From: a virus | Length of the DNA: 64,000 bases | IMG/VR virus record: IMGVR_UViG_3300025010_000002 | Location: 62,001-126,000 of that record | Strand: one strand, 5' to 3' | Part shown: positions 1-64,000 of the stretch, one piece after another | Layout of the letters: each line of letters begins with the position of its first letter | How positions within the stretch are numbered: position 1 is the stretch's first letter | Notes under the pieces: generated by a model | Told to the model about the DNA's origin: nothing | Seen by the model: only the letters and a program-made list of their open reading frames with translations | Databases searched by the model: none | Position numbers and translations under genes: made by a program

Positions 1-316
1 TGCGTAGAATGGTTACATCCCAGTCAACATCAATCTTATCCTGTGCCTCCATGTTACCTGCTAGATCCTTGTCATCTGCAGAGAAGCATCTGTGCTTGAG
101 GCCAGGAAAGTACTTGATATCCCTAACCCAGGATGGAGCTGAGCTCTTAGTGGCTATGACAAAGAGATGCTTGTTAGGCATAGGGCATTCCTCGTATGAA
201 GCAAGGCATGCAATGGTCTTACCTGACCCTGTTGGATCGGCAATGATCATCTTCTTCTGCTTAAGAAGCCTCTCCTTTGAGCTTACCTGGATTGGAGTTA
301 GGGTTATTCCTTTCAT
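1..316 (-). CDS. SF2 (DEAD/SNF2-type) helicase, N-terminal part
   Basis: The gene runs off the left edge; about 105 N-terminal residues are visible. They begin with a Q-motif-like LTPIQ and then a Walker A loop (ADPTGSGKT) around residues 27-35, followed by a stretch (HLFVIATKSS, motif Ia-like) expected in superfamily 2 helicases or translocases. DNA or RNA unwinding in replication, repair or transcription is the usual role. The ATG at 316 overlaps the stop of the HslV-like gene as ATGA, so the two are probably translationally coupled. The subfamily cannot be decided without the C-terminal motifs. Confidence 0.75.
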   Translation of the reverse strand, partial: MKGITLTPIQVSSKERLLKQKKMIIADPTGSGKTIACLASYEECPMPNKHLFVIATKSSAPSWVRDIKYFPGLKHRCFSADDKDLAGNMEAQDKIDVDWDVTILR

Positions 317-810
317 AACTTGATGGTGTACTCTTTGACAGGCAACTCACAGTACACAGATAGTTCACAAGCTACCTCTACCGCCTTGCTTACACTGCTG
401 CCCATATGTAGGGCTGCTAGAGCAAAGTCACGACCAGCTCCAATAGCTGAGTGTCCTGCAATTTCGTACACAAAAAACCCCTGAATATGAAACAGTTTTT
501 TCTGGTATACAATAAGGTAGTCATTTACTATCTTTGGATCACCAATCTTATCATTCTTCCACTCAGCAAACTCAGCTAGAAAATTAATGTAGGAGCTTTC
601 ATCTGCGCGTTCAGGAGTGTGAGTTTTACAGAATACCTGCAGCAAAGCTGACTCTTCACAGATGCCTACGCTCCCAACGAACATATCATCAACCTGGAAT
701 AGCTTTGCAAATTTATCTGCTGACTTGCTTTGTGTTGATCCGTATACAATGATTGAGTCTGACGCAATTGATATCTTATCATCATAAATCTTGGCGGCTA
801 CAATGCTCAT
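313..810 (-). CDS. HslV/proteasome-like Ntn-hydrolase (peptidase subunit homologue)
   Basis: This 165-aa protein is close to the length of HslV. Like HslV it starts with a short beta-strand immediately after the initiator Met. Ser2 stands where mature HslV has its catalytic Thr, Asp18 matches the conserved Asp17 region, and Lys33 lies where the catalytic Lys is expected. The segment GAGRDFALAALHMG (about 124-137) and the following ACEL helix are typical of the family. If active it would be an N-terminal-nucleophile threonine/serine peptidase forming ring assemblies. No HslU-type ATPase is visible beside it. The alternative is an inactive structural relative. Confidence 0.75.
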   Translation of the reverse strand: MSIVAAKIYDDKISIASDSIIVYGSTQSKSADKFAKLFQVDDMFVGSVGICEESALLQVFCKTHTPERADESSYINFLAEFAEWKNDKIGDPKIVNDYLIVYQKKLFHIQGFFVYEIAGHSAIGAGRDFALAALHMGSSVSKAVEVACELSVYCELPVKEYTIKL

Positions 811-824
811 TGTTATCTCCTGTC

Positions 825-1007
825 TTAGTGCGCTACCCGTTTATAGTTCTCAACGATCTTGACGAACTTGTACTCTGCAATGCGTGTCTCACCCATGATA
901 TCAGATTTGCTAAATGCCAGAGCTTCCTTGTACGTTGGGCGAGCATCATAGAAATACCACGTGTCATCCTTACGACTTTTGATCTCAATAATAAACACGT
1001 TCTCCAT
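825..1007 (-). CDS. hypothetical protein, 60 aa
   Basis: Small soluble basic/acidic mix protein beginning MENVFIIEIK; no domain recognised. The fold looks like a short alpha/beta unit (alternating hydrophobic strand, then a helix containing KEALAFSKSD). Its ATG overlaps the upstream stop as TAATG, which supports it as a real gene of the operon. Confidence 0.6.
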   Translation of the reverse strand: MENVFIIEIKSRKDDTWYFYDARPTYKEALAFSKSDIMGETRIAEYKFVKIVENYKRVAH

Positions 1008-1189
1008 TATTTACTCTCCTTATAGTCTAGTGCTTTCTGCACCACGTCTTTCAGTGATCCAACTGTGACCTTCTGAGTACCAGTAAGTGCTTCCCAATGG
1101 GCGAACTGTGCTTTGCTCCACGAGGATGGGTTACTAAAGTACTGTTTGGTAAGCATCAATGCTTCCTCCAGCACACGTTCCCTGCTCAT
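1007..1189 (-). CDS. hypothetical protein, 60 aa
   Basis: Helical 60-aa protein (MSRERVLEEA start) with no recognised domain. It sits directly after the methyltransferase-like gene (the two are adjacent without a gap) and is coupled by TAATG to the next gene, so it is part of the same transcript. Confidence 0.6.
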   Translation of the reverse strand: MSRERVLEEALMLTKQYFSNPSSWSKAQFAHWEALTGTQKVTVGSLKDVVQKALDYKESK

Positions 1190-1789
1190 CTAGCTCTCCT
1201 TATGTGTGATGATAACGATCTTCTCTGAGCCACCACAACCACAAAGGCATGTACGCTTGGATGGGCATTCAACTACCTTGAAGTCATAGCCCTCCGGAAC
1301 CTGATCAGTAATCACCTTGGTGTCCACAATGATATCTTCAATGGCATAGATACCATTTTTAGCGAGATAGGGAAGCAGGGTCTTCATTGTAAGGATCTGA
1401 TGCGGAGGGTGGTGTGACCCGTCATCAACAATGAAATCAACGTCCTTGCCAACGTTCTGCATTGCAGCCTCAAGTGAGGGAACGCTACCCTGATTGGCAA
1501 TGAATGTCTTGATACGTCCCGCACTGAACATTGCCTGTGGGTTCATATCGAAGGCAAAGATGTCCGCATTGGGGAAGAACTCCTCCCACATGTACATGCT
1601 GGCACCAGTCTTGTACGTTGCATACATACAGGATGCAAGACCAACTCCGATCTCTAGTACCTTACGTGTGCTCTCACGACGATCCTTGAGCAACTCATAG
1701 TAGGCAACTGTGTATGAGTGAGGCTTGTCGATACAGTCACCACCTTTGTCAGTTCCATATTTTGAAGCAAGTTCGCACAGCGGTGTCAT
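1190..1789 (-). CDS. class I SAM-dependent methyltransferase
   Basis: The 199-aa protein has the N-terminal signature LASKYGTDKG, then H-x-Y-x3-Y, and a glycine-rich SAM loop VLEIGVGLA (about 44-52). Next come an acidic strand end (IFAFDMNP) and VDFIVDDGSHHP, as in small-molecule or sugar O-methyltransferases of the MycE/macrocin O-methyltransferase type. The C-terminus carries a Cys cluster (CLCGCGG) that may bind metal. The substrate is unknown. The ATG overlaps the upstream stop as ATGA. Confidence 0.75.
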   Translation of the reverse strand: MTPLCELASKYGTDKGGDCIDKPHSYTVAYYELLKDRRESTRKVLEIGVGLASCMYATYKTGASMYMWEEFFPNADIFAFDMNPQAMFSAGRIKTFIANQGSVPSLEAAMQNVGKDVDFIVDDGSHHPPHQILTMKTLLPYLAKNGIYAIEDIIVDTKVITDQVPEGYDFKVVECPSKRTCLCGCGGSEKIVIITHKES

Positions 1790-2127
1790 AGATTTCTCCT
1801 TAGATAGTCATCCATATAGATCATCATTTCTTTGTCTGATCTGAACTTCCTTTTTATCCCAAGGTTCTTTACTTCGCGCCAATACAGATTAATCTCTGCC
1901 TGTGATACAAATTCCCAGCAGAGTTTGTTTCTCCTGTCACATATATGGAGAGGCTGAACATTGTTTTCCCGCAAGCACTTGGGGCACATGACATACTCAG
2001 CCTCTCCCCTGGTCCTGTCAACCTTTGCCTTTGTCCTCTCCAGCTTGAGAAAGTACATGATGCAGCACTCAGGAATATTAGAGTGTAGCCCGAAAGCAAT
2101 GTGGTAAAACTTGCCTACTTTTTCCAC
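1786..2127 (-). CDS. hypothetical zinc-binding-like protein, 113 aa
   Basis: Contains CxxC (CPKC) near residue 48 and further Cys/His residues (ECCIMYF, HICDRRNKLC), suggesting a metal site, then a basic helical C-terminus. The likely start is GTG at 2127, overlapping the upstream gene by 13 nt. No clear Shine-Dalgarno site precedes it, so the start is uncertain. Function unknown. Confidence 0.55.
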   Translation of the reverse strand: MEKVGKFYHIAFGLHSNIPECCIMYFLKLERTKAKVDRTRGEAEYVMCPKCLRENNVQPLHICDRRNKLCWEFVSQAEINLYWREVKNLGIKRKFRSDKEMMIYMDDYLRRNL

Positions 2128-2366
2128 AGGCTAAGACCAGTGCTACCAACTACTTTCAGAATGAAGTCCTGAACCTTCCCCTCTGCAAGGAGATCTGAGA
2201 ACTGATCAACAGGGATGTAAAGCCTCCCAACATCAGACCTAAGCTTCTTTGAGAGCTCCTTGCATTCCTTGAGTGTATAGAACTCCTGCTCAACACCAAT
2301 AGATCCATCAGTTTTCTTCCACAGTATGAACCACACTAGGTTGTTAGAGCTAACACCTGTTGGCAT
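2115..2366 (-). CDS. hypothetical protein, 83 aa
   Basis: Alpha/beta protein with MPTGVSSNNLVWFILWKK start and no recognised motif. It overlaps the next gene by 13 nt and has AAAGGAGATCAC upstream of its ATG, a good ribosome binding site. Confidence 0.6.
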   Translation of the reverse strand: MPTGVSSNNLVWFILWKKTDGSIGVEQEFYTLKECKELSKKLRSDVGRLYIPVDQFSDLLAEGKVQDFILKVVGSTGLSLWKK

Positions 2367-2393
2367 GTGTGATCTCCTTTCCTGTACTTACTA

Positions 2394-2747
2394 CTAAGAA
2401 TCCAGCCAGTTACAGAACTTGTCAAAGAGGCTGAGCTTAACCTCAGGAACATACTTAGTAGGCTTCACAGGCTCGGGCTTTACGTACTCTTTGTACTGCT
2501 TGCAGTCATTGTTCTTATTGATATCAAAGCAGTTACCTGGTTTGCCACTTGCATCGAAGGGATTATGCGTAACTTTTCTGTAATTCAAATGTGTGCAGAT
2601 AGCCTTGTAGTACTCTGAATTACTCTCGAGTCCATTATAATAAGAGTATCGGTGCTCATTATTACTTTCCTGTACCCACTTATTGTGTTTACAGTATTTA
2701 CAGTACACACGCATAGTCTCATTACCGCCAAGGTCAACCAGTTTCAT
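2394..2747 (-). CDS. Cys-rich protein of the MKL(S/T/V)DL family
   Basis: This 117-aa protein begins MKLVDLGGN and has VYCKYCKHN near the N-terminus with two later Cys (CTHL, CFDI/CKQY), so a four-Cys zinc site is likely. The same N-terminus and VYC..C pattern recur in the two tandem genes at 26045-26619, so it is a distant paralogue of those. A Pro/Lys/Val linker precedes an amphipathic C-terminal helix (LFDKFCNWL). Function unknown. Confidence 0.6.
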   Translation of the reverse strand: MKLVDLGGNETMRVYCKYCKHNKWVQESNNEHRYSYYNGLESNSEYYKAICTHLNYRKVTHNPFDASGKPGNCFDINKNNDCKQYKEYVKPEPVKPTKYVPEVKLSLFDKFCNWLDS

Positions 2748-2818
2748 CCTGTACTCTCCTTTAGAGAAGTTTTCCCTATCCTATATTGTACCCCTACTCC
2801 AACCAGCTTTAAAGGTGT

Positions 2819-2944
2819 CTAGTCAAGATTGTTTATCAAGAGTAAAAGAAAAGCCAGCAAGAACCCATCTGCTCTTCCGCAGCATATACTTACAATACAC
2901 AGAGCTAAGCACATCAAGTATACTACATCTAGTAATCGCCACAT
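2819..2944 (-). CDS. membrane mini-protein, 41 aa
   Basis: ATG at 2944 follows AGAGGG at good spacing. The peptide is almost entirely hydrophobic: a first segment (LLDVVYLMCLALCIVSICC) and a second one (FLLAFLLLLI) separated by GRADG, giving a two-helix hairpin topology. It lies between the stop of the 225-aa gene and the promoter-like stretch before the gene at 2394. No function assigned. Confidence 0.55.
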   Translation of the reverse strand: MWRLLDVVYLMCLALCIVSICCGRADGFLLAFLLLLINNLD

Positions 2945-2966
2945 TAGTACCCTCTATCCCCATAAA

Positions 2967-3644
2967 CTATAGCAGAATAACAATCATACCTATAGTATAT
3001 AAGGAGACTGTCAGGATCTTTCCGGTACGACGGAAGTAATCCCACACTGCCTTAACCTCATGAAGCACCTGTGATCCCAGGTTATTCTCGGTTACATTAT
3101 ATTGACTTACAACGTCATCGTTCTCATCCATAAGACTATGTATATCGGTATTAGGATTCCTAGCTAGGCCAAGCTTAGGAATCAGGTCACCAAAGAACCC
3201 CCTACCATCAGTTACTCTAAACCCAAAGGAATGTACATCCTTAGGTTTAGGACACAGACCGTAGTTAACATAGTACGCACCACTGGCTATGTACTTCTCA
3301 AGTATCTCCTTAGCCCTTGCAGCAGCCAGTTTACCCCACATCCCGTACCTCTTGTACCCGTCCTTCTCTGTAACATAGTTATCAACTACGAACCTATACT
3401 GAGGAGTATCAATAAGCCCACGTGCTTTCTGTGAGCTAATAAGAGTGCAGCAAACGTGTGGTTTCTTACGGAGTTGTGCTACAGCCCAATCTCCGTCACC
3501 CAACCAAATGCTCCACTCCTTATAGTTATCTTCATACAATGGTTTTAGATATGGATCCTGACAACACTTATCACACAAGAAGCTACCCTTGTGTGTAGGC
3601 TCTCCGCATAACCTGCATAGAATCATGTCCGCTATATCTATCAT
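2967..3644 (-). CDS. zinc-ribbon protein with C-terminal membrane segment, 225 aa
   Basis: An N-terminal CxxC-x9-CxxC ribbon (CRLCGEP...LCDKCC, residues 9-26) is followed by a soluble domain rich in aromatic residues and a C-terminal hydrophobic segment (ILTVSLYTIGMIVILL) that could anchor it in the membrane. AGGAGGTTGT precedes the ATG. The family was not recognised. Confidence 0.6.
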   Translation of the reverse strand: MIDIADMILCRLCGEPTHKGSFLCDKCCQDPYLKPLYEDNYKEWSIWLGDGDWAVAQLRKKPHVCCTLISSQKARGLIDTPQYRFVVDNYVTEKDGYKRYGMWGKLAAARAKEILEKYIASGAYYVNYGLCPKPKDVHSFGFRVTDGRGFFGDLIPKLGLARNPNTDIHSLMDENDDVVSQYNVTENNLGSQVLHEVKAVWDYFRRTGKILTVSLYTIGMIVILL

Positions 3645-3652
3645 ACAACCTC

Positions 3653-3814
3653 CTAGTCCTGCTTGGGTGGTACTCCCAGCCCCTTGCGAACTTCAGCGTC
3701 AAACATTTCCTTTAGCTTCTTAACTTTTAGATCCCTAATATGTCGGGCTTTGTGTCCAAATTTCCTAAGGAAAGCAATCATCTGTGCTTTGCTTACGTAA
3801 TAGGTCTGCTTCAT
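3653..3814 (-). CDS. hypothetical protein, 53 aa
   Basis: The start is taken at the ATG (MKQTYYVSKAQ) that overlaps the upstream stop as TAATG, rather than a longer in-frame extension. The peptide is basic and helical (LRKFGHKARHIRDLKVKKL) and could bind nucleic acid. Function unknown. Confidence 0.55.
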   Translation of the reverse strand: MKQTYYVSKAQMIAFLRKFGHKARHIRDLKVKKLKEMFDAEVRKGLGVPPKQD

Positions 3815-3990
3815 TATACACATTCCTTTTCGGATACATCCATTGAGAGTTCTTCCATCTTCATCTGCCACATATTATAGATATCAACAACCTTCATGTT
3901 AAATGTAATAGTTGTAGGAACCCCATACTTTGATCTAAGCTCCTCCATCATCTCCAACCGTGTAAGCCTGTATTTACTTTTTCTGGCCAT
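3814..3990 (-). CDS. hypothetical protein, 58 aa
   Basis: Open frame from ATG 3990 (MARKSKYRLTRLEMMEEL) to TAA, coupled to the next gene by TAATG and preceded by AGGAGGTGTAAC. Basic N-terminus, then a Met-rich amphipathic helix. No family recognised. Confidence 0.55.
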   Translation of the reverse strand: MARKSKYRLTRLEMMEELRSKYGVPTTITFNMKVVDIYNMWQMKMEELSMDVSEKECV

Positions 3991-4001
3991 TGTTACACCT
4001 C

Positions 4002-4436
4002 CTATTTCTTACGGTGTGTATAACTATCTGTCCCACAAAGCTCTACTTTCTCTGATACCTTTTTACCACCCTTTACCTCAATAGACAACTGAAGCCACTC
4101 ACTCAAAGCGTACTCAATAAAGTCAGTCATCACAGGCTCAACAACTTCCTGGAACAGTTTTTCCCACTCCTCTTTCTTGAACTGTTTTGCTATGTTCTTG
4201 GGTGTAAGTACTTTCTTGAGATCATCCTGTGCCTGTTTGACAAAGTTCTTCTTGAACTCGTCCTCACCAAAGTTGGAGATTAGGAGTCCAACTTGCCCAC
4301 TCACCTTTTGAAGAGCACGTCTTTTTGCCTCTGCCCTAAGTTCCTTAGCTATCTCTTCTTCAATTTGTTTTGTGCCATATCCATCAGTAGCCAGTTTAAG
4401 TACACGTGCCTCATCAATTTTAAGTTTGAACTCCAT
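4002..4436 (-). CDS. hypothetical helical protein, 144 aa
   Basis: Charged, mostly helical protein with a Lys/Glu-rich central part (KNIAKQFKKEEWEKLFQEV), preceded by GGAGGGAATAACA. No domain recognised. It sits in the run of small genes downstream of the sigma-factor-like gene. Confidence 0.6.
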   Translation of the reverse strand: MEFKLKIDEARVLKLATDGYGTKQIEEEIAKELRAEAKRRALQKVSGQVGLLISNFGEDEFKKNFVKQAQDDLKKVLTPKNIAKQFKKEEWEKLFQEVVEPVMTDFIEYALSEWLQLSIEVKGGKKVSEKVELCGTDSYTHRKK

Positions 4437-4448
4437 TGTTATTCCCTC

Positions 4449-4697
4449 CTAGATACTTGTTTCGTTGGTTTCTACAATGCGCCGAAGATAACCAGCTTTC
4501 TCCTCTGAACTCTCAAACTTCAGCATACCAATGCTCTCAAGATCAATGAGGATACGGGGATCATCAATCTTCATTGCCTGTGCAGCTATGCGTTCCAGTG
4601 CCTCAATCACCACAAGGAACCCACCAGCTATCACAGGGTCATTCAATTTCTTAGCTGCAACCTGAATAATATTGGGTAGATGTGCACGTTTTTCCAA
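4449..4697 (-). CDS. hypothetical protein with TTG start, 82 aa
   Basis: An ATG-like start 36 nt further upstream would overlap the preceding gene. A TTG at 4697 lies five bases after GGAGGT and directly behind the upstream TAA, so it is the better start (LEKRAHLPNII). The product is helical, with FLVVIEALERIAAQAMK in the middle. No family recognised. Confidence 0.55.
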   Translation of the reverse strand: MEKRAHLPNIIQVAAKKLNDPVIAGGFLVVIEALERIAAQAMKIDDPRILIDLESIGMLKFESSEEKAGYLRRIVETNETSI

Positions 4698-4698
4698 G

Positions 4699-4908
4699 TT
4701 AAACCTCCAAGGGTTTTTCCTTCTCAATCTCAATAGTGTAGTGTCTCTTCAGAACCTCTAACATGCCAAGGTAATTACCTGACAGACAATCGTGCAATAT
4801 GTTTTTCCAGTCCAGCTTGTTCAGTAGTGCAACCTTGCGAGCCCTGTTCAGGATATTAAATGTCGCCCTGTTCTTCTCGTCCAGGTAAAGCTTTGGTTTG
4901 ACTTGCAT
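4699..4908 (-). CDS. hypothetical protein, 69 aa
   Basis: The start is the second of two consecutive ATGs (MQVKPKLYLDEK); AGGGAGGA precedes it at proper spacing and the ATG overlaps the sigma-like gene stop. The C-terminus (YTIEIEKEKPLEV) contains the AAACCC..GGAGGT that serves as ribosome binding site of the following gene. Function unknown. Confidence 0.55.
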   Translation of the reverse strand: MQVKPKLYLDEKNRATFNILNRARKVALLNKLDWKNILHDCLSGNYLGMLEVLKRHYTIEIEKEKPLEV

Positions 4909-5417
4909 CATTCCTCCCTGTCTGCTTCTCCGGCGCACTTGAGAAAGCTATGTACTATCTGGTGAGCCCTCTGCAATGATATGCCATGCTTCTCAGCCAC
5001 GTCCTTTAGCGGCCATCTGTCCACAACTATCTTTCTTATGATATCCTTGTTCCTTTCAGAGAAGCTATCAAGCAGCTTCTCAAAGAATACTTTCATTATA
5101 ATCCTGTCCTCCATGTTGGTATCCACAAGGGAGGACTCGAACATACCCCAGTCGATCTCGGATGAATCACAGTCGGACTCATACGTTTTATCGAGTTTGA
5201 TTTTCAGAACACTGCGCAGGGAGTTATGCACACATTGGTAGATATATGTCCCCCACGTTGATTTTGCCGGATCCCACTTTTCAGCTGCTCCCTTACTTAA
5301 TAGGATTACATAGGTGTCATGGTGGATGTCTTCCCACAGGGCATAGTTAATCCTGTACTTAATAAGGAGGCAGTATGTTATCTTGCTGATATCCTCAATC
5401 TGAGCTGTATTTAGCAT
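4908..5417 (-). CDS. sigma-70-family-like transcription factor
   Basis: The 169-aa size fits a small sigma factor with regions 2 and 4 only. Residues of about 20-75 (LWEDIHHDTYVILL, then STWGTYIYQCVHNSLRS) resemble the region 2 pattern of ECF-like sigma factors. The C-terminal SERNKDIIRK, then LKDVAEKHGISLQRAHQIV, resembles the region 4 helix-turn-helix. It may direct RNA polymerase to phage promoters, or be an anti-termination or replication adaptor that borrowed the fold. The start is the ATG behind AGGAGAGGTA; a longer frame overlapping the upstream gene is less likely. Confidence 0.65.
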   Translation of the reverse strand: MLNTAQIEDISKITYCLLIKYRINYALWEDIHHDTYVILLSKGAAEKWDPAKSTWGTYIYQCVHNSLRSVLKIKLDKTYESDCDSSEIDWGMFESSLVDTNMEDRIIMKVFFEKLLDSFSERNKDIIRKIVVDRWPLKDVAEKHGISLQRAHQIVHSFLKCAGEADREE

Positions 5418-5425
5418 TACCTCTC

Positions 5426-5668
5426 CTAGTGAACGTGTTTTCCATCTGGTGCCACCGGACAGCCACATCCATAGTTGCTGCTCTTACAGTAGATACAGAG
5501 TGGTCCAGGACCATGCTCATGAAGACTACTAGGTGACACGTTACATCCTGGACCCCAATTGGTACTTCCGCACCAACGACATACATTTGGATTATCCACG
5601 TGTTCATGTATCTGATTAACTCCACACCCATGTCCATAGTTAGTGCTTCCACAATGTCGGCATGTCAT
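5426..5668 (-). CDS. triplicated Cys/His-rich mini zinc-binding protein, 80 aa
   Basis: Three tandem copies of a roughly 27-residue unit, C-x-x-C-[GK]-S-[ST]-N-[YW]-G-x-G-C-x-V, ending in H-E-H or H-V-H. Units start near residues 3, 30 and 58. Each unit has three Cys plus His residues, enough for one zinc ion. Similar single units occur in other phage and bacterial proteins; their function is not known to me. Confidence 0.65.
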   Translation of the reverse strand: MTCRHCGSTNYGHGCGVNQIHEHVDNPNVCRWCGSTNWGPGCNVSPSSLHEHGPGPLCIYCKSSNYGCGCPVAPDGKHVH

Positions 5669-5917
5669 CTACTTTACCTCCCGTATCTCTCGTATACTAG
5701 CAAGCGGTACCTCTGTACCGTCTTTCATAGTAATAATAGTATCCCGTGATCCCGCATGGTTCTTTAGTTGTCTAACTGTTCCGTCTTGTAGAACCGCTTC
5801 ATAGACAGGCATATTTTTACAGGCATTGTCTAGAACTTGTACTGCACCAAAGATTATAGCCATTATAACAGCTATTACAACTACATATGAAATAAGTTCA
5901 CCCAAAAAATCTGACAC
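5669..5917 (-). CDS. membrane-anchored small protein, 82 aa
   Basis: One N-terminal transmembrane helix (LISYVVVIAVIMAIIFGAV, about 8-26) is followed by a small beta-rich domain (AVLQDGTVRQLKNH...TMKDGTEVPLASI). The stop abuts the start of the Cys-rich repeat gene. Function unknown. Confidence 0.6.
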   Translation of the reverse strand: MSDFLGELISYVVVIAVIMAIIFGAVQVLDNACKNMPVYEAVLQDGTVRQLKNHAGSRDTIITMKDGTEVPLASIREIREVK

Positions 5918-5944
5918 TATTATCCTCCTTAGATAACCGGCATG

Positions 5945-6346
5945 TCATATGCTCGCCCCCACCAGTTTCTTGTGCATCTCCTCAAGGTCCTCGTATGCTG
6001 CTTTTAGCTCTCTCCTAAGGTCATGAATAACTTGTGCAGGATCACCTTGTGCAACACTGACTGCTCCGCTAAGCAGTGCCTTCTCAACCTTGTACAAACG
6101 AGTCAGCTCTTCAAGTTCAGAGCGATAGTGACACTCTGCCCAACCCTCCACCATATCTTTTGCATTGTGATACCTTCCTGGGTAGTGTGACAAACCACAA
6201 ATACCACACTTATTAAAAAATGGAGATGTTAACTCAATCAGCTCTTCAATGCACTGCTCCAGTGTCTTCTGTGCTGGGCATATACCTGTGTCCAGTGTTC
6301 TCCACCAGATGCGCCACTCAGGTTGCTGTGCTGCGTCATTGATCAT
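5945..6346 (-). CDS. hypothetical protein, 133 aa
   Basis: Contains CGICGLSHYPG (about 46-56), a possible metal-binding turn, and a long C-terminal coiled coil (DLRRELKAAYEDLEEMHKKL). Its start overlaps the upstream stop as ATGA, indicating translational coupling. No family recognised. Confidence 0.6.
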   Translation of the reverse strand: MINDAAQQPEWRIWWRTLDTGICPAQKTLEQCIEELIELTSPFFNKCGICGLSHYPGRYHNAKDMVEGWAECHYRSELEELTRLYKVEKALLSGAVSVAQGDPAQVIHDLRRELKAAYEDLEEMHKKLVGASI

Positions 6347-6600
6347 TCTAAGCCACCATTGCCAATTATAGTATCATCAGCATGCATTCGTTCTTCCCTC
6401 TCAAGCTCCTCCATAGCAGCAACAAAATACTTGTGCAGTCTCTCAGTGAAATCCCAGTCTCCCACTGCGAGATCAAGATGCTTAATGAACTCCATTAAGT
6501 CATCATGGCTCTTATCGCTCACCAAAGAATTAACTATGTCCTCAAGATCAATGTTCACTGGTACTGTCACTATTGACAAGTCAGCTTTAGATTTTCTCAT
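6343..6600 (-). CDS. hypothetical protein, 85 aa
   Basis: Acidic helical protein (MRKSKADLSIVTVPVNIDLEDIV) coupled to the downstream gene by ATGA. AGGAGGATAGCAA lies upstream. No domain recognised. Confidence 0.6.
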   Translation of the reverse strand: MRKSKADLSIVTVPVNIDLEDIVNSLVSDKSHDDLMEFIKHLDLAVGDWDFTERLHKYFVAAMEELEREERMHADDTIIGNGGLE

Positions 6601-6603
6601 TTG

Positions 6604-6783
6604 CTATCCTCCTATAAGCATAGCAATGGCTTTAAGTACATACATTGTTTTTCTGTACACAGTAATATCGTACCCACCATCAACTTGAATATTCATGTTA
6701 AATTTCTTTCCTCTTGAGTAAATGCAGAAAGAGTAGCCTCCGTGTGAATACACCAAGTCCTTCCCACATTTCTTCCAGTTCAT
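6604..6783 (-). CDS. hypothetical protein, 59 aa
   Basis: The ATG at 6783 (MNWKKCGKDLV) overlaps the upstream stop as ATGA and is preceded by AAGGGGGAACGC, so it is preferred over a longer extension. Beta-rich, with a hydrophobic C-terminal end (MYVLKAIAMLIGG). Function unknown. Confidence 0.55.
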   Translation of the reverse strand: MNWKKCGKDLVYSHGGYSFCIYSRGKKFNMNIQVDGGYDITVYRKTMYVLKAIAMLIGG

Positions 6784-7070
6784 GCGTTCCCCCTTTTGAG
6801 CTTGCTCTTCAGCATGGTTATGGAGGCAGAGGGGAAAAAGTTTTTGCACATCTTCTTTGCCTTCTTCTCCCACGCACTGCAGAACAAGTCAATGTCCTCT
6901 CTGCATTCAAGTGTGTCAATGTTGGGACCTATCTCGAGCAGACTATCCCCATGATCATCCTCAAGGAATACTGCTATGTAACAACATCCAATCTCCGGAG
7001 CAAACAGGTCTACACATATATACGCAGGTGCCTTCCTGTTTACCCTCTTTTTCTTTCTAGGCTGCCTCAT
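6780..7070 (-). CDS. hypothetical protein, 96 aa
   Basis: Very basic N-terminus (RQPRKKKRVNRK), a central beta/alpha part with acidic segments, and a basic C-terminus. A nucleic-acid-binding role is possible but nothing specific is recognised. ATGA coupling to the next gene. Confidence 0.55.
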   Translation of the reverse strand: MRQPRKKKRVNRKAPAYICVDLFAPEIGCCYIAVFLEDDHGDSLLEIGPNIDTLECREDIDLFCSAWEKKAKKMCKNFFPSASITMLKSKLKRGNA

Positions 7071-7314
7071 ATTGCGGTCTCCTCATTGATTGATTATCTT
7101 CCTCTGATCTATACAAACACCTGATATCCACGTCAAAGTTACTACCACCTGTAAGGAACACGTGGAACTCATCTCTTTTCGTTGTCTCGTTATAAAATGA
7201 TGTAACTCTAATACCTCTGTCCCACCCATTAACCTTTGCTGTCATTCCGGACTTGTGGCCTAGGCGAGATACTTCACCTCTGTTACCTTGTAGTGTCCCT
7301 CTAAACTGTGCCAT
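7057..7314 (-). CDS. conserved phage beta-rich protein (MAxFRGTLQG family)
   Basis: The N-terminus MAQFRGTLQGNRGEVSRLGH followed by a KVNGWDRGIRV beta segment and FHVFLTGGSN matches a small protein that recurs in many unrelated tailed phages. Its function is not established as far as I know. The 85-aa length fits. It overlaps the downstream gene by 14 nt. Confidence 0.65.
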   Translation of the reverse strand: MAQFRGTLQGNRGEVSRLGHKSGMTAKVNGWDRGIRVTSFYNETTKRDEFHVFLTGGSNFDVDIRCLYRSEEDNQSMRRPQYEAA

Positions 7315-7567
7315 CTAAGTCCTCCCTGTCACAGCATTCACGGGTGGTTCTCATGTTCACCCAGCCACAACGGTCAATCTCAAGGTCAACAGCTATAGGG
7401 CTCTTGCCATCTGGATTAACTGCGCATGCTGTCTGTGTCATGCTTCCATCTGACTCAAATGATAGACTGATTTGCCACCCTTCAAAGGTTAGGAGATAGG
7501 AGTTTCCACCTATCCCAATTGCTTCTAGGTGAAGACCTTTTGACACTGGCTTACTACTTGTTTCCAT
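7301..7567 (-). CDS. hypothetical beta-rich protein, 88 aa
   Basis: The ATG at 7567 (METSSKPVSKG) overlaps the upstream gene by 14 nt and is preferred over a longer extension inside it. Predicted mostly beta, with CGWVNMRTTRECC near the C-terminus. No family recognised. Confidence 0.5.
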   Translation of the reverse strand: METSSKPVSKGLHLEAIGIGGNSYLLTFEGWQISLSFESDGSMTQTACAVNPDGKSPIAVDLEIDRCGWVNMRTTRECCDREDLDGTV

Positions 7568-7736
7568 AGATCTCTGCCTCACTCTCAAATTTCTTAATCT
7601 TATAATCCCAAAGGGGGCTACCAATCCCTGTAAAAGCGTCCAAGATGTTTACTACATGCTCTCTTTGTAACTTACGGCTAACAGCTACATCCATGTCAAA
7701 GGTCATCTCCACAGTAACACGGATCTCTTCTCTCAT
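7554..7736 (-). CDS. hypothetical protein, 60 aa
   Basis: Starts MREEIRVTVEMTFDM and is coupled to the upstream membrane mini-protein by ATGA. Beta-alpha-beta pattern, no motif recognised. Confidence 0.55.
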   Translation of the reverse strand: MREEIRVTVEMTFDMDVAVSRKLQREHVVNILDAFTGIGSPLWDYKIKKFESEAEIYGNK

Positions 7737-7888
7737 TTTCTACTCCCTGTACCCATAGCAATAAACATCACAACCCAAAATATAGCCTCAATTAAACTGC
7801 GTGTAGATAAAGCAATCTTGTCTTGCGCATACTGTATAGCTGAGGATAAAAAGGATAGTAAAGATAGCCCTATGGGAATTAACCTCAT
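7733..7888 (-). CDS. membrane mini-protein, 51 aa
   Basis: Open frame locked at both ends by ATGA overlaps with the neighbouring genes, a strong sign that it is real. Two hydrophobic segments (LIPIGLSLLSFLSSA and AIFWVVMFIAM) flank a short polar loop, so a two-helix membrane hairpin is likely. Function unknown; size and topology recall phage holin-like or superinfection-exclusion proteins, but nothing proves this. Confidence 0.55.
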   Translation of the reverse strand: MRLIPIGLSLLSFLSSAIQYAQDKIALSTRSLIEAIFWVVMFIAMGTGSRK

Positions 7889-8130
7889 TCTGCACCCCCA
7901 ACACTAAAGTCTGCTTCTCTACGTATCTTTGCATCCCAGACACAGATCTCTCCGTCCCCATGCCTGACACCTACCACAACACTATCACCACTGCACACGT
8001 AGCAGAAATCAATCTCTTCTTGACTTTCTTTAAGGGTCTTCTTAACCTCTTTATACCATGCATCACGGGTTGCAATATCTATAGGAACTCCAACACGCTC
8101 AACTAGTTTTTCATATGTAGGCTTAGCCAT
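7885..8130 (-). CDS. hypothetical protein, 81 aa
   Basis: N-terminal helical half with KLVERVGV and beta-rich C-terminal half (VVVGVRHGDGEICVWDAKI). Preceded by AGGAGGTAAAT. No family recognised. Confidence 0.55.
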   Translation of the reverse strand: MAKPTYEKLVERVGVPIDIATRDAWYKEVKKTLKESQEEIDFCYVCSGDSVVVGVRHGDGEICVWDAKIRREADFSVGGAE

Positions 8131-8139
8131 ATTTACCTC

Positions 8140-8373
8140 CTATAAATCCTCTGGAGTGTCTGATCCAAGAGTAACTGTGTACCCGTCACCCTCTTCCCAA
8201 CAGCCGTTATTGAGAGCCCATTCATGCTCTTCCTTTGATGGGATCTCAGCTGTCTCAAACTGATCATCAATGCAGCTTAGGTAGTGCTCTTCAGCTTTCT
8301 CCTTGTGGATGAACAGCGTAACACTGTCAACCACGCCATTCATTACCTCAACGACATAATAGATTTCTTTCAT
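8140..8373 (-). CDS. hypothetical protein, 77 aa
   Basis: Start taken at ATG 8373 (MKEIYYVVEVMNG) behind AGGTGTGTAT. Beta-beta-alpha beginning (YYVVEV, VTLFIHKEKAEEHYLSC), typical of tiny phage accessory proteins. Function unknown. Confidence 0.55.
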   Translation of the reverse strand: MKEIYYVVEVMNGVVDSVTLFIHKEKAEEHYLSCIDDQFETAEIPSKEEHEWALNNGCWEEGDGYTVTLGSDTPEDL

Positions 8374-8382
8374 ATACACACC

Positions 8383-9480
8383 TCACTCGTCGTATTTCAG
8401 CAGGAAGTCAGGGTTAATAGCCTTGAAGGATACATGGGGATCGGATGCAAGACGGACAACAATGCCCTCACGCTTCACTCCAGGCTTCAATGCGCTATCT
8501 CCCTTACTCAGTTCCACCAATGTCTTAACTGCTTCAATTGTCTCGCACTTAGCCATTTTTAAGACACCAAGAAACGGTACCATCTTGAGTCCAAGCATGG
8601 TGCAGAGCTCTGACATTTCATCCCGCCTCAACCGTTTCCCGCAGTATAACATATTAAATACATAGAAGTCAACTCCGGTTAATCCGTACTTGTTACCCTG
8701 GATTCCCTCACCTATCACCTCACCCTGGATAACATAGTCCTTCTTAAGTCCAATCATCTTATTCTTCAGACCATACATGTTAGCTGCTCGCCACCAACGG
8801 CTGTCATCTTCCTTCTTCAGGTAGATGTTACGTGAGCAGACACCAAAGGTTCGATTGCCTATAACACCAGCTTTGTGCATGAAGAACGTTGCACTTGATC
8901 CGTCGAGCTTTTCAGTGAGCTCCCACTGCTCGCCAAACCTGCTGGTGAACACAGAGGCGCACACCTGCACCCGTGTCTCATCTGTCTTCTCAATCCACTT
9001 GGGCCAGCCACGAGTGCGCTTACGGGTAAAGGTCAGATAGAGTTTGCGGAAAGTCCAGAACCTCATGAGGTACTTGAGGATCTTTGACTTGCCCTGGTAA
9101 CCCCTCTCCACCGGCTCACTTTGTGCCTCAGGATCATGCTTTACGATACCAAGGATACTCGTGACATCATCGCCCTCTGAGTAGCTACTGAACTTCTTGG
9201 GAGGGAGGATGGACAGTGGAAATGCTATACCCTGACTTACTTGCTTGCGGAGTTTGATAGTTTTAATACGGAACTTACGTTCCCTGAGGAACTCAAATTC
9301 AGGCTTAGGAGGCAAGATACTATCGGTCTCACAATACACCACAAGGTCTCCTACCTTGTGTATACCTTTTTGTACAACTAATTGCCAGCCGAGCACGGTA
9401 CATTTTTCGATCTTGTCTGCACCTTCAATAGGCTCCAAATTAACAATGCGCTGCACTGATGCTAACTTTCGATCACTCAT
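8383..9480 (-). CDS. RNA ligase, DRB0094/Rnl5-like
   Basis: This 365-aa enzyme has an N-terminal OB-like domain (LASVQRIVNLEPIEGADKIE, then GDLVVYCETDS) followed by a nucleotidyltransferase domain. The adenylation motif is EKLDGSS with Lys191. CSRN near residue 216, IQGEVIGEGI (251-260) and REGIVVRL near the C-terminus correspond to later ligase motifs. It should seal 3'-OH/5'-phosphate RNA nicks using ATP, plausibly repairing tRNAs cut by host defence nucleases. Family assignment rests on domain order; template preference is unknown. Confidence 0.85.
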   Translation of the reverse strand: MSDRKLASVQRIVNLEPIEGADKIEKCTVLGWQLVVQKGIHKVGDLVVYCETDSILPPKPEFEFLRERKFRIKTIKLRKQVSQGIAFPLSILPPKKFSSYSEGDDVTSILGIVKHDPEAQSEPVERGYQGKSKILKYLMRFWTFRKLYLTFTRKRTRGWPKWIEKTDETRVQVCASVFTSRFGEQWELTEKLDGSSATFFMHKAGVIGNRTFGVCSRNIYLKKEDDSRWWRAANMYGLKNKMIGLKKDYVIQGEVIGEGIQGNKYGLTGVDFYVFNMLYCGKRLRRDEMSELCTMLGLKMVPFLGVLKMAKCETIEAVKTLVELSKGDSALKPGVKREGIVVRLASDPHVSFKAINPDFLLKYDE

Positions 9481-9489
9481 TGGTGTCTC

Positions 9490-9681
9490 CTAGTATAGAT
9501 TCTTACTGGAAAGGTAATGGTCAATAATCATTAGGCTACTAAATAGGTGATTAGCTGGTCTGTCTTCAGCACTATAACTGTAGAAGTCATCCTCCTCATC
9601 TACCCAGAGGTAGTCAATAACCTTTGTCATAGCCTTAATAGTTTTCTTGTCAATGAGGTGCTGCTTAGTTCGCTTTCTCAT
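9490..9681 (-). CDS. hypothetical protein, 63 aa
   Basis: Basic N-terminus (MRKRTKQHLIDKKTIKAM), then acidic DEEDDFYSYSAED. No motif recognised. Follows the membrane/zinc-ribbon gene in the same run. Confidence 0.55.
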   Translation of the reverse strand: MRKRTKQHLIDKKTIKAMTKVIDYLWVDEEDDFYSYSAEDRPANHLFSSLMIIDHYLSSKNLY

Positions 9682-9688
9682 TTGTACC

Positions 9689-9910
9689 TCACGGTTCCAA
9701 GCTGCTGAAATAGAATGTGTGCTTGCACACAGGGCAGCTGAGCGAACTCTGTGTGTCTGACTCTGTTACAAGTGTAACATGTGAGTTGATGCCACAGTTT
9801 CTACAGATCATCTCATAGGGACGTGTGTCAGTTCCGCACACCACATTTTTCCCTAAGATAGCCCATGCGAAAACCAGCAAAAATGTAACACCAAGTAAAA
9901 ACATCTTCAT
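9689..9910 (-). CDS. membrane-anchored zinc-ribbon protein, 73 aa
   Basis: An N-terminal hydrophobic helix (MKMFLLGVTFLLVFAWAIL) is followed by two CxxC knuckles, CRNC and CPVC (about 35-38 and 59-62), forming a zinc ribbon. The start is coupled to the upstream gene by TAATG. Function unknown. Confidence 0.6.
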   Translation of the reverse strand: MKMFLLGVTFLLVFAWAILGKNVVCGTDTRPYEMICRNCGINSHVTLVTESDTQSSLSCPVCKHTFYFSSLEP

Positions 9911-10110
9911 TACTCAATCTCCTTTATCCCAAGGAGTTCTCTGAGTTCATGTTGTAATTGTTCTCTACCTTCAGTGCGACCATTACTGTAAAGGTCACGT
10001 TTACAAAGTTCAAGCTCTGCATTAGATTTCTTTAGCTTAGCCACCTCAGCTTTTAGGTCATCAATTTTCTTACTCAGCCTATACTCAGTTCTATTGAATG
10101 TGGTCATCAT
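9910..10110 (-). CDS. coiled-coil protein, 66 aa
   Basis: Nearly the whole chain is a heptad-repeat helix (LSKKIDDLKAEVAKLKKSNAEL). Two consecutive ATGs follow GGGAGGAGAA; either may be used. A longer frame upstream lies inside the preceding gene. Probably dimeric; role unknown. Confidence 0.55.
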   Translation of the reverse strand: MMTTFNRTEYRLSKKIDDLKAEVAKLKKSNAELELCKRDLYSNGRTEGREQLQHELRELLGIKEIE

Positions 10111-10276
10111 TTCTCCTCCCAACTAACACCTTGTACTCTTCTTTGCCAACGTACTCCTCTAAGTACTTAGAGAAATCAGCAAAGCTAACTCCTAATCTCT
10201 TCAGCATTTCCAGTGCTACTATCCATCTAAACTTATACCCACAAGTCCACTCACGGTAAGTTTCGAGTGTTTCCAT
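10091..10276 (-). CDS. hypothetical protein, 61 aa
   Basis: Start taken at METLETYREW, four bases behind the upstream stop. Helical, with KRLGVSFADFSKYLEEYVG. No family recognised. Confidence 0.5.
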   Translation of the reverse strand: METLETYREWTCGYKFRWIVALEMLKRLGVSFADFSKYLEEYVGKEEYKVLVGRRNDDHIQ

Positions 10277-10280
10277 TGTC

Positions 10281-10445
10281 TCACAGCTCTCTGCTAAGAT
10301 AATACTTGGCGTACTCCAGCTCTTCAACTATGTTCTTGAAACGAATCACAGTCTGAATCTGTGTCTCTCCTGGTACTACAGCGGTCTCAATGTTACTCTC
10401 AATGGCATCTATAAGTGATGAAAGTGCAACGTTAATATTGCTCAT
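10281..10445 (-). CDS. hypothetical protein, 54 aa
   Basis: Start MSNINVALSSL preceded by AGGTGAGACA. Acidic helical mini-protein (IDAIESNIETAV, then VIRFKNIVEELEYAKYYL). No family recognised. Confidence 0.5.
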   Translation of the reverse strand: MSNINVALSSLIDAIESNIETAVVPGETQIQTVIRFKNIVEELEYAKYYLSREL

Positions 10446-10474
10446 TGTCTCACCTAGCCTTTCTTTTTCCTTGT

Positions 10475-10606
10475 TTACCACTCATTAATATCCTCCTGCA
10501 ATGGCTCATAGGGAAACATCAACCACTCGTCACTCCCACAGTACGGGCACTCTGTACGCTGCTCATCAAAGGTGTGCATACACCAGTTACAACGTTGGAG
10601 TTCCAT
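10475..10606 (-). CDS. zinc-ribbon mini-protein, 43 aa
   Basis: Open frame MELQRCNWCMHTFDEQRTEC continuing with PYCGS, giving a clean CxxC-x10-CxxC ribbon in only 43 residues. AAGGAGAGCTAG precedes the start. Likely structural zinc; DNA, RNA or protein contact is possible. Confidence 0.55.
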   Translation of the reverse strand: MELQRCNWCMHTFDEQRTECPYCGSDEWLMFPYEPLQEDINEW

Positions 10607-10619
10607 TATCTAGCTCTCC

Positions 10620-10946
10620 TTACCAGTCTAGATACACGCGTAGTAAACCATACTCATCAAAAGCTCCTGCTTTTAGAAGTTGTTTAAGTGTAGCGATTAA
10701 GTTCCTGTCCCTAATAATGTTATCAGGAGTGACCGCATCACTATAGAAGAATGCCTCTGTAACCCCAGGAAAATCTCTTAGTACCTCTTCTTTGTACTCC
10801 TCGTCAAGACCTGAGATATACTCAGAAAATACCAGATGGAGTATACGTGAGAAATCACCTTTCTCACCGCCACCAATTATTCTCTGTTGTGTTTCTGATC
10901 CATTGTGTATTTCGTACAAGTTTACATACTTATGAACTTCTACCAT
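10620..10946 (-). CDS. hypothetical protein, 108 aa
   Basis: Mixed alpha/beta acidic protein (MVEVHKYVNLYEIHNGSE) with GAGATAATGC upstream. No motif recognised. Confidence 0.55.
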   Translation of the reverse strand: MVEVHKYVNLYEIHNGSETQQRIIGGGEKGDFSRILHLVFSEYISGLDEEYKEEVLRDFPGVTEAFFYSDAVTPDNIIRDRNLIATLKQLLKAGAFDEYGLLRVYLDW

Positions 10947-10985
10947 AGCATTATCTCCTCTCGTCTTAGGTGGTACTTTGTAGTA

Positions 10986-11297
10986 CTACTTGCCTTTCCT
11001 ATTGATGTAGCTCTCCCATATGATCTTGCGATCCTCCTTATGGAACATGGGATTATCCATAGCCCGCTTCAGAGAGATCTTACGGCCACGATCCTTCTCA
11101 AAGCGGTCTTCCTCGTGACACTTTGATCTTCCCATGTTGAGAACTTCCCAGTCCTTTTCCCCACTGCCGGTCTTAACTGAGATTATACAATCAGTTACAA
11201 TGTTGGAGTTCATGGTGTTACCACCCTCATTAACACCAACTTCAGTTTTATACCGCCAAGTTACATCCCAGATATTCTCTCTGATATTAAACCTCAC
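10986..11297 (-). CDS. hypothetical protein with GTG start, 103 aa
   Basis: The chosen start is GTG at 11297, six bases behind an AGGAGG located in the end of the upstream gene; a longer frame would overlap that gene further. Charged C-terminal half (KCHEEDRFEKDRGRK, FHKEDRKIIWESYI). Function unknown. Confidence 0.5.
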   Translation of the reverse strand: MRFNIRENIWDVTWRYKTEVGVNEGGNTMNSNIVTDCIISVKTGSGEKDWEVLNMGRSKCHEEDRFEKDRGRKISLKRAMDNPMFHKEDRKIIWESYINRKGK

Positions 11298-11454
11298 TGG
11301 TATCCTCCTCGTTGTTGTCTCCAAGTATATACTTGGCATGCGCAAGAGCAACACGTAGATGACTGCTGACTTGTGTATCTAGCATATCTTCCTCAACTTG
11401 GATGATAAGCTCAGCAAGTGCATCAACTAGATCTTGATGCTTTGGCTTTTTCAT
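11287..11454 (-). CDS. hypothetical protein, 55 aa
   Basis: Frame from ATG 11454 (MKKPKHQDLVDALAELI) to TAA. Helical; resembles small phage proteins with a DALAELIIQVEED helix, no named family. Its last codons carry the ribosome binding site for the next gene. Confidence 0.5.
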   Translation of the reverse strand: MKKPKHQDLVDALAELIIQVEEDMLDTQVSSHLRVALAHAKYILGDNNEEDTSEV

Positions 11455-11464
11455 TATTTACCTT

Positions 11465-11845
11465 TCATAGCACAATGTCAATTGCAGCATCAAGATGCTG
11501 GACAGGCTCTTCCCATACACGGTGTTCATGGTCGTGCCACATCACATCACGGATGTAGCGATATCGCTGTGCATCCTCGTGCAGCTTCGCGACCTCAGCG
11601 TCGAGCCGCTGCACCTCACCCTCGCGCGCATGCCAGCGTAGCTGCCAATCCTGCTGCTCTGCTTTTTGCGCAGCGCACTCGGCCTGCGCGGCGGCGAGTT
11701 GCTGGCGTAACTTGGTGTTTTCTTTTGCTGCAATATGTTGAACTGCAAGGTTGCCACTTGCCAATTCTCCAATCTCACGCTTAAGCTTAGAGTTTTCTCT
11801 TCGCAGTCCTCCTGCCTCGGTACATTCGTAATGCGTATCACTCAT
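11465..11845 (-). CDS. phage coiled-coil protein, 126 aa
   Basis: Start MSDTHYECTE behind GGAGGTGGGGAA. A long coiled coil spans most of the chain (ENSKLKREIGEL, LRQQLAAAQAECAAQ, EVQRLDAEVAKL). The end QRYRYIRDVMW...LDAAIDIVL resembles a C-terminal motif common in temperate and lytic phage proteins of unknown role. The region is G+C-richer than its neighbours. Confidence 0.6.
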   Translation of the reverse strand: MSDTHYECTEAGGLRRENSKLKREIGELASGNLAVQHIAAKENTKLRQQLAAAQAECAAQKAEQQDWQLRWHAREGEVQRLDAEVAKLHEDAQRYRYIRDVMWHDHEHRVWEEPVQHLDAAIDIVL

Positions 11846-12012
11846 TTCCCCACCTCCTTTTCCTTCCAACCGCACCACGCACATTGACCACTATACACAG
11901 CCACGGCATAGTTCTCCTTGCCACCCTCTGCACATTCATAACAACGTACAAGGTAAAGCCTACCAGTCTTATCCCTGAAGTTAGGCTCCTGAGTATTCCT
12001 ATGTGGTTTCAT
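11842..12012 (-). CDS. zinc-ribbon protein, 56 aa
   Basis: Start MKPHRNTQEPNF chosen just behind the upstream stop. CYEC and CAWC knuckles (about 26-29 and 46-49) form a zinc ribbon. The stop overlaps the coiled-coil gene start as ATGA. Confidence 0.5.
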   Translation of the reverse strand: MKPHRNTQEPNFRDKTGRLYLVRCYECAEGGKENYAVAVYSGQCAWCGWKEKEVGK

Positions 12013-12019
12013 TGCTGTC

Positions 12020-12595
12020 CTACGAAGCATTGGAACGGGTAACATTAATGCTCTCAATGCTGGCCTCAATTTCGTACCCATCAGCACCCACATCAACAAA
12101 TAGTTCCTCATCAAACTGGCTGAGGGCAAGCTCCTCAGCTTCACGTGCACTTGCGGCAGAGATGTCAACCGAGCAATCCACCACCATCTTGAAGTGCACA
12201 GTGTGGGTAGTGGCAGGACACAGATCCACCTGGATCAGTCTGATGATGTCAGGGCGGTACTCACTACGGGTTGCAAAGGTGACACCAGTACGCATGTTAT
12301 ACGACACGTAGTTCTTCTGAACATGGATGTACTGCTCAATGTAGTCCAAAGTTACCCCGCCAAGAACGACACCATCAAGGATGAGCGTCTCACGAACCCA
12401 CTGCATAATACTGGCAGCATCCTCAAAGTAGGGTGCAAAACGTAGCGGCTTGGTGGGATGGGTAATAGCTACGCTGAAAGATGTTTCAGTGTGTACCTCA
12501 TCATTACTGGGCAAAACAGGTGCATTGTTAACCTGGATACTCGGTTCCTGCGATGCAGCAGGTGTAGACGGTGAATTAAGCTGATTAAGATTCAT
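12020..12595 (-). CDS. unknown protein at the end of the ubiquitin-like cassette, 191 aa
   Basis: Start MNLNQLNSPST behind GGAGAGAAAAACT. A Pro/Ser/Gln-rich N-terminal 60 residues precede a beta-rich domain (HFKMVVDCSVDISAASAREAEE pattern). It is transcribed after the ubiquitin-like gene, past a terminator-like hairpin, so membership in that system is uncertain. No family recognised. Confidence 0.55.
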   Translation of the reverse strand: MNLNQLNSPSTPAASQEPSIQVNNAPVLPSNDEVHTETSFSVAITHPTKPLRFAPYFEDAASIMQWVRETLILDGVVLGGVTLDYIEQYIHVQKNYVSYNMRTGVTFATRSEYRPDIIRLIQVDLCPATTHTVHFKMVVDCSVDISAASAREAEELALSQFDEELFVDVGADGYEIEASIESINVTRSNAS

Positions 12596-12608
12596 AGTTT
12601 TTCTCTCC

Positions 12609-12995
12609 TTATTTCTCAGCGAGTTGGCGAAGATAGGGGCTACCATATTTGCGTTCAATGAAAGGTTCAAGAGTGCCTCTGTTCTGATTACCAACGTACT
12701 CAAACACTTTGCGAGGGCTATTAAGTGACATAACTTCTTTGAGATCAGTGACTAAATGCTGGATCTCAATGAGAGCCTTGCTTGTATCCAGCCATACAAT
12801 GTTCTCACGACCACCATTGAACTTGAAGCCATCAAATTCCACACCTTTGGAGGCCAGGGAAACACAGCTTTCCTCTGCTGCCTTGATTTCGTCAACCGAC
12901 TGGCGCAGAGTGAGGAAGTATGCACCCCTGTCTGCACCTGACATTGACCCAAGTTCTTTAATTGTATACATAGGGATTTTAAGTGACTTCGCCAT
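12609..12995 (-). CDS. unknown protein, 128 aa
   Basis: Alpha-helical protein (MAKSLKIPMYTIKELG) with no recognised domain. Preceded by AGGAGATAACGA. It lies directly downstream of the tandem ubiquitin-like gene and its hairpin. Confidence 0.55.
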   Translation of the reverse strand: MAKSLKIPMYTIKELGSMSGADRGAYFLTLRQSVDEIKAAEESCVSLASKGVEFDGFKFNGGRENIVWLDTSKALIEIQHLVTDLKEVMSLNSPRKVFEYVGNQNRGTLEPFIERKYGSPYLRQLAEK

Positions 12996-13067
12996 CTTCG
13001 TTATCTCCTGTCCTATGGGCCTAGACCCGTCCTATTGAGATAATTCTGACACGTGAAATGATAAAGT

Positions 13068-13099
13068 AGGGGGTAGGAAGCCTTAGCCACCTACCCCCT
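13068..13099 (-). terminator. hairpin after ubiquitin-like gene 1
   Basis: Ten-base-pair perfect inverted repeat (AGGGGGTAGG / CCTACCCCCT) with a 12-nt loop, 18 bases after the stop of the gene at 13118. The minus-strand run after it (ACTTTATCATTT) is only moderately U-rich, so it may be a partial terminator or an mRNA stabiliser. Confidence 0.6.
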
Positions 13100-13117
13100 G
13101 AGATTAAGCTCTACTGA

Positions 13118-13603
13118 TTACTGACGGCCAGCCTTGACCGACTTGCGCACTTCAATGTCATGACCATTGAACACGGCAGGCAGCTCGCCCACCTCATCCA
13201 TCTCGTCGCCATTGACATAGATGCTGAAGCTGTCAACACCCTGTGCGGCAATGTCAGCGCGGAGACGGGGGAGAACTTCGTCCGTCGGAAGAACGGTGAT
13301 CTCACGGCCAAACAGCGTGTACGAGGTACGGTGGTCGGTGCCAGCCAGATCACCAACGCTCAGCTGCGCCCCAGCCTTGACCGACTTGCGCACTTCAATC
13401 TGATGACCATTGAAGATGGCAGGGAGGCTCCCGACTTCATCCACTTCTTCGCCGTTCAGCATGATGCTAAAGCTATCAATACCCTGCGCAGCGATGTCAG
13501 CGCGGAGACGGGGGAGAACTTCGTCTTCCGCTGCAACCGTAACATTGCGGCCAAACAGGGTGTACGACGTGGTGTTGGTGTTGCTCAGTTCGCTCATGTT
13601 CAT
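13118..13603 (-). CDS. tandem ubiquitin-like (beta-grasp-type) protein, copy 1
   Basis: The 161-aa product holds two copies of a ~67-residue unit (about 12-78 and 92-159). Each starts TSYTLFGR, carries a helix DEVLPRLRADIAAQG, then DSFSI.(L/V)NG and LPA(I/V)FNGH.IEVRKSVKAG. The strand-strand-helix-strand-strand order and the Gly end fit a ubiquitin-like beta-grasp fold. The second copy ends KAG followed by only Arg-Gln, like a ubiquitin precursor tail removable by a JAMM peptidase, which is encoded nearby. Codon use is G+C-rich, suggesting high expression. AAGGAGATCCAC precedes the start. The alternative is an unrelated duplicated phage domain. Confidence 0.6.
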   Translation of the reverse strand: MNMSELSNTNTTSYTLFGRNVTVAAEDEVLPRLRADIAAQGIDSFSIMLNGEEVDEVGSLPAIFNGHQIEVRKSVKAGAQLSVGDLAGTDHRTSYTLFGREITVLPTDEVLPRLRADIAAQGVDSFSIYVNGDEMDEVGELPAVFNGHDIEVRKSVKAGRQ

Positions 13604-13711
13604 GTGGATCTCCTTGGTAGTTGGGGAATACCAGCCCATTAGTTTGGCACATATCTACGTACCATTTTCCTTAGCTCTACTTACAATGATACTACAACTC
13701 AGCAACTTTTT

Positions 13712-13933
13712 CTACCCCTTGTTCAAAATAATTCCCTGAACCTTCAGTCCATAGAACTCGTCGTTCAGCATGGAGCTGATGCGGTCCAGGCGGTGGGCGG
13801 CAGTCTTGTGAGAGATCTTATAGTACGGGTTGTTCAGTGCGGTGGCAAGGGCAGCAATCTTATTCTTTACCTTGGTCACCTTATGTTTGCTAACAATGGT
13901 ACTCTTACGACCAACAATGGTTTCTGCTTTCAT
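13712..13933 (-). CDS. small basic protein, 73 aa
   Basis: Strongly basic N-terminal half (KAETIVGRKSTIVSKHKVTK) then a helical part with HKTAAHRLDRISSML. Could bind nucleic acid or the acidic partners of the cassette. GGAGAGTGTT precedes the ATG. No family recognised. Confidence 0.55.
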   Translation of the reverse strand: MKAETIVGRKSTIVSKHKVTKVKNKIAALATALNNPYYKISHKTAAHRLDRISSMLNDEFYGLKVQGIILNKG

Positions 13934-13947
13934 AACACTCTCCAGTC

Positions 13948-14826
13948 CTAGAAGTTAAACACATTACCTACACGTACAAATTCCTTGAGACCACTACCTG
14001 CAGCAAGGGCATCCCATGCACATTCGTTGCCAAAGAAGTCCTTGTCTGAGTTTACAAAGTCCTGGTAATGCGATAGATACATCTTCTGCTTGATACTGTC
14101 TGGGAGGATGTGTGAGTTTGCCGAAGTCCACCCCGCAAGCTGGGCAAAGTTGGCATGCACACCTGATGAGAACACCATACTCTTAGTAGCAGTGTTCACA
14201 CCAAGGCACTCACAGTCTTGAAAGATAGTTGTGGCTCTCTGATAGAACACCTCCACCTGCTTTGGTGAGCAGTGCTGGCTGTCAGCGGTGAAATAGATGT
14301 GCTGATCATCCTTGCTCATGAAGAGACCAAAGGAAGGACTGATGATGGTGCCTGTCATAATGTGGATCTGCTGGATAAGCTGACAGTGCCACCCCTGCCA
14401 CATGAATGTTTCATTACCTCTCACAGGATGAGGCTCAAAGAAGGTCTCAAGGTTGGCATCAAAGCCCTCCATACTCTCGAGACCACCCCGTAAACTCTTG
14501 TCCCATAAGTCCGCAAGTACACGTTCGTTGGCAATGAGACACGGCGCAACACTGCTACTTGCACGATTCCTCCAATTGGTTGGCCGCTTCATCCAGTCAT
14601 AGCGGAGGAATGCCATCTGTTCCAACCCACCTATGTGATCACCATGCAGATGGGAGATATAGATGTCATTGATATCATTGACAGAGATACCAGCCCTGTG
14701 CAATGCAGCAGGAGCCTGATACCCATAGTCAATGAGCATAGTCCTGCCGCACTCCTCCAGCATGAAACATTGGTTGAAGTTGACATTACTAAATGCGTTG
14801 CCACAGCCCAACACTGTTACTTTCAT
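13948..14826 (-). CDS. metallo-beta-lactamase-fold hydrolase (RNase Z-like)
   Basis: The 292-aa protein begins MKVTVLGCGNAFS and has the metal motif HLHGDH (His59, His61, Asp63, His64). Later come a conserved-looking Asp in FTADSQH and a further His-rich end (LSHYQDF), as in ribonuclease Z-like and phosphodiesterase MBL proteins. It should be a two-zinc hydrolase. From memory, MBL-fold proteins occur next to E1/JAB/ubiquitin-like genes in some bacterial operons. Here the gene follows the JAMM gene by three bases, with AGGAGTG before its ATG. Confidence 0.8.
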   Translation of the reverse strand: MKVTVLGCGNAFSNVNFNQCFMLEECGRTMLIDYGYQAPAALHRAGISVNDINDIYISHLHGDHIGGLEQMAFLRYDWMKRPTNWRNRASSSVAPCLIANERVLADLWDKSLRGGLESMEGFDANLETFFEPHPVRGNETFMWQGWHCQLIQQIHIMTGTIISPSFGLFMSKDDQHIYFTADSQHCSPKQVEVFYQRATTIFQDCECLGVNTATKSMVFSSGVHANFAQLAGWTSANSHILPDSIKQKMYLSHYQDFVNSDKDFFGNECAWDALAAGSGLKEFVRVGNVFNF

Positions 14827-14829
14827 AGA

Positions 14830-16029
14830 TTACACTCCTGTGTGCTCATTAGGTGATTCAATATTTATGTCCTTGTACACTGACGTGAACAGATCAACTG
14901 CATCAATGACATTAACGCACGTCCCGCAGTAGTGGCCACCAAGGCATTCCTTGCCCTCACCGCACATAGGCAATGAACCTTCAAGGTTGTAAGCCTTGTA
15001 ACCCTTGCTGTCAAAGATACTCTTGACCCAATCTGCGAGCTTGTTATTGTGCTTGCAGTCAAAGCAGTCATTCACACAACCTACGTTACAATTTGCGCAG
15101 AAGTGGATATCTGTTTCGGGGGGTGCACTTTCAGCAACCGTCCCGTCCATCGGGTATTCGTCGTCAAAGTTTTCGACAACCGTAACATGCGGGTTAGCAT
15201 TATCTCGAAAGTTCCCCCGCGTGACGCGGCTCCCCGTGAAAACGTCGTTGTCATACCCGTCCCAGTCACGCTGCCCATGATACCCAGCAAGAAGACTGCC
15301 TTGTGAAGGCGGGGTATACGGTGGGTAGTTGTATGTAGGCTTGACAATGCGCTCAATGTAGTCCGTGACCACATCCTTGACCTGTGCATACTCAATGTTG
15401 ACCTTGATATTCTTGTAGAGGAACTTGCCACAAGGAGTCATGGCCTTGGCAGTGGCAACATAGTTGATCTCACTGCCCTTCTTGGACAGGACAATGCTAT
15501 AGTTATAGAGGTTGCGGCACTGCAGATCATCCTGGCCACTATGGAACGACCCCATATCATTGTGGCTATGCACCACACCATTGAAACCAGACCCGTCACC
15601 ATCCACGATTTCCACCATGGTCTTGGTAACTTTCTGCTTCGGGAAGTCCCACTCGGTAATAACACCAGCATCATTGACGTTATAGATCATCAACCATTCG
15701 TCAGTGGGCAAACGATTCATAAGGTCAGCCCAGATTGCCCACAGCTCAGGAGGAACCACAAGGTCTTTCGGTGTGGTTGCCTCACTGCAGGCGGTGATAC
15801 AGGCACTCTTGATACCCAGCGCATCCTTGATACTCTGTTTAGCAGGGTCAGCAACGGTAGTGGCAGCAGGCGGCATAAGAGAACTCTCCCTTCCAGTAGT
15901 GTTAGCAGGCTGTCTGAATCCAACAACACGGGGTGCCGGAGCAGGCGCACCTGCAGCTTTAATGTATTTCATGTTAGTCTCCACTCTCCTTTTTTCTAAA
16001 GCCTTCTTCCAGGCTTTTTTCCTTCCCAT
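14830..16029 (-). CDS. JAMM/JAB (MPN+) metalloprotease, deubiquitinase-like
   Basis: The 399-aa protein has a basic and Pro/Ala-rich N-terminus of about 85 residues, then an MPN domain. Glu111 (DEWLMIY) and the signature HSHNDMGSFHSGQD supply His154, His156, Ser164 and Asp167, a complete JAMM zinc site (HxH-x7-S-x2-D). A C-terminal Cys-rich part has nine Cys (311-325, 356-371), probably one or two zinc knuckles. Role: releasing or maturing ubiquitin-like tags. The start at 16029 has AAGGGG upstream; an internal ATG at 15972 is a second option. Directly follows the E1 gene. Confidence 0.85.
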   Translation of the reverse strand: MGRKKAWKKALEKRRVETNMKYIKAAGAPAPAPRVVGFRQPANTTGRESSLMPPAATTVADPAKQSIKDALGIKSACITACSEATTPKDLVVPPELWAIWADLMNRLPTDEWLMIYNVNDAGVITEWDFPKQKVTKTMVEIVDGDGSGFNGVVHSHNDMGSFHSGQDDLQCRNLYNYSIVLSKKGSEINYVATAKAMTPCGKFLYKNIKVNIEYAQVKDVVTDYIERIVKPTYNYPPYTPPSQGSLLAGYHGQRDWDGYDNDVFTGSRVTRGNFRDNANPHVTVVENFDDEYPMDGTVAESAPPETDIHFCANCNVGCVNDCFDCKHNNKLADWVKSIFDSKGYKAYNLEGSLPMCGEGKECLGGHYCGTCVNVIDAVDLFTSVYKDINIESPNEHTGV

Positions 16030-16040
16030 AAGTGCACCCC

Positions 16041-17144
16041 TTATTGGACGTTAACACCTGCAGCTTGGAATTTCGGCTTGAGCAGCTCCATTGCCTGCTT
16101 GAGAGCATCCCACTTTTGCTGCTGGAAAATAGTGGTGGGCAAAGTATTGACCATCTCCTGACAGTCAAAGGAGGCAAATGCATGGATGATGGTAGTATTG
16201 GTTACGGAGTGTTCCGGCTCAGCATCAAGAAGACGAGCTCGGATTTCTTCGTCATACCTGCCACGAGCTAAACAGTCATGTATGTCATCATCCCAATTGC
16301 CTTCACGTATCAGATCAGAAACACTATCAGGTGAGTAGTACTCGCAGTTATCACAGTCGCCACGGTTACAGTTGTCACAATCACCACGATGGCAATCATC
16401 ACAATGACCGAGCTTCTTGTTCGCCATTACTTTGGCTTCGGCTTGCACCATGCAAGTATCCGTGAGACAATCCTTGACAGCCTCCATAACGAAGTCGGTC
16501 ACCATGGAACTGTTGCCCATGGCGAGCATGCGCATATCCTCAGTGAAGTTGACCTCACCAGCCATAACACTGAACACCGCAAGGGATGCAGCGGTGGCGG
16601 CAGGGATTGACCACGACGGAGTAATGGTGTAACCGTTGGTCTCCTCATCAGAGAACGTGAACGGGAATGCACGGCTGACATTCAGAGTAATACCGTCGTA
16701 CCCGCACCGCTGATACTGGATGTTATTCTGGCGGCACCACTTGTTAAGCAGCTGCTGTGACTTGACATTATCCGTGCAACAGAAGATAACGCTGGCCTCA
16801 TCAAGGATTGCCACGTTCTCATCAGTGATCTTTTCCTGGTAGCAGGAAACGCTGCAGTCAGGGCGAATCTTACGGATGAAATTGCGCAGCACCTCGGTCT
16901 TGAAACTCCCCACCGCACCTGATTCAAAGGGGAGGCGGTTCAGATTACTGGTCTCCAGCTTATCCATGTCGTACAATTCAAGGCTCGGGCACCCACTCAT
17001 AGCCAGGAAGATTGCCACCCAGCTGCCAGTGCCACCGCAACCAACCACCACAGCCCTTGTCGGGACATTCAGAGGACGACCCAGAGCCGATTCAAGAGCA
17101 GTTTGACGTTCGTACAAAGCTCCTTCAACACGAGTAGTTTCCAT
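16041..17144 (-). CDS. E1/ThiF/MoeB-like ubiquitin-activating enzyme homologue
   Basis: The 367-aa protein begins METTRVEGALYERQ. It has a Rossmann ATP site VVVGCGGTGSW (32-42), an acidic pair in LYDMD (59-61), SNLNR (66-70), a Lys in GSFKTE (82) and CCTDN (122-126), all hallmarks of adenylating E1 enzymes. Cys candidates for thioester transfer lie at 147 and later. An unusual insertion with three CxxC units, two repeating RGDCDNC (248-267), probably binds metal. It should adenylate the C-terminal Gly of the phage ubiquitin-like proteins. Neighbours are the E2-like candidate and the JAMM protease. Confidence 0.85.
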   Translation of the reverse strand: METTRVEGALYERQTALESALGRPLNVPTRAVVVGCGGTGSWVAIFLAMSGCPSLELYDMDKLETSNLNRLPFESGAVGSFKTEVLRNFIRKIRPDCSVSCYQEKITDENVAILDEASVIFCCTDNVKSQQLLNKWCRQNNIQYQRCGYDGITLNVSRAFPFTFSDEETNGYTITPSWSIPAATAASLAVFSVMAGEVNFTEDMRMLAMGNSSMVTDFVMEAVKDCLTDTCMVQAEAKVMANKKLGHCDDCHRGDCDNCNRGDCDNCEYYSPDSVSDLIREGNWDDDIHDCLARGRYDEEIRARLLDAEPEHSVTNTTIIHAFASFDCQEMVNTLPTTIFQQQKWDALKQAMELLKPKFQAAGVNVQ

Positions 17145-17148
17145 TATA

Positions 17149-17904
17149 CTATGTAACCTCCCCTTCTTTCTTGGTTTCTTTCTTATCAACCTTACCGAAG
17201 AACTCCTCAACACCAGTGGTCAGCTTGATGATACCCTTCTCTGCCAGATCATTGATGTTGCGCATCCCACCATGAGTTCCAGGGCCAATGATCTTCTCAA
17301 AGGAAGGGAGCTTAAGCAGGTTATAGCTGCCACCAAGAGAAGACATATTGATTGTCTTGAGCATGCTACGAACTTTCTTGCTGCGCTCCACTATGTCAGC
17401 ATAGCTCTTGGGAGCAGGACGAATATAGGAGCTGAGTTCACCCACGCACAGAAGCTTTTCTGAGGAGTCACCATCCCTGTCACGGACACCAAAGTTGTTG
17501 TGGAAGTGCGAGCCGACATAAGGCCACTGGGTGAAGTAGACATACTCACCGTTCGGTTCATACACTGCACCAATGTACCCATTGAATACTGCAGGCTCAA
17601 CCATCTTCCAACGCTTGCCATAGCTGTCCAGGATATACTCAATGCGAAGTTCACCTGTGTAGCCAACAACGCACATGTAGTTACCCTTGTAGAAACGCAC
17701 AGGGATCTCAGGACTGTTAATAACTGAGGGCATATTAAACTTTGACTTGCGCAGCTCCCGCATAGCCGCATTGATCTGCTCCAGCTTGCCTTTAAATAAA
17801 CGAGCTAATGAGGGAATGGGTACAGGCTTGTCCATTTCCTTGAATACTTCGACTGTCATGGTCTGCGGAGAACCATCAGCGGTGTCTTCCTCTTCGTCAG
17901 CCAT
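17149..17904 (-). CDS. candidate E2-like conjugating protein
   Basis: The 251-aa protein starts at ATG 17904 behind GGAGG and overlaps the upstream stop. No sure family match. A central part reads as beta strands followed by His133, His135 and then LLCVGEL with Cys153, recalling the H-x-H ... Cys arrangement of divergent bacterial E2-like (UBC-fold, PRTRC-B-like) proteins. The position between an MIB-domain protein and the E1 supports this. The C-terminus has a glycine-containing helical part and Lys-rich tail. The E2 call is inference; it may be another adaptor. Confidence 0.4.
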   Translation of the reverse strand: MADEEEDTADGSPQTMTVEVFKEMDKPVPIPSLARLFKGKLEQINAAMRELRKSKFNMPSVINSPEIPVRFYKGNYMCVVGYTGELRIEYILDSYGKRWKMVEPAVFNGYIGAVYEPNGEYVYFTQWPYVGSHFHNNFGVRDRDGDSSEKLLCVGELSSYIRPAPKSYADIVERSKKVRSMLKTINMSSLGGSYNLLKLPSFEKIIGPGTHGGMRNINDLAEKGIIKLTTGVEEFFGKVDKKETKKEGEVT

Positions 17905-18979
17905 TGCCCTGACCTCCAACTCCATTTATTTCCCACACATGCTCAAACCTGAACTGACCCTGCAGCTGAGAATCCTTGTTAACACCATGAATAGCGGCAG
18001 ATCTCTTGTCACGGAGCATAACCATGAATGTGTTGCACAGACCTGCAGACTTTGCCCCATTCATAAGACGAACTAGCACTTCCCTGACACGCTTGTTCCC
18101 AAGGTCATACAACGGGACACCAAACGCTATGAGCATGACAGACTTGCCCTCACGGTAACGCTTGAATCCCTTGAGAGCTTTCTCCACCAGCTTTTTATGC
18201 TCTTTCTCAGCAGCTTCATTGGTTGAAATCACCTTGGAGTTGATAGCATCAGCAGCTTCCTTGCGCTTGGCTGCTATCTTTGCTGCATCGTGCTTGGTAA
18301 CACAGCAGATATGCTTCTTAGCATCATTGTAGGCGTAGTAATAGCTGGCAGTATTGCCCCACATCACCTCAATGTTATAGATCGTTCCATCCTGTGAGGT
18401 GAAATTACGACCTACACCAATCACCCTGCCCTTGCCAGGCTTGCCATTGGTGAAATCCTGATTGCCATAGCTCCAGTCCCTGCCACGGCGAACCATCATA
18501 CCAACCTTAAGCTCGGCAGGGTAGTCATCATCGGGAAGCTCAGGAGTTTCCTCCTTCTTTTCGACAGGCTTCGGTTCCTCCACAACAACGGCAGGAGCTG
18601 GGTCGTCATCAGCAAACGGATCAGGATCTTCCACTACTGCAGGTGCCGGAGTGACCAGCACAAAGTCCTGACGTTCACCACCATACAAGTAACTGTCAGT
18701 TCTGTCATTACTATCCCAACGGATTCTGTACCAACGTGAACCAGGGTAGTCTCTGTTGTCTCTTCCTAACTCGATAATCTCACCGGCCTGCTCAACACCA
18801 TGGTAATGATCCTGTGTACCCCATTGCCAGGTAAAACCACGACGAACACGGTCACCAACAGCAGGTACCCACGGTGTTGCAGCCGGTTCCTGCTGTTGAG
18901 CAGGGGCACTGTCAGCCACCGGAGGAGCCACTACTGCTGCCGGTACAGGTGCAGCTGCTGTCAAATCACTTAGGCGCAT
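17897..18979 (-). CDS. protein with two MIB/HERC2 domains, possible E3-like adaptor
   Basis: Start MRLSDLTAAAP behind GGGAGG. The 360-aa chain has two copies of the MIB/HERC2 pattern. One runs at about 40-110 (VGDRVRRG, WQWGTQD, RIRWD, YLYGG); the other at about 157-228 (VGMMVRRG, WSYGNQD, IEVMWG). They are joined by an acidic Pro/Ala/Val linker. A helical C-terminal domain follows (EKALKGFKRYREGK onward). In eukaryotes this domain recognises substrates in the Mind-bomb and HERC2 ubiquitin ligases. Next to E1, E2-like and JAMM genes it suggests a substrate-targeting factor. It has no RING or HECT signature. Confidence 0.7.
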   Translation of the reverse strand: MRLSDLTAAAPVPAAVVAPPVADSAPAQQQEPAATPWVPAVGDRVRRGFTWQWGTQDHYHGVEQAGEIIELGRDNRDYPGSRWYRIRWDSNDRTDSYLYGGERQDFVLVTPAPAVVEDPDPFADDDPAPAVVVEEPKPVEKKEETPELPDDDYPAELKVGMMVRRGRDWSYGNQDFTNGKPGKGRVIGVGRNFTSQDGTIYNIEVMWGNTASYYYAYNDAKKHICCVTKHDAAKIAAKRKEAADAINSKVISTNEAAEKEHKKLVEKALKGFKRYREGKSVMLIAFGVPLYDLGNKRVREVLVRLMNGAKSAGLCNTFMVMLRDKRSAAIHGVNKDSQLQGQFRFEHVWEINGVGGQGNG

Positions 18980-19199
18980 CTTCCACCTCCCCACCATAGA
19001 TACTCATTATCAAGCTCATTGAAACCTCAGCCCATCGTACAAAGTCAGGGAGGTAAATGTAACCACCCTTTATATCCTTGACCATATCCATACCCTCTTC
19101 GATATGATCGGCTATCTCATCAATTTCGTCATCATCAGGTGGGGCAGACTCAGCCGACACCAGCGGACTGGGCTTCCCGTTCAGTTGTGCCATATTCAT
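18966..19199 (-). CDS. acidic small protein, 77 aa
   Basis: Acidic first half (PPDDDEIDEIADHIEEG) and an amphipathic end. AGGAGGT lies 11 bases upstream of the ATG; the 3' end overlaps the MIB gene start. Probably a cassette member. No family recognised. Confidence 0.55.
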   Translation of the reverse strand: MNMAQLNGKPSPLVSAESAPPDDDEIDEIADHIEEGMDMVKDIKGGYIYLPDFVRWAEVSMSLIMSIYGGEVEDAPK

Positions 19200-19215
19200 G
19201 ATGTTTGGTTACCTC

Positions 19216-19455
19216 CTAGAAACTACCGAGTGTACTTTTAGCCATCGTGATAAGCTTGATGCCGAGTTCCATAAAGTGTTTGGCATCCTGTGTGGGATCA
19301 CCAGTGTCAATGCTTTCAGCGAGCTCAATGATCTCGTCAAAAATGGCACCAATATCCTGAGTATCGTTGTCCTCCTCGTTGTCCTCCTCGTTACCGTCCT
19401 CGTCAATGTTCTCGTTGTAATTGCTATGCAGATCACTCAAGCGCATAATAGTCAT
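19216..19455 (-). CDS. acidic small protein with MRLSDL N-terminus, 79 aa
   Basis: Start MTIMRLSDLHSN behind AGGAGGAAACACA, preferred over a longer frame. The MRLSDL motif is shared with the MIB protein start. A Glu/Asp/Asn run (DGNEEDNEEDND) is followed by a helical part (IFDEIIELAESI). Possibly the first gene of the ubiquitin-like cassette. Confidence 0.55.
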   Translation of the reverse strand: MTIMRLSDLHSNYNENIDEDGNEEDNEEDNDTQDIGAIFDEIIELAESIDTGDPTQDAKHFMELGIKLITMAKSTLGSF

Positions 19456-19478
19456 TGTGTTTCCTCCTGGGCTATGCC

Positions 19479-19703
19479 CTATTCCTTTGTCCACCATCCA
19501 GCTCTGTTCTCTTCAACCAAACCCACGGTAACTGTCTGACCTGTAACATCACATTGACCTGTCTGTAGATTCAATGTTGCACTCGGCTTGCCACATGGGC
19601 ACATATCCAAACCAGAGTGATTATAAGACCACCTGCTGTACTTGTCAACAGCGCACTCCTTAGTTGAGTGACTACACACTAACAACCTAGGCTTGCTGTC
19701 CAC
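19479..19703 (-). CDS. Cys-rich protein with GTG start, 74 aa
   Basis: Start at GTG 19703 (read MDSKPRLLVCSHS), eight bases after GGAGG, matching how the neighbouring paralogues begin. Cys pairs in VCSHSTKEC and CPCG suggest a zinc site. Lacks the C-terminal DNMV motif of its neighbours. Confidence 0.5.
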   Translation of the reverse strand: MDSKPRLLVCSHSTKECAVDKYSRWSYNHSGLDMCPCGKPSATLNLQTGQCDVTGQTVTVGLVEENRAGWWTKE

Positions 19704-19929
19704 TTGAATTTCCCTCCGCATTATTAAACACATGCTCATTGCCGAAGAAAGGAACACACAGCAACTGCTTAATGCCGTGACAATCCATGGGAATCTTGTT
19801 GCAATGAATCTTGTCATCTTTGTGCGGCTTGGCATGGGGACAGGATGCCCCCTTGTCCAGTGATGCACAGCCCTGCGGACTTATCCTTCCCTGACAAATG
19901 TACAGTTGTTCTTCAGCACCACTCACCAT
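19687..19929 (-). CDS. Cys-rich small protein, divergent DNMV family, 80 aa
   Basis: Begins MVSGAEEQLYICQGR; Cys/His spacing (CPHAKPH, CNKIP, LLCVPFFGNEHVF) parallels the family in which the end reads ADNMVIPK. GGAGACCAAA precedes the ATG; 17-nt overlap with both flanking genes. Confidence 0.55.
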   Translation of the reverse strand: MVSGAEEQLYICQGRISPQGCASLDKGASCPHAKPHKDDKIHCNKIPMDCHGIKQLLCVPFFGNEHVFNNAEGNSSGQQA

Positions 19930-20179
19930 TTTGGTCTCCTTTGTTTTCAGGATCGTGTAACAACTTTGGAATTACCATGTTATCAGCATAGGGCAGACAC
20001 TTGAAGAAAGGTGTTTTTCCACCAAGCTTTATGCCCCATGTACACATACCTGGTGTGTCACAATATGCAGTGCATACATGTGGAACTCTATGCCCACACC
20101 TTGCATTATGCGTTGGAGAGTGGACACAATGGCCCTGAGCTCTCCCGACACATACCATAAGCTTCTGCTCAGCATTCAA
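19913..20179 (-). CDS. Cys-rich DNMV-family protein, TTG start, 88 aa
   Basis: Starts with TTG overlapping the upstream TGA as TTGA, behind AAGGAGGTGGG. Pattern VCVGRAQGHC, GHRVPHVCTAYC, KCLPYADNMVIPK. The C-terminal ADNMVIPK is the family hallmark. Probably zinc-binding; role unknown. Confidence 0.6.
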   Translation of the reverse strand: MNAEQKLMVCVGRAQGHCVHSPTHNARCGHRVPHVCTAYCDTPGMCTWGIKLGGKTPFFKCLPYADNMVIPKLLHDPENKGDQNGEWC

Positions 20180-20412
20180 GGTTTGCCCACCTCCTTAGGC
20201 AGCACCATGTTATCAGCGCATGGTACACACACAGTTTTTACTATTGGCTCACTTACCCAACCACATATCTCCACATATGTGCACTCAGCACCCTGAAGCT
20301 TGTGAGGACCTCTGTGTACACATCGTATAGTATCTCCAAGTGTGGCCACTCCTTCTCTGCAATGCCCAGACAACCATCCCGTGCACACATACCATTTAGT
20401 ATCATCGCTCAA
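20176..20412 (-). CDS. Cys-rich DNMV-family protein, TTG start, 78 aa
   Basis: TTG start overlaps the upstream stop as TTGA, the same arrangement as the next gene. Pattern VCTGWLSGHC, CVHRGPH, VCVPCADNMVLPK. Tandem paralogue of the gene at 19913. Confidence 0.6.
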   Translation of the reverse strand: MSDDTKWYVCTGWLSGHCREGVATLGDTIRCVHRGPHKLQGAECTYVEICGWVSEPIVKTVCVPCADNMVLPKEVGKP

Positions 20413-20639
20413 CTATGACCACCCCCGTCCTTTGGAACTATGAAGTTATGTGGTGCATCTACCAAGTAACGATCTCGTATAACAGATCGGTCACATAAAA
20501 GACTGTACCTCTTCCTGCCGTCAGGCTCTGTTATAGCTTGGGAAATGAATCCAGGATCTATCATTACTCTCCCACCACACTCTAAACATTTCTGGTCTAT
20601 ACCAAGCTGACCACACACTAAGTACTTTCCAATGACCAT
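20409..20639 (-). CDS. Cys-rich DNMV-family protein, divergent, 76 aa
   Basis: MVIGKYLVCGQLG with CLECGG and a C-terminal PHNFIVPKD in place of ADNMVIPK. Probable zinc-binding paralogue. Confidence 0.55.
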   Translation of the reverse strand: MVIGKYLVCGQLGIDQKCLECGGRVMIDPGFISQAITEPDGRKRYSLLCDRSVIRDRYLVDAPHNFIVPKDGGGHS

Positions 20640-20644
20640 AATAC

Positions 20645-20794
20645 CTAGCTCCTGAGTTCAACTTCAATGTCATCAAGGAGTTTCTGGACACTCTTGCAAT
20701 ACTCTTTCTTGATCTTCTGCTGCTTGTATAGTACCATGAGATCTTCAAGGAATAACCTCAGACGAATAAGCAGATCACGTGTTTGTGGTGTCAT
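20645..20794 (-). CDS. helical mini-protein, 49 aa
   Basis: ATG at 20794 forms ATGA with the upstream stop; frame ends TAG. Amphipathic basic helices (MTPQTRDLLIRLRLFLEDL and KQQKIKKEYCKSVQKLLDD). A larger overlapping frame in this stretch lacks these signals. Function unknown. Confidence 0.55.
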   Translation of the reverse strand: MTPQTRDLLIRLRLFLEDLMVLYKQQKIKKEYCKSVQKLLDDIEVELRS

Positions 20795-21054
20795 TTTAGA
20801 ACCCCTTTCTCCTTAAGCCACTCACCTCTCATACCACCTTTTGGTATAACCATGTTATCATAGAACTGTATCATTGGAACATATATTGGTTTAATAGAGC
20901 TATTGGTAAACCTCCAACAGGTGCGTTTGTCTCCAGGCTTAATAGACTTCCCAGCAAACCATATTGCAGGACGGGGTTGTGCGTATGAGCAGTTAGCACT
21001 TCTACAGTACTCACTTACATAGGCACAGATGTACGTTTCAGTACCGTGATACAT
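20791..21054 (-). CDS. Cys-rich DNMV-family protein, 87 aa
   Basis: ICAYVSEYCRSANCSYAQ at the N-terminus and YVPMIQFYDNMVIPKGG near the C-terminus, then an extra charged tail. Close paralogue of the gene at 21038 (same ICAYVSEYC and Q-[FY]-YDNM). Confidence 0.6.
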   Translation of the reverse strand: MYHGTETYICAYVSEYCRSANCSYAQPRPAIWFAGKSIKPGDKRTCWRFTNSSIKPIYVPMIQFYDNMVIPKGGMRGEWLKEKGVLK

Positions 21055-21310
21055 CTATGTCCACCCCCTTGCTCTTGACCCAGTTAAAATAATGGTCACC
21101 CTCAGGTATAGCCATGTTGTCATAGTACTGGATAAGTGGAACTCTGAAATTCTTAATGTCACAACCACGTGTTTCACCAGGTTTAACACTGGTGCCCATG
21201 AACCAGTCTTCAGGCTTCTCTCTTGCGTATACACATACACCAGTGCTTTTACAATATTCACTTACATAGGCACAGATGAACCATTTAGTTTCTGATTCAG
21301 GATTAGGCAT
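21038..21310 (-). CDS. Cys-rich DNMV-family protein, 90 aa
   Basis: Shares ICAYVSEYC, a WF.G.S.KPG.+.C middle and VPLIQYYDNMAIPEG with the gene at 20791, so a recent tandem duplication is likely. First gene after the tRNA region. Confidence 0.6.
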   Translation of the reverse strand: MPNPESETKWFICAYVSEYCKSTGVCVYAREKPEDWFMGTSVKPGETRGCDIKNFRVPLIQYYDNMAIPEGDHYFNWVKSKGVDIDVSRY

Positions 21311-21367
21311 AGGTACTCCTTGATGATGTTGGGTGATTGGTGTAAACTACTGGGGTGAAAAGAGTTA

Positions 21368-21450
21368 TGGAGCGCACGACTGGGATCGAACCAGCATTTT
21401 CAGCTCCTGTTACGATTAACTGCTTAGAAGGCAGACTCGGCTACGTGCGC
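21368..21450 (-). tRNA. tRNA, probably Arg (UCU), with reduced D arm
   Basis: Seven-base acceptor stem GCGCACG/CGTGCGC, T73 and encoded CCA, a good T arm (GCTGG-TTCGATC-CCAGT), and a hairpin CTGC-CTTCTAA-GCAG whose loop gives anticodon TCT. The interval before the anticodon arm is only about eight bases (no normal D arm), while the variable region is about 23 nt with a small CAG/CTG stem. It is either an unusual class II-like tRNA or a degenerate one; identity is tentative. Confidence 0.55.
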
Positions 21451-21455
21451 GTTAT

Positions 21456-21920
21456 TCAAGACTTTAACCAGTGACGTATGGCATTATCAGAGACACCATA
21501 TTTTCTACCTGTACCACAATATCCTAGTAATTCTACATCATTAAGCAGCATGGCAACAGAAGGTCTTTCAGCCCTTCTTTGTGATAGTCCCCAGCATTTA
21601 ACGCTGCAGTACTTTTTGCTATCAATACCACAAACTGAACCACATACAGGACAAATAATAGTTTCTCTTCTAACCGGATTATGAAGTGCGCAGTGTTGGG
21701 AACTGCTGAGAACTTCTAGGTTGGCTCTAGAGTTATTTAGCTTATCTCCATCCTTGTGGTGTACGTGCTCATCTTTTCTAAGCCATCTCCCCAAGTACAT
21801 CGAGGCAGCATGCCTATGATAGTACACTTTACCGTTACTAGACAAAGGGTGACCACTGTCCATAAAGTACATGTACCCAGTACCAGTATCTAACCTTTGT
21901 TTTATGTCTTTATAATACAT
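21456..21920 (-). CDS. HNH homing-type endonuclease
   Basis: The 154-aa protein has the HNH core HVHHKDGDKLNN (about 52-63), followed by NLEVLSSSQHCALH, typical of the HNH_3 family of phage free-standing or intron endonucleases. A CxxC zinc pair (90-93) matched by Cys105/109 and a C-terminal helix-turn-helix (YGVSDNAIRHWL) follow. It sits exactly between two tRNA genes with its own promoter, a common niche for mobile endonucleases. Confidence 0.85.
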   Translation of the reverse strand: MYYKDIKQRLDTGTGYMYFMDSGHPLSSNGKVYYHRHAASMYLGRWLRKDEHVHHKDGDKLNNSRANLEVLSSSQHCALHNPVRRETIICPVCGSVCGIDSKKYCSVKCWGLSQRRAERPSVAMLLNDVELLGYCGTGRKYGVSDNAIRHWLKS

Positions 21921-21926
21921 GCTTAT

Positions 21927-21955
21927 ATTATACCATCAACAATGAACTATTTAAA
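21927..21955 (-). promoter_or_regulatory. sigma70-like promoter for HNH gene
   Basis: Minus strand TTTAAA, 17-base spacer, TATAAT, immediately before the ATG at 21920. It lies between the endonuclease gene and the CCA end of tRNA-Met. Confidence 0.55.
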
Positions 21956-21956
21956 G

Positions 21957-22032
21957 TGGTGGGCAAAGACAGAATTGAACTGTCATTGACGACTTATGAG
22001 GACGCTGTTCTAAACCATTGAACTATTTGCCC
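21957..22032 (-). tRNA. tRNA-Met (CAU)-like
   Basis: Acceptor GGGCAAA/TTTGCCC, D arm GTTC-AATGGTTTA-GAAC, anticodon loop CTCATAA (anticodon CAT), T arm GACAG-TTCAATT-CTGTC, A73 and encoded CCA. The anticodon stem has a mismatch. CAT could also be read as Ile after lysidine modification; this cannot be decided here. Confidence 0.8.
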
Positions 22033-22039
22033 TTAGAGA

Positions 22040-22069
22040 GGGGGCTGACCCTCGCTGGAGCCAGCCCCC
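22040..22069 (-). terminator. terminator-like hairpin after ubiquitin-like gene 2
   Basis: Perfect 8-bp G+C stem (GGGGGCTG/CAGCCCCC) with a 14-nt loop, followed on the minus strand by TCTCT. It separates the ubiquitin-like gene from the tRNA-Met 5' end. Confidence 0.6.
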
Positions 22070-22091
22070 AACACGTTACTACCTTACAGAA

Positions 22092-22595
22092 CTAGCCCAG
22101 GCAGATACCAGCCTTGACCGACTTGCGCACTTCAATCTCATGACCATTGAACACCGCCGGAAGGTCACCAACCTCGTCCACTTCCTCGCCATTCAGAATG
22201 ATCGAGAACGAATCAACACCCTGCGAGGCAATGTCAGCCTTCAAGCGCGGCAGCACTTCGTCCGTCGGAAGAACGGTGATCTCACGGCCAAACAGCGTGT
22301 ACGAAGTGCGGCTCGCAGCACCCGACAGATCACCCATGCTCATCTCCGCACCAGCCTTGACCGACTTGCGCACTTCGATGCTGTGGCCATTGAAGATAGC
22401 GGGCATATCCCCAACCTCATCAACTTCCTCGCCGTTCAGAACGATGCTGAAGCTGTCAACACCCGCAGCGGCAATGTCAGCCTTCAGGCGCGGCAGGACC
22501 TCATCCGACGGCTGCACCGTAACGTTGCGACCAAACAGCACATAGGTCGTCGTGTTCGTCGTGCCAGCCAGGTCCTGCATGTTCATGTTCGCCAT
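22092..22595 (-). CDS. tandem ubiquitin-like (beta-grasp-type) protein, copy 2
   Basis: This 167-aa protein is a close paralogue of the gene at 13118: two units (about 16-82 and 97-163) with TSYTLFGR or TTYVLFGR, DEVLPRLKADIA, DSFSI.LNGEEVDEVGD and EVRKSVKAG. The tail after the last Gly is ICLG instead of RQ. The linker MSMGDLSG mirrors the N-terminal MNMQDLAG, showing that a whole gene unit was duplicated in frame. DNA of the second units is nearly identical between the copies over parts (22264-22310 against 13280-13326). AGGAGAGATTTAC precedes the ATG. G+C-rich codons suggest high expression. Confidence 0.6.
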   Translation of the reverse strand: MANMNMQDLAGTTNTTTYVLFGRNVTVQPSDEVLPRLKADIAAAGVDSFSIVLNGEEVDEVGDMPAIFNGHSIEVRKSVKAGAEMSMGDLSGAASRTSYTLFGREITVLPTDEVLPRLKADIASQGVDSFSIILNGEEVDEVGDLPAVFNGHEIEVRKSVKAGICLG

Positions 22596-22725
22596 GTAAA
22601 TCTCTCCTCGTTACAACTAAGTTCTGCCACCAAGGGTAGCAGGTTTGAATCCTACATCTATAGCTTGTAATGAACAGTTATATGTTACGTGCCATCCTAC
22701 CCTCCCCCAGGACAGATACTACATA

Positions 22726-22944
22726 CTAGGCTTTACCTGTGTGACTAGGTTTTACTTCAACTTTGTGTATACCAAATTCTCTGTTTAAAACTGAAGTACA
22801 CTCAACTTCTACATCATCAACAAAGATATTAAATCCACGTCTATAGTCAATGGATGCTAAGTCACTAAGAATTCTCTCCCGTATTATTTCAGTTCTACCA
22901 ACTGGGATAGTTTTACCGAGTATATAATAACTTGTCTTATCCAT
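22726..22944 (-). CDS. single-unit divergent ubiquitin-like protein, 72 aa
   Basis: Aligns by eye over its full length to one unit of the tandem proteins: TSYYILGKTIPV, a helix with RILSDLASI, FNIFVDDVEVE, and an FGIHKVEVKPSHTG end. The final residues are TGKA, again a Gly near the C-terminus. It is the minimal, non-duplicated member of the family and lies 131 bases upstream of copy 2. Confidence 0.55.
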   Translation of the reverse strand: MDKTSYYILGKTIPVGRTEIIRERILSDLASIDYRRGFNIFVDDVEVECTSVLNREFGIHKVEVKPSHTGKA

Positions 22945-22950
22945 ATAGCA

Positions 22951-23034
22951 CTAACCAGGAAAATTGGGGCAGCACAGGCAGACAAGAACACTGCCTTGAT
23001 TTGCCCCGCATTGAGTGCAATCAAACGTTTCCAT
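22951..23034 (-). CDS. zinc-knuckle micro-protein, 27 aa
   Basis: METFDCTQCGANQGS followed by VCLCCPNFPG: two CxxC pairs in 27 residues. AGGAGAGACCAC precedes the ATG, identical to the site before the next upstream gene. Too short for many gene finders but well supported by signals. Confidence 0.5.
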   Translation of the reverse strand: METFDCTQCGANQGSVLVCLCCPNFPG

Positions 23035-23045
23035 GTGGTCTCTCC

Positions 23046-23408
23046 TTATCCAAGATCTTTAAGTTTAAAACTATTTGACCAAGGGTTCCACCCAACATCC
23101 AAGCTACTCTCAATTTTCCTTGCGTCCTCAACCAGTTTATCAATACGTTTAACACCAACTCCAGCTAATTCCGCTAGCCTTCTCCAGTCAATCTCAATTT
23201 CCCTGCAACCCTCAACATCCATTACAATATAAGGCACTCCATCAGCCCACACATGCGTACAGTAATCAGGATTTTCAATGTAGTAGTCAATGGTAGTACG
23301 TTTGAACCTACCATCTCCGTCACTTCTCAGAAAAATGATTCTGGGATCGGGCTTAGCTTTGTAAGCCTCCCGTACTTTTTTTCTAAGGACAATATCAGTA
23401 GTGGCCAT
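23046..23408 (-). CDS. hypothetical protein, 120 aa
   Basis: Start MATTDIVLRKKV behind AGGAGAGACCAC. Basic, with a beta-rich centre (PYIVMDVEGCREIEIDW) and a helical end. No family recognised. Follows nadE by 11 bases. Confidence 0.55.
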   Translation of the reverse strand: MATTDIVLRKKVREAYKAKPDPRIIFLRSDGDGRFKRTTIDYYIENPDYCTHVWADGVPYIVMDVEGCREIEIDWRRLAELAGVGVKRIDKLVEDARKIESSLDVGWNPWSNSFKLKDLG

Positions 23409-23419
23409 GTGGTCTCTCC

Positions 23420-24205
23420 TTAGAACAGGCGCAGGTAACAGCAAGGGTTATTGCGCTTGAAGTGAGTTGCTCTCCATCTCTTGATAATAATGTGATCCTT
23501 GTACTTCTCCGATCCATTCCAGATATGACTCTTCAGGATCTTATCCACCTCAGCGTAGCTCGATGCACCAAGCTGGTCAAGGTCGGAGTTGGTGATACCT
23601 AGTCCATCAGTAGGCACAGCTTTGATACATGCTTGCAGGGCACGTTTCTGTGCACGTGTCCCCTCATTGTCCACGATCCATTGGGCGAGCTGGTACACCT
23701 CAGTCTTCCAATAGTGCTGAATAGGTGCTATGTCGCCAACGTCCCCATGCAGAGTCCAGAAGCCAAGGAGATACTCAGTCAGGTTATCCGTGGACAGCAC
23801 CGCCCCCTGGCATGAAAAGGCAGTGTTGTACAAGTGAATCATACGCACACGAGCCTTAACGTTACCTTTACGAATTTTCTCGTTGGGTATATTCAACAAG
23901 GAAAGTTGGTGACTGCTAATTAACTCTACCTCGGAGTCAATCTCTGCTTCGAACCACCTATGAGAGTACGTCCTACAAATGTCCCTGGCCCTCTTAAGCT
24001 CATCAGGTTTGTTAGACTTGGAAGGGAGTGAAACAAGAACCAAAGGAATACCAAGTTCCTTGTTGCAGACATGGTAAGCAAGGGCTGCAACGAGTGCACT
24101 GTCCACACCACCACTTACACCGAGAACCAGAGACTTAAGCTGTGCCCCCTCAGTGTATCTCTTGAGCCATGTACGTATCTTCTTCACCTCAGATTTGCAG
24201 TTCAC
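23420..24205 (-). CDS. nadE: NAD synthetase, ammonia-type
   Basis: The 261-aa length matches short, ammonia-dependent NadE. The PP-loop SGGVDSAL sits at 31-38. Downstream are the family segments STDNLTEYLLGFWTLHGD (substrate and ATP contacts), IAPIQHYWKTEV, and IKAVPTDGLGITNSD. It amidates nicotinic acid adenine dinucleotide to NAD. GTG start overlaps the pncB stop as GTGA, so translation is coupled. Last enzyme of the Preiss-Handler route. Confidence 0.9.
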   Translation of the reverse strand: MNCKSEVKKIRTWLKRYTEGAQLKSLVLGVSGGVDSALVAALAYHVCNKELGIPLVLVSLPSKSNKPDELKRARDICRTYSHRWFEAEIDSEVELISSHQLSLLNIPNEKIRKGNVKARVRMIHLYNTAFSCQGAVLSTDNLTEYLLGFWTLHGDVGDIAPIQHYWKTEVYQLAQWIVDNEGTRAQKRALQACIKAVPTDGLGITNSDLDQLGASSYAEVDKILKSHIWNGSEKYKDHIIIKRWRATHFKRNNPCCYLRLF

Positions 24206-25374
24206 ACAATCCTCCCGAACACTTGATTGAGATAGGCTAAGTAGCCATCATCCTCACACATCTGCTTGCCCTCGCTGTCACTCAGTTTGGCCACAGGTTG
24301 ATACTGGCATTCCGTCATTTTTATAACACATTGCAGTGCAGGAACTCCCACATCATTGGTAAGGTTTGTACCTATACCGAACGATGTCTTGATGTCATTA
24401 CCAAACTTATTGTACAGATCAATAGCCTTGGGGATTGTCAGGCAATCCGAGAACACTGCACTCTTGGTCTTCGGGTCAATACCCATGTCCTTGTACCAAC
24501 GGATCAGCTGCTCACACCAAGCATATGGATCACCACTGTCATGTCTGCATCCATCGTACAACTTGGCGAAGTACAGATCAAAGTCCTTGAGGAACGCCTT
24601 GAACCCAACAACGTCTGACAGGGCAATACCAAGATCACCACGGTACTCATCAACCCATTTCTGTAGCATGAACTTCTGGGAATCAATGAGCCGAGGACCA
24701 AGTGCCTGACCAGCTTGGAGCCATTCATGTGCCATGGTTCCAATGGGTTTCACCCTGTGCTTCATTGCAAGGTACACATTGGATGTGCCAATGAACTTCT
24801 CAGGACATGTGCTGGCAAGGTGACCAACCACATAGTCCTGCCAGTACTTGCTGAACCTGCGCCGTGTACCAAAGTCAGCGAACCTGAACCCTGTGGGAGC
24901 AAGGCATATATCACTGACTTTCTTGAGCAGTCGTACCTGACCCTCACCCCAGAGGATTGACTCATTCTGGGTGTGGTTGTAGTACACCTCATTGACAATG
25001 GAGAGGATGAGGGTCTCAAAGTAAATGGTCAGAAACCAGGGTCCCTCAATGGTTATACCGAGGTCCCCGTTGTCCAATGCTTTAACTGTGATGTACTTGG
25101 CATTGGGCTTGTACATCTCGAGGAAGTCAATGTAATCAGGCTTGAGGAACCTTATGGTTCGGAGGTACTCAATCTCCTGCCAATTGAACTTGAGCTCACA
25201 CATCTGAATGATCTCGCTCTTGATCTCCTCAGCGAATCTGCCAAGCTCTGCCCCTGCTGTTCGGCATTTAAACTTGTACTTGACATGTGCCCCTGGGAAC
25301 TGGTGAAACACAGCTTGTCCCATGCTTAATTTGTAACTGTCTAAATCTAGCAGACTTGTGATTATTCCTCCCAT
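24202..25374 (-). CDS. pncB: nicotinate phosphoribosyltransferase
   Basis: The 390-aa protein matches bacterial PncB in length and order of motifs: SLLDLDSYKLSMGQAVF at the start, GPW, DFGTRRRFS, GTSNVYLA, PIGTMAHEW, YDGCRHDSGDP, VFSD, FGIGTNLTND and PVAKLSDSEGK. It joins nicotinate to PRPP to give nicotinate mononucleotide. The resemblance is to PncB rather than nicotinamide phosphoribosyltransferase. Overlaps pncA by 13 nt; no strong ribosome binding site, so coupling is likely. Confidence 0.92.
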   Translation of the reverse strand: MGGIITSLLDLDSYKLSMGQAVFHQFPGAHVKYKFKCRTAGAELGRFAEEIKSEIIQMCELKFNWQEIEYLRTIRFLKPDYIDFLEMYKPNAKYITVKALDNGDLGITIEGPWFLTIYFETLILSIVNEVYYNHTQNESILWGEGQVRLLKKVSDICLAPTGFRFADFGTRRRFSKYWQDYVVGHLASTCPEKFIGTSNVYLAMKHRVKPIGTMAHEWLQAGQALGPRLIDSQKFMLQKWVDEYRGDLGIALSDVVGFKAFLKDFDLYFAKLYDGCRHDSGDPYAWCEQLIRWYKDMGIDPKTKSAVFSDCLTIPKAIDLYNKFGNDIKTSFGIGTNLTNDVGVPALQCVIKMTECQYQPVAKLSDSEGKQMCEDDGYLAYLNQVFGRIV

Positions 25375-26027
25375 AGAACACGTCCGTCAAGGATAGGAGC
25401 AAGCCCTGTGATCTTGTCAATGAATCTGACGTTCTTGCCAGCAAAGCGTTTCTTGGTGTCCTCCACTGCTGTGTCACCAATACCCCTGCAGGCAGCGAGG
25501 TTGATGACCACACGGAAGCCAGCGGACACAAGCTGCTCAGAGGTGGTAGCCACGCAGTAATTAGTGGCAAGGCCCCCAACGATCACCAGCTTAATCCCCT
25601 TGCTGAACAGGAACTCAATGACCCCTGTGCTCAGCTTGTTGAACAGATCATGGAAGCATGCGCCGTACGGGTGGAGATTAGGCTCACAGCCCTTCCATAC
25701 AAAAAAGTCGTACTCCGTAACATCAGGAAGACCATCCAGCAACTCACAGCCAGTGCTGCCTGTTACACAATGGGACGGCCAGTGAATGTCCACATTGGGA
25801 AGACCAACAGGGGAAAACGGGGGGTGATCACCATCAGCGTTCCACATAGCCCAAGCAGGGTGGGCATCCTTGGAGCCAACGCGATAAGCAGCGAACAATG
25901 CCTGCTTGTTAAGTTCATTGACGATCTCAAGAGCCCCAGGGACAGGGAGCTCAGCAGGGCAGAGTTCACTGAACCCCTTCTGAGCATCCACATCAAAGCT
26001 GGCAATGTATTTCTTGTCAATAGCCAT
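25362..26027 (-). CDS. pncA: nicotinamidase (isochorismatase-family hydrolase)
   Basis: The chosen start (MAIDKKYIAS) follows AAGGTGG; a GTG four codons upstream is possible. The 221-aa chain shows the catalytic triad region: Asp14 in VDAQKGF, Lys112 in WKGCEP, Cys158 in LATNYCV. Metal ligands KDAHP (54-56) and HWPSHCVTGSTG are also present. It deamidates nicotinamide to nicotinate, feeding PncB. First gene of the pncA-pncB-nadE run. Confidence 0.9.
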   Translation of the reverse strand: MAIDKKYIASFDVDAQKGFSELCPAELPVPGALEIVNELNKQALFAAYRVGSKDAHPAWAMWNADGDHPPFSPVGLPNVDIHWPSHCVTGSTGCELLDGLPDVTEYDFFVWKGCEPNLHPYGACFHDLFNKLSTGVIEFLFSKGIKLVIVGGLATNYCVATTSEQLVSAGFRVVINLAACRGIGDTAVEDTKKRFAGKNVRFIDKITGLAPILDGRVLWEE

Positions 26028-26044
26028 ATCTTGTGCCACCTTTC

Positions 26045-26314
26045 TTAGAGAGAGCTAAAAAATTTGTGCATCCTCCACAGCAAACCACCATCAAAGTCCT
26101 TGCAATGATTGTCGTAGTTACGCTCATTACAAGAGCTTTGAAATATGGATTTCTTTTCAATGCAGTGATCTTCAATGATGATGTTACTCTCATGAATACA
26201 GAAATGAAATGGAGACCCGATGGTGTATCTATGGAAGATACACTTAGAACAGTACACCTTAACAGGCTCAACTTTTTTCTCGTTTTCATTTACACCAAGA
26301 TCGGATAGCTTCAT
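26045..26314 (-). CDS. Cys-rich protein of the MKLSDL family, 89 aa
   Basis: MKLSDLGVNENEKK start, then VYCSKCIFHR, a distal Cys/His set (CIHESN, NHCKDFDG) and an amphipathic end (LLWRMHKFFSSL). Tandem paralogue of the gene at 26314 and distant relative of 2394. Probably zinc-binding. Confidence 0.6.
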   Translation of the reverse strand: MKLSDLGVNENEKKVEPVKVYCSKCIFHRYTIGSPFHFCIHESNIIIEDHCIEKKSIFQSSCNERNYDNHCKDFDGGLLWRMHKFFSSL

Positions 26315-26619
26315 TATTTCTCCTTCTCATCGAAGTACCCAAGGAACCGTTTGACACGGAACATAAACTTTCCCTTGAAGTTCTTGCACTTGTTGTCACC
26401 ATTGAGGAACAGGCACATCTCATCGGAAATTTTATTGTAACTACGCCGCAACGGGCTTGAGTAGCCAACCATGTTTGACGGGTGCACACAAGTGCTGAGT
26501 GTCAGTTGGTGGACTTTTTCCTCCATATAAATGCATTCTTCGCAGTACACCTTGGGAGTATTGTCAATAACCTTAGGAGTATTGTCAATAACCTTAGGTT
26601 CAAAGTCGGTGAGTTTCAT
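26314..26619 (-). CDS. Cys-rich protein of the MKLTDF family, 101 aa
   Basis: Start MKLTDFEPKV forms ATGA with the upstream stop. Contains a perfect internal repeat of seven residues (PKVIDNT twice, 21-bp DNA repeat near 26558-26600), then VYCEECIY, CVHPSNM and CKNFKGKFMFRVKRF. Same architecture as its downstream neighbour. Confidence 0.6.
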   Translation of the reverse strand: MKLTDFEPKVIDNTPKVIDNTPKVYCEECIYMEEKVHQLTLSTCVHPSNMVGYSSPLRRSYNKISDEMCLFLNGDNKCKNFKGKFMFRVKRFLGYFDEKEK

Positions 26620-26756
26620 TGGATATCCTTCTCCAGACATAAGAGATGAGTGTTCAAACTGATAGACACAAGCATTACCCAGATTGCAGTGTTATAGTCT
26701 TTTTCAAGAGCACAGGTAGCGGACAAGACGATAAGAAACGTGGATATAAGTTTCAT
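26616..26756 (-). CDS. hydrophobic mini-protein, 46 aa
   Basis: MKLISTFLIVLSATCAL has the form of a signal peptide or lipobox (SATC), then a second hydrophobic stretch (AIWVMLVSISL). ATGA/TGATG junctions on both sides. Could be a tiny lipoprotein paired with the glycine-zipper lipoprotein upstream. Confidence 0.5.
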   Translation of the reverse strand: MKLISTFLIVLSATCALEKDYNTAIWVMLVSISLNTHLLCLEKDIQ

Positions 26757-27061
26757 CAGAGCACCTGCCCACAGCTTCCACAATACTTGACATCCGTGCC
26801 ATTCTCAGCAGCACACTTGGGGCACACCCGAACTTCAATGGCCGACCCCACAGCCCCTCCAACCACGTACCCAGCAACCCCACCAATCACAGCGTTCCAT
26901 TGGTTCTCTTTGGAGCTGTCGCCCACCTGATACCCAGCCACGGTACCAATGGCAGCTCCGGCCACCTGGCTCTGCTGCGTGGTACTGCAACCCTGGGCCA
27001 TCAGGATAACCAGCAATGCACTCAAGGTGAAACAGCCACACATAAGCAATCGACGAATCAT
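26756..27061 (-). CDS. glycine-zipper lipoprotein with zinc-ribbon tail, 101 aa
   Basis: Basic N-terminus plus hydrophobic segment ending LMAQGCST, a lipobox-like site, followed by glycine-zipper repeats (VAGAAIGTVAGYQVG and VIGGVAGYVVGGAVGSAIG-like). It ends with a zinc ribbon CPKC...CGSCG. The zipper resembles 17-kDa surface antigen lipoproteins; the appended ribbon is unusual. Probably envelope-associated. Confidence 0.7.
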   Translation of the reverse strand: MIRRLLMCGCFTLSALLVILMAQGCSTTQQSQVAGAAIGTVAGYQVGDSSKENQWNAVIGGVAGYVVGGAVGSAIEVRVCPKCAAENGTDVKYCGSCGQVL

Positions 27062-27072
27062 TGTACACCCCC

Positions 27073-27279
27073 TTAGTATTTTTTTATCACCATGTTCTCA
27101 GCTACTCTAACAACAGTAACGCCATGAATTACTCCACCATCTCGCTGGCATGCGTGTCGTCTATGGCTGTCAGCATAGATGTTCCAGTTATTTGGATGAT
27201 CTATGTTACACCCATGTTGGTTCCACTTACATTTACCATTTACAAAGTCCCGACAGATCCAGTAGTCGAGCTCAGGCAT
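27073..27279 (-). CDS. Cys-rich DNMV-family protein, 68 aa
   Basis: Pattern WICRDFVNGKC, CNIDHP, HAC and C-terminal VAENMVIKKY. Distant tandem paralogue of the gene at 27272 and of the 20-21 kb group. Confidence 0.6.
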   Translation of the reverse strand: MPELDYWICRDFVNGKCKWNQHGCNIDHPNNWNIYADSHRRHACQRDGGVIHGVTVVRVAENMVIKKY

Positions 27280-27493
27280 AGGGTTTCCCCTTTACTATCA
27301 CCATGTTCTCAGCGTATGCTACCAAAGGAACTTTTGCATATGAATTGCCCCTGGTGCAATGTACAGGAGTGCCTTTAATATAATACTCATACCACGTACT
27401 ATCTGAGCCACGTGGCTTTCGAACCTCACACCCAAAGGGTGCCCAGGTACATATGCCCTTTGCGAAGTCTGAGCAGATAAATTGCTCATCCAT
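27272..27493 (-). CDS. Cys-rich DNMV-family protein, 73 aa
   Basis: MDEQFICSDFAKGICTW, CEVRKPRG, HCTRG and C-terminal VAYAENMVIVKG. Clear family member; overlaps the next gene by 8 nt. Confidence 0.6.
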   Translation of the reverse strand: MDEQFICSDFAKGICTWAPFGCEVRKPRGSDSTWYEYYIKGTPVHCTRGNSYAKVPLVAYAENMVIVKGKPYA

Positions 27494-27495
27494 TG

Positions 27496-27612
27496 TTAAC
27501 CCTCCTTACTATTAATCCTTGTAATCACAAGCACCATATGCAGGAGACTTGCCACGCTCAGGCATAGGATCATCATGCTTCCAAGCATTGCATAGATATT
27601 GATTGTTTCCAT
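27496..27612 (-). CDS. membrane mini-protein, 38 aa
   Basis: METINIYAMLGSMMILCLSV with a continuous hydrophobic helix to VLVITRINSKEG. One transmembrane segment, basic cytoplasmic end. AGAGAGGGTGGTGT lies upstream. Function unknown. Confidence 0.45.
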   Translation of the reverse strand: METINIYAMLGSMMILCLSVASLLHMVLVITRINSKEG

Positions 27613-27646
27613 ACACCACCCTCTCTTAGTATTGTACTACCTGGAG

Positions 27647-27817
27647 CTACAGTTTGTCAATCATGTCCTGAATCTTGTAGAGAATAGTGTTGTGAACACC
27701 TGTACTGGAGAGCTCTTTGTAGAGTAGCTTCAACTGATTTCTTACCTGAATGATCTCAATAGCTCTGAGTGATAGCGTAGTCCCAACCTCCTCAAGTGCG
27801 GTTGATATTGTTATCAT
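27647..27817 (-). CDS. helical protein, 56 aa
   Basis: ATG at 27817 overlaps the upstream stop as TAATG, so the shorter start MITISTALEEV is chosen. Leu/Ile-rich amphipathic helices (QVRNQLKLLYKEL). No family recognised. Confidence 0.5.
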   Translation of the reverse strand: MITISTALEEVGTTLSLRAIEIIQVRNQLKLLYKELSSTGVHNTILYKIQDMIDKL

Positions 27818-27987
27818 TAGCTTGCCACCTGCACCACTCTCTTGTTGCATTGAGAGCAATACCTTTCCTGTAGAAGAGTCTCTCGTTCCCTCACCACAAC
27901 TTCATTTAGTACAATTCTTTGGATCCCCTCAAATGGCTCTGACCACCTACCCCAACTGTGAATCCCTAACCAGCACAGTAGTTTCAT
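27817..27987 (-). CDS. phage zinc-binding small protein, 56 aa
   Basis: MKLLCWLGIHSWGRW start and YCSQCNKR end match a small protein seen in many phages (Cys, His and a terminal CxxC). It is coupled by ATGA to the radical SAM gene and by TAATG to the next gene. Function not known to me. Confidence 0.55.
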   Translation of the reverse strand: MKLLCWLGIHSWGRWSEPFEGIQRIVLNEVVVRERETLLQERYCSQCNKRVVQVAS

Positions 27988-28916
27988 TTCAGTCCCTCCT
28001 CCACTTCCTCATTGAACTTAACCAGTCGCCTGTTGCAACCATACAGACACTTATCGCATTTCTCAGGCTTGTCAGTGTACACTTGATCCCTGTACAGATG
28101 CGAACAGGTGTACTCGTTGCCAGCAGTGCTCAGCACCCTCTCACTCATTGATATGTAGCATGTCCCAGCAGTGTTCTGTGGGAACCGAACACCTTGAATG
28201 ATCCTTTGCTTGGCATCCAAAGTCTCCTTGATCAGTTCAAGTGATTCCCTGTCAAGTTCATTGTAAAGCTTGGGCATCACCTCATCAAAGAAGCAATCCA
28301 CGTCCTCATCAGTCATCATGTAGACAGGGTTGGTGCCCTTGTACACAGAGAAGAACACTGCGTATGCCTTGTGGAATTCCCTGGCCGCAAACTGGGCAAA
28401 CTCAACGGACTGCTTGTAGTTTGCCTTGCTCAGCGTGAAGGTAACGCTGACACCATTGTTAACCTCAACTGCCTTCTTGATGTTACCAAGCACCCTGGCA
28501 TGTGCACCAGGAACCCCCACTGTTTTATCCCAGGACTCTGCATCACAGCTATCAAGGGATACCTTGAGCCGTCCAACGTGCTCAGCTGGCGGCTCAATGA
28601 AAGCATTGGTGTTCAGGTTGAACCTGTACCGCTTGCTGTTCTCACGGATCAATGGATACAGCCATGGAACCAGTGACGGCTCCCCTCCCGTGATGTGGAA
28701 CAGGGCTGTGCTGCCATACTTTTCAAGGGCTTCCCTGAAGCGTTCCTCAGCCAGTGTTGTACAGGAGATAGGATGCTTACAGTATCCGCACTTGAAGTTA
28801 CACTTGTTAGTGATGAACACTGCCACCCTGCGGACAGGTGGGTTTTGCCCAGACTTCAGTGCTGCCACTGTTTCCTTAACTCGTCGTTCAAAGTCATCCC
28901 AATACAAGGAAGACAT
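27984..28916 (-). CDS. radical SAM enzyme
   Basis: The 310-aa protein has the cluster motif CNFKCGYC (Cys39, Cys43, Cys46), ITGGEPSL, NLNTNAF and KVSLDS, a complete radical SAM barrel signature. The C-terminus has a SPASM/twitch-like Cys set (CYISMSE, YTCSHL, CDKCLYGC). That layout fits enzymes that modify peptides or anchor auxiliary clusters. The substrate is unknown; one of the nearby small Cys-rich or helical proteins could be a peptide substrate, but this is speculation. Confidence 0.85.
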   Translation of the reverse strand: MSSLYWDDFERRVKETVAALKSGQNPPVRRVAVFITNKCNFKCGYCKHPISCTTLAEERFREALEKYGSTALFHITGGEPSLVPWLYPLIRENSKRYRFNLNTNAFIEPPAEHVGRLKVSLDSCDAESWDKTVGVPGAHARVLGNIKKAVEVNNGVSVTFTLSKANYKQSVEFAQFAAREFHKAYAVFFSVYKGTNPVYMMTDEDVDCFFDEVMPKLYNELDRESLELIKETLDAKQRIIQGVRFPQNTAGTCYISMSERVLSTAGNEYTCSHLYRDQVYTDKPEKCDKCLYGCNRRLVKFNEEVEEGLK

Positions 28917-28925
28917 AGCTGCACC

Positions 28926-29150
28926 TCAATGTTCAAGGTTAAATGCTGCGTATATTCCTGCTGACACACAACACATAAGTACCCCTATGGCAAAGGGGAG
29001 AAAGGCTCTGTCAATGAGAACAACGCTATCACCGAAGTACACCCAGCGATACCAGTTAGCACCCATAAGGAGGATGCCAGGGACAGCTGAGGCAAGTCCT
29101 GCCCCAGCGGTGATACAGAACAGATACTTCCTAGGATCACGCCGCATCAT
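28926..29150 (-). CDS. membrane protein, two helices, 74 aa
   Basis: Two hydrophobic segments (YLFCITAGAGLASAVPGILLM and FLPFAIGVLMCCVSAGIYAAF) joined by a polar loop. Start overlaps the upstream stop (ATGATG). Function unknown. Confidence 0.6.
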   Translation of the reverse strand: MMRRDPRKYLFCITAGAGLASAVPGILLMGANWYRWVYFGDSVVLIDRAFLPFAIGVLMCCVSAGIYAAFNLEH

Positions 29151-29383
29151 CGCACCCCCCAGAGCTTGGCGAGCTCACGCGTGATCTCGTCCTCGTCAGA
29201 GGGAGCAGGTCCGATCTCAGCCACCTCACTGATCGGACGGATCGAGGAGAGATCAGCCTTGCGGAGATGATGGGTCTCGGTAATTCCAGAAGCCCTGAGA
29301 ATCGAGATCTGCACCATGGGAACCTTCTTGCGTGTGTATTCATTGAGCACCTTGTATACCCCATCCAGATTTGCCATCTTCAT
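29147..29383 (-). CDS. hypothetical protein, 78 aa
   Basis: MKMANLDGVYKVLNEY, basic middle and acidic end (APSDEDEITRELAKLWG). No family recognised. Confidence 0.55.
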   Translation of the reverse strand: MKMANLDGVYKVLNEYTRKKVPMVQISILRASGITETHHLRKADLSSIRPISEVAEIGPAPSDEDEITRELAKLWGVR

Positions 29384-29385
29384 TG

Positions 29386-29547
29386 TTACATGCCCTCCTT
29401 GTCAAGCTGGCGAGCCTTGACTATTGCTTCCTCAATGTCATCAAAGACATAGTTAAGCTGGATCCCCATATCAACGTCACCAATGTCAACATCCTCCACG
29501 GTAAGAACATTGTGCCCCTTATCCGTGGTAACTATGATCTTAGCCAT
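29386..29547 (-). CDS. hypothetical protein, 53 aa
   Basis: Start MAKIIVTTDKGHN chosen; overlaps the upstream stop by 8 nt. Beta-hairpin then helix (FDDIEEAIVKARQLDKEG), reminiscent of tiny phage beta-alpha proteins. Confidence 0.5.
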   Translation of the reverse strand: MAKIIVTTDKGHNVLTVEDVDIGDVDMGIQLNYVFDDIEEAIVKARQLDKEGM

Positions 29548-29758
29548 GATCCACATCCCCAAGGGTGCCAAGGAGCACCTTCCGTGCCAGGGCCTGGTTC
29601 ATATCTGTGACTGTCTCTGCAATAGCTTTGCTAAGTGGCTCATCCTTGACCACCATGAGCGTGGCAAAGGACTTGAGAGCCAGGGCCCAGTCGGGATCTG
29701 AATACTCCATTTGAATTGCCACACTGTTCACCTTGTCAATCAGACTCGCGTTAACCAT
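29540..29758 (-). CDS. hypothetical helical protein, 72 aa
   Basis: MVNASLIDKVNSVAIQM; helical throughout, with ALALKSFATLMVVKDEPL. AGGAGGAACCTACA before the ATG. Unknown function. Confidence 0.55.
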   Translation of the reverse strand: MVNASLIDKVNSVAIQMEYSDPDWALALKSFATLMVVKDEPLSKAIAETVTDMNQALARKVLLGTLGDVDHG

Positions 29759-29770
29759 TGTAGGTTCCTC

Positions 29771-30046
29771 CTAGTCGATCCATTTGCGTACCCCTTTCCA
29801 CTTGGGCAGGTGCTTGATGTATAGTGACACAGATGTGTAGGCATCGAACAGATACTGTGGGACATGGTTCATCCATTTGTACCATGGGATAACCAGCCAC
29901 CCTGTGTACCTGCTCTCTACCTGTTTGATATCAGGGCCTAATGTAATCCGTGCCTGTGTGAATCCCTTGTAGTACCTGTACACAAGGTACATCTTCTTCC
30001 TGTAGCGACGTGCTATTTGCTCCTGACTAAAGGTTGGTATTGCCAC
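29771..30046 (-). CDS. hypothetical aromatic-rich protein with GTG start, 91 aa
   Basis: GTG at 30046 follows GAGGAGG by eight bases and is preferred over a longer frame. Tyr/Trp/Lys-rich (YRKKMYLVYRYYKGF, WYKWMNHVPQYLF). Function unknown. A TTGCTG-18-TATACT promoter-like pair lies just upstream. Confidence 0.5.
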   Translation of the reverse strand: MAIPTFSQEQIARRYRKKMYLVYRYYKGFTQARITLGPDIKQVESRYTGWLVIPWYKWMNHVPQYLFDAYTSVSLYIKHLPKWKGVRKWID

Positions 30047-30206
30047 GCTGCACACCTCCTCGTACTTAGTATAGGTAAAGCTTAATGGGGCCAGCAAAGG
30101 AGATATTTATCGGGAGGGTGTACAGATAGATACGTACCCTTGCCGACCCTTTAAGCTAATCCTATCTATGTAATGTGCTTCCTCTATGGATGTATGTTAC
30201 TCTTGC

Positions 30207-30425
30207 TTACTTGGTGTCAGCCGTGGTAGCCCATGTGGCAGCCTCACGGGTGGCAATATAAATGTCTTCAGGCGACCCAGACTTGTTGATCATCTCAGCG
30301 TTGGAAAGCAGGAGGGTCTGTGCAACACTGACTCCCGACTTGAGAGTGATAAAGTCATGCTTCAGAACTTCATTGGTCATCTTGTTGATGATGAAAAATT
30401 CCGTAGCCTTATATTCCTGTGCCAT
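30207..30425 (-). CDS. hypothetical protein, 72 aa
   Basis: Start MAQEYKATEFF behind AAGGAGACTGAA. Reads FFIINKMTNEVLKHDF then LSNAEMINKSGSPEDIYIATREA; alpha/beta. Followed by about 160 bases without a gene. Confidence 0.55.
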   Translation of the reverse strand: MAQEYKATEFFIINKMTNEVLKHDFITLKSGVSVAQTLLLSNAEMINKSGSPEDIYIATREAATWATTADTK

Positions 30426-30481
30426 TTCAGTCTCCTTGACTTCAGTATTGGTTGACTCCACTTCGCTTTCACTGCTACTGA

Positions 30482-31027
30482 TTATCTCAACAGTGCTACC
30501 TGCTGTGTGATCACTGGGATTTCTATACACAGACCAGCTATAACTGTACTTCCCTGACGGCTGTAGCTTATGGGGTGTTCCAATATGGTTGGGATCTTGT
30601 GGTGCACATAGGCTATGCCTTTGTCCACGTTAATCTCAGCCACCATACCCTCAAGTACACTCTTGTCCCTATGGGTAACCCGAACCATATCCCCAACCTG
30701 GAGAAGCCTGTTCCTATTAATAACCTTGTCAGGATTGTACTCCTCGACCAATGAGAATGTGGAACTAGAGCTACTCCCTATTTTCGTGTAATACTTGTAC
30801 TTCACCCCGTTAACCACTGGACAAGTACCAATTGGGATTAGTGTTTGGGAAAAGCTGTTCAAGTTCTGGACATTATGGAACAACCAGAAGGTGCCAATCA
30901 CCACTTTTCCCACCACAGCAATGACATCCCACTTCCCTGTAGTACTGCGGAAGTCCAGCTTCATCCCGACTCGTACTGAGTCAAACACTTCTGAAACTTT
31001 GTACCTCTTACCCATCTCAAAGTTCAT
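30482..31027 (-). CDS. hypothetical beta-rich protein, 181 aa
   Basis: Beta-rich, with KOW/SH3-like stretches (GDMVRVTHRDKSVLEGMVAEI; GMKLDFRSTTGKWDVIAVVG). GGAGGTGAGAGC before the ATG. A nucleic-acid or capsid contact role is possible; nothing specific is recognised. Confidence 0.55.
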   Translation of the reverse strand: MNFEMGKRYKVSEVFDSVRVGMKLDFRSTTGKWDVIAVVGKVVIGTFWLFHNVQNLNSFSQTLIPIGTCPVVNGVKYKYYTKIGSSSSSTFSLVEEYNPDKVINRNRLLQVGDMVRVTHRDKSVLEGMVAEINVDKGIAYVHHKIPTILEHPISYSRQGSTVIAGLCIEIPVITQQVALLR

Positions 31028-31057
31028 GCTCTCACCTCCTCTCCATTCAAGTCATTG

Positions 31058-31357
31058 CTATTCCCGCCGCTTCCTGATAGCAGATGCAGCCATGTTACCA
31101 GCGACAGCAAGCCCACCCGCTTCACGGATGGCATTGAGATGCTTGGCCAGAGACATCGAGATATACAGGCCATCATCGCCATCGCTCTCACAGTTCATAA
31201 GCACTGTGTGCTCCGTTGCACCTGGGGTGTTACGCATAATCAAGTCGGCCTCAGCCAGCTCCTCAGTGGTGTAGTACCACTCCAGCTCGTCAGAATCAAA
31301 GATGCCCAGATAGAACTTGTTATACGGAGATTTGTTACCCTCGAGTATCATTACCAT
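31058..31357 (-). CDS. hypothetical protein, 99 aa
   Basis: MVMILEGNKSPYNKFYLG, acidic centre, Ala-rich basic end (AGNMAASAIRKRRE). No family recognised. Confidence 0.55.
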   Translation of the reverse strand: MVMILEGNKSPYNKFYLGIFDSDELEWYYTTEELAEADLIMRNTPGATEHTVLMNCESDGDDGLYISMSLAKHLNAIREAGGLAVAGNMAASAIRKRRE

Positions 31358-31372
31358 TGCGATCCCTCCTTC

Positions 31373-31504
31373 TTAGTTTACCAGCTCTTCAACAATGTTG
31401 TTACCCACTTTCCAGTAATAAGTCCAGCCACCCCCTTTGCGTGACCGTGCATACATGAACCATCCGAATACCTCTCCGAACTTTTTATAGATAGGTGAGC
31501 TCAT
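31373..31504 (-). CDS. hypothetical mini-protein, 43 aa
   Basis: ATG at 31504 forms ATGA with the hexapeptide gene stop. MSSPIYKKFGEVFGWFMYAR then a Gly/Trp/Tyr strand (GGGWTYYWKVGNN). Unknown function. Confidence 0.5.
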   Translation of the reverse strand: MSSPIYKKFGEVFGWFMYARSRKGGGWTYYWKVGNNIVEELVN

Positions 31505-32526
31505 ACCTTTATCTCCTTGATCACTCTGCATTTACTGACCCGCACTTTTCCTTCCTGGATGGCAAGGATATCCTTCATATCAACTTCGCATGCCAAGTAA
31601 CAATCAATGAACTCCCTGTCCCAGTAGTGCAGATGGGACAGGTGTATTCCTGAAGCACAGGATTTCTTTGGGTCCCTGTCAGGATTTTTAACCCTTACCA
31701 CCTCTCCTACATGGTAAATGAAGTCAATGTTATACTGAGAGTAGAAACCCCTTAGACTCTTGTAAACTGATTTAAACAGGATCACCTTCCCATTGACTGG
31801 GAAGTGTAGAGTCTGAGCATACAGGGAGTGTTGTTTATTATTACCCCCTGTGATATCCTGTGCTAAGTTACCAACTATAAAGTGTGACTCTCCGGTACGA
31901 GAATTGCCATACACCCAAGCATTGCCTGACACCTGAGCATCGCCATACACCCGAGAATTGCCATACACCCAAGCATTGCCTGACACCTGAGCATTGCCTG
32001 ACACCTGAGCATCGCCATACACCCGAGAATTGCCATACACCCAAGCATTGCCTGACACCCAAGCATTGCCTGACACCCGAGCATTGCCTGACACCTGAGC
32101 ATTGCCATACACCCAAGCATTGCCTGACACCTGAGCATTGCCTGACACCTGAGCATTGCCTGACACCTGAGCATCACCATACACCCGAGCATTGCCATAC
32201 ACCCGAGCATCACCATACACCCGAGCATCACCATACACCCAAGCATTGCCTGACACCTGAGCATTGCCTGACACCTGAGCATCGCCTGACACCCGAGCAT
32301 CGCCTGACACCCGAGCATCGCCTGACACCCGAGCATCACCATACACCCGAGCATCACCATACACCCAAGCATCACCATACACCCAAGCATTGCCCTCATG
32401 GCTAAGGTTGGACTCTTTCTCTACAAAGCCACCTTTGTCTCCAGCTTTGACATTGGAGAAGTCCTTAAGGGCTATTACCCTGTGCAGACCACTAACTTCC
32501 TTTTTACCTAGTTTGTACTTTTCCAT
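31501..32526 (-). CDS. hexapeptide-repeat left-handed beta-helix protein
   Basis: The 341-aa product has an N-terminal cap (about 1-45), about 28 consecutive hexapeptides of form [ND]-A-[WRQ]-V-[YS]-G (about 45-210), and a C-terminal domain of about 130 residues. The repeats should build a triangular left-handed beta-helix. Phage proteins with this design are often of unknown role; tail-fibre or host-factor functions have been suggested for similar ones. AGGAGATA precedes the ATG. Confidence 0.8.
   Translation of the reverse strand: MEKYKLGKKEVSGLHRVIALKDFSNVKAGDKGGFVEKESNLSHEGNAWVYGDAWVYGDARVYGDARVSGDARVSGDARVSGDAQVSGNAQVSGNAWVYGDARVYGDARVYGNARVYGDAQVSGNAQVSGNAQVSGNAWVYGNAQVSGNARVSGNAWVSGNAWVYGNSRVYGDAQVSGNAQVSGNAWVYGNSRVYGDAQVSGNAWVYGNSRTGESHFIVGNLAQDITGGNNKQHSLYAQTLHFPVNGKVILFKSVYKSLRGFYSQYNIDFIYHVGEVVRVKNPDRDPKKSCASGIHLSHLHYWDREFIDCYLACEVDMKDILAIQEGKVRVSKCRVIKEIKV
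31895..32398. repeat. 18-bp tandem repeat array inside the beta-helix gene
   Basis: About 28 head-to-tail 18-bp units alternating between TACAC and GACAC forms (for example CATTGCCTGACACCTGAG). The differences fall at the codons for repeat positions 1, 3 and 5. All unit changes keep frame, so slippage can alter helix length without frameshift. Confidence 0.9.
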
Positions 32527-32535
32527 TATCTCCTC

Positions 32536-32967
32536 CTAGAATCCCATGAGTTTCATAGTGCTACGACGTTCCTCGGGGGTAGCGTCACCCCAGATCACCT
32601 GAGTCATCAGATACAGGGAACGATCTTCAGCAAAGTAATAGCTGGCGACTTGGAACTTATCAGCGACCAGCACGTAACTCCCTGGCTTCAGGTAAGTTAC
32701 ATTGTCGAACTGCTTCTTCTCTTCATTCCAGGGCCAGCTAATGCGACTCATATCCCGTCGCACTGCCGCCCGAAGAACGCTGCCGTCCTCGTCTTCCTTG
32801 AGGACACGGAGGGTTCCTGTGGGACTAACCTTGCCAGGGTTGGGCAGGTCTTCACGGCTGTCAGTGTCCATGGTCATAATGTCAATGCCTGTGGGTACAT
32901 AGCCACAGGGGTCAGCCAGTTCCGCAATGGGAACCTCTTGGATCGTGATCTCATTGTCGCCACTCAT
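32536..32967 (-). CDS. hypothetical protein, 143 aa
   Basis: Acidic N-terminal part, then KPGSYVLVADKFQVASYYF and WGDATPEERRSTMKLMG. No family recognised; AGGAGCGACAATC before the ATG. Confidence 0.55.
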   Translation of the reverse strand: MSGDNEITIQEVPIAELADPCGYVPTGIDIMTMDTDSREDLPNPGKVSPTGTLRVLKEDEDGSVLRAAVRRDMSRISWPWNEEKKQFDNVTYLKPGSYVLVADKFQVASYYFAEDRSLYLMTQVIWGDATPEERRSTMKLMGF

Positions 32968-33029
32968 GATTGTCGCTCCTTGTTACTACTAGTGATTTGT
33001 TGTTCTACCTGGGATCCTGCAAGGCAGGA

Positions 33030-33224
33030 TCATAATGGATCAGCCTGTACTCCGTTCACCATTTCCTTGTCTACCAACTTGAAATGTTCTGCACCCTCAC
33101 CTGTGGAATGGCATGAGATACAAGGCTGACCAAATAAATCTACATCCCTGTGAACACAGTTAATACATAGGTCAGTGTGCTCATGGTCCACCTCACCATC
33201 CTCCGTCAATATAAGCCTAGTCAT
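33030..33224 (-). CDS. Cys-rich DKE-family protein, 64 aa
   Basis: Start MTRLILTEDGEV. Shows the group pattern: beta hairpin, CINCVHRDV, PCISC, then FKLVDKEMV. Two CxxC pairs probably bind one zinc. Overlaps the upstream paralogue by 8 nt. Confidence 0.6.
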   Translation of the reverse strand: MTRLILTEDGEVDHEHTDLCINCVHRDVDLFGQPCISCHSTGEGAEHFKLVDKEMVNGVQADPL

Positions 33225-33432
33225 CGTTGCCCACCTGAAGACCTCTCCAGCTCCACCACCCACCGTCCACTTCTTCCTTGTCCTTCAGTTTAAACAGTAG
33301 CACATCGTTCTCACCACTACCATTGCTGCACAGACAGCATGGCTCATCCTCAGTGTCACATTCTGCATAGGCACAGTTGCCACAATGCTCCATGTCGATT
33401 GTGCCATTGGCATTCAGATAAAGCTTTGACAT
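33217..33432 (-). CDS. Cys-rich DKE-family protein, 71 aa
   Basis: Start MSKLYLNANGTI. CGNCAYAEC, PCCLC and FKLKDKEEV follow the same order as the gene at 33030. Tandem paralogues. Confidence 0.6.
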   Translation of the reverse strand: MSKLYLNANGTIDMEHCGNCAYAECDTEDEPCCLCSNGSGENDVLLFKLKDKEEVDGGWWSWRGLQVGNDD

Positions 33433-33459
33433 TACTGTGCTCACCTCCTCTCTCATTAG

Positions 33460-33738
33460 TTAACCATTGAAGCCATGCATGCCTATCATGCCACAGACAG
33501 GGCATGCTGCCCATTTGAATCCCTTGCCTAGCACAGGCATCCTGGGTGCCCAATGCACATTGTCATCCTTGTCAAGTAACAGGTACTCCCAACTTCTTAA
33601 CCACTCACTAGGCTTATCGTGCTTAGCAAGGTTAATATTGTCTGCCACCGGAATGGCAACGATGTCCCTTACCTTGCTGCGTTGCTTACAGTGACTGCAG
33701 CAATGTGTGTTGTCTGGATTTGAATCAAAGATACTCAT
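33460..33738 (-). CDS. zinc-ribbon protein, 92 aa
   Basis: CCSHCKQRS...VADNINLAKH...LLLDKDD...CPVCGMIGMHGFNG. Same architecture and end as the gene at 34357 (CPRCSKINYHGWG), and ADNI resembles the DNMV motif. Probable paralogue pair with two CxxC knuckles. Confidence 0.6.
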   Translation of the reverse strand: MSIFDSNPDNTHCCSHCKQRSKVRDIVAIPVADNINLAKHDKPSEWLRSWEYLLLDKDDNVHWAPRMPVLGKGFKWAACPVCGMIGMHGFNG

Positions 33739-33932
33739 GTCACCACCCCCTCATAGCTCTTCTCCTTAAGCACCATGTTCTCTGCGTACTCTATGCAGCC
33801 TACCACCTTGTCAGCCTGTGGACAATACGCTTCATCACAATGTCCTGGAGTTATTGTGACATGCGGGTTATAGCATTGGCAGCATGGGTTTACACAGTCA
33901 CCTCTGCCCTCACAGATATACTTGATGGTCAT
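33735..33932 (-). CDS. Cys-rich DNMV-family protein, 65 aa
   Basis: YICEGRGDCVNPCCQC, CDEAYC, CIEYAENMVLKE. ATGA couplings on both sides. Confidence 0.6.
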   Translation of the reverse strand: MTIKYICEGRGDCVNPCCQCYNPHVTITPGHCDEAYCPQADKVVGCIEYAENMVLKEKSYEGVVT

Positions 33933-34132
33933 ACTGTGTAGTCTCCTCTCTCTACCCTCTCAATGTCCTCCTTGTTAGGCGGCTCAAAGCCAGGGTTATC
34001 CTCACCCATGTATACACGTGGCCAACAAGACGAGCAGGGTTCAACACCGATACTTACACAGTAGTGTTTGCATCTTGCGCACCTCTTGAGCACTATACCA
34101 CTTTTATCAAGCATGAGCACATTTTGTGTCAT
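33929..34132 (-). CDS. Cys-rich NKE-family protein, 67 aa
   Basis: Start MTQNVLMLDKSG. CARCKHYCV, EPCSSCWPRVYMGE, FEPPNKEDIERV. Close paralogue of the gene at 34129 (PCSSCWPRVYMGEGNPGFE is shared). Confidence 0.6.
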   Translation of the reverse strand: MTQNVLMLDKSGIVLKRCARCKHYCVSIGVEPCSSCWPRVYMGEDNPGFEPPNKEDIERVERGDYTV

Positions 34133-34353
34133 CCTGCACCCACCTCCTCGCTCCAATTACTTATGAACTCAATGTTCTCCTTGTTGGGGGCCTCAAAGCC
34201 TGGATTGCCCTCACCCATGTATACACGTGGCCAGCAAGACGAGCAGGGTTCAAGCGTTATACTATGTGAATAGTACTTACAACTTGTGCACCTAGGTACA
34301 ACTCTGCCTTTTCTTAACTCTATGTAGTTAGAGTTGAACTGATGGGTAGCCAT
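34129..34353 (-). CDS. Cys-rich NKE-family protein, 74 aa
   Basis: MATHQFNSNYIELRKG, CTSCKYYSH, EPCSSCWPRVYMGEGNPGF, NKENIEF. Recent duplicate of the gene at 33929, coupled to it by a 4-nt overlap. Confidence 0.6.
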   Translation of the reverse strand: MATHQFNSNYIELRKGRVVPRCTSCKYYSHSITLEPCSSCWPRVYMGEGNPGFEAPNKENIEFISNWSEEVGAG

Positions 34354-34356
34354 GGC

Positions 34357-34629
34357 TCAGCTCCCCCAGCCATGATAGTTAATCTTACTACACCTAGGGC
34401 AAGCTGTCAGGTAATGATCCCCTTTGATGGCCAGCTCCAACATCCTACCAATCCCTGTAACCCAAGTGCAATCAAAGTTAGGCAGGACTACCAGGAAGTT
34501 CTTGTATGAGTGTGGCAGGATTGAGTTCTCAGCAAGTGGTACCAGGGATGTCTCTGATACTGGGATCTCAATATCACAATGCTTGCATCTGTGCAGACAC
34601 AGATTCATCTTACGTATGTCATAGCTCAT
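34357..34629 (-). CDS. zinc-ribbon protein, 90 aa
   Basis: CLHRCKHCDIEIPV, LAENSILPHSYKN, CPRCSKINYHGWGS. Paralogue of the gene at 33460; two CxxC knuckles. Confidence 0.6.
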   Translation of the reverse strand: MSYDIRKMNLCLHRCKHCDIEIPVSETSLVPLAENSILPHSYKNFLVVLPNFDCTWVTGIGRMLELAIKGDHYLTACPRCSKINYHGWGS

Positions 34630-34649
34630 TTAGGCTAACCTCCTTTCTC

Positions 34650-34835
34650 TTACCCGTGGTACACAATACGAACTACCTTCTCCTTGTCCTGTACCTCGAA
34701 CCTTACTGTGGATCCAGTACTGTGGCAAGTACGACAAGGCTCACTCGCTAAGGACACGTCAATGTGCTTACAGCTACCACATCTCTTGAGCACATTGTTA
34801 CCCCTTACATAAAGTGTGTACTTCATAGTCATCAT
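34650..34835 (-). CDS. Cys-rich DKE-family protein, 61 aa
   Basis: MMTMKYTLYVRGNN, CGSCKHIDV, PCRTCHS, FEVQDKEKVVRI. GGAGGG upstream; several alternative ATGs in the first codons. Confidence 0.6.
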   Translation of the reverse strand: MMTMKYTLYVRGNNVLKRCGSCKHIDVSLASEPCRTCHSTGSTVRFEVQDKEKVVRIVYHG

Positions 34836-34855
34836 TAGCTTAGCCCTCCGTTAGC

Positions 34856-35035
34856 TTAGTATATGTAGAGTCCTACTATGTCCTCCTTGTCCACCATTTC
34901 AAATCCTGATGCATCGTCACCACTAACGCAGCAGGAAAGGCATGGCTCTATCTCGCCGTTGACTGCATACCATTTGCAGTTAGCACATGACCTTTCTATA
35001 GCACCATTCCATATGGAGATTTTGTACTTCCTCAT
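34856..35035 (-). CDS. Cys-rich DKE-family protein, 59 aa
   Basis: MRKYKISIWNGAIE, CANCKWYAV, EPCLSCC, FEMVDKEDIVGLY. Clear family member just under the usual length cut-off; GGAGGGCTAAGCT before the ATG. Confidence 0.6.
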   Translation of the reverse strand: MRKYKISIWNGAIERSCANCKWYAVNGEIEPCLSCCVSGDDASGFEMVDKEDIVGLYIY

Positions 35036-35038
35036 AGC

Positions 35039-35257
35039 TTAGCCCTCCCTCTTCTCCACTGCCTTACCCTTGAGTACCATGTTGTCTTGGTACTCAATGC
35101 AGCGCACAGGCTTGCCATGATTAGCACAGTTACAAGTGTGCTCACATAAAGCACTGTACTCATGGGGCTTCTGTGATAGATAGCATATGCACTCTGAGGT
35201 ACAGCCTACGCTAAGCATTGCCTCGCAGATCATAAGCTTGGGCTTATTAGAATTCAT
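35039..35257 (-). CDS. Cys-rich DNMV-family protein, 72 aa
   Basis: Start MNSNKPKLMICE behind GGGAGGTGACT. Six or more Cys (GCTSECICY, CEHTCNC) and CIEYQDNMVLKG at the end. Confidence 0.6.
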   Translation of the reverse strand: MNSNKPKLMICEAMLSVGCTSECICYLSQKPHEYSALCEHTCNCANHGKPVRCIEYQDNMVLKGKAVEKREG

Positions 35258-35480
35258 AGTCACCTCCCATCTCGCTCACCTTACCAATCTCCTCTTTGTC
35301 CACCATCTCAAAGTAGGGCTTGTTAAAGTTAGTGCTTGTACATGGTGTATTGTAGAACGCTGCCAGGCAATCCGCACATGGGAAATACTGTGATCTCACG
35401 TGTACATGCCTGCAGCTCTCACACATGTACAGCATTGTCCCTTTGTTCGTAAGGGTTAAGCTCCTTACACCGAGATCCAT
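35247..35480 (-). CDS. Cys-rich DKE-family protein, 77 aa
   Basis: MDLGVRSLTLTNKGT, CESCRHVHV, PCADC, FEMVDKEEIGKV. Overlaps the downstream gene by 11 nt. Confidence 0.6.
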   Translation of the reverse strand: MDLGVRSLTLTNKGTMLYMCESCRHVHVRSQYFPCADCLAAFYNTPCTSTNFNKPYFEMVDKEEIGKVSEMGGDYEF

Positions 35481-35483
35481 AGC

Positions 35484-35729
35484 TTAGCCTCCTCCATTGT
35501 AATTCCTCCCAGCTGTGCCTAGCACCTCCTCCTTATCAATGACCTCAAAGAAGGGCTTGGCAAGTAAGCCATTGTGATCCTGGGCCGGAGTACCAATGAG
35601 CCCTAGGCATTCCCTACATGGCCCTCCTGCATCTATAGGGAGATCCATGTTCTTACAGCTGACACAGAACCTTTTGACTGTGCCAGCACTGGTGAACTCT
35701 AATACTTTGTGTTGTGGCACTGGCATCAT
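35484..35729 (-). CDS. Cys-rich DKE-family protein, 81 aa
   Basis: MMPVPQHKVLEFTSAGT, CVSCKNMDL, PCREC, FEVIDKEEVLG. Family member with a longer loop between the CxxC pairs. Confidence 0.6.
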   Translation of the reverse strand: MMPVPQHKVLEFTSAGTVKRFCVSCKNMDLPIDAGGPCRECLGLIGTPAQDHNGLLAKPFFEVIDKEEVLGTAGRNYNGGG

Positions 35730-35735
35730 CTTAGA

Positions 35736-36335
35736 TTACCTCCCCTCCTCATCATACCAATGATTCTGCTGTATGTAGAGCACAGCTTCCTCAATGGTGT
35801 TGAACTTTTCTACCCACATCTCCATGCTATAGCAAGTCTTGGTGAGCACTGACTTCTTCATATCCTTGTCAACCTTAAGCTTATAGACACCATGCTCTGA
35901 CAAGGTTTCCTCAAAGATGTCAATAGGGATCTTGTTACCAATAGGCTTCAGATAGGGCAGGATAAACTTAAGTCCTTTCACTGTAGCATTGAAGGACTTC
36001 TTGGATCCCTTTGTCAGGGATATCCTGATGCACACCTGCTCTGTCTCATCGAAGTACCCAGTTGAACCCAGGCCAATCTTAGCCAGCTTCTTATCCCGTT
36101 CATTGTGCTTCACCGTGCTACCATTGCCATCCTCTTGGAGCAGCCATGACCAGCTATTACCAGTAGCTGCCCTGATAGTATCCAGTTGATCCCTTAGGCC
36201 ACGGAGCTCATTGTAGAGCTCCCTAATCCTGGCATCAATGGGCTCCTTCTGAATGAACATGAGCTTCCTCTCGGCCTCCACTGATTTAATCTTGGCCTCA
36301 AGCTCTGCAGCCTTTGCCTCGCTAGATTTACTCAT
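35736..36335 (-). CDS. coiled-coil protein, 199 aa
   Basis: N-terminal coiled coil (AAELEAKIKSVEAERKL, RELYNELRGLRDQL) and a C-terminal alpha/beta domain (EEAVLYIQQNHWY). No family recognised. ATGA coupling to the upstream gene. Confidence 0.6.
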   Translation of the reverse strand: MSKSSEAKAAELEAKIKSVEAERKLMFIQKEPIDARIRELYNELRGLRDQLDTIRAATGNSWSWLLQEDGNGSTVKHNERDKKLAKIGLGSTGYFDETEQVCIRISLTKGSKKSFNATVKGLKFILPYLKPIGNKIPIDIFEETLSEHGVYKLKVDKDMKKSVLTKTCYSMEMWVEKFNTIEEAVLYIQQNHWYDEEGR

Positions 36336-36517
36336 TGCTTAACCTCCGATGAAAGTATTACCTTGGTGAACTTATGATTACCACTGCTGGGGTTAATCTC
36401 TATTACCCAGTTAGCCGTGACAGTACCAACAAAGTCAATGCTATGATTATCAACAAGGTTATCAACGAGGATCTTTGCTATCTCCTCTGTTGAAAGCTCC
36501 ACTGATAATGTACCCAT
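36332..36517 (-). CDS. hypothetical protein, 61 aa
   Basis: MGTLSVELSTEEIAKILVDN; preceded by the shared leader GGAGGTGACAAAGCA directly before the ATG. Unknown function. Confidence 0.55.
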   Translation of the reverse strand: MGTLSVELSTEEIAKILVDNLVDNHSIDFVGTVTANWVIEINPSSGNHKFTKVILSSEVKQ

Positions 36518-36524
36518 TGCTTTG

Positions 36525-36704
36525 TCACCTCCCCTCTATTATCTTAATCTCAACCCTGACTGGCTGCACAGAGTTGTTCATATTACCTGAACGCTTCTGT
36601 AACCCACAGTAATCCCTTGCCCTATCCCTTGTAGAGAATAGCATAGCAAGGTCACCCCAAGTGATAACCTCTCCATTGTAGGCCAAAGCCCAAGCAGTAC
36701 TCAT
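36525..36704 (-). CDS. hypothetical protein, 59 aa
   Basis: MSTAWALAYNGEVITWGDLA; same leader GGAGGTGACAAAGCA-ATG as its neighbours. The TWGDLAMLFSTRDRARDYC region looks like a small helix-turn-helix-like unit, not assigned. Confidence 0.55.
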   Translation of the reverse strand: MSTAWALAYNGEVITWGDLAMLFSTRDRARDYCGLQKRSGNMNNSVQPVRVEIKIIEGR

Positions 36705-36720
36705 TGCTTTGTCACCTCCT

Positions 36721-36918
36721 TTACCATTTCACTCTTTTTGTTTGGCTATACTCGTAGCCACAAAGGAAACAGAACACCTCATCCACTGTCTCAAAGGATC
36801 CCAGCATTAAACTCTTGTCATCCTTGAGAGTTATCTTACTCTTTACTTCCCATGTTACACCGAAGGACATCATTCTCTGCTTGCATAGTTCCCACTTTGA
36901 TACATCATAGGCATTCAT
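36721..36918 (-). CDS. hypothetical protein, 65 aa
   Basis: MNAYDVSKWELCKQRM; shared GGAGGTGACAAAGCA leader. Beta-rich middle and CFLCGY near the end. Overlaps upstream stop as ATGA. Confidence 0.55.
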   Translation of the reverse strand: MNAYDVSKWELCKQRMMSFGVTWEVKSKITLKDDKSLMLGSFETVDEVFCFLCGYEYSQTKRVKW

Positions 36919-37127
36919 TGCTTTGTCACCTCCCTCTCCATTTCATTCAGTGCTTCCTGTATAGTACTGCTAACACCACGTGGTACATTCCTCCCAGTTA
37001 ATCTATTGGTGAGCACCTCCTTGTCTGCAAGTGTAAAGTTGGAGGCCCTTATACAGTGTAGGCAGGGCTCATCAAGAACTGATACTATCCTGTGCCTGCA
37101 TGCTGAGCATCTGAATAATATTCTCAT
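36915..37127 (-). CDS. Cys-rich DKE-family protein, 70 aa
   Basis: MRILFRCSACRHRIVSV, EPCLHC, FTLADKEVL, then a helical tail (IQEALNEMEREV). Leader GGAGGTGGCACAGAGCA is a variant of the shared one. Confidence 0.6.
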   Translation of the reverse strand: MRILFRCSACRHRIVSVLDEPCLHCIRASNFTLADKEVLTNRLTGRNVPRGVSSTIQEALNEMEREVTKQ

Positions 37128-37144
37128 TGCTCTGTGCCACCTCC

Positions 37145-37378
37145 CTACCCTTTCATTGGACTGGGGATATACATGTTCTCCCCAACCATTCTGAATCTGA
37201 TCATCTCAATTGGTGACTCAGAGAGTATAGCTCCCATGATGGGAGGGTAGCCACACATTGCTACCTTGATAGCCAGCCCCTGCTTTGTCAAGGACTTAGC
37301 TGTGATGGACCCGTCCTCCTTGATTACCTCAAAGTGGATGAGAGGGCCTTGAATGCTTTTACCTATCCATGTCTCCAT
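37145..37378 (-). CDS. hypothetical protein, 77 aa
   Basis: METWIGKSIQGPLIHFEV, with a C-terminal MVGENMYIPSPMKG that recalls the DNMV motif although no Cys pairs are present. AGGAGGTGAGCAACA before the ATG. Confidence 0.55.
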   Translation of the reverse strand: METWIGKSIQGPLIHFEVIKEDGSITAKSLTKQGLAIKVAMCGYPPIMGAILSESPIEMIRFRMVGENMYIPSPMKG

Positions 37379-37580
37379 TGTTGCTCACCTCCTTTCGTTC
37401 CAGCTTCTCCTTCACTGCTGTCTCAATGAACCTAAGCACAGGCTCATCAAAGCAGAAGACATCAGAGGAGCATATCATCTGCCCACAGAAGCAATCATGG
37501 GCGTAGCTGTTCTTGAAGTGCTCATTCCCTACCTTTGTGGCAATGGCACATAACCTTTCAATGACTTCATCCTTGACCAT
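37359..37580 (-). CDS. hypothetical protein, 73 aa
   Basis: Start MVKDEVIERLCAIATKV behind GGGGGTGACCAAGAA; longer frames rejected. Contains CFCGQMICSSDVFCF, a likely metal site, then an amphipathic helix. Overlaps the next gene by 20 nt. Confidence 0.5.
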   Translation of the reverse strand: MVKDEVIERLCAIATKVGNEHFKNSYAHDCFCGQMICSSDVFCFDEPVLRFIETAVKEKLERKEVSNNGDMDR

Positions 37581-37587
37581 TTCTTGG

Positions 37588-37761
37588 TCACCCCCTTTCC
37601 CAGTAGATAGTATCCAGTACAATCTCATCAACCACTTTGTCAATACCTTTACGGGTAATTTCCTCACTGGATGCAGGAAGCTTATCCAAGCATATAGTAT
37701 GAATACCCATACCTGCAAGTTTTTTCCCAGCAAGGTCAAGCACTTCACCACTGATGTTCAT
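37588..37761 (-). CDS. hypothetical protein, 57 aa
   Basis: Start MNISGEVLDLAGKKL behind GGGGGTGACAACA. Alternating helix/strand, ends IYWERG. Function unknown. Confidence 0.5.
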   Translation of the reverse strand: MNISGEVLDLAGKKLAGMGIHTICLDKLPASSEEITRKGIDKVVDEIVLDTIYWERG

Positions 37762-37978
37762 TGTTGTCACCCCCTTTAAGGAAACTCATGCAGTTAAGCT
37801 TGTCCGCTGTCTCCTGCACAGACCTGTATGGACCCCGTGTAACAAGTCTCCTTTGCTCACAGGTATCGTATACCCAGGAGTCCAAGGGTAGGCATGTCTT
37901 GCCTTCGTTTCCGTGGATCTCCTCAAGCCTGTAACTGTTTACACATATTACAGGCTTGTACTTCACTGGTATCTTCAT
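37745..37978 (-). CDS. hypothetical protein, 77 aa
   Basis: MKIPVKYKPVICVNSY; leader AAAGGAGGTGACTAAGCA before the ATG. A PYRSVQETADKLNCM helix near the end. First gene of the left block after the structured region. Confidence 0.55.
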   Translation of the reverse strand: MKIPVKYKPVICVNSYRLEEIHGNEGKTCLPLDSWVYDTCEQRRLVTRGPYRSVQETADKLNCMSFLKGGDNNEHQW

Positions 37979-38060
37979 TGCTTAGTCACCTCCTTTCACT
38001 TTTCCTCCCACTTGACCTCTGGGTTAGTTGTTGTCCTTCCCACTTAGGCGGGAGGGGTAC

Positions 38061-38152
38061 AGCACTGTTTCCCACTGGCTTACCATAAGGAGTATTACTG
38101 GTATAACAGTGCTTACATAAGTTCCACTACGTAGTTGAACTTATGACAGTGG
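38061..38152. promoter_or_regulatory. structured intergenic element with nested inverted repeats
   Basis: About 185 bases separate the gene start at 37978 from the mini-gene stop at 38164. Perfect repeats include AGCACTGTT/AACAGTGCT (38061-38069 with 38105-38113), CCCACTG/CAGTGGG (38071-38077 with 38146-38152), TACCA/TGGTA, and the 9-bp stem CATAAGTTC/GAACTTATG whose loop contains the palindrome CTACGTAG. The first two cross, so they are alternative or pseudoknotted. Could be a leader RNA, an operator or a replication element. Confidence 0.5.
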
Positions 38153-38163
38153 GAGGGAATTGA

Positions 38164-38262
38164 TTACTTGTTGTAATACGTGCACGACCATTCACCAATA
38201 GTGCAGCCACTGTCTTCCCAGTACTCACAATACCTGCACTCACTGCAGTAATAGATAGTCAC
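38164..38262 (-). CDS. Cys-rich micro-protein with GTG start, 32 aa
   Basis: AAGGAGGCCCGCA then GTG; MTIYYCSECRYCEYWEDSG with two further Cys. Five Cys in 32 residues suggest a metal knuckle. Very short, but signals are strong. Confidence 0.45.
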   Translation of the reverse strand: MTIYYCSECRYCEYWEDSGCTIGEWSCTYYNK

Positions 38263-38326
38263 TGCGGGCCTCCTTGAAATCAAGTTTCACATTTTTAACA
38301 ATACACCTCTAAGAGAGGTGAGCAAA

Positions 38327-38776
38327 ATGAGTGACATAAGTATCCACCTAAACTTCGTTCCCATAACAACAGGTAAATCATATGGAAGAAATGGTAAGTA
38401 CACATTCCTCAGCAAGGCTGGTCAGGAATGTTCTAAGGCTATCAAAGATGCTTGGTGTTCTGCTGGGTCACCTATGATGCTTGGTGTACCTAGACTTAAG
38501 GTTTCAATAGAGTACGGAATAGTTAGCAATGCTAGAAGAGACCTAGACAATATGTGCAAGCTACTTATTGATACTCTGGTAAAGTGCGGGTGCATAAAGG
38601 ATGATTCCTATATTGATGATCTCCACCTTGTGAAGAAGAACAGCTCTACCTCCTATACAGATATAGTTATCTCTGAGTTACTAGATGAAGAGTTCAATGA
38701 TATAGCAGATAACTTAGAAGCAGAGCTTAGTACACTTGAACCTATAAGTGTATCCTTTGAAGAGCTTATAGACTAG
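38327..38776 (+). CDS. RusA-like Holliday-junction resolvase
   Basis: The only clear plus-strand gene. The 149-aa product has RRDLDN (Asp72, Asp74), then LLIDTLVKCGCIKDD (Asp92, Asp93) and a Lys shortly after. This is the RusA acidic-site arrangement for cutting four-way DNA junctions, with an extended acidic C-terminal tail of about 40 residues. Start taken at ATG 38327 behind AGAGAGGTG; a GTG three codons earlier overlaps that site. Converges with a small minus-strand gene at its 3' end. Confidence 0.85.
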   Translation: MSDISIHLNFVPITTGKSYGRNGKYTFLSKAGQECSKAIKDAWCSAGSPMMLGVPRLKVSIEYGIVSNARRDLDNMCKLLIDTLVKCGCIKDDSYIDDLHLVKKNSSTSYTDIVISELLDEEFNDIADNLEAELSTLEPISVSFEELID

Positions 38777-38901
38777 TCAACCCCACCAACCATTCCCAAC
38801 AGTACAACCACTACCACAAGGCCATACCCTACAACAATGGCCCATTGAATCCTACGAAGTACTCTGCTCTTTGCTGCCGTCCTTGGCGTGAGTATATACA
38901 T
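38773..38901 (-). CDS. membrane mini-protein, 42 aa
   Basis: ATG behind AAGGAGGGTACA; basic N-terminus (RTAAKSRVLRRIQ) then one Val/Leu/Gly-rich transmembrane helix. Its stop overlaps the RusA-like stop tail-to-tail by 4 nt. Confidence 0.55.
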   Translation of the reverse strand: MYILTPRTAAKSRVLRRIQWAIVVGYGLVVVVVLLGMVGGVD

Positions 38902-38939
38902 TGTACCCTCCTTGTTAGGTTTCCCAGCTAACTCTATAA

Positions 38940-38986
38940 GGCACGGTCAACAGTGCCAGGCTATCACCCCTGCCTGCTACCGTGCC
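38940..38986. other. strong two-tier hairpin
   Basis: GGCACGGT/ACCGTGCC (8 bp) encloses a second stem around CAGGC/GCCTG. No poly-U on either side; may be a leader structure for the 42-aa membrane gene or a processing site. Confidence 0.4.
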
Positions 38987-39024
38987 CTAAGAATTACTGA
39001 GCCAAATTATTTTTTGAGTGCTCT

Positions 39025-39050
39025 GTTTCCGTGACAGTGATACTAAACAG
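39025..39050. repeat. dispersed repeat, copy A
   Basis: GTTTCCGTGACAGTGATACT followed by AAACAG, preceded by TTTTTTGAGTGCTCT. It matches a copy at 50361 over about 41 bases including flanks, with CAGTGA/GTCACT changed in register. Confidence 0.6.
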
Positions 39051-39052
39051 AA

Positions 39053-39085
39053 AGGGGCACAAGGTCAACTGCCCCCTGTGCCCCT
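39053..39085 (-). terminator. terminator-like hairpin after the 173-aa gene
   Basis: AGGGGCACA/TGTGCCCCT, 9 bp with a 15-nt loop, followed on the minus strand by TTCTGTTT. It lies 34 bases after the stop of the gene at 39119. Confidence 0.65.
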
Positions 39086-39118
39086 CTGCTTACTCCTTGC
39101 TGCTGTGCTACTTACTGA

Positions 39119-39640
39119 TTACTTCTTGGCGATGCGCTGCTCCTTGACAACCTCGACCTGACCCTTGGCCATCAGGGCATTGGCGATCTTCGCACCAAAG
39201 GCCTTCTTCAGGCCCGCTGCCGTGGCCGTGACGGCAACGATACCATTGTGCGCGTCCTCGACCTTGACTTCGCCCGTCGGCTTCACAGCGTCACTGTAGA
39301 GCCCTTCCACGCCCGTCAGCTCCTGCAGCTTCTGTGCCGTGGTGAAGGCCGCTTCCCGCAGCTGTGCCGTGTCCGTGAGCTTCACCTGCTCGACCTCTTC
39401 CACCGGCAGAAGCCCAGCGTCCACAATGGCCTGCAGCGTCTCGCTCTGCACAGCCATGGCATCCTTGACCGCATCCCGCGCAGCCGTCACCGCCCGCCGC
39501 TGATCGGCCAGAAGGGCCCGCAGCTCCCGATGGGACTTCTGCTTCAACTGCGCCAGCAACGCCGAGTCCTTGACACTGGGCTCACCTGCGACAAGCTCAA
39601 AGCCTGCCGGTACAACACTGTTCAACAATGCATTAGCCAT
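39119..39640 (-). CDS. highly biased helical protein, 173 aa
   Basis: Start MANALLNSVVPAG behind AAGGGGTTAGC. Ala/Glu/Lys-rich helical protein (RELRALLADQRRAVTAARDAV). Unusually G+C-rich with third-position C/G preference, like the two tandem ubiquitin-like genes, and bounded by its own hairpins. Likely an abundant product; the last 50 residues (AGLKKAFGAKIANALMAKG) are basic. Function unknown. Confidence 0.6.
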   Translation of the reverse strand: MANALLNSVVPAGFELVAGEPSVKDSALLAQLKQKSHRELRALLADQRRAVTAARDAVKDAMAVQSETLQAIVDAGLLPVEEVEQVKLTDTAQLREAAFTTAQKLQELTGVEGLYSDAVKPTGEVKVEDAHNGIVAVTATAAGLKKAFGAKIANALMAKGQVEVVKEQRIAKK

Positions 39641-39727
39641 GATGCTAACCCCTTGTACTACATGGGTGCTACCCCGCCCCGCCAATGGCAGTTATATTGG
39701 GATAGGTCACCCATTGCTACAGATACA

Positions 39728-39767
39728 ACAATGCCGTCAATGGTTGCGGATACATTGACGGCATTGT
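39728..39767. other. perfect 15-bp inverted repeat
   Basis: ACAATGCCGTCAATG/CATT... mirror arms at 39728-39742 and 39753-39767 with a 10-nt loop; plus strand continues ATACTTTGTTTT. Either a terminator for plus-strand transcription or a protein-binding palindrome upstream of the gene at 39119. Confidence 0.6.
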
Positions 39768-39798
39768 ATACTTTGTTTTAATTGGTTGGGCAAAGTTG

Positions 39799-39827
39799 AA
39801 CCCCGCCGGACATTGATTGGCGGGGTT
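39799..39827. other. 9-bp G+C hairpin
   Basis: AACCCCGCC/GGCGGGGTT with an 11-nt loop, 32 bases from the 15-bp palindrome. Together they mark a regulatory or terminator cluster. Confidence 0.55.
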
Positions 39828-40242
39828 ACATGGTAAGCATAACTCTAACCTTGTGAGGGGTTTCTATTCCCTCTGACTTCCTCTGACACCATAAGTATAC
39901 CATAGGGGGGGACCCGCCCGACCGAGCTCCTTCCCAATCACCGAACTCCACCAATATCCAGGCCACAAAGCCAAACTCAACTATCCTAGCGAACCCCAAC
40001 CCACCCAATCACACTATACAAAATATGTACATAGCCCTACAAAAAATGCACAGTCCTACCCAGCAAACCCTCCCAGTTATAACATAACTCTATAAGAATA
40101 TACCTGGTAAGTTTAGTTACCAGTGTACACCCTAGATGTTCAATTATTGAACGATGGATCTCTAAGTACATCAAGGTAGGAACTTGTATAGCAGTACTTA
40201 TTAAATGTTCTTACTAGTCTTTACCCTACAAATTAGGTATCA
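39828..40242. other. gene-free C-rich interval
   Basis: No convincing gene seen. The plus strand is strikingly C-rich and G-poor from about 39905 to 40075, then A+T-rich. A TTG-initiated frame here (39826-40008) has no ribosome binding site. May hold promoters, a non-coding RNA or an origin element. Confidence 0.4.
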
Positions 40243-40395
40243 CTATGAGAGATATATATGAGAGATATACATGTCATCCACAGGTGTTCCGTATACTGCA
40301 TCTGCATAGTCAGCTATACAATCCATATCCTCTTTATTTACACCCAAGTTTATAGCTGTCTTTAGTGCTAGATCTATTCTTTCCTGTCGTGTCAT
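40243..40395 (-). CDS. KE-motif small protein, 50 aa
   Basis: MTRQERIDLALKTAINLGVN then KEDMDCIADYADAVYG. The Lys-Glu pair is at residues 21-22, exactly as in the genes at 41704 and 42176. Mostly helical. Family function unknown. Confidence 0.55.
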   Translation of the reverse strand: MTRQERIDLALKTAINLGVNKEDMDCIADYADAVYGTPVDDMYISHIYLS

Positions 40396-40400
40396 AGTTA

Positions 40401-40475
40401 CTAGATACCACATTCCCTCAAAGTTTCTATTACAGAATCCATATTCTCTTTATCTATACCTAGGAATCTATCCAT
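40401..40475 (-). CDS. KE-motif micro-protein, 24 aa
   Basis: MDRFLGIDKENMDSVIETL continuing to a TAG, with AAGGGATGTACA before the ATG. It is essentially the bare KE-motif core of its neighbours. Overlaps the upstream gene by 16 nt. Real expression needs proof. Confidence 0.35.
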   Translation of the reverse strand: MDRFLGIDKENMDSVIETLRECGI

Positions 40476-40639
40476 TGTACATCCCTTGGATCAAATGAAT
40501 ACACATAATTAAGTTCTTTACATAGATCTATAGCTCTTCTTATTAGGATATGCATATCTTCCTTATGAGTTCCATAGTCTTGTTGTTCAATTCTAATAAC
40601 TTTAGTTAGGTTAACAGTTCTTGTAGTCACTATACTCAT
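40460..40639 (-). CDS. KE-motif small protein, 59 aa
   Basis: MSIVTTRTVNLTKVIRIE, then GTHKEDMHILIRRAIDLC. ATGA coupling with the upstream gene. Same KE-D-M core as the group. Confidence 0.5.
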   Translation of the reverse strand: MSIVTTRTVNLTKVIRIEQQDYGTHKEDMHILIRRAIDLCKELNYVYSFDPRDVQWIDS

Positions 40640-40914
40640 TGTTCTATCTCCCTATTAAACTCTTCGAGTGCCTTCTGTGCTACTCTGGCAGAGTACTCCC
40701 CATCTTCCGAGATAGATATATTTTCCAATGCCTTATGCATTATGTTGTTCTGTCGGTTTAAGTTATGGTTTACAGCAATTACTTCCCGGCACTTTTCTTC
40801 CCAAGACGTTATATTAGGCACACCCCTCACGAAATCAATTCCTCTTCTACTAGGTGGAGGAGGTGGTGTAGGTTTAACTGCGTCAACCGGACGTGGTATA
40901 GGTTGTTTCCTCAT
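40636..40914 (-). CDS. Pro-rich helical protein, 92 aa
   Basis: N-terminal Pro-rich basic part (PRPVDAVKPTPPPPPSRRG) and a helical C-terminal half (KALEEFNREIEQ). No family recognised. Confidence 0.55.
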   Translation of the reverse strand: MRKQPIPRPVDAVKPTPPPPPSRRGIDFVRGVPNITSWEEKCREVIAVNHNLNRQNNIMHKALENISISEDGEYSARVAQKALEEFNREIEQ

Positions 40915-41099
40915 TGTTCTTTCCTCTCTATACGTTCTCCTATCTCATAATCATTTGGGTCTTCGGTACAACCTGCTAACCACAATACTGGTCTACTTAG
41001 GCGTTCGTACCTCGCTACTACCCACTCTGATTTCTTATCCTTACTCTTAACCCAATAGTAACCATCAGTTAGATCTTTCAATTCTAGCCCCCATTTCAT
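40911..41099 (-). CDS. GYYWVKSK-type phage protein, copy 1
   Basis: DGYYWVKSKDKKSEWVVARYE, VLWLAGC, DYEIGERIER. Tandem paralogue of the gene at 41065. An internal TTG at 41081 behind GGGGG gives a start (MKDLTDGYYW) that aligns better with the paralogue and may be the true one. Similar GxYW..W.vA.y small proteins occur in many phages. Confidence 0.55.
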   Translation of the reverse strand: MKWGLELKDLTDGYYWVKSKDKKSEWVVARYERLSRPVLWLAGCTEDPNDYEIGERIERKEQ

Positions 41100-41253
41100 A
41101 GTCCTTTGGATCTTCGTCTACATCCCAACCTGTTATCCACAAAACTCCTTTTCTTAAACAGTTCTTATCTGGTTCATACCTAGCTACTTCCCATTCAGAG
41201 TCCTTATTAATCTTAGACTTAACCCAATAGTAACCAGCTATGGCGTTCTTCAT
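41065..41253 (-). CDS. GYYWVKSK-type phage protein, copy 2
   Basis: MKNAIAGYYWVKSKINKDSE, VLWITGWDVDEDPKDYEMGARIER. Beta-rich. Preceded by AGGAGAGCGCATTGA. Confidence 0.6.
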   Translation of the reverse strand: MKNAIAGYYWVKSKINKDSEWEVARYEPDKNCLRKGVLWITGWDVDEDPKDYEMGARIERSN

Positions 41254-41274
41254 TCAATGCGCTCTCCTGTGTCT

Positions 41275-41559
41275 TCAAATGTATATGTACTTTACCTTCT
41301 GTCTATCTGCCCTGTATACAATGCTACGCATATACTTAGCAGTATCAAGTGGATAAGGATCTGTATACATAATCCTTCTACATCTTAGCCTTTGCTCTTT
41401 GCATTCCTCAAGTACTTTGGCTATGACTTCCTTGATGTCTTCCTCTGTAAACTCCACAGGTATATCATACTTGGATACATGTTTCTCTGTGTTTATAACG
41501 GACTCCCTCTCCTGCTCTTTACTATCCCAATCCTCATATACAACACAAGTGTGGTTCAT
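41275..41559 (-). CDS. hypothetical protein, 94 aa
   Basis: Acidic N-terminal half and a helical basic part (EEDIKEVIAKVLEECKEQRLRCRR). Unknown family. Confidence 0.5.
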   Translation of the reverse strand: MNHTCVVYEDWDSKEQERESVINTEKHVSKYDIPVEFTEEDIKEVIAKVLEECKEQRLRCRRIMYTDPYPLDTAKYMRSIVYRADRQKVKYIYI

Positions 41560-41562
41560 TTA

Positions 41563-41703
41563 TTAACCCTTTCTAAACAGTACGCAGTACAACACCAAAA
41601 TGGGTACCCAAACAGGAGACAGTATTATGACAGAGCAAATAACTCCAATAGTCAAGCTGATTAACCCATCTATACTGCTGTTCCCTGTAATACGCATTGT
41701 CAT
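41563..41703 (-). CDS. membrane mini-protein, 46 aa
   Basis: MTMRITGNSSIDG then a long hydrophobic stretch (LISLTIGVICSVIIL, WVPILVLYCVLF) ending RKG. Two possible helices. Unknown function. Confidence 0.5.
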   Translation of the reverse strand: MTMRITGNSSIDGLISLTIGVICSVIILSPVWVPILVLYCVLFRKG

Positions 41704-41856
41704 CTATCTGTCCTCTCCCTCTCTGTTCCATCCAGTGTCTGGATAAGCTGGATAGAAGTTTATGAAGTTATCTACATGTATTATCATGTTCTCTTTATGT
41801 ACATTGAAGTCTCTGAATGCTACAATTAGATCCTCCATGAATTGCCTGTTTATCAT
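41704..41856 (-). CDS. KE-motif small protein, 50 aa
   Basis: MINRQFMEDLIVAFRDFNVH then KENMIIHVDNFINFY; Lys-Glu at residues 21-22. ATGA coupling with the upstream gene. Confidence 0.55.
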   Translation of the reverse strand: MINRQFMEDLIVAFRDFNVHKENMIIHVDNFINFYPAYPDTGWNREGEDR

Positions 41857-42044
41857 ATAGCTACCTGGCCCTCTTCATCATCCCACACAATACGAACTCT
41901 ACGTGGGTTAACAATAAAGGAGCTACGTGCCTGAGCTTGGGCTATGCTTATGTCTATATGTTCCTTGTTCACTCCCCATCTCTGACATTGCTCTATGAGT
42001 TCTTCCCCTTTAATTACATAATAGGTATCCATAAGACTAGCCAT
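41853..42044 (-). CDS. KE-motif small protein, 63 aa
   Basis: Start MASLMDTYYVIKGEEL; CQRWGVNKEHIDISIAQAQ follows, then a beta end. The ATG is preferred over a TTG one codon upstream. Confidence 0.5.
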   Translation of the reverse strand: MASLMDTYYVIKGEELIEQCQRWGVNKEHIDISIAQAQARSSFIVNPRRVRIVWDDEEGQVAI

Positions 42045-42204
42045 CAATCAATGATCCTTCATATAAACTCTTTATTACATCTACATTAACATATATATGC
42101 ATATCTTCTTTATCCCTAGGTATAATCGGACCAGGTACCTCATATCTATAGCCCTGCACATGCTCTATGTGGTACCTAAGCAGTTGAGTGATTGTCCATT
42201 TCAT
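42037..42204 (-). CDS. KE-motif small protein, 55 aa
   Basis: MKWTITQLLRYHIEHVQGYR, then PRDKEDMHIYVNVDVIK. AGGAGGTAGCCA before the ATG. Confidence 0.5.
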   Translation of the reverse strand: MKWTITQLLRYHIEHVQGYRYEVPGPIIPRDKEDMHIYVNVDVIKSLYEGSLIDG

Positions 42205-42331
42205 TGGCTACCTCCTCATAGAAATGTGTAACCCAGTTGGGCAGTGAATCATGTGCACACATATTCTCTTTATGTACACCAAAGGATTGCAGCCCTCTTA
42301 TGAATAACTCAATCCTTCCCAGGTTTATCAT
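42176..42331 (-). CDS. KE-motif small protein, 51 aa
   Basis: MINLGRIELFIRGLQSFGVH then KENMCAHDSLPNWVTHFY; Lys-Glu at 21-22. Overlaps the downstream gene by 29 nt. Confidence 0.5.
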   Translation of the reverse strand: MINLGRIELFIRGLQSFGVHKENMCAHDSLPNWVTHFYEEVANEMDNHSTA

Positions 42332-42639
42332 CACGGTACCAATGTATCTCCTCTATCCCTCGCTACCTTCTTTATCATATCTAAGTCTATATAACAGTGC
42401 ATTCTCTCTTTGTGTATAACATAGGTATTACTAGCTGGCCTACTATAAATAGGTATCTGTACCCCATTGACAAATGTCTTCATGATAAGCAATGCACTAC
42501 ATACTCCAGGAGGTAATGCAGCGGTCTCTGGAATACCCTCAAAGTCATCATCTACGTCATCCTCAAAGTCTTCTGAATCCCAATCATTATCAAGCAGTAT
42601 CATTAGTATATCCTGTTCCAGATCCAGGGTGATGGCCAT
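42331..42639 (-). CDS. KE-motif protein with acidic N-terminus, 102 aa
   Basis: Strongly acidic part (WDSEDFEDDVDDDFEG), beta strands, then YVIHKERMHCYIDLDMIKK near the end. The motif sits at the C-terminal side here. Confidence 0.5.
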   Translation of the reverse strand: MAITLDLEQDILMILLDNDWDSEDFEDDVDDDFEGIPETAALPPGVCSALLIMKTFVNGVQIPIYSRPASNTYVIHKERMHCYIDLDMIKKVARDRGDTLVP

Positions 42640-42809
42640 ATGTACATACTGAACTCCTCTGCCGCATCATCACAAGAATCCTTCAGCACAACCTTTAAGT
42701 AGTTACTCATATCCTCTTTGTGCACATTACGTAGATGACCATTAGGACCAAGTCTTATAGCAACAGCATCAATAATCTTGTGCTCGTTCTTACCAGTTAT
42801 GAGTATCAT
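42603..42809 (-). CDS. KE-motif small protein, 68 aa
   Basis: MILITGKNEHKIIDAV, LRNVHKEDMSNYLKVVLKDS, aromatic end. ATGA coupling with the upstream gene; 37-nt overlap downstream. Confidence 0.5.
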   Translation of the reverse strand: MILITGKNEHKIIDAVAIRLGPNGHLRNVHKEDMSNYLKVVLKDSCDDAAEEFSMYIWPSPWIWNRIY

Positions 42810-43006
42810 TGAGGTGTACCATCAGGCCCCATAAAGATGAACTTCTCTATCATATTTTCCTTGTTTGTGCATGGGAAGTACGAAGTAATTATGTCACTTA
42901 TGTCCTTAACAGACGGGACAGTGCCATACGAAACCTCCACAACTGTGGAGAAGCTAGCACTGAGGTAGTCATTACCAACGTAGGTCATATTAAAAGCTAT
43001 CTCCAT
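42806..43006 (-). CDS. KE-motif small protein, 66 aa
   Basis: MEIAFNMTYVGNDYLSASF, then FPCTNKENMIEKFIFMGPDG. First gene behind the promoter at 43013-43041. Confidence 0.5.
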   Translation of the reverse strand: MEIAFNMTYVGNDYLSASFSTVVEVSYGTVPSVKDISDIITSYFPCTNKENMIEKFIFMGPDGTPQ

Positions 43007-43012
43007 GTCTAT

Positions 43013-43041
43013 ATTATACCATAGATTAGATTAACAATCAA
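43013..43041 (-). promoter_or_regulatory. sigma70-like promoter
   Basis: Minus strand TTGATT, 17-base spacer, TATAAT, just before the ATG at 43006. It overlaps the end of the upstream gene. Confidence 0.6.
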
Positions 43042-43436
43042 GGGGTTGATGGAGGATCATCCACGAATTGTATCTGCCCTGTGTACATTGGAGTATATGT
43101 ACCCCTGCTAACATTGTATCTATACATGGAATCCATTGCCTTAACGAATGCAGCATGTGCTTCCCCTGCATCCCTTATGAGCACGTTCTTATAATGCATA
43201 CCATCCTTGTCTATCTTAAGGATCTCCTCACCACCTATCGTAAACACTACATTATCATGTGGCTGGGGATCCTGATAAACGTAACCAGTGCTAACTGTGC
43301 TACGTGCATGCCAAGGTTCATATATAACACGAGTGTCCAGAGCTCCCCAATCAATAGTATCAGCACTATGTATGGTATACGCGTACCGCTGATGAATAGA
43401 AGTATCCCCAGTTGTGTCTCCACCTGTCCAGTCCAT
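43038..43436 (-). CDS. tail-fibre-like small protein, 132 aa
   Basis: Beta-rich, Thr/Tyr-rich first half; then FTIGGEEILKIDKDGMHYKNV and GEAHAAFVKAMDSM. This resembles the common phage phrase (evl.i..dG.y..G..v.d..e...af..wl) in virion-associated proteins. Function not proven. Confidence 0.45.
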   Translation of the reverse strand: MDWTGGDTTGDTSIHQRYAYTIHSADTIDWGALDTRVIYEPWHARSTVSTGYVYQDPQPHDNVVFTIGGEEILKIDKDGMHYKNVLIRDAGEAHAAFVKAMDSMYRYNVSRGTYTPMYTGQIQFVDDPPSTP

Positions 43437-43733
43437 TTAATCCACCCGCCCTTTCAATAATGCATCCGCGTACTTAAGTATATTCTCTTTATTTACATAG
43501 GAGTTAAGTCTCTCAATCTTCCTTCTCAATATTTCCCTTGGATAGAAGTACAGCCTAACACCAAGAGACGTACCTATGTTATCCTCCTGATCTATACTCA
43601 GTATTGAGCATGGAATATGCTCTGGTGGTACTGTTATATCAGTAAAAATAAAAGGTGATATATATGGTTGTTCATTGTCTATAAAGGGTAACTCAAAGCT
43701 AATGGTAGTTTCTCCTGCTAGTATGCGCTCCAT
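43437..43733 (-). CDS. KE-motif protein, 98 aa
   Basis: Beta-rich body and a C-terminal RKIERLNSYVNKENILKYADAL. That end aligns with the end of the adjacent capsid-fragment gene (IIRLNEYVNKEDMSKY). Confidence 0.5.
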   Translation of the reverse strand: MERILAGETTISFELPFIDNEQPYISPFIFTDITVPPEHIPCSILSIDQEDNIGTSLGVRLYFYPREILRRKIERLNSYVNKENILKYADALLKGRVD

Positions 43734-43738
43734 AGTTA

Positions 43739-44149
43739 TTACCTCAACTGCTTAGTGTACTTACTCATATCCTCTTTGTTCACGTACTCATTAAGCCTTA
43801 TAATCCTATACTTTATATCCTCACCAACAATCTTATTGATGAACACACGCTGCATTGTGTGACCATTCCATATATTGAGAAAGCTACCCTGCTGACCAAG
43901 GTAAGTATCATCAGACCCATACCTATAGTCCATCCAGAAGACCTGACCAGTAGTACGATCCATAGGCTGGACAGATACAACATCTTCCAACCAACTATTC
44001 CAGAACTCCTGGCTGTATCTTCTGTTAGTATTTGGTCCTAGAGCTTGCGTAAGCATGGATACTCCGACAAAAGCGGCTTCTGTAACTCTCTCAACAGTAT
44101 ACTCTATATAGTTGTTTACTGTACTTATAACGTTAGATACAATGGACAT
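43739..44149 (-). CDS. capsid-derived fragment fused to a KE motif, 136 aa
   Basis: Residues around 56-76 read SVQPMDRTTGQVFWMDYRYG, almost identical to the SVQPMDRKTGQVFWLDYQYE of the major capsid gene at the right edge. Preceding residues (FWNSWLEDV) look like capsid N-terminal sequence too. The C-terminus is a KE-motif tail (RLNEYVNKEDMSKY). Thus a piece of the capsid gene was copied into this small-gene cluster. It may be a defective duplicate or a capsid-interacting protein. Confidence 0.65.
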   Translation of the reverse strand: MSIVSNVISTVNNYIEYTVERVTEAAFVGVSMLTQALGPNTNRRYSQEFWNSWLEDVVSVQPMDRTTGQVFWMDYRYGSDDTYLGQQGSFLNIWNGHTMQRVFINKIVGEDIKYRIIRLNEYVNKEDMSKYTKQLR

Positions 44150-44151
44150 TA

Positions 44152-44442
44152 CTACTTAGCTCTCAGCTGATCAATCTCAGCCTGGGCATAGCCAAGCTCC
44201 CTTGACACACGGGACAACTCCTTGAGTGCCAGGTTCAATTGATCCCTTGTACTGATCTCCCTGTCAACTGCCTCGCATACATAGCGATACGCAGGGGTGT
44301 AGTACTGGCTATGGAAAGGGATCCTCTGCTGCAGAGCTGACTTCCTGGTGTTGCACTCTGCAGCTGTACTGATAGCAGCCATCTGCATCCTATATAATTC
44401 TATGGAGTTAAGGTGCTCGTTGCTCTCAAACTGGTTGTCCAT
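44152..44442 (-). CDS. helical protein, 96 aa
   Basis: MDNQFESNEHLNSIELYRM and a C-terminal coiled coil (LALKELSRVSRELGYAQAEIDQLRAK). AGGTTAACAATA before the ATG; weak coupling. Confidence 0.55.
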   Translation of the reverse strand: MDNQFESNEHLNSIELYRMQMAAISTAAECNTRKSALQQRIPFHSQYYTPAYRYVCEAVDREISTRDQLNLALKELSRVSRELGYAQAEIDQLRAK

Positions 44443-44704
44443 TATTGTTAACCTCCGTTGACCACGACTGGATCATATCAAACACTCTACTTCCTACAGG
44501 GAACACATTGGGTTGAATGTACCTAGGATTAAAGAGAGGAATATAATTGTGCATGTGTTCCTTGTCTACACATAAACGCCTACATGAAACCACTATACGG
44601 CACATACCCTCATAGGAGATCATGTGATCAGCATTAGTAACTGCACGAGGTACGCATCCAAGTATTGAGCCCATATGTACGTCTGCTATAGTTAATGATC
44701 TCAC
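44426..44704 (-). CDS. KE-motif protein, 92 aa
   Basis: MRSLTIADVHMGSIL, CRRLCVDKEHMHNYIPLF, then an unstructured end. The upstream-most member of the KE cluster. Confidence 0.5.
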   Translation of the reverse strand: MRSLTIADVHMGSILGCVPRAVTNADHMISYEGMCRIVVSCRRLCVDKEHMHNYIPLFNPRYIQPNVFPVGSRVFDMIQSWSTEVNNNGQPV

Positions 44705-44755
44705 TGGATCTCTCCTGTCCTATACTTACATTGTACTACATATCTCCTTTATATT

Positions 44756-45184
44756 CTAGTCTTCTGGATAATAGTTCTTGTTACCATGCCTGTGCTCGTC
44801 ATCCATATCATTAGCTTCTCTCTCAGCTATAGCCTTCTTCTTGCGCAGCTCTGCCTCAATGGAATCAATGGGCCACACCATACACTGCTCCCGCTTGTAT
44901 GTGTCGGAGAAGATGCACTGCTCATCAGGTAGCATGTTGCAGAACTTAACCTGTAATGTTTCCGGTACGTTATCATAGCTCTTACGCATTACATCCACAG
45001 CTTCCTCTGGGCTTGATGCCTTGATAGCCCCAACCATAATGTCATTCATGTCACAGTCCATACCAGTGATCCACCAAGGACCATGGTACTCAAACTCCTT
45101 CTTGCTACAAGGAGAGATCCAGCTTAGGAAGTACGTGTGCTTAGGTAGTTCCTTCTTAGTCCTCTTCTTAACTCTACTAGCCAT
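44756..45184 (-). CDS. hypothetical protein, 142 aa
   Basis: Basic N-terminus (RVKKRTKKELPKH), beta-rich centre with WWITGMDCDMND, charged C-terminal helix. No family recognised. Starts at the stop of the Nudix gene (1-nt overlap). Confidence 0.55.
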   Translation of the reverse strand: MASRVKKRTKKELPKHTYFLSWISPCSKKEFEYHGPWWITGMDCDMNDIMVGAIKASSPEEAVDVMRKSYDNVPETLQVKFCNMLPDEQCIFSDTYKREQCMVWPIDSIEAELRKKKAIAEREANDMDDEHRHGNKNYYPED

Positions 45185-45738
45185 TAAACCTTACCCTCCC
45201 TAGCGAACCGTTCTAGTATGATCCATGCCTTTGCACTGATCATTGCACTGCTATCCTTAAGTAGATCTGAAACCTCTGCTCGAGTTGCTACATAAGTAGT
45301 TATGTCCTCTGAGTCCTGTAGGTCAGGTTCTCCTACACCACCACGTGCCTCACAGTATACAATGGCTATAGCTTCATCTGTAAGGCCAGCTGAGTTATAC
45401 ACAAAAGGACTTACACGATTTATACCGAAGAGTGAAAACCCTGTCTCTTCCTTGATCTCCCTGTATGCTGCGTCCTCAACGCTCTCCCCATCATCTATGA
45501 GCCCTGCAGGGAACCCCCACTCGTAGCCGCCAAGAGGTGCCCTGTACTCCCTAGTGATAATAATGTTGTCACCTATGGTAGCCACAATCATTACAGCGTT
45601 GACACCAGTACGCCTTGTGACGAACTGCCAATGCTTTGTGTTACCCTTGATCTCATATGTCCTATCAATGAAGGACAGGTGGTTGGTACCAGCTAGGAGC
45701 TCATCACCGTCCCCTAGCTTTATTGGATTACGTCTCAT
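45184..45738 (-). CDS. Nudix hydrolase, ADP-ribose pyrophosphatase-like
   Basis: The 184-aa protein contains a perfect Nudix box between Gly79 and Gly100 (G-x5-E-x7-REIKEETG). It is preceded by REYRAPLGGYEWGFPAG, typical of ADP-ribose/NDP-sugar pyrophosphatases. It hydrolyses nucleoside diphosphate derivatives. With the NAD genes at 23-26 kb it may recycle ADP-ribose or clean NAD-derived signals; this link is inference. Confidence 0.88.
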   Translation of the reverse strand: MRRNPIKLGDGDELLAGTNHLSFIDRTYEIKGNTKHWQFVTRRTGVNAVMIVATIGDNIIITREYRAPLGGYEWGFPAGLIDDGESVEDAAYREIKEETGFSLFGINRVSPFVYNSAGLTDEAIAIVYCEARGGVGEPDLQDSEDITTYVATRAEVSDLLKDSSAMISAKAWIILERFAREGKV

Positions 45739-45755
45739 GTGTAACTCCTTTAAAA

Positions 45756-45825
45756 TGGAGGGAGTGGCGAGACTTGAACTCGCAACCCCATGATCAGTGG
45801 TGCTCTATCCATTGAGCTACCTGCC
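45756..45825 (-). tRNA. tRNA-like element, degenerate
   Basis: Normal D arm (GCTC-AATGGATA-GAGC), perfect T arm (GCGAG-TTCAAGT-CTCGC), T73 and encoded CCA. The acceptor GGGCAGG pairs poorly with CACTCCC (three mismatches) and the element is only 70 nt. The anticodon arm is shortened; CTGATCA would give GAT (Ile) but the stem is 3 bp. Probably a decayed or edited tRNA. Confidence 0.45.
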
Positions 45826-45830
45826 CATAA

Positions 45831-45940
45831 ATGCGCTGGCATCTATTATCAACCACTCACTCGCTCAGCTGTGGGCCTCATAGCTAGCGGCTGTTTATTA
45901 CTGCGTGGTCTGAACACCACACCCCTACGGATCAGCGCAT
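45831..45940. ncRNA. candidate structured RNA next to tRNA-like element
   Basis: Closed by an 8-bp stem (ATGCGCTG/CAGCGCAT) with an internal hairpin GTGGT-CTGAAC-ACCAC. No coding frame fits. About 110 nt between the tRNA-like gene and the SPFH gene stop. Confidence 0.35.
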
Positions 45941-45949
45941 GTATAACTG

Positions 45950-46735
45950 TTAAGGAACCTGAATCATTGCTGTAGTGTTGTTTCCTAGAACCGTGGTAGG
46001 CATTGCACCATTCCATCTCTCAATCCAACGCAGCTGAAGAACCTGTGGGCTCTGAGCCAGGGCCTGGGCAGTAAGACGGATAGCCTCAGCCTTACCCTTG
46101 GCTTCAGCAATGGCCTGATCAGCTTCAAACCTAACCTGCGCTAGCTTGTTCTCTGCTGCTAGAGCATTCTGCTCTGCTGTAACCTTGGCCTCAACGGCAG
46201 CATTGAAGCTGGGAGAGAAGTCGAAGTTAACAATGTTAAGCTCGTCCACTACAATACCCATGGGGGCAAGCTTCTCACGCAGTAGAACCTTGATAGCCTC
46301 GCGCACCTCTTCACGCTTGGTAACCAGTTCCTCTGCTGTATAACGTGCTGTCACTGACTTCACTGATTCCTGCAGGGCAGGGTCAATCATACGATCCTTG
46401 AAGTCAACACCGAACTGCTGGTAGATAGTTGCCACTGCCTCAGGCTTAATGTTAAAGTTAAGAGCCACAACACTATGCACTATCTGAAGATCCTTGGATG
46501 CTGCAGAGGCTTCAGTCTGCTTCTTCTGAACACGAACGTCAGCAATGATAACTTCCTGCACGAACGGGATCTTAATGTATAGACCTTCACCCTTTACGTC
46601 TGAGGACACTGCACCGAACGTAGTAGTAACACCACGCTCACCAGCCCCTACAATACCGAACGTACCACTGATAGCACATAGAACTAGAACAACCAACACA
46701 CCACCTACAACAACCTTCCAATTAACAAAGTCCAT
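45950..46735 (-). CDS. SPFH/prohibitin-like membrane protein
   Basis: Start MDFVNWKVVVGG behind AAAGGAGAGGCA. One N-terminal transmembrane helix (about 8-27), then the SPFH domain (AGERGVTTTFGAV, GLYIKIPFVQEV, VDELNIVNFDFSPSF) and an Ala/Glu-rich coiled coil (AENKLAQVRFEADQAIAEAKGKAE). Length 261 aa fits prohibitin/HflC-like proteins, which form rings that regulate membrane proteases. A phage copy could shield against or redirect FtsH-like proteolysis. Confidence 0.88.
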   Translation of the reverse strand: MDFVNWKVVVGGVLVVLVLCAISGTFGIVGAGERGVTTTFGAVSSDVKGEGLYIKIPFVQEVIIADVRVQKKQTEASAASKDLQIVHSVVALNFNIKPEAVATIYQQFGVDFKDRMIDPALQESVKSVTARYTAEELVTKREEVREAIKVLLREKLAPMGIVVDELNIVNFDFSPSFNAAVEAKVTAEQNALAAENKLAQVRFEADQAIAEAKGKAEAIRLTAQALAQSPQVLQLRWIERWNGAMPTTVLGNNTTAMIQVP

Positions 46736-46770
46736 TGCCTCTCCTTTTATTACCCTCTTGCGGGGTGATA

Positions 46771-47280
46771 TCATTTTGCTACCTTCTTAGTCACAACATG
46801 AGTACACTCAATGTTACTTGGATCACTGCTCATATCATATAGCTGTGCATAAAGAGATGGTGTAAGCCCTGACTGCCTTCTTCCAGAAGCCAGCTCTCTC
46901 CTTCTGATATCAGCTACACGTTCCTTGTATGATGGGTGGTGGTGAATTTGATTAAGATTTTTCTCAATTCTCACCACCCTACTTAAGAAGTCCAAGTGCT
47001 CACAGTTAACACCATTCTTTTTAAGCTCTTCTCTCTTCTGACGATACTTGTTAACACTATACTTATCAATGATCTTCTGCAGGCTATCAGTCTTCTTAAC
47101 CAAGCCAACCTTAGTGCCAACACTGATCAACCCAAGCACAGCCTTGTTGATTAGATCAGTACGCTCCTCACCAGATAGAGTAGCGATGTGCTTATCATAT
47201 GCCCAGTAACCTAGCAGCCCAGCGACGGGCGTTCCAAAACCGTAGACAAAGAACTTGATTACAAAACTCTCAAAGTCCAT
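46771..47280 (-). CDS. membrane-associated protein, 169 aa
   Basis: N-terminal hydrophobic part (FFVYGFGTPVAGLLGYWAY) and a charged helical body, including ELKKNGVNCEHLDFL. Immediately upstream in transcription of the SPFH gene, so they may act together. Driven by the promoter at 47308-47336. Confidence 0.6.
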   Translation of the reverse strand: MDFESFVIKFFVYGFGTPVAGLLGYWAYDKHIATLSGEERTDLINKAVLGLISVGTKVGLVKKTDSLQKIIDKYSVNKYRQKREELKKNGVNCEHLDFLSRVVRIEKNLNQIHHHPSYKERVADIRRRELASGRRQSGLTPSLYAQLYDMSSDPSNIECTHVVTKKVAK

Positions 47281-47307
47281 GTGAATTCTCCTCTAGCTCT
47301 TGTTAAT

Positions 47308-47336
47308 ATTGTACTACTAGCTGGAAGAGATTTAAA
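47308..47336 (-). promoter_or_regulatory. sigma70-like promoter before SPFH pair
   Basis: Minus strand TTTAAA, 17-base spacer, TACAAT. The -10 is preceded by TAGTAG, a phrase repeated at other intergenic sites (48590, 54070, 44735, 27632). Confidence 0.5.
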
Positions 47337-47337
47337 G

Positions 47338-47658
47338 CTAGAATCTATTATTAGGTGAGGTACCGAACAGGAACAACTCTCGGTACAATGGGTTGGTCGA
47401 GGAGGGATCTACACTTACTGTTACTGGTGCATTCTCTGTAGGCTGATCATCTGAGTTTAACTCTTGGAGCACCAATGTGGTGGGTACGTTTACATCAATG
47501 GCATCTACTCTGTACTCGGAACCTACCTTGCGATCAACTACAATGTCCCCTGGCTTAAGGTAGACACCGTTGTACATGTGGGTAGCAGGGTCATACTTGA
47601 TAGCGTTGGAGTCCATGGACTCCTTCAAGTACTTGAGGATGAGAAGCTCTTTAGACAT
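47338..47658 (-). CDS. hypothetical protein, 106 aa
   Basis: Beta-rich body (YLKPGDIVVDRKVGSEYRVDAI) reminiscent of small SH3/KOW-like folds. Overlaps the downstream stop of the neighbour by 8 nt. Unknown function. Confidence 0.55.
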   Translation of the reverse strand: MSKELLILKYLKESMDSNAIKYDPATHMYNGVYLKPGDIVVDRKVGSEYRVDAIDVNVPTTLVLQELNSDDQPTENAPVTVSVDPSSTNPLYRELFLFGTSPNNRF

Positions 47659-48043
47659 TGCCAGTCTCTGATGCTGTGTTGGCTACCTCTGTCTGATAGC
47701 TGGCTAGGAATGTATCGAGCTCTGTAAGTGAATCACGTAGTCCTTGGATGTGCTCGAAGGACTTCTCAAGTGACTTGCTATCTGACTTGCTTAGCTGTGA
47801 CAAGGTGTGTGCTAGTACTGTCATGCTCTTCAGTACTTCTGATGCCCTTGAGCCAACCTCTGGCAGCTTATGCAGGGCAAAGTTATCTGCCTTCACTGGC
47901 TGGTTGAGTGCGTCTACCTCATCTGACCCAAAGGTAACCTGTGTGTGACCATCGCCTGTCGGAGTTGTTACTCTGTCCTTGGGACCAGTGAAGTCAACCA
48001 CATCTTCTCGTAGCATCTTGAGCAACTGAATAGTAGCTTGCAT
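47651..48043 (-). CDS. hypothetical helical protein, 130 aa
   Basis: MQATIQLLKMLREDVVDF, later Leu/Ser-rich amphipathic helices (LKSMTVLAHTLSQLSKSDSK). Preceded by the AAGAGGATACTAC leader and a TTTTACTTATACATTA element. Confidence 0.55.
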   Translation of the reverse strand: MQATIQLLKMLREDVVDFTGPKDRVTTPTGDGHTQVTFGSDEVDALNQPVKADNFALHKLPEVGSRASEVLKSMTVLAHTLSQLSKSDSKSLEKSFEHIQGLRDSLTELDTFLASYQTEVANTASETGNV

Positions 48044-48091
48044 GTAGTATCCTCTTACTCGTTATGTGATAATGTATAAGTAAAAGGTTGC

Positions 48092-48343
48092 CTATTTAAA
48101 CCACCATTCTTTATCCTGGTAGCTCTGTCCTATACTCTTATCAGCGTGGCACTTAATGTGACATGTGCACTCTGTAAGCTTAACCATCTCTAGCTGCTTG
48201 ACCACCTGCTTATCCCTGTCAAACATATAGAATCCCCTGCCCTCTACCACGTCAACGAAGTTATCCTCTATGTCCTTGCGACCTATAACCACAGTCTGTC
48301 CAGGACATATGGATAGGATGAGCTCCTTAATTACATCACTCAT
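48092..48343 (-). CDS. hypothetical protein, 83 aa
   Basis: MSDVIKELILSICPGQTVVI, then Cys/His part (CTCHIKCHADK) that may bind metal. Overlaps the upstream gene by 8 nt. Confidence 0.55.
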   Translation of the reverse strand: MSDVIKELILSICPGQTVVIGRKDIEDNFVDVVEGRGFYMFDRDKQVVKQLEMVKLTECTCHIKCHADKSIGQSYQDKEWWFK

Positions 48344-48569
48344 CTAGATCTAACTCCTTGAATCCAATACAGGTCTTAGCGTCAACCTCAGCAGCTTGTA
48401 CCTCGAACTCACGGAACATACCTTCACGTGGGTTATCAGTCCAGTATGATACCTGATAGGTGATAACGTTGTTGCGTCCTATAGTTACTCCCACAACAAA
48501 GCCAGTGAGCTCAGGGCATAGGACAAAGCTAACCTGTGTTCCGATTGGATAGATCTCTAAGGTTTCCAT
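48336..48569 (-). CDS. hypothetical beta-rich protein, 77 aa
   Basis: METLEIYPIGTQVSFVLCPE, GFVVGVTIGRNNVITYQVSYW: a small barrel-like protein. TAGGAGAACTAA before the ATG, with TACAAT-type promoter signals upstream at 48586-48592. Confidence 0.55.
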   Translation of the reverse strand: METLEIYPIGTQVSFVLCPELTGFVVGVTIGRNNVITYQVSYWTDNPREGMFREFEVQAAEVDAKTCIGFKELDLDE

Positions 48570-48612
48570 TTAGTTCTCCTATCTATATTGTACTACTGGC
48601 GAGCACAAACTT

Positions 48613-49035
48613 CTACTCTGGATTTGTAGCACCAGGAACAGGGACATTAGTTGGCTTCTGTACACTGACATCAACTGCTCCAGGTACTGGCTTGTTCCCT
48701 GCCTTCTTATCGTTAAGGGCCCGCTGTGCACGTTCAAACTGATCCTTGGTTACTGTGGTGGGTACTGGCATACCCTGCTCCATCTCACCCATTGGATCCT
48801 TAAAGATAACCCCATCAGCAGTGGTCTCGTAAGGCACGTTACGCTCTAGCATATCCATGGTTTCATCAAGGCTTGCCTCACTGGTTGGATAGGAAGCATT
48901 GCTCTTGCTACCTTCCCCGCCAACGAAGTTACCGTGCTGGTCATAGCCACCAGCAGCTGGGTCATCCGCAGATGTATAGTGTGTGGTCACTGCTTCCTTG
49001 ACTGACTTAAGTAGCCCACGAATGTCCTTGATCAT
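48613..49035 (-). CDS. hypothetical, partly disordered protein, 140 aa
   Basis: Start MIKDIRGLLKSVKEAV behind GAGGTGAGGACA. Short N-terminal helix, Gly/Ser/Asn-rich middle, Pro/Val-rich tail. Possibly virion- or scaffold-associated. Confidence 0.5.
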   Translation of the reverse strand: MIKDIRGLLKSVKEAVTTHYTSADDPAAGGYDQHGNFVGGEGSKSNASYPTSEASLDETMDMLERNVPYETTADGVIFKDPMGEMEQGMPVPTTVTKDQFERAQRALNDKKAGNKPVPGAVDVSVQKPTNVPVPGATNPE

Positions 49036-49075
49036 TGTCCTCACCTCTGTACTTGTTATGATGTAAATGTATAAG

Positions 49076-49107
49076 TAAAAAGGGAGATGCCTTGATGGGC
49101 ACCTCCC
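49076..49107 (-). terminator. intrinsic terminator
   Basis: Minus-strand stem GGGAGGTGCC/GGCATCTCCC (one G-U pair), 6-nt loop, followed by TTTTTACTTA. It lies 18 bases after the stop of the gene at 49125. Among the best terminators in the window. Confidence 0.85.
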
Positions 49108-49124
49108 CTGTGTACTCAGTGTTG

Positions 49125-49409
49125 TTACGGACGGATGATGCGGCTCTGCTGCTTCTCATGTGCATCCTGTACTGCGCTCATGTGTAGGTCAAGCACAACC
49201 CAGTTAAGCATGCCAGCAATGTCCACAGGTGATAGATTGAACTCGCTCATGTACTTATTGATAGTGGTAATGATCTCTACATATGCTTCCTTCTTAGCCA
49301 TGTTGTACTGAACGAAACGATCAACAGCTGGCTTCTCACTTGCAGCAGCTTCCTCCATGGGTGTTGGCTGTGTATCTCCACCGATTACTTTGCTCTCATC
49401 TTCTGACAT
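49125..49409 (-). CDS. hypothetical protein, 94 aa
   Basis: Acidic disordered N-terminus, helical C-terminal part (EAYVEIITTINKYMSEF, DIAGMLNWVVLDLHM). Unknown function; ends before an intrinsic terminator. Confidence 0.55.
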   Translation of the reverse strand: MSEDESKVIGGDTQPTPMEEAAASEKPAVDRFVQYNMAKKEAYVEIITTINKYMSEFNLSPVDIAGMLNWVVLDLHMSAVQDAHEKQQSRIIRP

Positions 49410-49439
49410 AACTATCTCCTGTCCGTATTGTTAGTGACT

Positions 49440-49898
49440 CTAACGGTCACTTCTGTTTAGATAATCACGCTCAGTGTTAACATGGGTCTTGCCATCACCC
49501 TCTACAATGACGGTCTGCTCACCACGGATCACTGCTTGCCAGTCAATACTAAGTGCTTGATGCGGTGTGTTAAGCGGAGCCTCAGTGATTGTGGACGCTG
49601 GGTTGTCACCGACTATCTGATACTGTGACTGATAATCCCAACCATAATGATTACCATTGTTCTCGGTGTTACCATTAGCTTGCTCAGGTAGGCTAATACC
49701 AATTGCGTCCTCTACACGACCACGTACTTCCTGCTCAACCCTGTCACGTACCTCTCGACCAATAGCCCTGCCCATGTCACGCAGGACACCTTTGGTGTAG
49801 GTGGTGTCAGTCTTTGTAAGCTTGTGCATCTCATCAGCAAAGGTGGGTGTGTACAGAAGGAATACTGATAACGCTGCAACGATAAGACGAGTCTTCAT
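49440..49898 (-). CDS. secreted/periplasmic protein, 152 aa
   Basis: Clear signal peptide (MKTRLIVAALSVFLLYTPTFA, cleavage before DE). The mature part has a charged coiled segment (GREVRDRVEQEVRGRVEDAIG) and a Gln/Asn/Tyr-rich part. The best promoter in the window lies upstream, suggesting strong or early expression. Confidence 0.65.
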   Translation of the reverse strand: MKTRLIVAALSVFLLYTPTFADEMHKLTKTDTTYTKGVLRDMGRAIGREVRDRVEQEVRGRVEDAIGISLPEQANGNTENNGNHYGWDYQSQYQIVGDNPASTITEAPLNTPHQALSIDWQAVIRGEQTVIVEGDGKTHVNTERDYLNRSDR

Positions 49899-49924
49899 GT
49901 CCGTCTCCTTTCCTCTATGATTAT

Positions 49925-49953
49925 ATTATACTACAGTTGTTTATAAATGTCAA
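49925..49953 (-). promoter_or_regulatory. consensus sigma70 promoter
   Basis: Minus strand TTGACA, 17-base spacer, TATAAT, 27 bases upstream of the signal-peptide gene start. A perfect match to the vegetative consensus. Confidence 0.85.
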
Positions 49954-49966
49954 GCTGAATTACTAA

Positions 49967-50326
49967 CTAGGCTCCCATACCAGCTGGTGTTACTGCTGCT
50001 GACCCTGGACTGTTAGCTCCAACCATACCGCCTGTTGGAGTCTCTGCCCCCACTGAAGGAGGATTACCTGGAGGTGACTGAGTGCCACCCTCTGGCCTCT
50101 GGGTCTGCTGCTGAGCTTGTGGGTTAGCCTGAACGAACTGCTGGATGGCTTCGCCAATCTCTGTCAAGGTCTTCACTGCCTGTTCACGAACCGGACCTTC
50201 TTTATATGTGGTGCACACTGTAAGCAGCTCTGTGATGTCACGTTTAATGTTGTTAAAGAACTCAAGGGGAACCCGATCCTTCTCAAGCATCTCTACCAGG
50301 TTCTTCATGTTAAACCGTGTTCCCAT
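49967..50326 (-). CDS. hypothetical protein with Pro/Gly/Gln tail, 119 aa
   Basis: Helical N-terminal 75 residues (MKNLVEMLEKDRVPLEFFNN, LTEIGEAIQQFV) and a disordered tail (QQQTQRPEGGTQSPPGNPP). AGGAGTTGAAGC before the ATG and a dispersed repeat just upstream. Could be a virion or chaperone protein. Confidence 0.55.
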   Translation of the reverse strand: MGTRFNMKNLVEMLEKDRVPLEFFNNIKRDITELLTVCTTYKEGPVREQAVKTLTEIGEAIQQFVQANPQAQQQTQRPEGGTQSPPGNPPSVGAETPTGGMVGANSPGSAAVTPAGMGA

Positions 50327-50360
50327 GCTTCAACTCCTGAAAATTTTTTAGGTGCTCTTA

Positions 50361-50384
50361 TTCCGTCACTGTGATACTAAACAG
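50361..50384. repeat. dispersed repeat, copy B
   Basis: TTCCGTCACTGTGATACTAA then ACAG, preceded by TTTTTTAGGTGCTCTTA. It matches copy A at 39025 and lies directly upstream of the gene at 49967. Confidence 0.6.
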
Positions 50385-50440
50385 GATTTTGTATCACGTA
50401 TTTAAAAGACTTATGACTTCAGTTTTCTAAATCTAAATTG

Positions 50441-50467
50441 TCTGTTTCCGTCACTGTGATATCTAAA
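50441..50467. repeat. dispersed repeat, copy C
   Basis: GTTTCCGTCACTGTGATATC followed by TAAA, sharing the GTTTCCGT.AC.GTGATA core with copies A and B. Copies B and C bracket an A+T-rich gap (50385-50440) between two genes. Confidence 0.55.
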
Positions 50468-50520
50468 TTTAATAGGTACTAGCCTTAGATGTCACGCAGT
50501 AGTGTATAAGAAAATAGTTA

Positions 50521-51117
50521 CTAAGCTACTTTAACTTTACACACCCATGCAGCCTGGAGGAATGGATCAGCAAGCAGTGGTCGTAGTAGGTATCTCCGGC
50601 TACATTCCTCTATATGATTCTCTGTAATCTCGCAGCAAGGCCACACCTTACCACGCATCTCCTTATTAAAGAATGTCATATCAGGTGCATAGTCATGAGC
50701 CATAATAATATCCCCAACCTTAAGGAATTGGGAGAAGTGATTGAACTCACCAATCTTGTTACCATTGTCGCATAGTAGAACTGTGATGCCATCCTGCCTG
50801 ATCATATCAGAGATCTCTTTTAGTGTATCACTTGCAAAGATATCCTTGAACCGCATATCAACACCGAGCTTATCCAGTACTGACTTGTCAAACAATGAGT
50901 TAGCAATGTCGTAGGAGATTACAGAGCAACCTGCTGTTAGGCTGTATAAACCAAGGAATGTAGTGAGCCCACCATTGAGAGCACCTAGCTCAATGACACG
51001 AGCTGGCTTCACAGTCTTGAAGAGCATATCAAAAGCCTCAAGAGCATACTCGTTCTGTGACATTGGGTACCCAAGGAAGTCAAGCCTACCTGAATTACCA
51101 ACAACACTATGCTTCAT
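50521..51117 (-). CDS. class I methyltransferase-like protein
   Basis: The 198-aa protein has RVIELGALNGGLTTFLGL (SAM-loop-like), VISYDIANS, and VLLCDNGNKIGEFNHFS. This resembles cephalosporin-hydroxylase or rhamnosyl-O-methyltransferase-like enzymes. First of the sugar-modification block in map order, last transcribed. Overlaps the glycosyltransferase gene by 11 nt. Confidence 0.65.
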   Translation of the reverse strand: MKHSVVGNSGRLDFLGYPMSQNEYALEAFDMLFKTVKPARVIELGALNGGLTTFLGLYSLTAGCSVISYDIANSLFDKSVLDKLGVDMRFKDIFASDTLKEISDMIRQDGITVLLCDNGNKIGEFNHFSQFLKVGDIIMAHDYAPDMTFFNKEMRGKVWPCCEITENHIEECSRRYLLRPLLADPFLQAAWVCKVKVA

Positions 51118-51823
51118 ACGTGAACTCCTTTAGCTCAAACACTGGTTTAAACGTGGCATTAGTTGTGAATGACTTTGCATTACTGTGTATACCATTGATA
51201 CCTATATGGTTACTACGTGAGTGACCAGGAACAACATTGAACATATTGTTCCTCTCAATGATCCTTCGTATGTTCCAGTCCCAACCACCTGGAGTTCCTG
51301 TAGCCTTACCACTTGAGTAATCAAAGTCCCATGTGTTACGCAGATACGTATTCCATCTGTCCTTCCATGTCATCCATACCCAGCAGGTTAGCAATCCTAA
51401 TTTTCTAAATGCATATGGGTTATCCTCTTGCACCGTTTCATTCCTACCACTGACAACCATCACATCCTTCTGATCCTTGAACAACTTATCAGCTGCAGTG
51501 AACATATCAATGATATCATTAGATACAATGAAGTCTTCCTCTGCCAGTACTACACTATCTGAATGTTCAAACCCACGCTCCAAAGCATTCCAGCTGTTCT
51601 TTGCACAACCAATGACTCCCTCATTAACATTGATTGTTACATCACCCACTGAAGAGTTATGACAGAACGAATCAAGGACAGCAATCATCTCCTTGAGCTT
51701 GTCAGTCTTCTCTATATTGAATATCATCTTTACCTTATCAAGATTGTTAACTGCTGCCCAGGAATTCATAGTCTCAACAAAGTAATCAACTCTGTTGAAT
51801 GCAGTGAATGTTATGCAAAGCAT
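51107..51823 (-). CDS. glycosyltransferase, GT-A type
   Basis: The 238-aa protein starts with MLCITFTAFNRVDYFVETM, as in family 2/13-like enzymes. It continues with the donor-site acidic stretch VVLAEEDFIVSNDI, then MVVSGRNE and WVWMTWKDRW. Probably transfers a sugar to phage DNA, a protein or a surface glycan. Overlaps the neighbouring methyltransferase-like genes. Confidence 0.7.
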   Translation of the reverse strand: MLCITFTAFNRVDYFVETMNSWAAVNNLDKVKMIFNIEKTDKLKEMIAVLDSFCHNSSVGDVTINVNEGVIGCAKNSWNALERGFEHSDSVVLAEEDFIVSNDIIDMFTAADKLFKDQKDVMVVSGRNETVQEDNPYAFRKLGLLTCWVWMTWKDRWNTYLRNTWDFDYSSGKATGTPGGWDWNIRRIIERNNMFNVVPGHSRSNHIGINGIHSNAKSFTTNATFKPVFELKEFTYEA

Positions 51824-52434
51824 GTGGCTCTGTACCCCTCCATGATTACCTCTAGTATGTTCTCATCCTTTGTAGCCATGAACAGACCACGATCTGTTCT
51901 CTCGTTGTCCCGCTGTTCACAATCATGTACCCAGTAATAACTTGGGTCATTAACTATAACGTTGTACAACCATGCTGGTCCTTCGCAACCACCGAGCTTT
52001 AGGTTAACCGAGTTGGTGTCATGAGCTACCAATAGCCTAGGTAGTTCTGGCTTAGCTATGATAGCTTTCCACTCCTCCTGGGTTGGAGCAAGGCGATGGT
52101 CGCTGTCCAGGAACACAACATCAAAGGGTGGGTTGATACGTATGGCATCAGCACCCTTACCATGGAAGATCTCATGCCCACCAATAACCTTTATTGCCTG
52201 TGGCTGAAAGTTAATGTCAGCGAACATAGCTCTAAGGATATGCCCCTTGTTGGCTGCATCAACGAACACAGAGCTCGACACACCCTTCCACGAGCCAGAC
52301 TCCAATGATGATAGCCATGGCCCACCAACAGGGTTGCTCAACACGTAGTGCATCCACTCTAAATGCCTCGTGTCAATTGACATACCAATGTCGAAGTCTG
52401 TCACACCTAGCTCAGCAAAGTTAATGTTACTCAT
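51811..52434 (-). CDS. SAM-dependent methyltransferase-like protein, 207 aa
   Basis: Contains SLESGSWKGVSSSVFVDAA, MFADINF, VVFLDSDHRLAPTQEEW and LLVAHDTNS, a methyltransferase layout seen in sugar-related enzymes. Coupled by overlap on both sides to glycosyltransferases. Confidence 0.6.
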   Translation of the reverse strand: MSNINFAELGVTDFDIGMSIDTRHLEWMHYVLSNPVGGPWLSSLESGSWKGVSSSVFVDAANKGHILRAMFADINFQPQAIKVIGGHEIFHGKGADAIRINPPFDVVFLDSDHRLAPTQEEWKAIIAKPELPRLLVAHDTNSVNLKLGGCEGPAWLYNVIVNDPSYYWVHDCEQRDNERTDRGLFMATKDENILEVIMEGYRATCFA

Positions 52435-53092
52435 TGTGCACGTTCAGTCTGCTCAGTGCCGCAACCCTTAAGTCCTTGTCCACTGAAGTAAGGTGTGCAA
52501 GGAAGTCACCCTCAGCCCATGGATCCAAAGCCAATGGTTGAACAAAAGCTGGCACAGCATTTAGGATACGACGATTTAGAATATTAATATAGTACCTTGT
52601 GTGTGGCACAGTCTTGAGCACTTCCCTTACTGCACCTTGATCCTGCTCATAGACTGCACGTGAGTACTTAAGCAAAGAGCTAGCAAGGTCCAGCAGTTCA
52701 TTACCTCTAGTGGTATTCATCCACACAAAGTTACCCATAGAGAAGTTACTGTAGGGCTGGTCAATAGGATGGTTACCCCAGTCAGTAGATGCATACAAGC
52801 ATTTCTGACCGTCAATGTTATGCAGGGTCTTAATCAGAGTCATGATGTCAATGAACTGATTAGTTATAACTGCATCAGCATCAAGCCATAGTACAGCATC
52901 ATACCCTTGCTGAAACAGTTCCTTGATTAAACGTAGCTTCTGCCAAGATGGCAGACCAAACTCTTCTGGGTAGTCAACGTTACACTTAAATGATAGCCCG
53001 TACTTCTCAGCGTACCATTCTTTACCCTGCTTGGTACGTGCACCCATCCATGCAAAGTCTTCCCTGTAACCTGTAAGCAATACGGTATTCAT
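52427..53092 (-). CDS. glycosyltransferase, GMA12/MNN10-like
   Basis: The 221-aa protein has VLWLDADAVITN (DxD at 71-73) and FSMGNFVWMNTTRGNELLDL, typical of the GT34-like galactosyltransferases. It probably transfers hexoses using a metal-dependent nucleotide sugar. Confidence 0.75.
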   Translation of the reverse strand: MNTVLLTGYREDFAWMGARTKQGKEWYAEKYGLSFKCNVDYPEEFGLPSWQKLRLIKELFQQGYDAVLWLDADAVITNQFIDIMTLIKTLHNIDGQKCLYASTDWGNHPIDQPYSNFSMGNFVWMNTTRGNELLDLASSLLKYSRAVYEQDQGAVREVLKTVPHTRYYINILNRRILNAVPAFVQPLALDPWAEGDFLAHLTSVDKDLRVAALSRLNVHNE

Positions 53093-53100
53093 GTAATCTC

Positions 53101-53832
53101 CTAGTTAAATGTGTAGCGGCCTGAGATACCATCAAAGATGCAGTTGGGACACTTGATATACGATTCCTGCGCAAAGGGAAGCCCTAGGCCGATGCGAACT
53201 GACATAGGCATACTTTGGTTACCAATGAAATATCGTGCGTCCTTGAGCCTCTGAGCTAGCACCAATGCGTTCTCACAGGGGTAATAGGGGATGTCAATCT
53301 CAAAGGTCTTACTGAACACCTCGTGCTCAAACGGTGTGCCTACGAACTCTGCCTTGTCCCTACACATACCAGCAAGGGTTACCCACATGATATAGGCTGT
53401 GTGATATCTAAGACTTCTGTTAACAACTATCTCTCTGACAGGAGCTCTACCACTATCAGGAACCTCAATCCAAGGTATAATCTCTTTATCAGATAGATCT
53501 AGATTGAAGTACTTAAGATGGGACTGAGCTAGGTTCTCTTGATTATCTGCCCTAAGCCTTGTTCTAAAGCCATTTAGATTTACATTGATCTTCTGTGATA
53601 CATACTTCTCTACGCCATGTATGTAAGGCTGAGCTTCAATCAGCGGCTTAAGGAAGTTATAACAAGTGTCATTGAACTTAAGGTGCCACCCAGATCCAAG
53701 CTGCCGGTTAACAAACGGATCGTTTCCACCCCCGCTAGTATCCAGATACAGTACTCCACCACCCATTGCGCGTATCGTTGGAAGCGCATATACAATGTCC
53801 CCCATGTCTCCTGAATGTAAAAAGGTCTTCAC
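53101..53832 (-). CDS. glycosyltransferase-like protein (GT9/GT-B half), 243 aa
   Basis: MKTFLHSGDMGDIVYALPTI is the opening of heptosyltransferase-like GT-B enzymes, and ARYFIGNQSMPMSVRIGLGLP fits their donor-binding motif. GTG start overlaps the upstream stop as GTGA. Length is short for a full GT-B enzyme, so it may be a minimal version. Confidence 0.65.
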   Translation of the reverse strand: MKTFLHSGDMGDIVYALPTIRAMGGGVLYLDTSGGGNDPFVNRQLGSGWHLKFNDTCYNFLKPLIEAQPYIHGVEKYVSQKINVNLNGFRTRLRADNQENLAQSHLKYFNLDLSDKEIIPWIEVPDSGRAPVREIVVNRSLRYHTAYIMWVTLAGMCRDKAEFVGTPFEHEVFSKTFEIDIPYYPCENALVLAQRLKDARYFIGNQSMPMSVRIGLGLPFAQESYIKCPNCIFDGISGRYTFN

Positions 53833-54041
53833 TTTTTGTGCTCCTTCTTAATCTGCAACATATTCTTGGATCTGGTCTTTAGCCAATGCTTGGACACTTT
53901 ATCACCACACTGAAGGCACACTATGAACTTCTCTTCATTTAGTTTCTGGTGGAATGTTGTACGCTGTACTGCTACTTCTACACTACCCCTGTCAGGGTTT
54001 TCTATTAGTTTACCACAGTCATCACAGAACGTAGCTTGCAT
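53829..54041 (-). CDS. zinc-ribbon protein, 70 aa
   Basis: MQATFCDDCGKLI and CLQCG form two CxxC knuckles, then a very basic end (KTRSKNMLQIKKEHKK). Possibly nucleic-acid-binding. Own promoter upstream. Confidence 0.6.
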   Translation of the reverse strand: MQATFCDDCGKLIENPDRGSVEVAVQRTTFHQKLNEEKFIVCLQCGDKVSKHWLKTRSKNMLQIKKEHKK

Positions 54042-54063
54042 ACCATCTCCTCTGTCCTCTTAC

Positions 54064-54092
54064 ATTATACTACTAGGAGATTACTTTTTTAA
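54064..54092 (-). promoter_or_regulatory. sigma70-like promoter
   Basis: Minus strand TTAAAA, 17-base spacer ending TAGTAG, TATAAT. It overlaps the stop region of the gene at 54081 and would drive the glycosylation block. Confidence 0.5.
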
Positions 54093-55460
54093 GGTGGTGT
54101 ACACAAGAACAGCTGCAGTGTAAGCTGACTTAGCCTTTACTCTATCCTCATCTGTTAGATCTGGTGACTTAACTATCTTGGGATCAGACAGTGATCCAAC
54201 AAGCATGATAGCCCTGTAGAGCTTATTCATTGCCATGTCATCTTTACTTAAGTCAATGACATCCTTGAACTCAGACAGGTCAATGGCACTAAAGTTATTC
54301 TTAAGCAGGAATATCTCACCGCTTCCCAGTGGTGTACTGGTGCTTGTCTTGGTGTTAACCAGTGCTGACTTGCCATTAGGTTGTATCCTATCTAGAAGTT
54401 CCACACCAAAGTCTATCTGTTCCTGAAGCAGTACTAGCTTATCCTCTGGTGTGACATCAGCTTCAATAGGTTCTTTGTCGGCTTCAGCTGGCTCCTCAAC
54501 TGGAGCACTAGGTTCTTCAACGTCTACCTCGGACTCTGGCTCAGCTTCCTCGCCATCCTCATCAGGTACGTTGACATCTTCCTCACCCTGGTCTTCAGCT
54601 GCAGCCTCAAGTAGATCATTGATGGTGTACTTAGTACCAGATGCTGTGTTGATAATGTACACAGCTGTCTCCACATCCTCAAAGGTTTCAATGCTATTCA
54701 TAACTTCTCTGAGCACTGACTCCTCATTACCTTCAATGTCTTCTTCCTTCTCACCAGTAAAGGCGGCAAGGAATGCCCTAAGCTTTGACTCAGAGATGCC
54801 TGACTCAAGATAGTTAAGCAGAGCTTCCTTCTGCATGTTAAGGGTATGCACGTCACCCTTGGCAGTAGGCTTCTCTACAGGCTTCTCATATGAACTTGTG
54901 TCCTCTGGGGGTGCGACAGGTTCCTCAGCTGGTGCTTCATCTGGTACATCCTCAGCAGGCTTGTCAGCAGTTGTCTCGGTAATACCAACCAGTCTCCTGG
55001 TTATGGGTAGGGTATTGAATCCAGCTTTAGATAATGAACCAGATAGAGCCAGCGTACTATCAATGAGATCATCAAAGAGTGGCTCTTCAATACCCTCTGA
55101 ACGAATGGTGGCTAGTATTGATTCCACAATGCTGGCCAGTTTATCAATGCCAGTCTTAACTCCCTTTACGTACTCAGCTTCCACAGTCTTATTGTGCTCA
55201 TCATCCTCTGCGTCTACATCGTCAGCCCAGTCTTCGTTACCGATCCAATCAAAGATACTGCCAACAACATTAGTCAATGCTTCGAAGTCATCTTCAATGT
55301 CGGGTATTGATTCCTCAGGGATCTTATCTAATATCTTGGTAGACGCAGCTTGAGCTGAGGACAGAAGATCCTCAGCAGATTTCTCAAGGGAATCCTGCGC
55401 AGCTTTCACTTCTTTATTATTAGTATCTGGGAACTCTATTGCTAACTCCAAAGGCCGCAT
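54081..55460 (-). CDS. acidic, probably virion-associated protein, 459 aa
   Basis: Long Glu/Asp/Pro-rich chain with helical ends (KSAEDLLSSAQAASTKI) and repeated PAEEPVAPPED / EEPSAPVEEPAEADKEPIEAD stretches. No domain recognised. It sits in the virion block and ends just after the glycosylation promoter. Scaffold or internal head protein are possibilities. Confidence 0.55.
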   Translation of the reverse strand: MRPLELAIEFPDTNNKEVKAAQDSLEKSAEDLLSSAQAASTKILDKIPEESIPDIEDDFEALTNVVGSIFDWIGNEDWADDVDAEDDEHNKTVEAEYVKGVKTGIDKLASIVESILATIRSEGIEEPLFDDLIDSTLALSGSLSKAGFNTLPITRRLVGITETTADKPAEDVPDEAPAEEPVAPPEDTSSYEKPVEKPTAKGDVHTLNMQKEALLNYLESGISESKLRAFLAAFTGEKEEDIEGNEESVLREVMNSIETFEDVETAVYIINTASGTKYTINDLLEAAAEDQGEEDVNVPDEDGEEAEPESEVDVEEPSAPVEEPAEADKEPIEADVTPEDKLVLLQEQIDFGVELLDRIQPNGKSALVNTKTSTSTPLGSGEIFLLKNNFSAIDLSEFKDVIDLSKDDMAMNKLYRAIMLVGSLSDPKIVKSPDLTDEDRVKAKSAYTAAVLVYTTLKK

Positions 55461-55468
55461 CTATCTAC

Positions 55469-56458
55469 CTAACCTTTAGCAGTTGGTGTGCTGTTAGCTG
55501 GACCCTGCTGTTTAATAAACTTCTTGGATACTCTGTTGAGCTCAATCATCTTGCTGTTGATGAAGCTCTTGTCCTCATCAGCAGCATTCTTTTGAATGGC
55601 ATCAGCCAGTCTTAGGATGAAGTCCACAGCGTTATCATCGCCGTTCTCAAGCTTCTGGATGTAGCCGAACATCTCTTTGTTTAACTCATCTATTCTTTCG
55701 TTGTCAGAGTACTTCCTGGCTATACTAATGCACAGCTCCTTAGCTGCCTTGAGTGCACCCTTTAGCCTGTCAGTAGCCACTGGCTCATCTACGCTCTTGA
55801 CATCCTTGTTGCTTACTGGTTCCTGGCCAAGAGCTGTTAGACTTGCCTGGATGTCTGCCAGTGCTGACTTGAGAACGCCTGAAAACTCTGGCTTGGATGA
55901 CATCAAGGCTGCTACATTCTCAGGTAGGGTAACCTTAGAGAACGTGGTGTACAACTCATTGAGCTTGGTTAGGGCTTCAGCATCCGTAGCGGCTGACTTG
56001 ATAGCTGTGTTAGTATCAAGCAGTGCGGAGTCCAGCTGTGCTACCATGGTATCAATGGCATTGATAAGCTCAGGGTCTTCAACCCCGTCCTTCAATGATT
56101 CATAGGACACAACAATGTTACGCAGCTTGCCAAGGACTTCAGCAAACCGCTGTCTCTTATAGTCAGCTTCCATCAGCACTGCATCATTGATACTCTCAAG
56201 CACAGAGATAACATCCATGATACCTGGGCATGACAACTTGGAAACCCTGTCCCGTGCATCTGATGCGCACTCTAGAATTGCACGGATACCCTCTGAGCGA
56301 ATTGACTCAGAGGCGTACCCACAAAGAAGCACACCTTCTACGTGCCCACTGATCTTGTCAGCATCAGCACGTAGAAGTTCTTTGGTACCTGAATCCTCAA
56401 GTGCATCACAAGCTACCTTGAAGTCCTGCACTAAGCTTTGCATAGCACTGTGTCCCAT
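55469..56458 (-). CDS. helical, probably virion-associated protein, 329 aa
   Basis: Alpha-helical protein with ESIRSEGIRAILE and many Asp/Ala/Leu helices. A short phrase [AES]-[ST]-IRSEGI is shared with the 459-aa neighbour. No family recognised. Confidence 0.55.
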   Translation of the reverse strand: MGHSAMQSLVQDFKVACDALEDSGTKELLRADADKISGHVEGVLLCGYASESIRSEGIRAILECASDARDRVSKLSCPGIMDVISVLESINDAVLMEADYKRQRFAEVLGKLRNIVVSYESLKDGVEDPELINAIDTMVAQLDSALLDTNTAIKSAATDAEALTKLNELYTTFSKVTLPENVAALMSSKPEFSGVLKSALADIQASLTALGQEPVSNKDVKSVDEPVATDRLKGALKAAKELCISIARKYSDNERIDELNKEMFGYIQKLENGDDNAVDFILRLADAIQKNAADEDKSFINSKMIELNRVSKKFIKQQGPANSTPTAKG

Positions 56459-56470
56459 TTGTACACCTAT

Positions 56471-59400
56471 CTACCGACGTGTATTGTACTGTAGTGCACG
56501 GAAGATAACTGACTCATTACAAACCTGGCAGCTCTCTTCCTTCTTTGGCTCATCCTTAGCTGGCTCTTCCACTTCTAGTTCATCAGTGTCTGCATCAGCA
56601 ACGTCAGTGTCAACATCCTCTTCATTGTCTGACTCTGCATCTGCAGTGGCTTCCTCTGCGTCACTGATCAGTGCATCAAGATCTTCAGCAAGACCATCAC
56701 GCTTCTCTTTCATCTTGGCAATGTCAGCTGCATCTGCACCAGCTGCCTCTGCCTCAGAGATCTTGGTGTCAACTTCGGCAAGCTTGTCGGCTGCTGAGCC
56801 AGCTTCATCCCAAGCATCCTCACCAATGTCCATGCTGTCAAACTCATCTGATGGTGCGCTCTCTGGAACTGCAGGCACATCCATAGCCAAGCTTGACTCT
56901 ACCTCACCTGCTGGAGAATCCATACTCTGTGAACCGCCAATGCCGCTGAACTCTTCTGTTGCTTTCTTCATCTTGCTCTCTCCTCGTAATGTCGCCTGTG
57001 ATCTGCTTGGTCCGAACATAGCAGATAAGTGCCCAGCCTGAACTGGGTTACCTTGTGCATCTGTGGTTAGTACGTTGCCTTTGTTGTCAACTTCTTTGCC
57101 CTTTACATCACCAACATAACTGAATGGTTCCTCTGTATCATCACCAGTCTTCTTGTAGTTTACGTTGGTCTGCCACAAGAAGCTGTTAACTACACGACCT
57201 AGATCCTTCAGGCTCTTCTCAAGCAACCCTCTCGAGGTAAGGTCAAAGCTAGGTAGCTTACTAACATCTATAATAAACTCCTTCTTTAGTTCCTCTGTAA
57301 GAGTGGGGGTTGTGCCTGACGGTACTTCCTCAGTTGCTCCCCAATTGTACGCAAGAAGTTCATCGGCCTCAACACCACTTGACAATGCACTCTTTAGATA
57401 CTCATAGTCAAAGGTCTTCTCGGTCTCTACCTGCTTGTCTGATACCATCTTGTTAATGTTTTCTACTTCCTTGTAGAGTACTTCAAATGATCTTAACAGG
57501 CGATTGGTTACACGGTACAGTCTCTCGTAGGTTGAAGAGGATAGCTCAAGGAAGAACTTGATTGCGTTGTCCATCTTCTTTGGGCCAGTCAAGCCAGCGA
57601 GCTGCTGGTTGAGTAGATCAAGCAGACGGGCTTCTTCCTTGGAAGTAGCAACCCTGGCCTTCTTACCTACACGTTTTAGATAATCACTAATCACTGCATC
57701 AATCTGTTCCGCAGCCTGTACAACTGTCTGAGTCTGTAGCTCACCAGTTTCCTTCTTACCATCAGTTGTGAACTGGAAGTTCTTCAATGAGCTTCTGAAA
57801 TCTCTATATGGCTGACCATACTCAAGAAGGTTAACTGTGCCCTCTGGTGTGTCAAAGACAAAGAAATCTTTCTTCATAGACTTGCCAAGCACAGGGAAGA
57901 TATCGCTGATGTACACGTCACCTGCAGGTGTTTCAGATACACCTAGGTATTTTGTTCCTGTGCCTGCTGCTGTCTTAAATGCATCCTTGAAAGCATCATT
58001 GATATCAGCACCCTTTGATGATTCCTTCTCAGCTGCAAGTGTTGCATTGGCTACACGCTCGTAGTCAAGGGTGCTCTCGAACCTTCTGTATGCATCACGG
58101 ATCTCATTGGCATCCTGTACGAACTGATCCTTAGCTGTGCGTAGGTTGTTAAGAGCAGTGTTAAAGTCTGCGCCCATGTCTAGCACATCATCAGCTACAT
58201 CCTTCTTTACTTTGGCACGGGCTTCAGCAAAGATGCTGACACTCTCGTACTTAAGTGGCTTGCCCTGCATGTACGCTTCCATACAGGTGAACCATGTGTA
58301 CACTGCGCTGATGCTATATGTGGCATCATGCACACCAACAACAGTGTTGTTATCAGTCAGATATACAACTGACCAAGCTCCAGGCTTACGGATGAAGCGC
58401 AGCTTAGTAACAAGGACATCAGCTGCTTTGCCCTTGATCCTCAGGCTGTCAACGATCATCTTCCTTGCCTGTGCAGCATCTGAAGAACCAGACTTGGATG
58501 ACTGCACTGCACTGGCAATGTTACGCTGAGCCAAGCTTACACTGAATGGTGTATAGTCGGAGTACTTGCGTACAATATCATTGTAGTACCCAACTAGATA
58601 CAAAGACATATTGCGTAGAATAACATTATGGGTCTCAACAGGAACTGCATCTCTAACCTGCTTACCCTCTTTCTGCACGAACTCTTTCATCACATTTGCT
58701 TTGGCTGGGTTCTTGGTATCTGGAACCTTGTCACCAATGCTGAACTCAATACTGAGGATCTTACCAGAGTTCTTTGAGATGACTGCATTGCTGAAGTCAG
58801 TGGCAATCTTCTTGCCGATTGACGAGACAAAGTGTTTAGCTACGCCCTTCTTGGTGGCTAGTAGTTCTTCGCTCTCACCAAAGGATTCATTGGGAATCTC
58901 AAATGCTTTCTGTGCATTCTTGTCACCCTCAACAAATGCCTTGGTGGCAACCTGCATATCACTCAAGCACAAGCTCTGGTCATAGTTAAGGAAGCTTGAA
59001 GCCACAGACTTATCCTTGAAGAAGTCAAATACTTCCTTTGGTGATGCTGTGTTCTTACGCTTCTGGTACTCATCTTCCTTCTCGCCAGCCTGCTTTGGAA
59101 CTGACAACTCAAGGTTCTTACCATCAGCTGACCAGCGAATAGGAAAGGTTCCAGGGGCAGCAACAGCCATACGCATGGAGATCTGTCTGACAATCTCAAA
59201 CACTTTCATGCTTGACTCTAACAAAGCATTGTTGGCTGCAGCAAGCTTCCGGATAGAAACCTTTAGTGCGGCTATGAACTTCTGATCAACTTCTTTATGG
59301 CTAATGATAATATCTTTGTATGTATGTAACAGGTCTACCTGTTCTTTAACCACACCACGATTGGTGGTCTGCTCAGTGTTAGCCTGCTCGTAAGCATCCC

Positions 59401-60487
59401 ACAGCTTCTGTGCGTCCATTCCCTCGTAGGTATCAAACAGCTTATCGCCAGCTCGTGAGCTGACAGCATCATCCTTTGAGTACTTGTACACAAAGTGGAG
59501 GGTTGTTACTGGACTCTGGCGACCAACCTTCTTACTATATGATCTCCAGTTAAGAGTATAGAAGTCACCACTTGATGCAGAGATCTTCTGTGCCCCAGTC
59601 TTGTCAGCATTGGGATCAAGGTTCTCACCTGTCTCAATAGCTGCCTGCTGAGCAACATAAAGATCCTCAAGGGTTCTGGTGTCATCAATCTGCTTCTGTG
59701 ATGTACCTTTCTCCTTGACCTTTGTCTTGGCTGCTTTCTTATCTTCCTTACCCTTCTTATAGATATCAATGTATTTGTAGTAGTCGTTGTTCTTTGTATC
59801 AATAGCATCAAGCAAACGCTTGGTGAAGTACTCGTTGCGCTCAATATCATTTAGATATACATTAGCTGTTGTAATACTGGACTCTGATGGTTCAGGTCTT
59901 AGTGCACCAAAGTCCTGACCATACCGTGATTTCAGAATTGACTTGAAAGCATTGAGCTTACCTGCAACTGTCTTGCCCTCTCCAACCCTCTCAATGCCGA
60001 TCTCATCACGAATATAATCAAGCAGTGCTTCCCTGCCCTTCAACGCAATCTTATCAGCTACTGATGCATTGCCAACAATGCCAGCCAGCTCAGCTAGCTG
60101 GTTGTCGTCACTGATCAAACTGGCTGCATCTCTTACCTGCTTCTTAAGTATGGCCAGCTTCTTAACCAGGTCAGGGATCTCCTGGGCTTTGGCTGTTGAG
60201 ATATTAATGAAGTCAAAGTACTCCTTTGGAACCCCAGCTTCAACAAGGGCATTGGATACTTCGCTGTAGGACTGATCATCAATGACTGAAGCTGCAATGT
60301 CTGCTGTTAGCTTGTTCTTGTCTTTGCCATAGCGAGCAACACGGTCTGCACCTAGGATCTTATCACTTACTTTGGCTAGGGCACTTGAGTCTAAATCCTT
60401 TAGTAGATTGGAGATGACAGACTTCTTGTACTCAAAAAGTCCAGGAGCTGCCTCAAGCGCAATTGTAGTATCTTTTGTTTCAGACAT
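56471..60487 (-). CDS. very large helical virion protein candidate, 1338 aa
   Basis: The longest gene in the window. N-terminus MSETKDTTIALEAAPGLFEY has an ALEAA stretch that resembles a prohead-protease site. Most of the chain is charged helix. A Ser/Gly linker and an acidic C-terminal part (DADTDELEVEEPAKDEPKKEE) end with CQVCNES. Internal head, tail or RNA-polymerase-associated roles are all possible; no enzymatic motif was found by eye. Confidence 0.6.
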   Translation of the reverse strand: MSETKDTTIALEAAPGLFEYKKSVISNLLKDLDSSALAKVSDKILGADRVARYGKDKNKLTADIAASVIDDQSYSEVSNALVEAGVPKEYFDFINISTAKAQEIPDLVKKLAILKKQVRDAASLISDDNQLAELAGIVGNASVADKIALKGREALLDYIRDEIGIERVGEGKTVAGKLNAFKSILKSRYGQDFGALRPEPSESSITTANVYLNDIERNEYFTKRLLDAIDTKNNDYYKYIDIYKKGKEDKKAAKTKVKEKGTSQKQIDDTRTLEDLYVAQQAAIETGENLDPNADKTGAQKISASSGDFYTLNWRSYSKKVGRQSPVTTLHFVYKYSKDDAVSSRAGDKLFDTYEGMDAQKLWDAYEQANTEQTTNRGVVKEQVDLLHTYKDIIISHKEVDQKFIAALKVSIRKLAAANNALLESSMKVFEIVRQISMRMAVAAPGTFPIRWSADGKNLELSVPKQAGEKEDEYQKRKNTASPKEVFDFFKDKSVASSFLNYDQSLCLSDMQVATKAFVEGDKNAQKAFEIPNESFGESEELLATKKGVAKHFVSSIGKKIATDFSNAVISKNSGKILSIEFSIGDKVPDTKNPAKANVMKEFVQKEGKQVRDAVPVETHNVILRNMSLYLVGYYNDIVRKYSDYTPFSVSLAQRNIASAVQSSKSGSSDAAQARKMIVDSLRIKGKAADVLVTKLRFIRKPGAWSVVYLTDNNTVVGVHDATYSISAVYTWFTCMEAYMQGKPLKYESVSIFAEARAKVKKDVADDVLDMGADFNTALNNLRTAKDQFVQDANEIRDAYRRFESTLDYERVANATLAAEKESSKGADINDAFKDAFKTAAGTGTKYLGVSETPAGDVYISDIFPVLGKSMKKDFFVFDTPEGTVNLLEYGQPYRDFRSSLKNFQFTTDGKKETGELQTQTVVQAAEQIDAVISDYLKRVGKKARVATSKEEARLLDLLNQQLAGLTGPKKMDNAIKFFLELSSSTYERLYRVTNRLLRSFEVLYKEVENINKMVSDKQVETEKTFDYEYLKSALSSGVEADELLAYNWGATEEVPSGTTPTLTEELKKEFIIDVSKLPSFDLTSRGLLEKSLKDLGRVVNSFLWQTNVNYKKTGDDTEEPFSYVGDVKGKEVDNKGNVLTTDAQGNPVQAGHLSAMFGPSRSQATLRGESKMKKATEEFSGIGGSQSMDSPAGEVESSLAMDVPAVPESAPSDEFDSMDIGEDAWDEAGSAADKLAEVDTKISEAEAAGADAADIAKMKEKRDGLAEDLDALISDAEEATADAESDNEEDVDTDVADADTDELEVEEPAKDEPKKEESCQVCNESVIFRALQYNTRR

Positions 60488-60527
60488 TTAAGTACCTCTT
60501 AGTATACTTACTTACAGAAGTATATAA

Positions 60528-60872
60528 CTAAACCGTCTTTAGACCTAGATCACTTGGAACAGTTACCATGACCCCACCGATGTTAACTGGGATACCTTGA
60601 TCCTCACCACAGCTCTCATCATCAACCACATCTACAGCAGCTGGCATAGCATCCATTCCCATAGCCTGAGCCATCTGCAGCATGGCTGGATCCTTGATTG
60701 ATGCTGTGCTGTTGGATACATTGACAACAATGATGATAGGCTGCACACCATCTGCACCACCCATCATTGCCATATCCTGATCCATTATATCCTGAGGGAA
60801 CTGCTGCTGACCATGCCCCAGAAGACTCTGGAGCTGGTCAATGGGAACTACTTGAACCTGTGGCTGAGCCAT
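60528..60872 (-). CDS. hypothetical protein, 114 aa
   Basis: Met/Gln-rich N-terminus (QLQSLLGHGQQQFPQDIMDQ), a beta segment PIIIVVNVSNSTASIKD, and a C-terminal NIGGVMVTVPSDL. Head-completion-like size; no family recognised. Confidence 0.5.
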   Translation of the reverse strand: MAQPQVQVVPIDQLQSLLGHGQQQFPQDIMDQDMAMMGGADGVQPIIIVVNVSNSTASIKDPAMLQMAQAMGMDAMPAAVDVVDDESCGEDQGIPVNIGGVMVTVPSDLGLKTV

Positions 60873-60877
60873 ATATA

Positions 60878-61732
60878 CTACTGACCCTTCTTGATACGGG
60901 AGATAATGTCATCAAGGTTATCTTCATCAGGGGTATGAATGGCTTCATCCTGGGTTACATCGTTGTTGTTACCCAGCTCATCAAGCTCTTCCTTCTCGTC
61001 TTCAGTACCCTCTTCTTCAGCGTCCTTCTCTGCAGCCCTAACTTCCTTGTTAAGATCGGTTTCGAGATCCTCAATGATAGGAGGTAGGTCGCTAACATCA
61101 ATTGCCTTAATGCGAGCAAGGATCTCCTCAATGATATCCTCGCCTTCCTTCTCTGACTCCTGCATGATCTGGCGCATCTCTTCAGCCTTCGAGCGCAGGT
61201 TAACTGCGAGCTCATCAGCCTTCTCTTCGATAAGATCTAGGATTTCTTCCCATCTTTCTTCAAGGACTTTCTTTTTGTCCGAAGCTTCATCAGGTTCAGA
61301 ATCTCCATGGCGGTCATCTTTATCTTCGTCATCAGCGTCTTCTGAGTCTTCTTTGGTTTCTTTGTTGAAATCTTCTGAGTCACTACCTTCTTTTTCTTTG
61401 TCATCATTATCATCCTTATCTTCAAACATAGCAGTATAAAACTCGTCATCGAGTTCCTCTTCAAAGTTCTCCACAGTTGATACCTTGATACCGTCTGGCA
61501 TACCCTTGATGGTATCTGGTGGAATATTTACTAGTGACGTAGCATAGCCATCGCACCCGTCAACGGAGCACTTGTCAATGCGTTCATCATCTTCCTTGAA
61601 AGCTAGGAGCACACTGTTGCTGATGCCTGAGATTAGACGACAGGTATTACAGATAGGGGCATAGATAGTCCCGTCACTGTTCTTGATAACCTTGGCATCA
61701 ACGAACTCTAAACCCTTGAATTCAATAGACAT
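60878..61732 (-). CDS. acidic zinc-binding/coiled-coil protein, 284 aa
   Basis: N-terminal Cys pairs (PICNTCRLI; CSVDGCDGY) form a possible zinc site. A long Asp/Glu/Lys-rich coiled region follows (DDNDDKEKEGSDSEDFNKE, DEDKDDRHGDSEPDEA, RWEEILDLIEEKADEL). Likely scaffold- or head-associated by context. Confidence 0.55.
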   Translation of the reverse strand: MSIEFKGLEFVDAKVIKNSDGTIYAPICNTCRLISGISNSVLLAFKEDDERIDKCSVDGCDGYATSLVNIPPDTIKGMPDGIKVSTVENFEEELDDEFYTAMFEDKDDNDDKEKEGSDSEDFNKETKEDSEDADDEDKDDRHGDSEPDEASDKKKVLEERWEEILDLIEEKADELAVNLRSKAEEMRQIMQESEKEGEDIIEEILARIKAIDVSDLPPIIEDLETDLNKEVRAAEKDAEEEGTEDEKEELDELGNNNDVTQDEAIHTPDEDNLDDIISRIKKGQ

Positions 61733-61744
61733 TGTGTTCCTCCA

Positions 61745-62005
61745 CTACTTTTTCTTTTTGGTTTTCTTAGCAGCCTTAGTGGGCTGTGCTTCAGTCTCTT
61801 CTAGTTTATTAATAACTTCTTCAGCTGTCTCATTTGTGAAGGACATAATCTTTGATCCGTCACGGAATATATCACAGACACCAAGAAGGTACTGGATGTT
61901 ACCTACATAGGTTGTAGTCATCTGACAGTTTGGCTGAAGCACAATGCTGCTGACTCCTGTGTTAACTGCTACTGCCTCGTCACTCTTATTGTGTACTTGG
62001 TACAT
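61745..62005 (-). CDS. small beta-rich protein with Lys-rich tail, 86 aa
   Basis: MYQVHNKSDEAVAVNTGVSS, beta strands to GVCDIFRDGSKIM, then helix and a KAAKKTKKKK tail. Small head-fibre or head-tail connector-like size; unassigned. Confidence 0.5.
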   Translation of the reverse strand: MYQVHNKSDEAVAVNTGVSSIVLQPNCQMTTTYVGNIQYLLGVCDIFRDGSKIMSFTNETAEEVINKLEETEAQPTKAAKKTKKKK

Positions 62006-62015
62006 TAGTTTAATC

Positions 62016-62741
62016 CTACCTAATAGAAGGCATTGGAATGGCCTTAGCCAACTGCTGCTCCAAGCGTTCCTTACTTGCTAGACCTTCTTGCTTAATGCTT
62101 GCACCCTGTACATCAAGACCTACCGCTGTTGCCTTGGATAGTATTTCGCCCTGCCTCAACTGGAACAAAGCTAGTGAGTACTCTTTGATCCAACGGAATG
62201 CAAACCTATCCTGCAAACGATAATTAGGTGAGAATGGATGAGCAGGGATCTCTCTCTTGTATGTAACAAACAATGACACTGCGCCATAAGGCATCTGGTT
62301 TACTGTTAGTCTGCCAATCTCCTGGAAGAATCTCCAGTCAAACCTGAGCCCAAAGTACTGACGATACTGGGCCAGAAACTGTCTTGTAAGGATTAGCTGC
62401 TGCATATCACGGTACTGACCGCCACCACCAGTCAGCATCTTATCTGTCCAGTTTAAAAGAATAAGGTCAGTGATACTGTCAACGCTGCCAACTTCACTGA
62501 CCATGTTAGGTACACGAGGAATAACATCTACAACTGAGATAGCATTAAGATCTGTCATATCAATAACAGCAGATCTGTTCTGCCCTATTGTTGGGCTGAT
62601 CTCATCACAGCGTGTCTCGCCACACTCACAGTTAAAATAATCTAAAGCATGGGCTACACAACTCTCTGGTGTCCCAGGTTCAATTGTAGGAATCGGTTGA
62701 AAGTAATTATCTAAATAGTCTACTATATAGCTTAGTAGCAT
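62016..62741 (-). CDS. virion-associated protein candidate, 241 aa
   Basis: Contains a Cys cluster (YFNCECGETRCDEI), TDLILLNWTDKML, and RLQDRFAFRWIKEYSLALFQL, the sort of helix pattern seen in neck or connector proteins of T4-like phages. It directly follows the capsid gene and terminator. No secure family. Confidence 0.5.
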   Translation of the reverse strand: MLLSYIVDYLDNYFQPIPTIEPGTPESCVAHALDYFNCECGETRCDEISPTIGQNRSAVIDMTDLNAISVVDVIPRVPNMVSEVGSVDSITDLILLNWTDKMLTGGGGQYRDMQQLILTRQFLAQYRQYFGLRFDWRFFQEIGRLTVNQMPYGAVSLFVTYKREIPAHPFSPNYRLQDRFAFRWIKEYSLALFQLRQGEILSKATAVGLDVQGASIKQEGLASKERLEQQLAKAIPMPSIR

Positions 62742-62758
62742 GAGGGCTCCTACCTATG

Positions 62759-62792
62759 AAAAAAGGAGCTGAGCTTTTACGCCCAGCTCCTT
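62759..62792 (-). terminator. intrinsic terminator after the capsid gene
   Basis: Minus strand GGAGCTGGGC-GTAAAA-GCTCAGCTCC followed by TTTTTT. Close to ideal. It lies 28 bases after the capsid stop. Confidence 0.9.
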
Positions 62793-62819
62793 TATTTGAA
62801 TCAAGTTACTTACTAACTA

Positions 62820-64000
62820 CTACACCCACCGGATGCTGCTCTTCACGAAGAAGCCGTCGTTCAGCATTGTCTGGGCATTCTTTGTGATCACGCCACGTTC
62901 ATATTCCATGTTCCCTACTGGATATGGATCAGTGACCATGATTGGAATGAATGGAAGCCATGCATAACCGGCTTCGATCCAGCTGTTACCCTTTGCGCCC
63001 ATGACATACTCATTGTCACCATACGCTAGGTTACGGTAGATGTCCCAACGATCCATCAACCGACCAACCTTGTGTGGACCTGTAGGTGGCTGCATGCCGT
63101 TGTTCTCAACCTTGAACATTGTGTTAGGCATTGACATGATCAGGTTGCAAACTTCGTTACCTGCACCCAGCCATGTGCCCTGGATACGCCGTGTGGTCTT
63201 GTAGATCTGTGAACTTTCGCGCTGTAGATGCTTCACGAAGTCCTGGGCGCGTTCCATTTCGCTGATGAACACTGGGTTAGCTGCTAGGAAGCGGTCTGCA
63301 CCGGCTAGAGTTGATGCAGGAGCCTGTGCCATAATGTCGTCCAGAACTAGCTGGTCGATTTCGGCGCGGAGCTCACCGGCGAGAATTGCGATTGCTTCGT
63401 CGTCAATGCTCTTGCCATAGTGCTGCTCTAGTTCGAATGCTGAGTCAAGCAACCAATTCATTGCTAGCTGACGCTTCTGTGCTACCACGACTGCCTCACG
63501 GATTGCGAGCTTCACGCGGCCAGTGTTGGCTGGGCGACTTTCGAAGTCGAACTCATAGCTTGCAACTGTTAGTGCATTGGTCTGAGGAACGAACGCAACA
63601 CCAACGTTGAAGGTACCAATTGCCTGGGTGTTGTCATGAACGATTGTTACTGTGTCAACGCCATCAGTGATGGTGAATGAACTAGCTGCTGCAGTGCCAG
63701 TGAAGGTACGAACAGCTGCACCATCCCAGTAACCAACAGTAACAGTAGCCCCAGTCTTGAATGGGAAATGCTCGAAGCTGTGTTCATAGTTGGTACCAAT
63801 TGCACCAAAGGCTGCAATAGGCTCGCCCTGAACGATGTCTGAGCTGAAGTACTTATAGGCATTACCATTGTTACGGAGACCAGTAACCTTCTGTGCATGG
63901 AACATTGTGTCGCCTGGGCGAATGATACCCTGGCCTGTTTCATACTGGTAGTCTAGCCAGAAGACCTGACCAGTCTTACGATCCATAGGCTGAACGCTAA
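62820..64000 (-). CDS. major capsid protein, T4 gp23-like, C-terminal part
   Basis: Open beyond the right edge; about 393 residues visible, beginning SVQPMDRKTGQVFWLDYQYE. The core FDFESRPANTGRVKLAIREA, MSMPNTMFKVENNG, ETIYRNLAYGDNEYVM-like region and MVTDPYPVGNMEYERGV with WVKSSIRWV-like end recall HK97-fold capsids of the gp23 group. It should be cleaved by a prohead protease and assembled into the head shell. An N-terminal piece is repeated in the gene at 43739. Confidence 0.7.
   Translation of the reverse strand, partial: SVQPMDRKTGQVFWLDYQYETGQGIIRPGDTMFHAQKVTGLRNNGNAYKYFSSDIVQGEPIAAFGAIGTNYEHSFEHFPFKTGATVTVGYWDGAAVRTFTGTAAASSFTITDGVDTVTIVHDNTQAIGTFNVGVAFVPQTNALTVASYEFDFESRPANTGRVKLAIREAVVVAQKRQLAMNWLLDSAFELEQHYGKSIDDEAIAILAGELRAEIDQLVLDDIMAQAPASTLAGADRFLAANPVFISEMERAQDFVKHLQRESSQIYKTTRRIQGTWLGAGNEVCNLIMSMPNTMFKVENNGMQPPTGPHKVGRLMDRWDIYRNLAYGDNEYVMGAKGNSWIEAGYAWLPFIPIMVTDPYPVGNMEYERGVITKNAQTMLNDGFFVKSSIRWV

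Follow-up and report, generated by a model that had tools for sequence, protein, structure and literature searches.

The cassette described here is probably a working ubiquitin-like (Ubl) conjugation system of a phage, and its sequence features suggest a new subtype. Gene content and order, active-site residues, a modelled beta-grasp fold, Gly-ended modifiers and the conservation of the set were read from the sequence. From these, we infer each of the catalytic steps, and also that conjugates exist.

The reaction would begin with the JAMM protease, which may trim the tails RQ, ICLG and KA that follow a conserved Gly in the Ubl precursors; it might additionally cleave between tandem units. The exposed Gly would be adenylated by the E1, and the E2-like protein would then accept the Ubl on Cys160 and hand it on to target lysines. 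Removal of the Ubl could also be carried out by the JAMM protease. More tentatively, the targets may be replication or host-takeover proteins that act early in infection; such targets are suggested because the family usually sits behind clamp-loader and sliding-clamp genes.

Genes of the cassette

All coordinates refer to the window, that is, the whole stretch of 64,000 nt that was analysed (positions 62,001 to 126,000 of IMGVR_UViG_3300025010_000002, a virus record of 139.6 kb). The cassette consists of open genes for an E2-like protein, a ThiF/E1 enzyme, a JAMM protease, an Apyc1-like MBL protein and a tandem Ubl protein, all on the minus strand. The genes considered here, with the evidence for each, are as follows.

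13118–13639, minus strand: tandem Ubl protein A, two beta-grasp units of ~67 aa, C-terminus ..VRKSVKAG-RQ (ORF, repeat alignment, AlphaFold, Foldseek)
13712–13933, minus strand: basic protein of 73 aa between the MBL and Ubl genes, no family match (ORF)
13948–14826, minus strand: MBL-fold hydrolase, Apyc1/RNase Z-like, probably accessory (Pfam, PDB match)
14830–16029, minus strand: JAMM/JAB protease, HSHNDMGSFHSGQDD, Cys-rich C-terminal tail (Prok-JAB, alignment with relatives' JAMMs)
16041–17144, minus strand: E1/ThiF-like adenylating enzyme, 367 aa, Cys-rich C-terminal extension (ThiF, PDB, E1 tree)
17149–17925, minus strand: E2-like protein, candidate catalytic C160 (LLCVG) and H140 (GSHFH) (phmmer, profile-profile comparison)
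17897–18997, minus strand: protein with two MIB_HERC2 domains (PF06701, 6.8e-14, two stretches)
22092–22595, minus strand: tandem Ubl protein B, C-terminus ..VRKSVKAG-ICLG (repeat alignment)
22726–22944, minus strand: single diverged Ubl, 72 aa, C-terminus ..HTG-KA (alignment, dN/dS)

A first-pass annotation had named five features at 13118–17904, and the ORF check and Pfam found all of them as open genes on the same strand. Its central proposal, a phage cassette for Ubl modification with E1, E2-like protein, JAMM and duplicated modifiers, appears to be supported by the sequence features below. The three modifiers that it mentioned all exist, but two of them, the second tandem Ubl (22092–22595) and the single diverged Ubl (22726–22944), lie outside this interval, 8.5–9.8 kb away. 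The MIB_HERC2 gene and the 73-aa ORF were absent from its list.

Modifiers and enzymes

Five Ubl domains are encoded by this phage (two in protein A, two in protein B and the single one). The 67-residue repeat units are 76–85% identical, and alignment showed that they are homologous to the Ubls of relatives. The dN/dS values were 0.09–0.25 across the four repeat copies and 0.25 between the two units of protein A, which indicates that the units are selected protein sequence. The fold of the unit had been chosen beforehand as a refutation test, and the Ubl domain model came out as a beta-grasp (AlphaFold, pLDDT 84). Its best 50 PDB matches in Foldseek were nearly all ThiS, MoaD, SUMO or ubiquitin, with ThiS ranked first.

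The modifiers of this phage and its relatives end in [A/P/T]G followed by a tail of 0–4 residues (EAG, VAG, KAG, KAGM, PGVE, VAGNVNP and EAGRANR in the relatives); the exception is one extra Ubl of locus L071, which has a C-terminal extension. The relatives' ends of the form [A/P]G plus 0–4 residues agree with the prediction of maturation by the JAMM. The Ubls end in AG, not GG, which speaks against conjugation.

A complete HxH-x7-S-x2-D had been claimed for the JAMM, and the alignment with relatives bears this out: HSHNDMGSFHSGQDD fits the motif exactly, and a conserved Glu (EWL) lies upstream. The Prok-JAB match of the protein is slightly under the Pfam cut-off (E = 1.9e-4), and the JAB of one relative exceeds that cut-off.

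The E1, whose likely start is M24 of the longest ORF, matches ThiF (PF00899) over the Pfam cut-off (E = 1.9e-30). Its PDB matches include MoeB, ThiF, NEDD8-E1, BubCD and Cap2, and its best cellular relatives are ThiF/MoeB/TcdA. Across 20 aligned E1s, GxGGxG, DxD, NxxR, K82 and D125 are kept, so the adenylation motifs are intact. No conserved cysteine was found in these 20 E1s besides the C of the CTD motif; thus, there is no support for a thioester of the canonical kind on E1.

The E2-like candidate is supported by its sequence likeness to relatives. C160, H140 and SLG are invariant between this protein and those of L071 and L072 (phmmer against L072, 5e-5). Profile-profile comparison with the relatives' E2s gave E = 5.7e-5 with an alignment spanning the His and the Cys; this match was obtained with family profiles only, and hhalign with single sequences gave none. 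The E2 of L051 carries RHPNVNDDGMVCLG and has a Pfam UQ_con match (E = 0.0038). The AlphaFold model of the E2-like protein was built from three sequences and is poor (pLDDT 44), and its Foldseek matches (UEV of TSG101, ranks 10 and 42) were not taken as evidence.

Relatives in phages and known systems

Bacterial Ubl conjugation has mainly been recognised as anti-phage defence. We scanned IMG/VR with an E1 profile and obtained 22 loci, mostly ordered Ubl-E2-E1-JAMM. A MAG contig and 18 of the IMG/VR loci have the order clamp loader-clamp-Ubl-E2-E1-JAMM; about 13 of these are distinct, and E1 identity among the clamp-linked loci falls as low as 46%. The recurrence of Ubl-E2-E1-JAMM across numerous diverged phages means that the association is not due to chance. 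Most relatives also have the fourth gene, with its conserved His/Cys. The phage version had been called unusual; its modifiers are indeed duplicated, but it is not isolated and belongs to a recurrent family of phage operons.

The clamp-linked operons (L047–L069) share with this phage homologous Ubl, E2, E1 and JAMM genes, the E1 clade, the E2-E1-JAMM order and modifiers with Gly plus a short tail. However, they have a minimal E1 of ~195 aa and one Ubl, and they are placed behind clamp-loader/clamp genes. This phage differs by Cys-rich extensions on E1 and JAMM, which are common to L071 and L072, by its five Ubl domains and by the added MBL and MIB_HERC2 genes. No clamp was found beside its cassette, in a phrog_223 lookup that missed its controls too.

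When single proteins (JAMM, E2, Ubl) were used as queries against phages, plasmids and IMG/VR, the scans gave nothing or false matches. Locus L002 was rejected as a relative, being a false match on NKWCRQNN. A sister contig (G001) is without the JAMM; it says nothing on JAMM loss because the position of its terminase implies that the contig does not include the cassette region.

Known systems were compared by gene content, order and E1 clade. PRTRC, or Iyer type 6d, likewise has Ubl, E2, JAB and E1 as separate genes (Prok_Ub, Prok-E2_D, JAB, ThiF) and a single-domain Ubl with a Gly at the C-terminus. However, its order is E2-JAMM-E1 whereas it is E2-E1-JAMM here, and its E1 belongs to another clade. 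The E1 of this phage scored 26.8 bits with PRTRC_ThiF against a cut-off of 144.75, and its E2 and Ubl had no match to the E2_D, PRTRC_B or Prok_Ub models. PRTRC-like cassettes do occur in other phages (L012, L015, L017, L020, L035). In the crAss001 genes gp78-gp76, a phage JAB and E1 lie by an E2-like protein (HSH...CxG) in the replication region, but the E1 clade, the order (E2-JAB-E1) and the Ubl candidate are different. In the E1 tree, this phage's enzyme groups with other phage E1s in a clade with good support (100/99), apart from the PRTRC-like and crAss-like phage E1s.

Bil/Bub, type II CBASS (Cap2/Cap3) and 6A-MBL follow the same enzymatic logic; in contrast, they serve bacteria in defence, and in many of these operons E1-E2 or E2-E1-JAB are fused. 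CBASS E1-E2 and 6A-MBL models give local matches to the adenylation domain of the E1, which scores far under the family cut-offs. For type II CBASS, the PADLOC E1-E2 models match only this domain, there is no fusion, and no CD-NTase was found among the cassette genes. For 6A-MBL, the genes are unfused, the E1 reached 39.7 bits (cut-off 320), and no 6A-type MBL model was among the matches. By the features tested, the cassette is therefore not a member of PRTRC, 6A-MBL or CBASS.

A phage Ubl with a JAB peptidase has been described in the lambda/T1 tail genes TAPI-TAPK (PMC1779556), but these are tail-assembly genes without E1 or E2. Apart from the tail TAPI-JAB pair, we found no phage E1-E2-JAMM-Ubl operon in a literature search that mostly did not cover subscription journals and preprints, so an earlier description is possible.

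Relatives of the cassette occur in at least 12 other phages, mostly directly behind clamp genes, which suggests that ubiquitin-style tagging is a means by which phages direct the course of infection. A four-part machinery that recurs as a phage operon, often beside clamp genes, would mean that phages use ubiquitin-style signalling, and what they tag becomes a directly testable question. The compact, reconstitutable E1-E2-JAMM-Ubl sets with their minimal ~195-aa E1 could also serve the study of the origin of ubiquitin transfer.

Possible roles of the modification

The synteny of the relatives points to DNA replication, whereas the local neighbourhood of this phage points to counter-defence. In eukaryotes, PCNA is a target of both ubiquitin and SUMO. 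It is conceivable, but unlikely, that the widespread phage family modifies its own replication machinery, such as the sliding clamp, and that the version in this phage is an enlarged one, with its five modifier domains and an HslV/proteasome-fold peptidase. Such a peptidase is encoded elsewhere in the genome; as a partner, it was not seen in the records of 15 relatives, many of them fragmentary.

A role in anti-defence, in which host immune or takeover proteins are disabled by tagging and the MBL and NAD-salvage genes form one counter-defence island, we consider somewhat unlikely. The adjoining Apyc1-like MBL, NAD synthase, NAPRTase and isochorismatase-fold hydrolase, all neighbours in this phage, speak for it. 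However, the relatives' cassettes lie in the core replication module without an MBL, and a conserved housekeeping role fits this better. The same placement, among replication genes and not within an accessory lysogeny region, makes it very unlikely that the cassette is a weapon against rival phages that tags their virion proteins, as in Bil-like superinfection exclusion. An unsystematic look also brought up no lysogeny gene. In favour of such a weapon, the Bil and Bub systems, whose activities are the same, do act against phages, BubCD is among the PDB matches of the E1, and the double Ubl resembles ISG15-like modifiers.

Instead of protein conjugation, the genes might serve a sulfur-carrier pathway, with a ThiS/MoaD-type Ubl activated by E1 and trimmed or released by a Mec+-like JAMM for thiolation of tRNA or a metabolite. 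The cellular relatives of the E1, the first Foldseek rank of ThiS and the lack of a conserved catalytic Cys in E1 agree with this, and a ThiS/MoaD-like protein, E1 and JAB co-occur in sulfur operons (PMC1779556). However, the His/Cys fourth gene of most relatives, the UQ_con match in L051 and the synteny of relatives with replication genes argue against it, and neither a rhodanese nor a sulfur gene was observed next to the cassette. We regard it as quite unlikely and favour Ubl conjugation.

The MBL had been counted as part of the modification cassette. It exceeds the cut-off of Pfam Anti-Pycsar_Apyc1 (E = 2.4e-18, 67 bits against 50) and matches Apyc1 in the PDB (7u2r, E 8e-21). Its HLHGDHIGGLE aligns with HIHGDHVGGLE of Apyc1, so that HxHxDH and the Glu equivalent to E74 (residues from PMC9117128) are present; a counterpart of Y112 was not located. 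A gap of 3 bases separates its gene from that of the JAMM, and 6A operons pair an E2-E1-JAB fusion with an MBL (PMC1779556), which would fit an MBL that acts within the Ubl system. Such a role is highly improbable, as the best match is Apyc1 and not a 6A-MBL family and the components here are unfused. Because it is Apyc1/RNase Z-like and absent from every relative searched, the MBL is probably not a conjugation component. Most likely, it is a separate anti-Pycsar-type phosphodiesterase on a shared transcript, that is, a counter-defence gene. No MIB_HERC2 protein was found among the relatives of the cassette; in this phage its gene overlaps the E2 gene by 29 bases, and the protein is possibly an adaptor.

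Phage and gene layout

The window covers bases 62001-126000 of an IMG/VR record of 139,571 bases from an uncultivated tailed phage. A search of the phage collection turned up no close relative, and the terminase shares about 30% identity with its counterparts in cultured Vibrio and Stenotrophomonas phages. The genes for the ubiquitin-like proteins (Ubls), their candidate enzymes and adjoining proteins are as follows, the first seven in transcription order.

17897-18997, minus: MIB_HERC2 protein, two domains
17149-17925, minus: E2 candidate
16041-17144, minus: E1
14830-16029, minus: JAMM metalloprotease
13948-14826, minus: MBL-fold hydrolase (MBL)
13712-13933, minus: 73-aa protein without assigned function
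13118-13639, minus: first tandem Ubl protein
22092-22595, minus: second tandem Ubl protein, upstream of this run
22726-22944, minus: single diverged Ubl, upstream of this run

From MIB_HERC2 to the Ubl, neighbouring genes overlap (by 29 bases between the MIB_HERC2 and E2 candidate genes) or almost abut, an operon-like arrangement; only the tandem Ubl gene stands apart, behind a 72-base gap. A 27-aa ORF with a Cys-knuckle pattern, METFDCTQCGANQGSVLVCLCCPNFPG (22951-23034, minus), stops 6 bases before the single-Ubl start, and the two look translationally coupled. Between both Ubl loci lie about six small Cys/His-rich tandem paralogs (19687-21310, minus; for example 20176-20412 and 21038-21310). 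They are possibly zinc-binding, and no match was found for the three tested against PHROGs or the two tested against Pfam.

Modifiers and enzymes

The four near-identical Ubl units showed 76-85% identity to the reference unit. The dN/dS among them was 0.09-0.25, so the protein sequence is under selection. The first-pass annotation had regarded the 67-residue unit as beta-grasp-like, and the fold check bore this out. For the second unit (first tandem protein), AlphaFold, given seven family sequences, placed the strands and helix in beta-grasp order (mean pLDDT 84), and the best 50 PDB matches in Foldseek were almost all ThiS, MoaD, SUMO or ubiquitin. TM-scores were at most 0.59 among the matches listed and E-values were weak (best 0.075), which is expected for only 68 residues.

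A Ubl profile search found a homolog in most of the relatives' operons. These modifiers have a C-terminal [A/P]G with a tail of 0 to 4 residues behind it (EAG, VAG, KAG, KAGM, PGM, PGVE, PGAE, VAGA, VAGR, VAGSK, VAGNVNP, EAGRANR), and in this phage the tails behind the Gly are RQ, ICLG and KA. The exception is a second Ubl-domain protein in L071 (L071:4950-5354), with a C-terminal extension in place of the terminal Gly; L071 and L072 are the MAG contigs nearest to this cassette. If a peptidase, here the JAMM, exposes the terminal Gly, precursors should end in a Gly plus short tail, and such ends are the strongest sequence evidence that the Ubls are activated modifiers.

The alignment showed that the JAMM retains H154xH156, S164 and D167, the complete motif reported previously, together with Glu111. 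The E1 has a ThiF domain (E = 1.9e-30) and matches solved structures of ThiF, MoeB, NEDD8-E1, BubCD and Cap2, and its ATP-site residues are kept across 20 family E1s. Because the CTD-motif Cys is the sole conserved Cys among these, we infer that E1 may pass the Ubl straight from the adenylate to E2, or may use a non-conserved Cys. The Cys-rich C-terminal extensions on the E1 and JAMM are common to L071 and L072.

The E2 candidate alone had no match in the databases searched. It is homologous to the same-position gene in L072 (phmmer 5e-5), and H140, C160 and SLG are invariant in the alignment with L071 and L072. A profile of these three sequences matched the E2-position proteins of phages with the operon linked to clamp genes (E 5.7e-5), and the match spans the His motif (HFH/HYH) and the Cys (LLCVG/DCWG). 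L051 belongs to the same E1 clade, and its protein at this operon position contains RHPNVNDDGMVCLG; the match of that protein to Pfam UQ_con (E = 0.0038) is under the cut-off. The AlphaFold model of the candidate shows a helix, four strands, a Cys loop and helices, with pLDDT only 44, too low to establish the fold. Two clamp-linked operons, L060 and L069, each have two tandem E2 paralogs (329 and 248 aa), both with HYH..DCWG.

Related cassettes and the E1 tree

A scan of IMG/VR for the JAMM motif found 30 stretches; where flanking sequence is sufficient, an E1 usually adjoins. With the E1 profile, 22 IMG/VR loci were found, and most of them have Ubl-E2-E1-JAMM. The operon lies directly behind clamp genes in 18 of the 22, and in one MAG contig duplicating one of them (about 13 distinct in total). 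PHROGs identified the preceding genes as clamp loader (7e-54), clamp-loader small subunit (3e-15) and DNA polymerase processivity factor (4e-8). The gene order has outlasted real divergence, since E1 identity among ten representatives is 46-80%. In bacterial and archaeal genomes the scan hit just five MAG contigs, of which one is identical to a viral contig.

The tree of 36 E1s, whose deep joins are unsure given the program's long-branch warning, contains three phage groups: PRTRC-like, crAss-like, and this phage with L071, L072 and the clamp-linked phages (support 100/99; this phage with L071 and L072, 99/94). The first was confirmed as PRTRC-like by matches to PRTRC_A (6.5e-23) and PRTRC_ThiF (5e-25) and by a match above cut-off to Prok-E2_D. 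Its Ubl/E2_D/JAB/ThiF cassettes occur in the IMG/VR phage contigs L012, L015, L017, L020 and L035, with Ubls ending GTKG or GAKG, tandem in some. The crAss-like group includes crAss001 gp78-gp76. In these phages (L040/L041: crAss001 gp79-gp75, cr106_1) a JAB-E1 pair adjoins an E2-like protein (HSH...CTG) and a possible Ubl; the crAss001 annotation names the pair 'metalloprotease' and 'thiamine biosynthesis protein'.

Mechanism, target and neighbouring genes

The components, motifs, family conservation and modifier fold are directly supported by this analysis, and a conjugation cycle is quite probably their best explanation. The JAMM would mature the Ubl precursor at Gly, E1 would adenylate the matured Ubl, which would be handed to C160 of the E2 candidate and conjugated to lysine, and the JAMM would reverse the conjugation. 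All the chemistry and the target are what we infer from these components. Known prokaryotic Ubl systems work in the same way, but by the features tested the cassette is a member of none of PRTRC, 6A-MBL, CBASS and tail-TAPI. Apart from tail TAPI-JAB, the literature, incompletely covered, yielded no account of phage operons of this kind.

The clamp linkage in relatives makes replication or takeover proteins the most plausible target; the Apyc1-like MBL and NAD-salvage genes nearby also fit counter-defence. Eukaryotic E3 ligases contain MIB_HERC2 domains, and a role of the MIB_HERC2 protein as adaptor is speculation. The MIB_HERC2 and MBL genes were in none of the relatives' loci searched, and the Apyc1 family had no match in the records of 15 relatives. 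The MBL matches Apyc1 above the Pfam cut-off (PDB Apyc1 E 8e-21) and has HxHxDH and a Glu aligned to E74, one of the Apyc1 catalytic residues (PMC9117128). We read it as a probable phage anti-Pycsar-type enzyme on a shared transcript. That it works within the Ubl system, as the pairing of MBL with E2-E1-JAB in type 6a operons would suggest (PMC1779556), is not our first reading.

The same phage encodes an HslV/proteasome-fold peptidase with Ser at position 2 (313-810, minus; PHROG 'peptidase HslV family' 4e-20, PDB beta-proteobacteria proteasome homologue E 0.003), not found in the records of 15 relatives, many being fragments. Consecutive genes for NAD synthase, NAPRTase and an isochorismatase-fold hydrolase, a possible nicotinamidase (23420-26039, minus), form an apparent phage NAD+ salvage cassette, which possibly counters NAD-depleting defence.
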